A stretch of DNA of 18,053 nt from Methylocystaceae bacterium (GTDB lineage: Bacteria > Pseudomonadota > Alphaproteobacteria > Rhizobiales > Beijerinckiaceae), in NCBI GenBank assembly GCA_003152255.1, contig PLZT01000537.1, positions 1-18,053 of the forward strand, given 5' to 3'. The stretch's first letter is position 1, and the number at the start of each line of letters is the position of its first letter. Of this stretch, positions 1 to 18,053 are shown in pieces. The translations under genes and the position numbers were made by a program. The notes under the pieces were generated by a model. That model searched no databases and was not told the origin of the DNA. It saw nothing but the letters and a program-made list of their open reading frames with translations.

Positions 1-2
1 GG

Positions 3-428
3 CTCGACGAGATGCTCACCGTCACAAGGCTTGGCCTGCCGCCGGAACTGCGGCGGTCGCTCGCCTGCACCAATATCATCGAGAACGTCATGGGCACGGT
101 GCGGCGTGTCTGCTGGAACGTAAAATACTGGCGTTCGCCGTCGATGGCGCTGCGCTGGGCGGGCGCGGCGATGCAGGAAGCCGCGAAGGGCTTTCGCCGG
201 CTCAAGGCCCACAAGCAGTTGCCGCTCTTGAAGGCCGCGCTCGCCAAGCGAAAGGCGCTGGGAACTTCAGGGAACCAGCATCTTGTCCAAACGGCAAAGC
301 TGCGTAGACTCCCAATCCGCGACGCCCGCTTCTGGATTTTCAACATCAAGCGGGACATCGCCCATCCCGCCAGCAGCCTGCTCGTAGCGCAGCTTAACGC
401 GACCCGGCGCAACTTAGAACCATTATGA
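3..428 (+). CDS. IS256-family transposase, C-terminal part (5' end outside window)
   Basis: The frame is already open at the left edge, so the gene starts upstream of the window. The first ~85 residues match the C-terminal part of Mutator/IS256-type DDE transposases: the stretch with TNIIENVMGTVRR, then NVKYWRS, then RWAGAAMQEAAKGFRRLKAH. The third catalytic acidic residue lies in the family's C-terminal helix, here probably the E of IIEN. After about KRKALG the sequence no longer resembles the family and runs about 45 further residues to the stop, which may be native or read-through caused by rearrangement. Only the end of the element is seen, and I could not identify its terminal repeat. 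Confidence 0.8.
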   Translation, partial: LDEMLTVTRLGLPPELRRSLACTNIIENVMGTVRRVCWNVKYWRSPSMALRWAGAAMQEAAKGFRRLKAHKQLPLLKAALAKRKALGTSGNQHLVQTAKLRRLPIRDARFWIFNIKRDIAHPASSLLVAQLNATRRNLEPL

Positions 429-485
429 TCTGCAAACGGCGCGACACGTTAACTCGCTGCCGGCTAGCATGTGGCCCGCGATCTT

Positions 486-695
486 TCATCCCTCCGATGG
501 CTTGCGCGGCTCGACCCTGCATCCGCGCAGGGCGCAGGCGGGGCATAGCCCTGCGGACCCATAGATGAAGAACCCGACGCCGAGGAGAGCGAGCGCCCAG
601 CCGAGAGGCGTCTCGCCGAGGTAGAAATTGGCAAGAAGAGTGAGCGCCAAAGCGACGACAAGATGCGGCGCGCGCCGCCAACCACGAGGATGCAT
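486..695 (-). CDS. Small DUF2892-like membrane protein
   Basis: A 69-residue protein. The start at 695 is favoured by an AAAGGAG ribosome-binding site 7-8 nt upstream on the minus strand. It has two hydrophobic segments (about residues 10-25 and 30-48), then the sequence GSAGLCPACALRGC near the C-terminus. This resembles the inner-membrane DUF2892/YgaP-tail family, whose second helix usually ends in a GxCPxxxxLG motif. Such proteins often sit beside rhodanese, sulfur-handling or metal genes, but their function is unknown. The three clustered cysteines could bind a metal or a thiol (inference). No partner gene is adjacent; it lies alone between two mobile-element remnants. Confidence 0.6.
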   Translation of the reverse strand: MHPRGWRRAPHLVVALALTLLANFYLGETPLGWALALLGVGFFIYGSAGLCPACALRGCRVEPRKPSEG

Positions 696-1033
696 CTTCG
701 GCTCCTTTCTGCGCAGAGAAATGGTGACGCGCCGCCCAAGACGCAATAGCTGGGATTCCCCGGATGAACGCCTAACGAGCATCGATTGTTCCCTTTTCCG
801 ACCGGATTGGTTGGCGGCGCGCTGCCCGTGAATCGCTCTTTGCCGCTTTCGGCGGGGTTAGCGACGTCCCACCGCGCACGCCGACGTTTCTCCTCTCTCA
901 TTTGGACGCAATCCTCCCGTCGGCTGGGCTCGAACGCATGACAATCGAACCCTTCACGCTGCTGACGCAGCCGGTGGCGGCCGCAGTTCGGCGATTAGCC
1001 GCGGGATGTCGGCGAACAAGTTTCTTGGAATGG
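696..1033. other. Stretch without a supported gene
   Basis: No reading frame here has both a plausible start site and recognisable protein sequence. On the minus strand the frame just past the group II intron end reads NLFADIPRLIAELRP and then stops at about 955. This could be a relic of the gene into which the intron once inserted. Nothing else stands out. Confidence 0.4.
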
Positions 1034-1108
1034 GTCGAGTAGCGGAGGGGAATTTCACCCCTCCGACCTCACGAAACCGGGCGTGAGGCTCTCGCCTCAT
1101 CCGGCTTC
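1034..1108 (-). ncRNA. Group II intron 3' end: domains V and VI
   Basis: Read on the minus strand, 1108 to 1073 forms a typical domain V. GAAGCCGG pairs with CCGGTTTC (8 pairs, one G-T) and carries the AGC triad. A short internal bulge follows, then a GAGGC/GCCTC stem closed by a GAGA tetraloop of GNRA type. Directly downstream, 1072 to about 1034 forms domain VI: a GGAGGGG/CCCCTCC hairpin on a GTCG/CGAC base, with an unpaired A in CGCTACT about seven bases from the end, the expected branch-point position. The intron's 3' end is therefore near 1034. The rest of the intron is missing upstream, so it is a remnant unable to splice alone. Confidence 0.8.
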
Positions 1109-1137
1109 TACCTTCCAGCCGACGGTCGGATGCCGAT

Positions 1138-1187
1138 CTACCACAGATACAAGAGGTTCGGGTCACGCCGCGCGAGCCGTCCTAGCT
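1138..1187 (-). pseudogene. C-terminal tail of a group II intron reverse transcriptase/maturase
   Basis: On the minus strand, immediately upstream of domain V, a frame reads QLGRLARRDPNLLYLW and stops at 1140-1138. That is where the intron-encoded protein of a bacterial group II intron ends, about 30 nt before domain V. Only about 16 residues remain because the sequence is cut at 1188 by the repeat copy. The identification rests mainly on position, as the peptide is too short for a domain match. Confidence 0.45.
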
Positions 1188-1264
1188 GTTAATCGACGCC
1201 GATCGGCATGGTAAGTAATTGATACAGCTCATAGGAGAGGGGTCAGGAGGTCTCGCCGATTTAC
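1188..1264 (+). repeat. Copy 1 of the 77-90 bp repeat
   Basis: This copy shares the core CGACGCCGATCGGCA, GGTAAGTAATTGATACAG and CATAGGAGAGGGGTCAGGAG with the copies at 3298-3387 and 13687-13776, in the same orientation. It begins GTTAATCG and ends GCCGATTTAC, so its right end carries a mismatch to the 10-bp inverted repeat (GCCGATTAAC) of the others. It lacks 13 bp near the left end that the other two have. It abuts the truncated group II intron remnant, so it probably marks a recombination or insertion junction. Confidence 0.85.
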
Positions 1265-1382
1265 ACACGCCCGCTGCAACCCGAAGCAGTCGTCCGCAAA
1301 AGACCGCATTCACACGCTGGCAGGGTGATTTTCTGATGGCCACGCGCTATTGAGGGCGCTCATGGGGCAGACGCAAGAATCC

Positions 1383-1519
1383 TCATCCAAGGGATAGCGG
1401 GCGGCGGAAGTTGTAGCCGACGGTGACGAGGACGGCGTTTGTTGGCCGCCAGCGGCAGGCGCGCGGTGGTTTCGGCCCATTCGATGCTCGGTTTGGAAAT
1501 GGCCGATGACCGGCTCGAC
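1383..1519 (-). pseudogene. IS5-type transposase C-terminal remnant, frameshifted
   Basis: On the minus strand the frame starting at 1519 reads VEPVIGHFQTEHRMGRN. A second frame then continues NAVLVTVGYNFRRPLSLG before a stop at 1385-1383. Together these reproduce the typical C-terminal end of IS5-group DDE transposases (EPVIGHxKxEHRMGRN, then NAVLAAxGYNFR). The two parts lie in different frames, so at least one frameshift has occurred, and no N-terminal part is visible. The remaining sequence up to 1735 shows nothing recognisable. Confidence 0.65.
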
Positions 1520-1735
1520 GGCGTGGACGGACCCAATCTCCGGATCGAGGGGGATAAGCCATTCCGGTCTATTCGGCCTCCCTCGCCGAAAATGTCGTCC
1601 TTAACTTCTCTTCGGGATCTCGAACAAATTGCCGACCCTACATCAAATGTGATACGAGCCAATCGTCTGTCCAACACCGTCAATTGCTGGCATGGTTAAG
1701 ATGCACAGCAATCCGATTTTCTACGCTAGAATGTC

Positions 1736-2158
1736 ATGCTGACCAACAAAGCGAAATACGGCCTTAAGGCCATGGTGCATCTCGCTAAAATCCCTCCAGG
1801 GCACATGGCCCATGTAAATGACATAGCGACAGCTAACCAAATCCCAAAGAGATTTCTTGACGCAATCCTCGCGGAATTGCGCAACGCTGGTTACGTTCAT
1901 TCTAAGAAAGGATTGGGCGGCGGCTATATGCTGGCCCGCCCTGCGGATGGGATCGGAATTGGCAACATTATTCGCGTTCTCGACGGACCGCTGGCGCCCA
2001 TTCAATGCGCGAGCAAGACACTCTATCAGAGATGCGACGATTGTGTGGATGAAACAAAATGCGCCGTGCACCTAGTTATGATGGAGGTGCGCAATGCCTT
2101 AGCAAACGTTCTCGACAATCAGTCTCTGGCGCAAGTTTGCGCGATGGCAACTCCTTAG
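1736..2158 (+). CDS. Rrf2-family transcriptional regulator with four cysteines
   Basis: A 140-residue protein with the Rrf2 winged helix-turn-helix. The N-terminus (LTNKAKYGLKAMVHLA) and the wing (KKGLGGGYMLARP, about residues 57-69) are diagnostic of the IscR/NsrR/RirA/CymR family. IscR-like members bind an Fe-S cluster with three cysteines around 92-105. Here Cys91, Cys100, Cys103 and Cys109 lie in that region, so a cluster ligand set is likely, but the spacing (C-x8-C-x2-C-x5-C) differs from IscR and NsrR. It probably senses iron-sulfur status, NO or oxidants (inference). The Met/His-rich secreted protein lies 216 bp downstream on the same strand and is a candidate target. Confidence 0.9.
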   Translation: MLTNKAKYGLKAMVHLAKIPPGHMAHVNDIATANQIPKRFLDAILAELRNAGYVHSKKGLGGGYMLARPADGIGIGNIIRVLDGPLAPIQCASKTLYQRCDDCVDETKCAVHLVMMEVRNALANVLDNQSLAQVCAMATP

Positions 2159-2223
2159 CACGTTGGTGTCGATCGCCGAGAAGAAGAAGCCCTGACCCTG
2201 CGACGACGTGGCGCGTGTTAAAT

Positions 2224-2253
2224 GTGAGAAAATCACGGACCGGCGCCTATATT
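2224..2253 (+). promoter_or_regulatory. Possible promoter/operator of the Spy-like gene
   Basis: A TATATT -10-like hexamer at 2248-2253 has a weak -35-like TGAGAA at 2225-2230 (17-bp spacing). Over the -35 is a small dyad, GTGA-N5-TCAC (2224-2236), that could be a regulator site. If used, the transcript has a leader of about 115 nt containing the hairpin at 2265-2291. This rests on motif inspection only. Confidence 0.3.
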
Positions 2254-2264
2254 TTAACAGTTTG

Positions 2265-2291
2265 CTCCCGCTTGGCGAAGCCGAGCGGGAG
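2265..2291 (+). other. Strong 12-bp hairpin between the Rrf2 and Spy-like genes
   Basis: CTCCCGCTTGGC (2265-2276) and GCCGAGCGGGAG (2280-2291) pair over 12 positions with one G-T pair and a GAA loop. No T-run follows, so it is not a standard intrinsic terminator for the Rrf2 gene. It may be an mRNA-stabilising or processing structure in the leader of the downstream gene. Confidence 0.55.
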
Positions 2292-2374
2292 GTGGCTGAT
2301 TCCGTTCTGCAGCTGCCAATCGCAGAGACTGCCTAAATTTCACGCGCAGCAGAACGCGCTAAAGGGAGATTCTT

Positions 2375-2998
2375 ATGAGCCTACACAATGAGCCATCACG
2401 CAAAATCCTGTCTCGCTTCGCCGCGACGACGGTGGCGCTGCTCTTTTCGGTCGGCGCCGCTCTGGCCCAGGCCCCGCAAAGCAATGGAATGGACCATGGC
2501 GCCGTGAGTCACGACATGAAGGGTATGGATATGAAGGGCATGGGCGGCATGGGTGGGATGGACCACGGCAAGAGCGGTATGGGCGGGATGGACCACGACG
2601 GTGGTGGTATGGGCGGCATGATGCGGCAGATGCTCTGTGGCGTGACGGAGCATGTCGAAGGCCGCCTCGCCTATCTCAAGGCTGAGTTGAAACTCACTGA
2701 TCAGCAACAGGCGGCGTGGAACACATTCGCCGAAGCCTACCGCGCGACGACGCAAAAGACCGCTAAGGTATGCGCGGCCATGGATGCGGCCGGCCCCGAC
2801 CACTCTATGCACCAGGGCGTCCTCGGACATCTCGCGATGATGGATCATCATATGAGCGACCATCTCGACTCGGTGCGTGGCCTGAAGGGCGCTTTAGAGC
2901 CTCTGTTCGCCATATTGACCGAGGACCAAAAAAAGATCGCCGATCACGCTTTGATGAACGTCATGGACGTCGGCATGGGCAAGATGATGGGGCATTAA
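2375..2998 (+). CDS. Secreted Met/His-rich Spy/CpxP-like protein (LTxxQ motif)
   Basis: A 207-residue protein with ribosome-binding site GGGAG about 6 nt before the ATG. A Sec signal peptide covers about residues 1-32 (basic start, hydrophobic core, cleavage near ALAQ). Residues ~38-83 are a low-complexity stretch of Met, His, Gly and Asp with repeated GMDH and GGM units, typical of periplasmic copper-binding segments. The helical domain has two LTxxQ-type motifs, LTDQQ at 107-111 and LTEDQ at 181-185, the hallmark of Spy/CpxP-like periplasmic proteins. Members act as stress chaperones or metal-binding proteins. Copper binding is inferred from composition. It lies downstream of the Rrf2 gene and has its own terminator. 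Confidence 0.85.
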   Translation: MSLHNEPSRKILSRFAATTVALLFSVGAALAQAPQSNGMDHGAVSHDMKGMDMKGMGGMGGMDHGKSGMGGMDHDGGGMGGMMRQMLCGVTEHVEGRLAYLKAELKLTDQQQAAWNTFAEAYRATTQKTAKVCAAMDAAGPDHSMHQGVLGHLAMMDHHMSDHLDSVRGLKGALEPLFAILTEDQKKIADHALMNVMDVGMGKMMGH

Positions 2999-3017
2999 TC
3001 CAAAGCTCCGTGTCACC

Positions 3018-3048
3018 AAGCCGCGCCACTGGCGCGGCTTGTTTTATT
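3018..3048 (+). terminator. Rho-independent terminator of the Spy-like gene
   Basis: A perfect 10-bp stem, AAGCCGCGCC (3018-3027) with GGCGCGGCTT (3031-3040), has an ACT loop and is followed by GTTTTATTT. It lies 20 bp after the stop codon. The 249 bp from here to the repeat copy at 3298 hold no recognisable gene. Confidence 0.9.
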
Positions 3049-3297
3049 TAGCGCAAAAATCTCACGGCGGCGAACAAACCTTTTGGCTTGGGTGGGGCCG
3101 GCTCTTCCGGCGGGCCCCTGACGGCGCTCGGCGAAGCAATCGTCGCCCCATCACCCTGGAACCCGGGATGAGCCAAAAAGAATTTCTTCGACCACCCGCC
3201 GAACAATGCTGTTGCACATCCAGTTGATCAGACGTTGCGTTGGAAAGCTGAGCCCTTCCAGCAGTCGCCTGTGAATGCTCTCGTGAGTCGATCTTCC

Positions 3298-3387
3298 GTT
3301 AATCGGCACCGGGTCTCGACGCCGATCGGCACGGTAAGTAATTGATACAGCTCATAGGAGAGGGGTCAGGAGGTCGCGCCGATTAAC
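3298..3387 (+). repeat. Copy 2 of the 90-bp repeat, with perfect 10-bp terminal inverted repeats
   Basis: It begins GTTAATCGGC and ends GCCGATTAAC, a perfect inverted repeat at its tips. Inside are a 10-bp palindrome GCCGATCGGC and the conserved core GGTAAGTAATTGATACAG...CATAGGAGAGGGGTCAGGAG. It matches copies 1 and 3 almost base for base. It is too short to code for anything. It could be a small non-autonomous (MITE-like) element or the solo end of a larger insertion sequence. I see no clear target-site duplication. Confidence 0.85.
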
Positions 3388-3520
3388 AATTTTTGATAGA
3401 GATTGGTCCTGCTCGGATATGACTAGCGCATCGTCGACTTCGACAACGAGATGTCGAATCGCGCTGCCCAGATTTCGTGCGGATTCCATACCATGTTGGG
3501 CCTAGACCCTCCGTTCTCGC

Positions 3521-3549
3521 TTGCAAAATGAGACGACTGGTCATATTAT
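3521..3549 (+). promoter_or_regulatory. Promoter of the TetR gene with operator O1 in its spacer
   Basis: TTGCAA (3521-3526) and TATTAT (3544-3549) are separated by exactly 17 bp. Transcription would be expected about 7 nt beyond the -10, at the A of the ATG (3556), and no ribosome-binding site precedes that ATG, so the mRNA is probably leaderless. The 17-nt motif AGACGACTGGTCATATT (3531-3547) fills the spacer and overlaps the -10. It recurs with two changes at 4170-4186. A repressor bound here would block polymerase, consistent with autoregulation. Confidence 0.65.
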
Positions 3550-3555
3550 CGCGCT

Positions 3556-4149
3556 ATGAGCAGGCGCGACGTCAAAGAACTTCGAGAAAAACTCCTAGAT
3601 CAAGGTGTGGTTCTGCTGATGGAGCAGGGCTATCACGGCACGGGTCTTCAGGAGCTGGTGCAGCGCGTCGGGATGCCGAAAGGGTCATTTTACAATTATT
3701 TCCCGAGCAAAGAGGCGTTCAGCGCCGAGGTCGTCAAGCACTACATCGAGCCGTTCATCACGCAGCTTGACAGTCATCTGCAGCGCCACGACGTGAACGC
3801 CGAAACGGCGTTGAAGGATTATTTCAAAGAGCTGATCGAGGAGACCGAGCGCCGCGATTTCAAAGGTGGTTGTCTGCTCGGCAATCTGATCGGCGAAATC
3901 GGCGACACGAGCGACCTCTGCCAGACCTCCTTGCGCGAAGCCGTGCACCGCTATCGCGACAAGCTGCAAGAGGGACTGGCCCGCGCGCAACAGGAGGGCA
4001 GTTTCCGCAAGGATTTGGACGCGAAAGACATGGCCGATTTTCTCGTCAATGTCTGGCAGGGCGCGTTGCTACGCATGAAGATCGAGCGGTCCGTGCGCCC
4101 GCTGATCCAATTCTGTGACTTCCTGCTCAACGGCTATTTCAAAGCGTGA
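3556..4149 (+). CDS. TetR-family repressor, NemR-like (Cys106/Lys175)
   Basis: A 197-residue protein. The N-terminal TetR helix-turn-helix is at about residues 29-50 (TGLQELVQRVGMPKGSFYNYF). The ligand domain holds the segment DFKGGCLLGNL with Cys106, a second Cys122, and LLRMK ending at Lys175. The E. coli repressor NemR senses hypochlorite, methylglyoxal and other electrophiles through Cys106 with Lys175. Both positions, and the length, match here, so a NemR/AcuR-type sensor of reactive electrophiles or oxidants is likely. The start is the only sensible ATG and appears leaderless. Likely targets are its own promoter (O1) and the mtoX operon (O2, 20 bp past its stop). The actual inducer is unknown; products of methanethiol oxidation such as formaldehyde and H2O2 are candidates by inference. 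Confidence 0.85.
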   Translation: MSRRDVKELREKLLDQGVVLLMEQGYHGTGLQELVQRVGMPKGSFYNYFPSKEAFSAEVVKHYIEPFITQLDSHLQRHDVNAETALKDYFKELIEETERRDFKGGCLLGNLIGEIGDTSDLCQTSLREAVHRYRDKLQEGLARAQQEGSFRKDLDAKDMADFLVNVWQGALLRMKIERSVRPLIQFCDFLLNGYFKA

Positions 4150-4169
4150 GCTTTATTTTCGCCAGCTCA

Positions 4170-4186
4170 AGACGACCGGTCATTTT
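4170..4186 (+). promoter_or_regulatory. Operator O2 upstream of the DUF4242-mtoX operon
   Basis: AGACGACCGGTCATTTT matches the O1 motif at 3531-3547 at 15 of 17 positions. It contains the perfect palindrome GACCGGTC (4174-4181), a core typical of NemR/TetR-type boxes. It ends 30 bp before the ATG at 4217. No strong -35/-10 pair could be assigned around it; CATTTT at 4181-4186 is a weak -10 candidate. Confidence 0.65.
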
Positions 4187-4216
4187 CCGACCATTCAAAG
4201 GCAAGCGAGGGACAAA

Positions 4217-4486
4217 ATGCCGAAATACCTCATCGAACGCGAAATACCGGGCGCGGCCAAAATGTCCGCTTCGGACTTACGGGCGATCTCGCAACGCTCC
4301 TGCGCGGTCATCCGAAATCTCGGTCCCGACGTGCAGTGGGTGGAGAGCTTCGTCACGGATGACAAAGTCTATTGCATTTACATCGCATCGGACGCGGAAA
4401 TCATCCGAAAGCACGCGGAGCAAGGCGGCTTTCCGGCCAATCGCATCAGCGAAATCAAGGGGATTATCGATCCCGCCACCGCTTGA
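4217..4486 (+). CDS. DUF4242 (nickel-binding SCO4226-like) small protein
   Basis: An 89-residue protein with ribosome-binding site GAGGGA just upstream. It begins MPKYLIEREIPGA, and the order of the pieces SDLRAISQRSCAVIRNLG, VQWVESFVTDDKVYCIY, and AEIIRKHAEQGGFPANRI follows DUF4242. This family folds as a ferredoxin-like dimer; the Streptomyces member SCO4226 binds nickel. Its role beside methanethiol oxidase is not known. It has no signal peptide, so it acts in the cytoplasm. It precedes mtoX by 28 bp on the same strand and is probably the first gene of the operon under O2. Two cysteines (in QRSC and VYC) and His at HAEQGG are possible metal ligands. Confidence 0.85.
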   Translation: MPKYLIEREIPGAAKMSASDLRAISQRSCAVIRNLGPDVQWVESFVTDDKVYCIYIASDAEIIRKHAEQGGFPANRISEIKGIIDPATA

Positions 4487-4514
4487 TCGAACACAAAAAA
4501 AGAGGGAGAGAGAC

Positions 4515-5831
4515 ATGAGGCCTATAACCGAAAAACGCGCGCCGAAGGCGCTTGCCACGCTTGGCTTATGCCTTCTCGCGGGCGCTTTTTCCAGCGCCGC
4601 CGTAGTGCCGGCGCGGGCAGACGAGACCTGCAACTCGCCCTTCATGACCGGACTGATCAAAGGGCAAGAACAATATCTCCATGTTTGGACGCTCGGCGAA
4701 AAGGGCGTCGGGGACGAGTCCTACAAGCTGGTGACGATCGACGTCATTCCGGGTTCTTCGACCTATGGAAAAGTGACCCATACGATCTCCGTCGGCGGGC
4801 GCGGCGAGGCGCATCACATGGGCTTCACCGACGATCGCAAATATCTTTGGGCCGGCCGCCTCGACGACAGCAAGATCTTCATCTTCGACGTCGGCTCCGA
4901 TCCGAGCACACCGAAACTCGTCAAGACCATCGACAATTTGGCGGAAAGCACTGGCTTCGTCGGGCCGCACACATTCTACGCCCTGCCCGGTCGCATGCTC
5001 GTGCAAGCGTTGTCGAACAAGAAGGACCATGGCGGCGCGACGAGCCTCATCACTTACAACAACGCCGGCGATCTCGTCGTCACCACGCCGATGCCTCTCG
5101 ATAACGGCGGCGACGGCTATGGTTACGACATCGCCATCAACCCCGGCCAGAACCGAATGCTCACATCGAGCTTCACCGGCTGGACCAACTACATGATGGA
5201 CCTGTCGCAGCTCATCCAAGACAGCGTAGCCATGAAGAACTTTGGAAACACCATGGTCCTGTGGGATCTGAAGGCGATGAAGCCCGAAAAGGTGTTTTCC
5301 GTTCCCGGCGCGCCGCTGGAAATCCGTTGGGCGCTGAAGCCCGGCGCCGATTGGGCGATCACCGCCGGCGCGCTCACGTCAAAACTCTATCTGGTGAAGC
5401 AGGACGAGAACCATCAGTGGCAGGCGAAGCCCGTGGCGGATATCGGCGATCCGTCGAAGATTCCGCTGCCTGTCGACATCTCGATTTCGTCGGACGCGTC
5501 GTCTCTGTGGGTCAACACCTTCATGGATGGAACCGCGCGGCTGTTCGATCTGACGAACCCCGAAGTTCCCAAGCAGGTCTATTCGAAGAAGATCGGCGCG
5601 CAGGTCAATATGGTCTCGCAGAGCTGGGACGGAAAGCGCGTCTATTTCACGTCCTCGCTGCTCGCCAATTGGGACAAGAAGGGCGTCGACAACGAGCAGT
5701 TTTTGAAAGGCTATTCCTGGGACGGCAAGGAGTTGAAAGAGGATTTCGTAGTCGACTTCCACAAGGAAGGGCTTGGACGCGCGCATCACATGAAATTCAC
5801 CGCGCGGGCTCAGAAGGCGGAATTGCGGTGA
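4515..5831 (+). CDS. mtoX: Methanethiol oxidase (SBP56 / selenium-binding protein family)
   Basis: A 438-residue periplasmic enzyme of the copper-dependent methanethiol oxidase family, converting CH3SH with O2 and water to formaldehyde, H2S and H2O2. The ATG at 4515 follows an AGAGGGAGAG ribosome-binding site and gives a Sec signal peptide (cleavage near ARA35/D36). The body is the beta-propeller SBP56 domain with its conserved histidine motifs: GEAHHMGF (His100/101), GPHTFYALPG (His152) and the C-terminal GRAHHMKF (His424/425), plus TSSLLANWD. The frame is open further upstream, but that overlaps the DUF4242 gene and is not coding. Only one cysteine remains in the mature N-terminus. The following sco and mauG-like genes are the partners known for bacterial mtoX, and the stop overlaps the sco start (GTGA). 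Confidence 0.93.
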   Translation: MRPITEKRAPKALATLGLCLLAGAFSSAAVVPARADETCNSPFMTGLIKGQEQYLHVWTLGEKGVGDESYKLVTIDVIPGSSTYGKVTHTISVGGRGEAHHMGFTDDRKYLWAGRLDDSKIFIFDVGSDPSTPKLVKTIDNLAESTGFVGPHTFYALPGRMLVQALSNKKDHGGATSLITYNNAGDLVVTTPMPLDNGGDGYGYDIAINPGQNRMLTSSFTGWTNYMMDLSQLIQDSVAMKNFGNTMVLWDLKAMKPEKVFSVPGAPLEIRWALKPGADWAITAGALTSKLYLVKQDENHQWQAKPVADIGDPSKIPLPVDISISSDASSLWVNTFMDGTARLFDLTNPEVPKQVYSKKIGAQVNMVSQSWDGKRVYFTSSLLANWDKKGVDNEQFLKGYSWDGKELKEDFVVDFHKEGLGRAHHMKFTARAQKAELR

Positions 5832-6541
5832 CCGCGCCACGCATGAAAACGAAGGGCGCGTTTGCGCCTTTCGCCGCCTTCTCCCTCGCGTTGACGCTCG
5901 CGACCGCGCCGGCTCTGGGCGCGGAAACACCGACTCCGACGGTCTCGAACCTGCCGGCGCCCGGAACATACGCGCTCCAGCGCATCCAACGCATTCCCGA
6001 AGCGCAATTGTTGGATGCGGACGATAGACCAATGGCGCTCTCCATTGCCACGCGCGGCGCGATAACCGCGCTCGCCTTCTTCTATGGTCATTGCGTCGAC
6101 CCCGCGGGCTGTCCCGTCGCATGGTCGGCGTTCGAAGCATTGCAAAAGGAGGCGGCGAGCGATCCGCTTTTGCGCGGTCGGCTGAGACTGGTGTTCGTCA
6201 GCCTCGATCCGACGCACGACACGCCGACGGTGATGCGCTTGTTGCAAAAATCCGAGAACGCCGAGACGCTCCCGCCATGGCGATTTTTGACAAGCCGTTC
6301 GCAGAGCGATCTCGCGCCGCTCCTGGCGAACATGGGCCAGGACATCGCCTTCGAAACCGACGCGGGCGGAAAACGCACGGGCGTCGTCAATCACATGCTG
6401 AAGGTGTTTTTGATCGACCCAGACGGATGGGCGCGGGAAATCTACACCACCGCTTTTCTCTCCACAGACAGTCTTCTCAACGATGCGCGCACGCTCGCCA
6501 TGGCGCATCCCGAGGCGAGCAATCGAAGCGGGGCGCGGTGA
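5828..6541 (+). CDS. Sco1/SenC-type copper chaperone with CX5C motif
   Basis: A 237-residue protein. The GTG at 5828 is preferred because AGAAGGCGG lies 7 nt upstream and the start overlaps the mtoX stop as GTGA (translational coupling); the ATG at 5843 has no ribosome-binding site. A signal peptide covers ~residues 6-32 (cleavage near ALGAE). The thioredoxin-like Sco domain contains FVSLDPTHDTP, NHMLKVFLIDPDG with the copper-ligand His189, and the cysteines Cys89 and Cys95. Sco proteins normally have CxxxCP; here it is C-VDPAG-CP, two residues longer. It probably loads copper onto methanethiol oxidase in the periplasm. Sco genes are known neighbours of mtoX. Confidence 0.88.
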   Translation: MTAPRMKTKGAFAPFAAFSLALTLATAPALGAETPTPTVSNLPAPGTYALQRIQRIPEAQLLDADDRPMALSIATRGAITALAFFYGHCVDPAGCPVAWSAFEALQKEAASDPLLRGRLRLVFVSLDPTHDTPTVMRLLQKSENAETLPPWRFLTSRSQSDLAPLLANMGQDIAFETDAGGKRTGVVNHMLKVFLIDPDGWAREIYTTAFLSTDSLLNDARTLAMAHPEASNRSGAR

Positions 6542-6542
6542 C

Positions 6543-7619
6543 ATGCGCGCGGCGACGACGCGAGCAGTGACGGCCTTGGCGCTCGCCTCGGCGTTGTGCG
6601 CGTTTGGAGAAACAATGGCGCAGGAGCAGGCGAAGGCGCCGCTCGGCTTGCCGCCCGTTCCGCCCGCCATCGCCGGATCGCCCGCGATGCAACGCCTCGG
6701 CGAGCGCCTCTTTTTTGACCGCGGCCTTTCGGCCAACAACACGCTCTCCTGCGCCATGTGCCACATACCCACGCAAGGCTATACATCCAACCAAAGCGCG
6801 CTCTCCATAGGCTTGCAGGGCCGTTCGCTGCGACGCAATGCGCCGACCCTTTACAATGTCGTGTTCAAGAAATTCCTCTTTCACGATGGCCGCGAGACGG
6901 ACCTCGCGGCGCAAGTGTGGGGGCCATTGCTCGCCGCCGATGAGATGGGCAATCCGGCGATCGGGCCGCTGCTCGATCGATTGCGCGCCGACACCATATA
7001 CGGGCCAGCCTTTTCCGCCGCTTTCCCCGGCGAGGGCGTTTCGATGACGACGCTCGGCCGCGCCATCGCTGCTTACGAAGCGACGCTGCTTAAGGGTGAC
7101 AGCCGCGTCGACCGCGCGATGTTCGGCGGCGACAAAAGCGCGCTCACGCCGCTCGAATGGCGCGGCTATGACGTTTTCGTCCACAAGGGAGGCTGCGTTT
7201 CCTGCCACACGATCGGCGACGACACCGCGTTGTTCACCGACCAGTCCTGGCACAACACGGGCATCGCTTTCGCGGCCCGAATGTCCGCGACGACGAGGGT
7301 CGAACTGGCGCCCGGCGTCTTCCAAAATGTTCGACTGTCCGACGTCGGCCTATCCGCACCGACGGTAAAAAATGATCTCGGACGCTTCGAGATCACCGGC
7401 AAGCCCGAAGATCGCTGGGCCTACACGACGCCGACACTGCGCGCCTTGAAAGTGACTTGGCCCTACATGCACGACGGCACCTTCAAGAGTCTCGAGGAGG
7501 TCGTCGACTTTTATGATCGCGGCGGCGAACCAAACCCCACGCTCGACCCGAAAATCAACCCGCTCGGCCTCAGCAGCGACGAGAAGGAAGCGCTCGTCGC
7601 CTTCCTTGCGGCGTTATGA
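6543..7619 (+). CDS. MauG-like di-heme cytochrome c peroxidase family protein
   Basis: A 358-residue protein, one base after the sco stop. A signal peptide is present (cleavage near TMAQE). Two c-type heme sites are visible, CAMCH (Cys70-His74) and CVSCH (Cys218-His222). The family motifs ERLFFDRGLS, NAPTLYNV, FHDGRETDLAAQVWGPL and near the end TPTLRALKVTWPYMHDGTFKSLEE belong to the MauG / bacterial cytochrome c peroxidase family. MauG matures tryptophan-derived cofactors in methylamine dehydrogenase. In mtoX operons the homologue is thought to modify or mature methanethiol oxidase, or possibly to remove its H2O2. No clear terminator follows. Confidence 0.9.
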   Translation: MRAATTRAVTALALASALCAFGETMAQEQAKAPLGLPPVPPAIAGSPAMQRLGERLFFDRGLSANNTLSCAMCHIPTQGYTSNQSALSIGLQGRSLRRNAPTLYNVVFKKFLFHDGRETDLAAQVWGPLLAADEMGNPAIGPLLDRLRADTIYGPAFSAAFPGEGVSMTTLGRAIAAYEATLLKGDSRVDRAMFGGDKSALTPLEWRGYDVFVHKGGCVSCHTIGDDTALFTDQSWHNTGIAFAARMSATTRVELAPGVFQNVRLSDVGLSAPTVKNDLGRFEITGKPEDRWAYTTPTLRALKVTWPYMHDGTFKSLEEVVDFYDRGGEPNPTLDPKINPLGLSSDEKEALVAFLAAL

Positions 7620-7872
7620 GCCTTTGCCCCCTAGACCAACCCTAAGAGAAGCCATGAGAACAGCCCCGACATCCCGCCTCCAAGCACCCCCAGAGATGAA
7701 CCCCTTCCAGAATTGAGAACATGTGCGCAGAAGGTCCGCCACCGCAGGCTCGCCGATCTTGTCCAAGTCGACTCAGCCGCATTGCATTTGATAGGTCGCC
7801 GCCCGCAGCGCCACATAGCCGCCCATGCCGGCGAAGTCGTCATAGGCTCGGCAGGCTTCTCTGCCGGCGGCG

Positions 7873-8196
7873 TCAGTCCCGCAGCGCGCCGTCCTCGATC
7901 ATGCTGGCGCGCAGCTGCTCAATCTCCGTTGGCGACGCGGGCCTCCCGGTGATTATCTTGTGCATAGCCAGCACGCCCTCGAACGAAGGCTGGACCAGAT
8001 AGCGCCGGAGCGACCGCTCGGGCTCGGTCCGGCGCGCCTGCGCGGCCATGGCGCGCGCCTTCGACGATGAGGATGAGAATGCGAGGCAGCGTCCGAACGA
8101 CCATCCGTTCGCCTTCATCAAGCGAAACTGCCGGTGCGCGTCGAGCATGACGGCGCGGCGGTCGAAAGACCCGTCAGGACGGATCAAAAGGCGCAT
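7873..8196 (-). CDS. Unknown protein, downstream gene of a two-gene minus-strand unit
   Basis: A 107-residue protein; ATG at 8196 with AAAGG upstream, also open from a TTG at 8205. Not recognised. The first half carries DRRAVMLDAHRQFRL, then GWSFGRCLAF and an alanine/arginine-rich helix; the second half is charged with YLVQPSFEGVLAMHKII. The style (short basic helical protein with a W-x-F-x-x-C-L piece) recalls small plasmid or phage proteins, but no family can be named. It overlaps the upstream gene by 23 bp, so the two are translated together. A truncated relative of its N-terminal part (AHRQFRLM shared) lies at 11830-11895, showing that the pair is or was mobile or duplicated. Confidence 0.55.
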   Translation of the reverse strand: MRLLIRPDGSFDRRAVMLDAHRQFRLMKANGWSFGRCLAFSSSSSKARAMAAQARRTEPERSLRRYLVQPSFEGVLAMHKIITGRPASPTEIEQLRASMIEDGALRD

Positions 8197-8392
8197 CGTG
8201 ATCAACCTTTGGCAAATACGCGGCGACGTTACATTCGAGCGCCGCCAGCATGATGGCCTCGGGCGTCGAGTTCTTGGCGGCGATCTCGGCCAGCAATGGC
8301 TGCGGGTAGGACGGAATGTCGACGGTCACGCGCGTCACGCGAACGTGGATCCGATGATCGGGCGGTATCTCGTTCTCGGGTAATAGGTTCAT
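8174..8392 (-). CDS. Unknown protein, upstream gene of the two-gene minus-strand unit
   Basis: 72 residues from the ATG at 8392 (MNLLPENEIPPD...). The frame is also open to a GTG at 8464, giving 96 residues. The later start is chosen because a GAAAGG motif precedes it and the paralogous region has an ATG at the aligned position (12110). The C-terminal half (LAEIAAKNSTPEAIMLAALECNVAAYLP) looks like an amphipathic helix pair. Function not recognised. The degenerate paralogue at 11903-12110 has lost 2 nt near its start. Confidence 0.5.
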   Translation of the reverse strand: MNLLPENEIPPDHRIHVRVTRVTVDIPSYPQPLLAEIAAKNSTPEAIMLAALECNVAAYLPKVDHDAPFDPS

Positions 8393-8490
8393 ATAGTGCA
8401 CTGGCCTTTCTCTTATGGCGCGCCCGTCACGCGCGGCGATTGATCCGATACTCGGCGAAGACACACCCTCTGCATAGGCGCCAGAGTCGC
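8393..8490 (-). repeat. Upstream region shared with 12111-12197
   Basis: These bases match 12111-12197 closely, including the identical ATCCGATACTCGGCGAAGAC. On the minus strand both copies hold CATAAG just before the GAAAGG ribosome-binding site, a possible -10. The frame is also open through this region in both copies (SSPSIGS followed by AARD), so it may be partly coding if the GTG at 8464 is used. Confidence 0.6.
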
Positions 8491-8779
8491 CGTCTGATCA
8501 TTTGCGCCGAGCGTCTGTTGCAACCACAAAATGGCCGGCAACATGCCGCTGATACGCGTGGACTCGACTTAGCCAGCAAGCGATGTCGCATCCCGAGCGG
8601 CGGCGGCGCCCGCCGGTAAGGCGCGGCGAGCAGACCTTTCCAGCATTTAGCGCCAACCTCCCAAAAAACATTGCATTTCAAGGGGCCGTTCATGCTAAGT
8701 GAGGCCTCCCCATCACAAAAACTCTCGCCGCGCCCGGCTCGCCATGAGGCGGCGGATCGCGTCGGCGATTGGGAGACCC
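8491..8779. other. Intergenic region upstream of the hydrolase, possible promoter
   Basis: No gene is recognisable. Near the right end TTGCAT (8671-8676) is followed after 16 bp by TGCTAA (8693-8698), a plausible but weak promoter for the hydrolase gene, leaving a leader of about 75 nt. Confidence 0.3.
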
Positions 8780-9454
8780 ATGCCAGAGGTTATTTTCACC
8801 GGTCCCGCCGGCAGGCTGCAAGGCCGCTTCCACCAGTCCGCCACGCGCGGTGCGCCCATAGCCCTTATCCTGCAGCCGCACCCGCAGTTCGGCGGCACGA
8901 TGAACAACCAGATCGTCTACAATCTCTATTACGCCTTCGCCGAGCGCGGCTTCTCCGTGCTGCGCTTCAATTTCCGAGGCGTTGGTCGCAGCGAGGGCTG
9001 TTTCGATTACGGCGTGGGAGAACTTGCCGACGCCGCCGCCGCGCTCGACTGGGCCCAGGCTGTTGATCCAACCGCGCGCGCCAGCTGGATCGCCGGCGTG
9101 TCGTTCGGTTCCTGGATCGCGATGCAATTGCTGATGCGCCGGCCCGAGATCGAGGGTTTTGTCGCCATCGCCGCGCCCGCCAACCGCTTCGACTTTTCCT
9201 TTCTAGCGCCCTGCCCGCGTTCGGGCCTGTTCATCCACGGCGATCTCGACCGGGTGGCGCCGCTAACGGAAGTCATCGAGCAGATTGATAAGCTGAAAAC
9301 CTACAAGAACGCCCTCATCGAGCATGCCGTCGTGCCCGGCGCCAACCACTTCTTCGAGAACCGGATCGAGCCGCTGATTTCGGAAGCGGGCGCCTATCTG
9401 GACAAGCGGCTCGGCGATCCTGCGCGCATCGCCATCCCGGCGCGGGCAGATTGA
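8780..9454 (+). CDS. Alpha/beta hydrolase
   Basis: A 224-residue cytoplasmic protein, ATG at 8780 with GGGAGA a few bases upstream. It has a full alpha/beta-hydrolase catalytic set: nucleophile Ser108 in GVSFGSW (GxSxG), acid probably Asp157 in HGDLDRVAP, and His190 in GANHFF. The N-terminal HPHPQFGGTMNN-like segment (here QPHPQFGGTM) and the oxyanion region FNFRGVGRSEG are typical of a widespread group of small alphaproteobacterial hydrolases often annotated only as alpha/beta hydrolase. Substrate unknown. No neighbour suggests a pathway. A 7-bp hairpin (AAACCGC 9598-9604 with GCGGTTT 9615-9621) lies downstream without a T-run. Confidence 0.88.
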   Translation: MPEVIFTGPAGRLQGRFHQSATRGAPIALILQPHPQFGGTMNNQIVYNLYYAFAERGFSVLRFNFRGVGRSEGCFDYGVGELADAAAALDWAQAVDPTARASWIAGVSFGSWIAMQLLMRRPEIEGFVAIAAPANRFDFSFLAPCPRSGLFIHGDLDRVAPLTEVIEQIDKLKTYKNALIEHAVVPGANHFFENRIEPLISEAGAYLDKRLGDPARIAIPARAD

Positions 9455-9696
9455 AGCGGATCGCGGCAAGCGGCGCAGCCTGCATGCGCCGCGCCAGAAC
9501 GCCCGCCAAAGTGGGGTTCCGCAAGACCATCGCCTAGCTGTCCTTCGGACGATGGCTCTACCAGCGTCGCTGGGGCTGGCGGCTCGGCTTGAAGGGAAAA
9601 CCGCGCAACGCACGGCGGTTTCGCCCTCGCGCGAGCGCGGTTTTGGTCTATACGACAAAGGGTAATGTCAGCCCATCAAAATCAAGGCGGTTCTTT

Positions 9697-9966
9697 ATGA
9701 CTAAGGTTGTGTCGCCGGCTGAGAATGAACGCGCCATCCTCGACGTGATTTCTAATCTCAATGTGCGCGCCAACGAGGTTTTCAGCCCGACAACCGTTCA
9801 GTGGCATTTTCAGACACGCGGCATTCGCGTCGAAGAATTCCATGATGCGCTCTCGTCATTAGGAAAACGGGGATGGATCGCTTCGTTGGCAAAACGGGGA
9901 TTGATCGGGAATTTCCCGAGCCCAAAATTTCTTATGCTCACTGCGGCGGGTTTTAAGCAGCTGTAA
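9697..9966 (+). CDS. Small protein of unknown function, probable winged-helix fold
   Basis: An 89-residue protein; the ATG at 9697 is preceded by AAGGCGG. The sequence reads as short helices followed by a turn and strand: NERAILDVISNL, PTTVQWHFQTRGIRVEEFHDAL, LGKRGWIASLAKRG, then PKFLMLTAAGFKQL. The pattern (WI near a basic loop, then FLMLTAAGF) resembles PadR/MarR-like winged-helix domains such as small regulators in methylotrophs, but no specific family is recognised. It stands alone. Confidence 0.55.
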   Translation: MTKVVSPAENERAILDVISNLNVRANEVFSPTTVQWHFQTRGIRVEEFHDALSSLGKRGWIASLAKRGLIGNFPSPKFLMLTAAGFKQL

Positions 9967-10559
9967 CCGCCGTCATCACGAGCGCCTTCATTTCCTTGAT
10001 CGTCGGCCGTGACCACGCCCGGGGGCGACACGCGTTACGGCTCACCTCAAGAACGACGGCACGCTCGAACGAGCCGCGCGGATAAAGAACCATACCTCGA
10101 CACGCGTGTCGCGCCTTTGGAATTGATTCCGCGATGACGCCATCGAAAGAAATTACCATCACGCTGTATTCGTAAACCTCGGCCTGGGCGCAGACTTCGA
10201 TGAAAGCAACCTTTTCTGGCCGGAATCGGCGATCACCGACGCCGCCCGGCGATCTGGATAAGCGTCACGCCGAATTGGCTCTGCTGCATTCCTTGAAGAA
10301 TTGTCGTGGTCATCGCCCAGCGAACCTTGTCTTTTCTCACAGAATCATCAAATACTCAGACATGTCCGTCGCAGACGGAATTTTTGCGCATCCCACGTCA
10401 GGGAAGATACGAGACGCCGTCGCCAATCGAGCAAAGATGAGTTTCCTGTCACAGATGATTTCTTCAAGACAGCGCATCGCTATTATAGCAAGCGGTTGTC
10501 GCGAATGAAGCTGCGAATTTTTTCGGCATATCAGAGAGCCGATCATCCCCAGAGGTCCA
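9967..10559. other. 593-bp stretch without a secure gene
   Basis: Two open frames exist but neither convinces. On the minus strand 10162-9953 reads a basic 69-residue frame (with SFERAVVLEVSRNACRPRAW) whose open frame continues upstream without a start having a ribosome-binding site. On the plus strand 10200-10508 is compositionally unremarkable. The minus frame may be the relic of a real gene. Nothing else is seen. Confidence 0.35.
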
Positions 10560-11138
10560 ATGCGTCCAACCGTCCGTCCTTTCAAAATTGAATTCAAAAC
10601 TCGTTCGTCCAGATCAACGCCGATGCGTCCGCCGACGAGCGACGATGCCGGCAAAGACCGCGCAACGCCCTCGTTCCTGGATGTCAGTGTTTTCACTGCG
10701 GGCCGCAACAGCCACGCGAACGACTACGAAGCTGCGATGAAGGCCGCCGAGGCGGTTTTCGCTCAAAGCGTTCCTGCGGTCCCCAGGCCTGAGACGAACT
10801 CGCCGCTCAACGCCCCCGTGGGTCGGGTGTTGCCCAGCCTTATCGAGAACAGCCTTCCCCCGACGATTCGATTGGCGGAAGCCGATGAAAAGCCCACCCC
10901 TAGTCGCGCGACAAAGAAAACCAAGGCCGCTTCTCCCGTTCGGCCCAAGAGGCCGACCGTTAAGCCGGAAGCCCTCGTGATGCAGGATTCGGTGGAGCAA
11001 TCCATGACGAAAATCGCGCCGGAAGCATTGATCGCTCCAGATCATGAGCGCAGATCACTCCAAAAGCGCCGCGTCCTCGACGCGAATCTCAAGGCCGGCG
11101 AGAAATGGAAACGGCGCCTGTGCAAGACGGCGCGCTGA
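10560..11138 (+). CDS. Unknown protein, disordered and basic
   Basis: A 192-residue protein; ATG at 10560 after AGAGG. No domain recognised. It is rich in Pro, Ala, Ser, Lys and Arg. Residues ~38-75 include a probable helix (NDYEAAMKAAEAVFAQ). The middle is Pro-rich and disordered (PTPSRATKKTKAASPVRPKRP), and the C-terminus is a basic helix (ERRSLQKRRVLDANLKAG, then EKWKRRLCKTAR). The C-terminal KAGEKWKRRL end is seen in hypothetical proteins of related alphaproteobacteria. Nucleic-acid binding is possible from charge alone. Confidence 0.55.
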   Translation: MRPTVRPFKIEFKTRSSRSTPMRPPTSDDAGKDRATPSFLDVSVFTAGRNSHANDYEAAMKAAEAVFAQSVPAVPRPETNSPLNAPVGRVLPSLIENSLPPTIRLAEADEKPTPSRATKKTKAASPVRPKRPTVKPEALVMQDSVEQSMTKIAPEALIAPDHERRSLQKRRVLDANLKAGEKWKRRLCKTAR

Positions 11139-11266
11139 GGAATCACCGATAACGCCGACCACATCGCATGGGCCGCAGATGCTGTCGCGGTTAGCCGCCG
11201 GAACCACTGATGGTCTCGTACGAGCGTTCCGCAGCTTCGGGTTCACACCAATCTTTCGTAATCCGC

Positions 11267-11710
11267 TCAGGACTCGGGATCGAATTTGAGGTGTTCGCGG
11301 AACTCCGCGAGGCGGCTTCTAAAGAGCTCACATAACCGGGCCGCCGCCGCGGGATTCTGTTCGAGAAACTTTAGGAACATCTCACGCGAGATTTTCAACA
11401 CGGTCGTCGGCTGACGCGCGATCGCGGTGACCTGGTGCGTCCCCTGAAGGATGAGGGAAAGTTCGCCAAGCAGCGTCCAGGGTTGCGCGATCTTGTCCGC
11501 CGGTCTTCCGTCGTCATGGGTTTCGAGCGCCATCGAGCCAGCCAAGATAATAAAGCCCCCGTTGGTCGCTTCGCCGCGACGAAAGAGCACGTCGCCAGCC
11601 CGCAATAGGCGTGTCTCGGCCCCAAAGACGAGCAACTGCAGCGCGCCGGGCTCGAAGGCCGTAAACAGCGGAATGCTTTTCAGGTTTTCGATGTCACTGT
11701 TGACGGCCAT
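11267..11710 (-). CDS. Single-domain cyclic-nucleotide-binding protein (Crp/Fnr sensor fold)
   Basis: 147 residues from the ATG at 11710 (MAVNSDIENL), preceded by GGAAGAGG; a longer open frame to 11821 lacks a ribosome-binding site. It is one cNMP-binding beta-roll: LKSIPLFTAFEPGALQLL, then LRAGDVLFRRGEATNGGFII, then LLGELSLI, and TTVLKISREMFLKFL before the closing helix. The phosphate-binding cassette is GELSLILQGTHQVT where classical Crp has GELALxxxxxRxA; the Arg is replaced (Gln/His), so cyclic nucleotide binding is doubtful. There is no DNA-binding helix-turn-helix after it, so it is a stand-alone sensor or scaffold rather than a Crp regulator. Confidence 0.82.
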   Translation of the reverse strand: MAVNSDIENLKSIPLFTAFEPGALQLLVFGAETRLLRAGDVLFRRGEATNGGFIILAGSMALETHDDGRPADKIAQPWTLLGELSLILQGTHQVTAIARQPTTVLKISREMFLKFLEQNPAAAARLCELFRSRLAEFREHLKFDPES

Positions 11711-11829
11711 GCCTCTTCCACCATTTGCATCGTCAACATTTAATCGATGTCGGCGAAAGAAGCAGGCCTCACGAGGCGTCAATCCACAGTTTACTTGCGC
11801 GGTTGAGCGCACAGGCAGCAACCAAATGA

Positions 11830-11895
11830 CTAGCCATAGCGGGGCATCAGGCGAAATTGCCGATGCGCCTCGGCCACGATGCTACGGCGGCCGTA
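11830..11895 (-). pseudogene. Truncated paralogue of the 7873-8196 gene
   Basis: On the minus strand RRSIVAEAHRQFRLMPRYG precedes a stop at 11832-11830. It matches the N-terminal region of the 107-residue protein (RRAVMLDAHRQFRLMKANG). The remaining three quarters are missing. Confidence 0.6.
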
Positions 11896-11902
11896 TTAGC
11901 CG

Positions 11903-12110
11903 TCAGCGGTCAGAAGGCTCGTCGGATTTCCTCCCTTGAAGCCATGAGGCGACGAGCGCTTCGAGCGCGACCAACCCCGCCGATTCTAGCGTTGCGTCCG
12001 CGTCGTGGACACGCTGCTCCCGCAGATAACGCGGAACCTGTCCGCTCACTCGTTCGGAAACGGCGTCGGGCGCGGGATCAGGCGGTATGTCGCTCTCGGG
12101 GTTTCGTCAT
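11903..12110 (-). pseudogene. Frameshifted paralogue of the 8174-8392 gene
   Basis: From an ATG at 12110 (aligned with 8392 and preceded by the same GAAAGG motif) the frame stops after 10 codons because 2 nt are missing. The shifted frame then reads PESDIPPDPAPDAV and continues to a stop at 11905-11903. This mirrors PENEIPPD of the intact copy; the rest (PRYLREQ...ALEALVASWL) has diverged. It is most likely non-functional. Confidence 0.55.
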
Positions 12111-12197
12111 GGCGCGCCTGCCTTTCCCTTATGTCGCACTCGTCACGTGCGGCGACTGATCCGATACTCGGCGAAGACACCAGCCTGCATAGGGTCC
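12111..12197 (-). repeat. Upstream region shared with 8393-8490
   Basis: Counterpart of the sequence upstream of the intact pair at 8174-8392, including ATCCGATACTCGGCGAAGAC. The similarity ends at GCATAGG-G-CCA, where the 331-bp element begins (12198). Confidence 0.6.
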
Positions 12198-12528
12198 AGG
12201 TGTCAATTTCGGTTTCAATATGACACCGGCGCAGCATTGAAATTCAATGTGTTAGGCTCACACTCAGTATCACCCGGATTTCGGTTTCATTTGAGATCCC
12301 GGTCACAGTTTTTCCTATTCAATTGAGATTCCTCGACCAGTCGATCGACCATGCTTCTTGCCACGGCGTCGTCGATTTGATCGCCAAGGAATTCAATGCC
12401 TCAGCGAATCCGAAGATTAACGAAATCCCACGAGGAATTCGGTTTCATTTGAGACTCGAATCTCAATTGAAACCAAACAAAAATCAGGGATAGCTCTCAG
12501 TCTCGGATTGAAACCGAAATTGACACCT
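12198..12528. mobile_element. 331-bp element with perfect 22-bp terminal inverted repeats
   Basis: Bases 12198-12219 and 12507-12528 are perfect inverted repeats of 22 bp, containing TGTCAATTTCGGTTTCAAT at the left end. Inside, TTCGGTTTCATTTGAGA occurs twice exactly (12280-12296 and 12438-12454), and an inverted near-copy, TCTCAATTGAAACC, lies at 12461-12474. Such iterated end repeats beginning with TGT and ending with ACA are characteristic of IS21-type insertion sequences, so this may be an internally deleted IS21-like element. The minus strand between them could encode a short frame (GDQIDDAVARSMVDRLVEE), perhaps a transposase remnant. No target duplication could be confirmed. Confidence 0.75.
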
Positions 12529-12762
12529 ACAGAGGCGCATCGCTGGGCGTTCCATATTGACCATTGCGCAACTCTCGCGCGATTTCGGAGGTGGCGCGAA
12601 AAAAGCACCCCAAGTTTGTTCGGAGCGGCGGAGCGCACTATGTTCGCTTTAAGAACCGAAGCCGTGCGGGGAATGTCGGTTGATATGGATCAAGGTCCAA
12701 CACGGCCCCGCGCCCCAAACATCGAACTCATTGACGCCCAATTAGTAGGAGGGGAGATCGCA

Positions 12763-13164
12763 ATGGTAACTTGGCCTAATACCCGAATGGTCCTTGCTTG
12801 CGGAACGATATTGATGTCGGTGATCGCAGCACCAAGCGCCCGTGCTGGAGACGCCCCGTCGCTAAGCACGAACTCCCGCGTTTCCTTCGACTTGGCGACT
12901 TATCGCGAGATGAAGAAGTCCGACAAAGGCACTCTTGGGCTCATTCTCACCGCTATGCGCGAGACTGTTTTCTACGCGCAGAAATCGATAGGCACATCGG
13001 TCATATGCGCGTCTCCCAGGCCGATCCCAGTGACCGAGCTAATTGAGCGTGTCGACAAAGAAATTGCTGCGCCAACGAACCCGTTACGCCACAAATACGA
13101 AGACAACGACCAAATGGCTTTTGTCTTCGTCAGCGCAATGAAGAACGCCGCCTACTGCGAGTGA
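12763..13164 (+). CDS. Secreted Rap1a/Tai-like protein
   Basis: A 133-residue protein. The ATG at 12763 follows AGGAGGGGAG; the frame is open further upstream but that part has no start signal. A signal peptide is clear (NTRMVLACGTILMSVIAAPSARA, cleavage near ARA/G). The mature part has a helix with YAQKSIGTSVICASPRPIPV, then ELIERVDKEIAA, and a C-terminal FVFVSAMKNAAYCE. The Cys-Pro turn, the following helix and a final cysteine at the C-terminus resemble Rap1a/Tai immunity-type domains, periplasmic proteins that protect against type VI amidase effectors or act in other roles. No effector is next to it, so immunity is only a possibility. Confidence 0.6.
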   Translation: MVTWPNTRMVLACGTILMSVIAAPSARAGDAPSLSTNSRVSFDLATYREMKKSDKGTLGLILTAMRETVFYAQKSIGTSVICASPRPIPVTELIERVDKEIAAPTNPLRHKYEDNDQMAFVFVSAMKNAAYCE

Positions 13165-13207
13165 GACGTGTCCGACAGTCTTTGCGGAGAATTCGGCCTG
13201 CCCGCTC

Positions 13208-13363
13208 ATGAAGAGAGTGTTAGGCTCCGTCAGGGACAACGATGTTCCGACATGGCCGATCCTCATGGCGGAGGCGACGCGCGCCGAATCGTTCTTGGAA
13301 AAACGACGGATGGCCGAGCAGGACAACTCGCCATCGGAGGCTCCCCATGCCGCCGTCGCGTGA
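13208..13363 (+). pseudogene. C-terminal remnant of a DUF692 (BufB-type) gene
   Basis: The frame ending at 13363 reads RDNDVPTWPILMAEATRAESFL and then a charged tail. This closely follows the C-terminus of DUF692/BufB proteins, where the equivalent segment is WDNDVPxWPxLxAEAxRA. Only about 45 residues remain; upstream sequence is unrelated. BufB, with BufC, installs thiooxazole/thiol modifications in bufferins, copper-related RiPPs. The stop overlaps the start of the next gene by 17 bp, as in intact bufBC pairs. Confidence 0.65.
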
Positions 13364-13730
13364 ATTCGACCATGGGGAATTCGTACGGGCGTTGCTCGAC
13401 CCCGACCTTCCGCCGCCGGAAGGCCTGACGGAGGCGCAGGGCTTGCGGCCCGCGCGGCGGTTCGCTGTGTATCGCAACAACGTGGTCGTTGGGTTGATCG
13501 ACGCGCTCTCCGAACGCTTTCCCGTATGTCTGCGAGTGGTCGGCCAGGATTTCTTCCGCTCGATGGCGCGGTGCTACGTCCGGGTTTCCCTTCCCCGTGC
13601 CCCCAGGCTGTTCGAATATGGCGAGGATTTCGCGGAATTCGTTTCTGGATTCGAGCCGGCGCGCGATCTGCGTTATCTGCAGGACTGTCAATCGGCGAGG
13701 GATCTCGACGCCGATCGGCACGGTAAGTAA
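13347..13730 (+). pseudogene. Truncated DUF2063 (BufC/HvfC-type) gene
   Basis: Starts ATG 13347 (MPPSREFDHGEFVRALLD), overlapping the BufB remnant. Residues 1-113 match the N-terminal DUF2063 domain: ARRFAVYRNNVVVGLIDALSERFP, then FFRSMARCYV, LFEYGEDFAEFV and GFEPARDLRYLQD. Intact proteins of this family are about 250 residues. Here the homology stops at 13686, exactly where copy 3 of the 90-bp repeat begins, and the last 14 codons are repeat sequence. The C-terminal half is lost. BufC partners with the DUF692 enzyme in bufferin maturation. No bufferin precursor (DUF2282) gene is present in the window. Confidence 0.75.
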
Positions 13731-13776
13731 TTGATACAGAACATAGGAGAGGGGTCAGGAGGTCACGCCGATTAAC
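13687..13776 (+). repeat. Copy 3 of the 90-bp repeat
   Basis: Same length and orientation as copy 2. It begins GTCAATCGGC (one mismatch to GTTAATCGGC) and ends GCCGATTAAC. It carries the palindrome GCCGATCGGC and the shared core, with GAACAT instead of GCTCAT. Its left edge coincides with the truncation point of the DUF2063 gene. Confidence 0.85.
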
Positions 13777-13891
13777 AAATTCGACATAGCGCCGGCACTA
13801 TGCACATGTTGCAAGAGCCATTCGCGGTTCCCAAATCTCGAAAGAGAAGTAGCTCTCAATGGTCCCGCGTCAACAGCACGGAGTAAAGATA

Positions 13892-14590
13892 ATGAGCGCG
13901 GTCGGGGTTGTTGACATCGACTATTTCTCCGATGTCTTGTGCATCTGGGCATATATCTCGCAGGCCCGCGTCGATGCGATCACTGAAAAATTTGGCGACG
14001 GCATTCAGATAAAGCACCATTTCTGTTCGGTTTTCGGCGATACGGCCCGGAAAATCCCTTTGGCGTGGAGCGGCAAAGGGTCATACGAGGGGTTCAACTC
14101 ACACCTGCGCGATGTGGCCGAACGATTTCCTCATGTCCAACTTCACCCAGACGTTTGGTTGAGGACCCGTCCTGCGACGTCGACGAGTGCACATCTTTTC
14201 ATGAAAGCCGTCCAGCAATGGGAGCACGATCTTCATCGACCATCCGATGGTTCTCATCCCCGCATATTTGATCGGGTTCTTTGGGGGCTGCGCTGCGCAT
14301 TTTTCCGAGATTGCCGCGACATCGCACGGTGGGATGTCCAATGCGAAATCGCAAGCGGCTTCGGCGTCGACATAGCCGCTATACAGGACCGCATGCATGA
14401 TGGAACGCCGTTCGCGCTTTTGGCGTCGGACTACCAGGACGCCGATAAAATGAGAATTGAAGGAAGCCCGAGCTTCGTATTGAATGCGGGACGGCAGAAG
14501 CTGTACGGAAATATCGGATTTCACTTGATCGAGGCGAATATCAGAGAACTCATGCGGGCGCCTAGTGACGGCGAAGCGAGCTGGTGTTGA
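13892..14590 (+). CDS. DsbA-family protein with altered active site (CIWA)
   Basis: 232 residues from the ATG at 13892, with GGAG upstream. It has the thioredoxin-like DsbA/FrnE (2-hydroxychromene-2-carboxylate isomerase-like) fold: strand VVDIDYFSDVLC, an all-helical insertion, then the cis-Pro segment EGSPSFVLNAGRQKLYG near residue 195. The motif after the first strand is C17-I-W-A20, where true oxidoreductases have C-P-W-C; the resolving cysteine is absent. It therefore probably acts as an isomerase, glutathione-dependent enzyme or binding protein rather than a dithiol oxidant. It has no signal peptide. It follows repeat copy 3 and precedes trxC. Confidence 0.8.
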   Translation: MSAVGVVDIDYFSDVLCIWAYISQARVDAITEKFGDGIQIKHHFCSVFGDTARKIPLAWSGKGSYEGFNSHLRDVAERFPHVQLHPDVWLRTRPATSTSAHLFMKAVQQWEHDLHRPSDGSHPRIFDRVLWGLRCAFFRDCRDIARWDVQCEIASGFGVDIAAIQDRMHDGTPFALLASDYQDADKMRIEGSPSFVLNAGRQKLYGNIGFHLIEANIRELMRAPSDGEASWC

Positions 14591-14826
14591 ACTGGCCCAT
14601 TCTCCGGTTTGTATCGAAGGGAGCGCTAAACCGTCGCTCGCACTCGAAAGTCTGCCGCGGCTTTACCTCAGTCATCAAAGGGCGTCGTGATGGAACACCG
14701 CGTCACATGTTTGAAGCAGAATGCTCTTGAGGCGTCGAAGCGGAAGAGCCAAGGTCCGCAACAAAGCGTTTGCGCGCATACCTTCACGTTCGCGCGTCTT
14801 GGCAAGATCCCACAGGAGTGAAAGCC

Positions 14827-15270
14827 TTGGCTAGTAGCGTAATCATCGCCTGTCCCAGCTGCGGAGGACTGAACAAGGCCCCTGAATCTCGGCTTGCCGC
14901 AGGCGAGCGGCCGGATTGCGGCCGCTGTCATGCGCCGCTGTTCGATGGCCATCCGGCTGAGTTGGAGACCGCCGAAGCTTTCGATCGGCTCGTTGGTAAG
15001 ACCGAACTACCAGTCCTAGTTGATTTCTGGGCGGCATGGTGCGGGCCGTGCCGGGCCATGGCGCCGGAATTCGCGGCTGCCGCTCGCGACCTCGAACCAA
15101 TGGTGCGCCTCGCCAAGCTCGACACCGAAGCCGCGCCCGTCGTCGCGGCTCGATTCGGGATCAAGAGCATCCCTATGATGATCCTCTTTTCGCAGGGTCG
15201 GGAAATCAGGCGGCAGGCCGGAGCCATGGGCCGGGCGCAGATAGTCGCATTCGCCAAAAGCGCGGGCTGA
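14827..15270 (+). CDS. trxC: Thioredoxin 2 (zinc-finger thioredoxin)
   Basis: 147 residues from a TTG start at 14827, chosen because AGGAG ends 9 nt upstream and the product then begins like TrxC (ASSVIIACPSCGGLNKAP). A GTG at 14818 overlaps the ribosome-binding site. The N-terminal zinc finger is CPSC and CGRC; the thioredoxin domain has the active site WCGPC, the cis-Pro segment KSIPMMILF and the buried GREIRRQAGA end. E. coli TrxC is 139 residues. It reduces disulfides in the cytoplasm, often under oxidative stress. A 44-codon frame (14690-14821) ends just before it and may be chance. Confidence 0.92.
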   Translation: MASSVIIACPSCGGLNKAPESRLAAGERPDCGRCHAPLFDGHPAELETAEAFDRLVGKTELPVLVDFWAAWCGPCRAMAPEFAAAARDLEPMVRLAKLDTEAAPVVAARFGIKSIPMMILFSQGREIRRQAGAMGRAQIVAFAKSAG

Positions 15271-15403
15271 GGTCGAAATCAGACACAAGTGGGCGCCGTC
15301 TTGCGCGCAGCCGGGACGCAGGTCGGCAGTTCTGTTTGCGGATTTGAAGAAGACCCATTAAGCGTCAAGCCTATAGCGTGTGCCACAGCCGAATTATGAA
15401 ATG

Positions 15404-15637
15404 GCGCCCCTCGTCGAGCACGTGCAGCAGTATGTTGAACACGTCCGGGTGCGCCTTTTCTATTTCGTCGAACAGCAGCACCTGGTAGGGTCTGCGCCGC
15501 ACGGCCTCGGTGAGCGCGCCGCCCTCCTCGTAGCCGACATAACCGGTGGGGGCGCCGATCAACCGCGCCACTGAATGTTTCTCTATATATTCCGACATGT
15601 CGAGGCGAACCATCGCCGTCTCGTCGTCGAACAGGAA
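15404..15637 (-). pseudogene. Internal fragment of a ClpB/ClpA-type ATPase gene
   Basis: On the minus strand the frame reads [17 protein letters not shown], then [18 protein letters not shown] and [18 protein letters not shown] (Walker B), ending at LDEGR. That is the middle of the second AAA+ domain of a Clp chaperone (ClpB/ClpK/ClpA type). There is no start, Walker A or end. It is fused on one side to an IS630 transposase fragment and on the other to unrelated sequence. Confidence 0.85.
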
Positions 15638-15642
15638 GCTCC

Positions 15643-16118
15643 TTGTGCGGCTTCACTTCATGCTGGTTGAGGATCTTGCACAGCGTGCCCTGCGCCAGAT
15701 TGGCGAGGTAGGCGTGTCCCGCCGCCGGCCCATGCTCACGCGAATAGCGCGCCAGCAGCCGCGTCGTCCACAATTCATCCGCGTAGCCAAGCTCATTCGC
15801 TTTACGACACGCGAGCGATACCAGCCAGCTTTTGGCTTCGTCCGTAATCCTGCGCTCCCTGCCGGGTCTGGGGAGATCGGAGAGCGCCCCCAACGGACCA
15901 AGGGCCACGGCTTTCTCGACACAACGCTGCACGGTTTGATGATGCAGCCCCAAGGCTTGGCCCACCGCGAAGAAGCACGGATCATCCCGATAGGCGAGCA
16001 GAATGCGCGCCCGCTCGACGCGACCTGCAGGCTCCGTGCGCGAGCGTGCGATCATCGTCAATTGCGACAACTCTTCATCGTTGATCACCAGCGCAAGCGC
16101 CTGTCGCCACGTAACCAT
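15643..16118 (-). mobile_element. IS630-family transposase, N-terminal fragment
   Basis: The ATG at 16118 starts MVTWRQALALVINDEELSQL. The helix-turn-helix region (AVGQALGLHHQTVQRCVEKAVA) and GPLGALSDLPRPGRERRITDEA are characteristic of IS630/Tc1-mariner transposases of the IS630 type, as is [14 protein letters not shown] at the end. The match stops after about 158 residues; normally the catalytic DDE domain follows. It is cut by the ClpB-type fragment at 15638-15643. Not functional. Confidence 0.85.
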
Positions 16119-16127
16119 GCTTCTAAT

Positions 16128-16154
16128 CCTCCATCTCGTAAATCAAGATGGAGG
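16128..16154. other. 9-bp inverted repeat near the IS630 transposase start
   Basis: CCTCCATCT (16128-16136) and AGATGGAGG (16146-16154) are perfectly complementary around a 9-nt loop. It lies just upstream of the transposase start and may be part of the element's end or a stem-loop in its mRNA leader. Confidence 0.4.
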
Positions 16155-16278
16155 CTGCCTACAATGCTGCGCAAAATACAGGAATCCCTTCCAACCAAGT
16201 GCTTTCACGGAATCGATGTACTAGGAACGGAATGGCCTTTATGCGACTTTCGCACGTCCCGATATGCGAATGGCGGCT

Positions 16279-16506
16279 TTACCCGCCGGAGCAACATCCG
16301 GCAGCGCGGCCATGCTGTCTCGCTTCCTGTATCGGCGGGCATGGCGCGTCGCCATAAGAGCAGAACACGCAGCAATCCCCCGCCTTGGGTTTGAGCATCG
16401 CGCCGCAGCCCTTGCATTCATAGAAGAATTGGCAGGCGTCCGTTGGCATCGTCTCGGTCGATTGATGGCCACAGGACGGGCAGGTGATGGTGGACTGAAG
16501 TTGCAT
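16279..16506 (-). CDS. GDCCVxC-domain protein of the mer block
   Basis: A 75-residue cytoplasmic protein downstream of merP. It carries CPSC near the N-terminus, CKGC around residue 31, the diagnostic GDCCVFCSYG with Cys45, Cys46 and Cys49, then PCPPIQ, and ends AAGCCSGG. This GDCCVxC family is commonly encoded in mercury-resistance operons and some members use selenocysteine; here every position is ordinary cysteine. Eleven cysteines in 75 residues suggest a metal-binding role, such as mercury handling, but the biochemistry is not known. It is probably cotranscribed with merTP (17 bp between). Confidence 0.85.
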   Translation of the reverse strand: MQLQSTITCPSCGHQSTETMPTDACQFFYECKGCGAMLKPKAGDCCVFCSYGDAPCPPIQEARQHGRAAGCCSGG

Positions 16507-16523
16507 CGCCGTCGCTGTTCTCC

Positions 16524-16799
16524 CTACTTGATGCTCGCCGGATAACCAGCTTCCGCTGTTGCCCTAATCAGCGCGGCGGCATTGACCTTGTCGGGATCGA
16601 AAGTCACCGTCGCCGTCTTCGCGTCGAGATCAACTTTCACACCGGCCACGCCCTGTACCTTTTCGAGCGCCTTCCTGACCGTGATCGGGCAGACGGTGCA
16701 GGTCATGTTTTTCACGTCGAGGGTGACGGTTTGCGGAGCGCCCGCCAGTGCCGCGAGCGGCGATAGGGCGAGCGCGGTGGCAACCAATAATCGTCGCAT
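16524..16799 (-). CDS. merP: Periplasmic mercury-binding protein MerP
   Basis: 91 residues; ATG at 16799 with AAAGGAAC upstream. A signal peptide (RRLLVATALALSPLAALA) precedes a heavy-metal-associated domain with VKNMTCTVCPITVRKALEKV: the Hg-binding pair in TCTVC, equivalent to GMTCxxC. The domain ends with AALIRATAEAGYPASIK as in MerP. It scavenges Hg2+ in the periplasm and passes it to MerT, whose gene lies 14 bp upstream. Confidence 0.92.
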   Translation of the reverse strand: MRRLLVATALALSPLAALAGAPQTVTLDVKNMTCTVCPITVRKALEKVQGVAGVKVDLDAKTATVTFDPDKVNAAALIRATAEAGYPASIK

Positions 16800-16813
16800 G
16801 GCGAAGGTTCCTT

Positions 16814-17161
16814 TCAGTAGAATAGCGGCGCAAGCCACGGGACGACGAGAAGGCCGAGTAGCGGCACGGCGGTTATCCAGAACGTCAGTCGCTGGCGCTT
16901 GGCCGTTCGTGGAGCAGCGCAAAGCGCGCCGGGCATACAGACTTGCGGGACGAGGTAGAGGCGGCGGAACGCCAAGCCGAGGAAGACTAACGTCAAGCCT
17001 ATGAAGAGCGGACGGTACGGCTCAAGCGCCGTCAAATTGGCGATCCACGTTCCGCCGACGCCGAGCGCGAGCAGCACGAGCGGCCCGACGCAGCAGAGAG
17101 ACGCGCCAACAGCGGCTGCCGCGCCAGCAATCAGTGAGGTTTTTGCGCTCAGTCTGGCCAT
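16814..17161 (-). CDS. merT: Mercury transporter MerT
   Basis: 115 residues; the ATG at 17161 matches the family start and lies just downstream of the mer promoter. Three hydrophobic helices are visible. The first carries GASLCCVGPLVLLALGVGGTW with the paired cysteines that accept Hg2+ from MerP, and the loop between helices 2 and 3 has the second cysteine set (VCMPGALC). It moves mercuric ions into the cytoplasm, where MerA would normally reduce them; no merA is present here. Confidence 0.92.
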   Translation of the reverse strand: MARLSAKTSLIAGAAAAVGASLCCVGPLVLLALGVGGTWIANLTALEPYRPLFIGLTLVFLGLAFRRLYLVPQVCMPGALCAAPRTAKRQRLTFWITAVPLLGLLVVPWLAPLFY

Positions 17162-17193
17162 CTTGATCCTTCTGGATTTGTCCAGCGCCGCTA

Positions 17194-17224
17194 ATCTAAA
17201 CTCCGTAGTATGGTACGGACTCAA
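17194..17224 (-). promoter_or_regulatory. mer operator-promoter (PmerT)
   Basis: On the minus strand TTGAGT (-35, 17224-17219) and TTAGAT (-10, 17199-17194) are separated by 19 bp (17200-17218), the unusually long spacer typical of MerR-activated promoters. The MerR dyad lies between and over them: ACTCCGTA (17200-17207) and TACGGACT (17214-17221), 7 of 8 positions symmetric. Mercury-bound MerR would untwist it to start merT transcription. merR starts 8 bp away on the other strand. Confidence 0.9.
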
Positions 17225-17231
17225 GAGCGAA

Positions 17232-17639
17232 ATGATGCAGCATGCAATCACGATTGGACGGCTGGCGGCGACGGCGGGCGTCAGTGTCGAAACCATCCGC
17301 TACTATCAGCGGCGCGGCTTGCTCGACGAACCGCGCAAGCCGTTTCGCGGCTACCGGCATTATCCCGCCGACATGGCGAAGCGCGTCCGCTTCATCAAGC
17401 GGGCGCAGGCTCTAGGATTCACACTGGAAGAAATCGTTAGCCTCTTGCGGCTGGACGGCGCGGATTGTTGCACCGACACGCGTGAGCTGGCGGCGCATAA
17501 GGTCGCCTTGATCGAGCGGAAGTTGCTCGACCTTGCGGCGATGCGCGACGCACTCTCGGCGCTGGTGCGCCAATGCGAGACGGGGCAGGCCGAAGGGTTA
17601 TGCCCGATCATTTCCGTTCTGGCGCAGGACGGCGAATAG
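17232..17639 (+). CDS. merR: Mercury-responsive regulator MerR
   Basis: 135 residues from the ATG at 17232 (a second ATG follows at once). The N-terminal MerR winged helix is clear (TIGRLAATAGVSVETIRYYQ, then GYRHYPADMAKRVRFI). Three Hg-binding cysteines lie at Cys80, Cys115 and Cys124, spaced exactly like Cys82, Cys117 and Cys126 of the Tn501 protein, with the end LCPIISVL. It is therefore a true Hg2+ sensor and not another MerR type. It represses and activates the divergent merTP promoter. Sequence upstream of 17232 is open but lies in the operator and merT. Confidence 0.93.
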   Translation: MMQHAITIGRLAATAGVSVETIRYYQRRGLLDEPRKPFRGYRHYPADMAKRVRFIKRAQALGFTLEEIVSLLRLDGADCCTDTRELAAHKVALIERKLLDLAAMRDALSALVRQCETGQAEGLCPIISVLAQDGE

Positions 17640-17675
17640 CAGTGCTAAAATCAGGAATTTGCACCAATTATTACA

Positions 17676-17707
17676 CCCGCCAAGCGTTCTGCTTGGCGGG
17701 CTTTTTC
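17676..17707 (+). terminator. Rho-independent terminator after merR
   Basis: A perfect 10-bp stem, CCCGCCAAGC (17676-17685) with GCTTGGCGGG (17691-17700), has a GTTCT loop and is followed by CTTTTTCC. It lies 37 bp after the merR stop. Confidence 0.92.
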
Positions 17708-17726
17708 CTTGTATGATCAGGCGGCG

Positions 17727-17921
17727 CTAACCAATCCCCTCGATGATTTTCCCCGTTCCGTCGCAGCGTTCGCAAGGCTTGTCGGTAGGCTTGCCCGTCG
17801 CTTTGTCGAGCTGCTTGCCGGTTCCGTGGCACTCGGGGCAGACATCTTCGCCGGTGCCGGGCGTTCCGGCCTCCGGATCATCGTCGGGGGTGTGGTGTCG
17901 GGATGGATTTTTGGATTGCAT
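17727..17921 (-). CDS. Small DnaJ-type zinc-finger protein
   Basis: 64 residues from the ATG at 17921, preferred because GGGGGG precedes it; another ATG at 17942 has a weak site. After a disordered start (SKNPSRHHTPDDDPEAG) come two CxxCxGxG units, CPECHGTG and CERCDGTG, separated by 17 residues, which would form one DnaJ-like zinc site. There is no J domain. Such small proteins are common in alphaproteobacteria; role unknown. It runs toward the merR terminator. Confidence 0.75.
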   Translation of the reverse strand: MQSKNPSRHHTPDDDPEAGTPGTGEDVCPECHGTGKQLDKATGKPTDKPCERCDGTGKIIEGIG

Positions 17922-17964
17922 GGTCTGCCCCCCGTTTTGCATTCAAGGACTGGCAGAAGAAAGT

Positions 17965-18053
17965 CTATGCTTGTTGGCGCGTTTTAGCGAGGACTTCCGT
18001 CACCAGCGCCGCGCCCGCTTGGAAATCGAACCACGGCTGTTCAACGCTCTTTA
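17965..18053 (-). CDS. C-terminal end of an unidentified gene (start outside window)
   Basis: The last 28 codons of a frame entering from the right edge on the minus strand: VEQPWFDFQAGAALVTEVLAK followed by TRQQA and a stop at 17967-17965. The peptide looks like real protein sequence (aromatic and aliphatic residues in sensible places) but is too short to name. It would lie 43 bp upstream of the zinc-finger gene and could share its transcript. Confidence 0.35.
   Translation of the reverse strand, partial: KSVEQPWFDFQAGAALVTEVLAKTRQQA

Follow-up and report, generated by a model that had tools for sequence, protein, structure and literature searches.

The closest described relatives of the locus reported here are the mtoX-sco-mauG operons of Hyphomicrobium sp. 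VS and Ruegeria pomeroyi (PMC5739008), which have the same three-gene core and of which the Ruegeria version is under an IclR regulator. A Methylocystis strain with mtoX is reported in the same paper to degrade methanethiol, and several methanotrophs are reported to be inhibited by this compound (PMC9003020). A switch for methanethiol breakdown in methanotrophs, once known, would tie the methane cycle to the volatile-sulfur cycle. In the main text of the mtoX literature that we searched, “TetR” was not found as a whole word.

Among TetR-type regulators, E. coli NemR is encoded ahead of its target nemA and carries Cys106 in a GCL motif together with Lys175, while Cys21 and Cys116 are reported to be essential for its response to electrophiles (PMC5297802). 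AcuR of the AcuR-AcuI-DddL system of Rhodobacter sphaeroides belongs to a volatile-sulfur pathway and is described as binding an operator, TAATAGAC-n6-GTCTATTA, that overlaps its own promoter (PMC3017554). The nickel-binding protein SCO4226 of Streptomyces (PMC4186839; PDB 4oi3, 4oi6) belongs to the DUF4242 family.

The methanethiol-oxidase operon and its first gene

The window (the whole stretch of DNA analysed, 18,053 nucleotides) contains a methanethiol-oxidation operon, mtoX-sco-mauG, from a methanotroph of Methylocystis type, with the activity predicted from the genes (Table 1). Family models and gene order agree with the core that an earlier note had read from the sequence: the mtoX product scores 738.5 bits against the NCBIfam model MtoX NF052453 (curated equivalog cut-off 650) and 144 bits against SBP56, the sco product 38.2 bits against SCO1-SenC, and the mauG product 152.8 bits against CCP_MauG. 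Downstream of mtoX lie sco and mauG, whose presence there marks MtoX. His100, 101, 152 and 424 are invariant in 9 aligned MtoX proteins and, with numbering matched by motif, should correspond to the Cu-ligand histidines His89, 90, 140 and 412 reported for the Hyphomicrobium sp. VS enzyme (PMC5739008). The N terminus of MtoX looks, by eye, like a signal peptide. Compared to known mtoX operons, the locus has a DUF4242 gene in first position and two fixed operators, and its regulator is a TetR protein of NemR fold instead of the IclR protein of Ruegeria.

Table 1. Features of the methanethiol-oxidase locus (3531-7619; O1, TetR, O2, DUF4242, mtoX, sco and mauG, in that order) and the promoter-like sequence around O1.
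Feature	Position	Strand	Remarks
Promoter-like TTGCAA-N17-TATTAT	3521..3549	+	O1 inside its spacer
Operator O1, AGACGACTGGTCATATT	3531..3547	+	ahead of TetR gene
TetR repressor, NemR/AcuR fold family, 197 aa, Cys106 and Lys175	3556..4149	+	
Operator O2, AGACGACCGGTCATTTT	4170..4186	+	between TetR and DUF4242 gene
DUF4242 protein (PF14026, SCO4226-like), 89 aa, ferredoxin-like fold	4217..4486	+	
mtoX, methanethiol oxidase, SBP56 family	4515..5831	+	
sco (SCO1/SenC), GTG start	5828..6541	+	overlaps mtoX stop
mauG-like di-haem cytochrome c peroxidase, two CxxCH motifs	6543..7619	+	

The DUF4242 product belongs to its Pfam family by a wide score (94.6 bits against PF14026; gathering cut-off 28.5), and its model resembles SCO4226 also in fold (4oi6; TM 0.78/0.85). 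However, it scores 12 bits against the NCBIfam SCO4226 model (cut-off 125), and Arg76 and Ser78 stand in place of the Ni ligands Glu74 and His76 in an alignment that is itself weak (E 0.036); a nickel role is not supported on these grounds. On plasmids, the neighbours of DUF4242 genes differed in each of the records inspected (5 of 12), with no shared theme. The gene, in which the earlier note saw an accessory part, is the first of the operon and co-occurs with TetR and mtoX in relatives. DUF4242 is optional in the circuit, and proteins with this domain turn up in many unrelated contexts.

Operators and their conservation

O1 and O2 are identical at 15 of 17 positions. A pattern derived from these two sites themselves matches, with up to 3 mismatches allowed, nowhere else in the window; shuffles (n = 200) gave a mean of 0.09 matches and never reached 2. 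The 17-nt operator that the earlier note had described as duplicated ahead of both transcription units is thus confirmed. O1 occupies the entire spacer of a promoter-like sequence with 9 of 12 consensus matches. Taken alone, the promoter scan is weak (2 promoter-like sites compared to a shuffle mean of 1.0) and gave no clear promoter at O2, but an arrangement of this type, read by eye, recurs ahead of TetR in relatives.

All 22 related loci that we compared have an O1-type site before TetR and an O2-type site after it, the latter degenerate in one of them (L131); the relaxed pattern used for this comparison has one extra match in L005 and one in L135. The strict motif GACGACYGGTCRTNT occurs 31 times in 18 genomes and its reversed pattern once, and by our own reading of the coordinates all 31 occurrences lie at TetR, mtoX, NemR-type or SQR (sulfide:quinone oxidoreductase) loci, though the motif misses some operators counted above (O1 of the SQR loci, O2 of L003 and L131). 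The TetR gene of L003 starts with GTG. A literature search with the operator letters matched only unrelated papers.

Co-occurrence with mtoX and exchange of the target

The search proposed in the earlier note found TetR-DUF4242-mtoX synteny in other mtoX genomes: together with both operators it is common to 10 of 80 mtoX loci, 9 of them labelled Methylocystis or Methylocystaceae. An operator match lies upstream of mtoX in all 10 and in 0 of the 70 other loci, 4 of which have less than about 300 nt of upstream sequence for this search. For 8 of these 70 loci without this TetR, the upstream sequence is shorter than about 1,100 nt, so that a TetR gene there could not be seen. In genome G099, TetR-DUF4242 is 1.2 Mb away from mtoX (at 707781), which nevertheless is preceded by operators at 707423 and 707660. 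A dedicated repressor circuit for mtoX is therefore well supported as a prediction from gene order and site conservation. A MAG labelled Methylocystis sp. with a 71% identical mtoX is without repressor and operators. In a Burkholderiales MAG (L049), a different TetR (53 bits to the TetR profile) directly precedes mtoX, with neither DUF4242 nor an O1/O2 match at the locus, and at another locus (L060) a TetR match about 4 kb from mtoX is weak (24 bits).

Among 397 family genomes drawn, 21 encode the repressor (71% identity or more), of which 17 hold mtoX (83% or more); an eighteenth mtoX genome of the draw (G010) has the entire locus but stands outside the 21, with its TetR gene broken into two reading frames in the assembly. 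The other 4 repressor genomes, in which mtoX was not found, carry an SQR-like operon behind O1/O2-type sites. The best solved relatives of the SQR-like protein are sulfide:quinone oxidoreductases (E 1e-20; one protein), but it scores 248 bits against NF049943, the nearest SQR model, with a curated cut-off of 525 (2 of 4 proteins scanned), which leaves its substrate uncertain. A tree of 41 rows, a thinned set of close homologues, includes three of the 4 SQR-linked repressors, which form one clade (100/97); the target may thus have been exchanged just once. Relatives at a greater distance (52-56%) adjoin a secreted beta-propeller that is weakly MtoX-like, and relatives with the same operator adjoin NemA or other genes, in one case a true NemA (455.7 bits; cut-off 403). 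Beside the window-type repressor, no nemA was found; its neighbours are DUF4242-mtoX or SQR-like genes. For Methylophaga thiooxydans, sqrB and a gene for a persulfide dioxygenase are named in a legend on its two mtoX clusters (PMC6548844).

The TetR protein and its likely signal

The repressor matches the family models TetR_C_13 (73.0 bits) and TetR_N (48.8 bits), and its model (pLDDT 84.5, with residues 109-114 below 50) has the NemR-type fold of 4yze (TM 0.81/0.83). It is 28% identical to E. coli NemR, and its Cys106, likewise in a GCL motif, and Lys175 align with the same residues of that protein, as the earlier note had stated for the two positions. Both are kept in 135 of 135 aligned sequences, some of which are identical and present in two sets, and in a separate 22-row comparison Cys106 is found in 22 and Lys175 in 21; Cys106 is the only one of the repressor's three cysteines kept in every aligned relative. 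Yet their reading as the mark of an electrophile sensor, as in the note, is not supported: the positions of NemR Cys21 and Cys116 are Leu and Gly throughout the 135 sequences, and 8 regulators among the 22 rows, with the same operator but other neighbours, also have Cys106 (8/8) and Lys175 (7/8), so that these residues are not diagnostic. The best NCBIfam match is to AcuR NF051457, an acrylate regulator, but the score of 156.5 bits (cut-off 247) and an AcuR operator unlike O1/O2 led us to reject AcuR identity.

We propose, with a probability of about 0.5, that the mtoX-sco-mauG operon is held off by its own TetR and released by sulfur stress. A TetR dimer would occupy two sites, O1 within the spacer of the TetR promoter and O2 immediately ahead of the first enzyme gene, and would block transcription of its own gene and of DUF4242-mtoX-sco-mauG. 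A rise in methanethiol, or in the sulfide or sulfane sulfur that it yields, would make TetR leave the operators, either through a ligand bound in its pocket or through a modified Cys106, with Lys175 as a possible partner; the enzymes would then remove methanethiol and, with the signal consumed, expression would fall. The replacement of mtoX by an SQR-like operon suggests that the repressor senses a sulfur compound, with methanethiol, sulfide or sulfane sulfur more probable as the signal than formaldehyde. Also in favour of a sulfur signal are the sqrB and persulfide dioxygenase genes listed for M. thiooxydans and the release of sulfane sulfur by three Rhodobacteraceae methanethiol oxidases (PMC10936201). 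At somewhat less than even odds, we further suggest that in methanotrophic Alphaproteobacteria a NemR-family repressor was turned into a sensor of reactive sulfur, be it methanethiol, sulfide or sulfane sulfur. The operator would have stayed while mtoX, an SQR-type operon and a secreted beta-propeller of MtoX-like kind replaced one another as the target. In the titles and abstract starts of the matches listed, the reactive-sulfur sensors that are named belong to other families (e.g., ArsR, MarR, OxyR, and PerR), and “TetR family” is absent.

That the TetR gene is a generic regulator that adjoins mtoX by chance and has no control over it would fit with TetR genes being common and with the diverse neighbours of relatives of the window TetR, but we rejected this very improbable reading on the operator data (the 18-genome motif scan and the 80 mtoX loci), given the confinement of operators before mtoX to loci with this TetR and the two operators retained by the unlinked mtoX of G099. 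The earlier note had proposed a product-sensing circuit in which TetR detects the electrophilic or oxidising products formaldehyde or H2O2 via Cys106 like NemR. Its dedicated repressor with two conserved operators indeed goes with mtoX, and the fold, the universal Cys106 and Lys175 and the same-operator relative beside true NemA speak for such sensing. Since same-operator relatives adjoin NemA as well as other genes, operator and Cys106 are uninformative on the signal, which limits the sulfur reading too. Electrophile sensing is unsupported and appears unlikely to us, given that the two cysteines essential in E. coli NemR are missing and that it leaves the SQR-like gene as alternative target unexplained. 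Moreover, methanotrophs make formaldehyde continuously from methane, which would make it an odd signal in such a host. Of the reaction products assumed in the note (formaldehyde, H2S, and H2O2), the latter two are disputed, as three Rhodobacteraceae enzymes are reported to yield sulfane sulfur and no H2O2 (PMC10936201).

Alternatively, the TetR pocket may take up methanethiol or a closely related metabolite without any covalent bond, a substrate induction like that of AcuR by acrylate in which Cys106 would have a structural role only. This is in line with the AcuR model as best match, with the retention of Cys106 whatever the target, and with the induction of R. pomeroyi mtoX by methanethiol, albeit under its IclR regulator (PMC5739008). 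It seems doubtful as a full account, because pocket binding alone leaves the SQR-linked orthologues in genomes without mtoX unexplained unless the pocket also accepts sulfide. On the reactive-sulfur reading, the exchange between mtoX and SQR-like genes behind a single conserved operator allows the signal to be tested: if the reading is true, the same few sulfur compounds would be expected to act on both versions of the repressor.

A two-cysteine sensor of Cys106 and Cys122 was also considered. Cys122 is found in 11/11 mtoX-linked and 3/3 SQR-linked rows of the 135-sequence alignment, but it is not universal, and we dropped this candidate because Ala takes its place in 10 of 119 close homologues and in L227. 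The latter has a full mtoX locus.

Organization of the mtoX locus

The methanethiol oxidase (MtoX) of the window scores 738.5 bits against a curated cut-off of 650, which it exceeds, and keeps the proposed copper-ligand histidines. Among the 80 top-ranked loci out of 170 confirmed, its best-scoring relative is found in an uncultured Methylocystaceae genome (L001/G001). O1 and O2, the predicted 17-nt operators, are the sole operator matches in the window at up to three mismatches, and 0 of 200 shuffles gave two matches. O1 occupies the spacer of a promoter-like pair, so that the TetR repressor bound there would block polymerase and thereby regulate its own gene. No clear promoter was found at O2 in a promoter scan; this site may therefore be the operator of a weak second promoter or a roadblock to read-through.

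Features of the mtoX locus in the window
Feature	Position	Strand	Basis
operator O1	3531-3547	+	pattern match
TetR gene	3556-4149	+	family search
operator O2	4170-4186	+	pattern match
DUF4242 gene	4217-4486	+	family search
mtoX	4515-5831	+	family search
sco	5828-6541	+	family search
mauG	6543-7619	+	family search

The usual Sco motif is CxxxC; the Sco protein of the window (5828-6541) has C-x5-CP, a spacing shared by 74 of 76 mtoX-linked Sco proteins. The MauG-like protein (6543-7619) is matched better by the MbnH model (189 bits) than by that of MauG (171 bits), both below cut-off. Elsewhere in the window, a heavy-metal-associated (HMA) gene and a MerR regulator lie at 16527-17639 with, by eye, a MerT-like membrane protein between them. 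Transposase-like remnants at 12-428 (IS256-type by eye; no Pfam match) and 15279-16118 (an HTH_32 protein) suggest that debris of mobile elements is present on the contig.

Conservation of the TetR-DUF4242-mtoX arrangement

The core mtoX operon has been described, and a Methylocystis strain is reported to degrade methanethiol (PMC5739008); the regulator reported there for Ruegeria is of the IclR type, unlike the TetR protein of the window. The whole word TetR does not occur in the main text of PMC5739008, PMC10936201, PMC9003020 or PMC6548844, and titles and abstract openings among the matches listed, a scope outside most subscription journals, name no TetR regulator of mtoX.

The earlier note had proposed that TetR and DUF4242 genes belong with mtoX, and this association recurs in 10 of the 80 loci retained as best of 170 in the MtoX scan (L001-L010; nine labelled Methylocystis or Methylocystaceae, L007 only Alphaproteobacteria). 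The remaining 70 have no such TetR and no DUF4242 match (8 of them with less than about 1,100 nt upstream); these include L026, a Methylocystis sp. MAG by its label, whose mtoX is 71% identical. Likewise, a match to the operator pattern precedes mtoX in 10/10 of these loci and 0/70 others (the upstream sequence is short in 4 of the 70). The operator duplication recurs beyond the window: under a relaxed pattern, all 22 relatives read in detail (drawn from the MtoX scan and whole genomes) have one site before TetR and one after it, with the second site degenerate in L131 and the first changed by one base in the four loci of the sulfide:quinone oxidoreductase (SQR) type.

A different TetR gene (53 bits, GCL cysteine) lies directly upstream of mtoX in a Burkholderiales MAG (L049 1294-2874), and the gap between them contains another palindrome, TACCGAACGGTA, suggesting that TetR control of mtoX may have been acquired more than once.

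Operator specificity and exchange of targets

The motif GACGACYGGTCRTNT has 31 matches in 18 whole genomes, and its reverse has one; as written, the motif misses the altered sites, namely the second of L131 and the first of the four SQR loci. As read from their coordinates, all 31 matches fall at the locus of this repressor, at its target (mtoX or the SQR-like gene) or in front of a relative of the NemR type. Few genomes of the class (6/385) contain the strict 17-mer AGACGACCGGTCATATT; Methylocystis rosea itself does not match, since its O2 has a different end. Each of the six loci encodes a TetR that belongs to the same broad type (92-144 bits), and their further neighbours vary, which indicates that the operator type predates its use at mtoX; G085 has a NemA-linked regulator with the same operator.

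Genome G099 provides the strongest single line of evidence: the genes are separated there and operators are retained at both places. Of three motif matches in total, one lies at TetR-DUF4242 (near 1913400) and two (707423 and 707660) at mtoX (707781), 1.2 Mb away. The two mtoX operators (L180 5924-6282; L131) are 237 nt apart, with TetR lying between the corresponding sites in other loci, and it looks as if the TetR gene was lost from between them.

In a draw of 397 genomes from the family of Methylocystis rosea (G005), 21 encode the repressor (identity at least 71%); these are kin, and the target counts are not independent events. It adjoins DUF4242-mtoX-sco-mauG in 14 (the G008 contig ends after mtoX), mtoX without DUF4242 in two (G027 and G605, which makes DUF4242 optional at the locus) and DUF4242 alone in G099. 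The other four (G052, G088, G156, G552) have no mtoX, and an SQR-like flavoprotein and a DUF1641 protein lie by the repressor; a SufU-like protein in the SQR-like loci that were read reached 47 bits against a cut-off of 92.5 in the one scanned. Searching the same kind of draw with MtoX gave 18 genomes at 83% or more, comprising 17 of the 21 and G010, which is outside the 21 with its TetR frame broken in the assembly; none of 22 further genomes with mtoX at 56-72% is among the 21. Matches to the SQR-like protein at 92% or higher come from exactly these four genomes without mtoX; five others have relatives at 38-42% and are absent from the repressor list. All seven repressor genomes tested have pmoA, which two outgroup genomes lack.

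Seven further genomes encode a repressor of 52-56% identity, each adjoined by a secreted beta-propeller with a weak MtoX match (19-28 bits). Two of these propellers scored 42.7 and 38.5 bits with the NCBIfam MtoX model (cut-off 650), and profile comparison with MtoX gave 96.6% probability; one of the seven genomes, G576, also has mtoX elsewhere. This undescribed propeller follows the repressor (L229-L235); sites resembling the operator precede the repressor and, in the gaps that were read, the propeller.

The signal sensed by the repressor

The earlier note took Cys106 and Lys175, at the positions used by E. coli NemR, as signs of an electrophile/oxidant sensor of MtoX products. Both residues are present in 135/135 sequences (one from the window, 119 from close homologues and 15 from loci), but they do not single out an electrophile sensor. 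They are a family mark, being kept in regulators with other neighbours (Cys106 in 8/8, Lys175 in 7/8, with Arg in L134) and in the solved relatives PA2196, 3knw and 3bru. Furthermore, the response of E. coli NemR to electrophiles depends on Cys21 and Cys116, and its response to reactive chlorine works through Cys106/Lys175 (PMC5297802). Cys21 and Cys116 are missing from all 135 aligned sequences, which disfavors formaldehyde as the signal.

The common ground of mtoX and the SQR-type enzyme is sulfide or sulfane sulfur. A figure legend on two mtoX clusters of Methylophaga thiooxydans names sqrB and pdo (PMC6548844), and three Rhodobacteraceae methanethiol oxidases are reported to produce sulfane sulfur and no H2O2 (PMC10936201). 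Sulfane sulfur, itself an electrophile, could modify a reactive Cys106; direct binding of methanethiol by the repressor is a serious rival reading.

The DUF4242 protein

The predicted fold of the DUF4242 (PF14026) protein is nearest to nickel-binding SCO4226, but two nickel ligands appear replaced in a weak alignment; Cys53 and His66 are invariant in 23 aligned proteins. The domain occurs in 22/149 family genomes, 19 of them without the repressor at 77% or more. Nine of the ten L001-L010 genomes have a single copy, at this locus, and Methylocystis suflitae (G002) has two. Its second copy (L181 4181-4459), in which the match crosses a stop codon, sits by eye upstream of pmoC- and pmoA-like genes.
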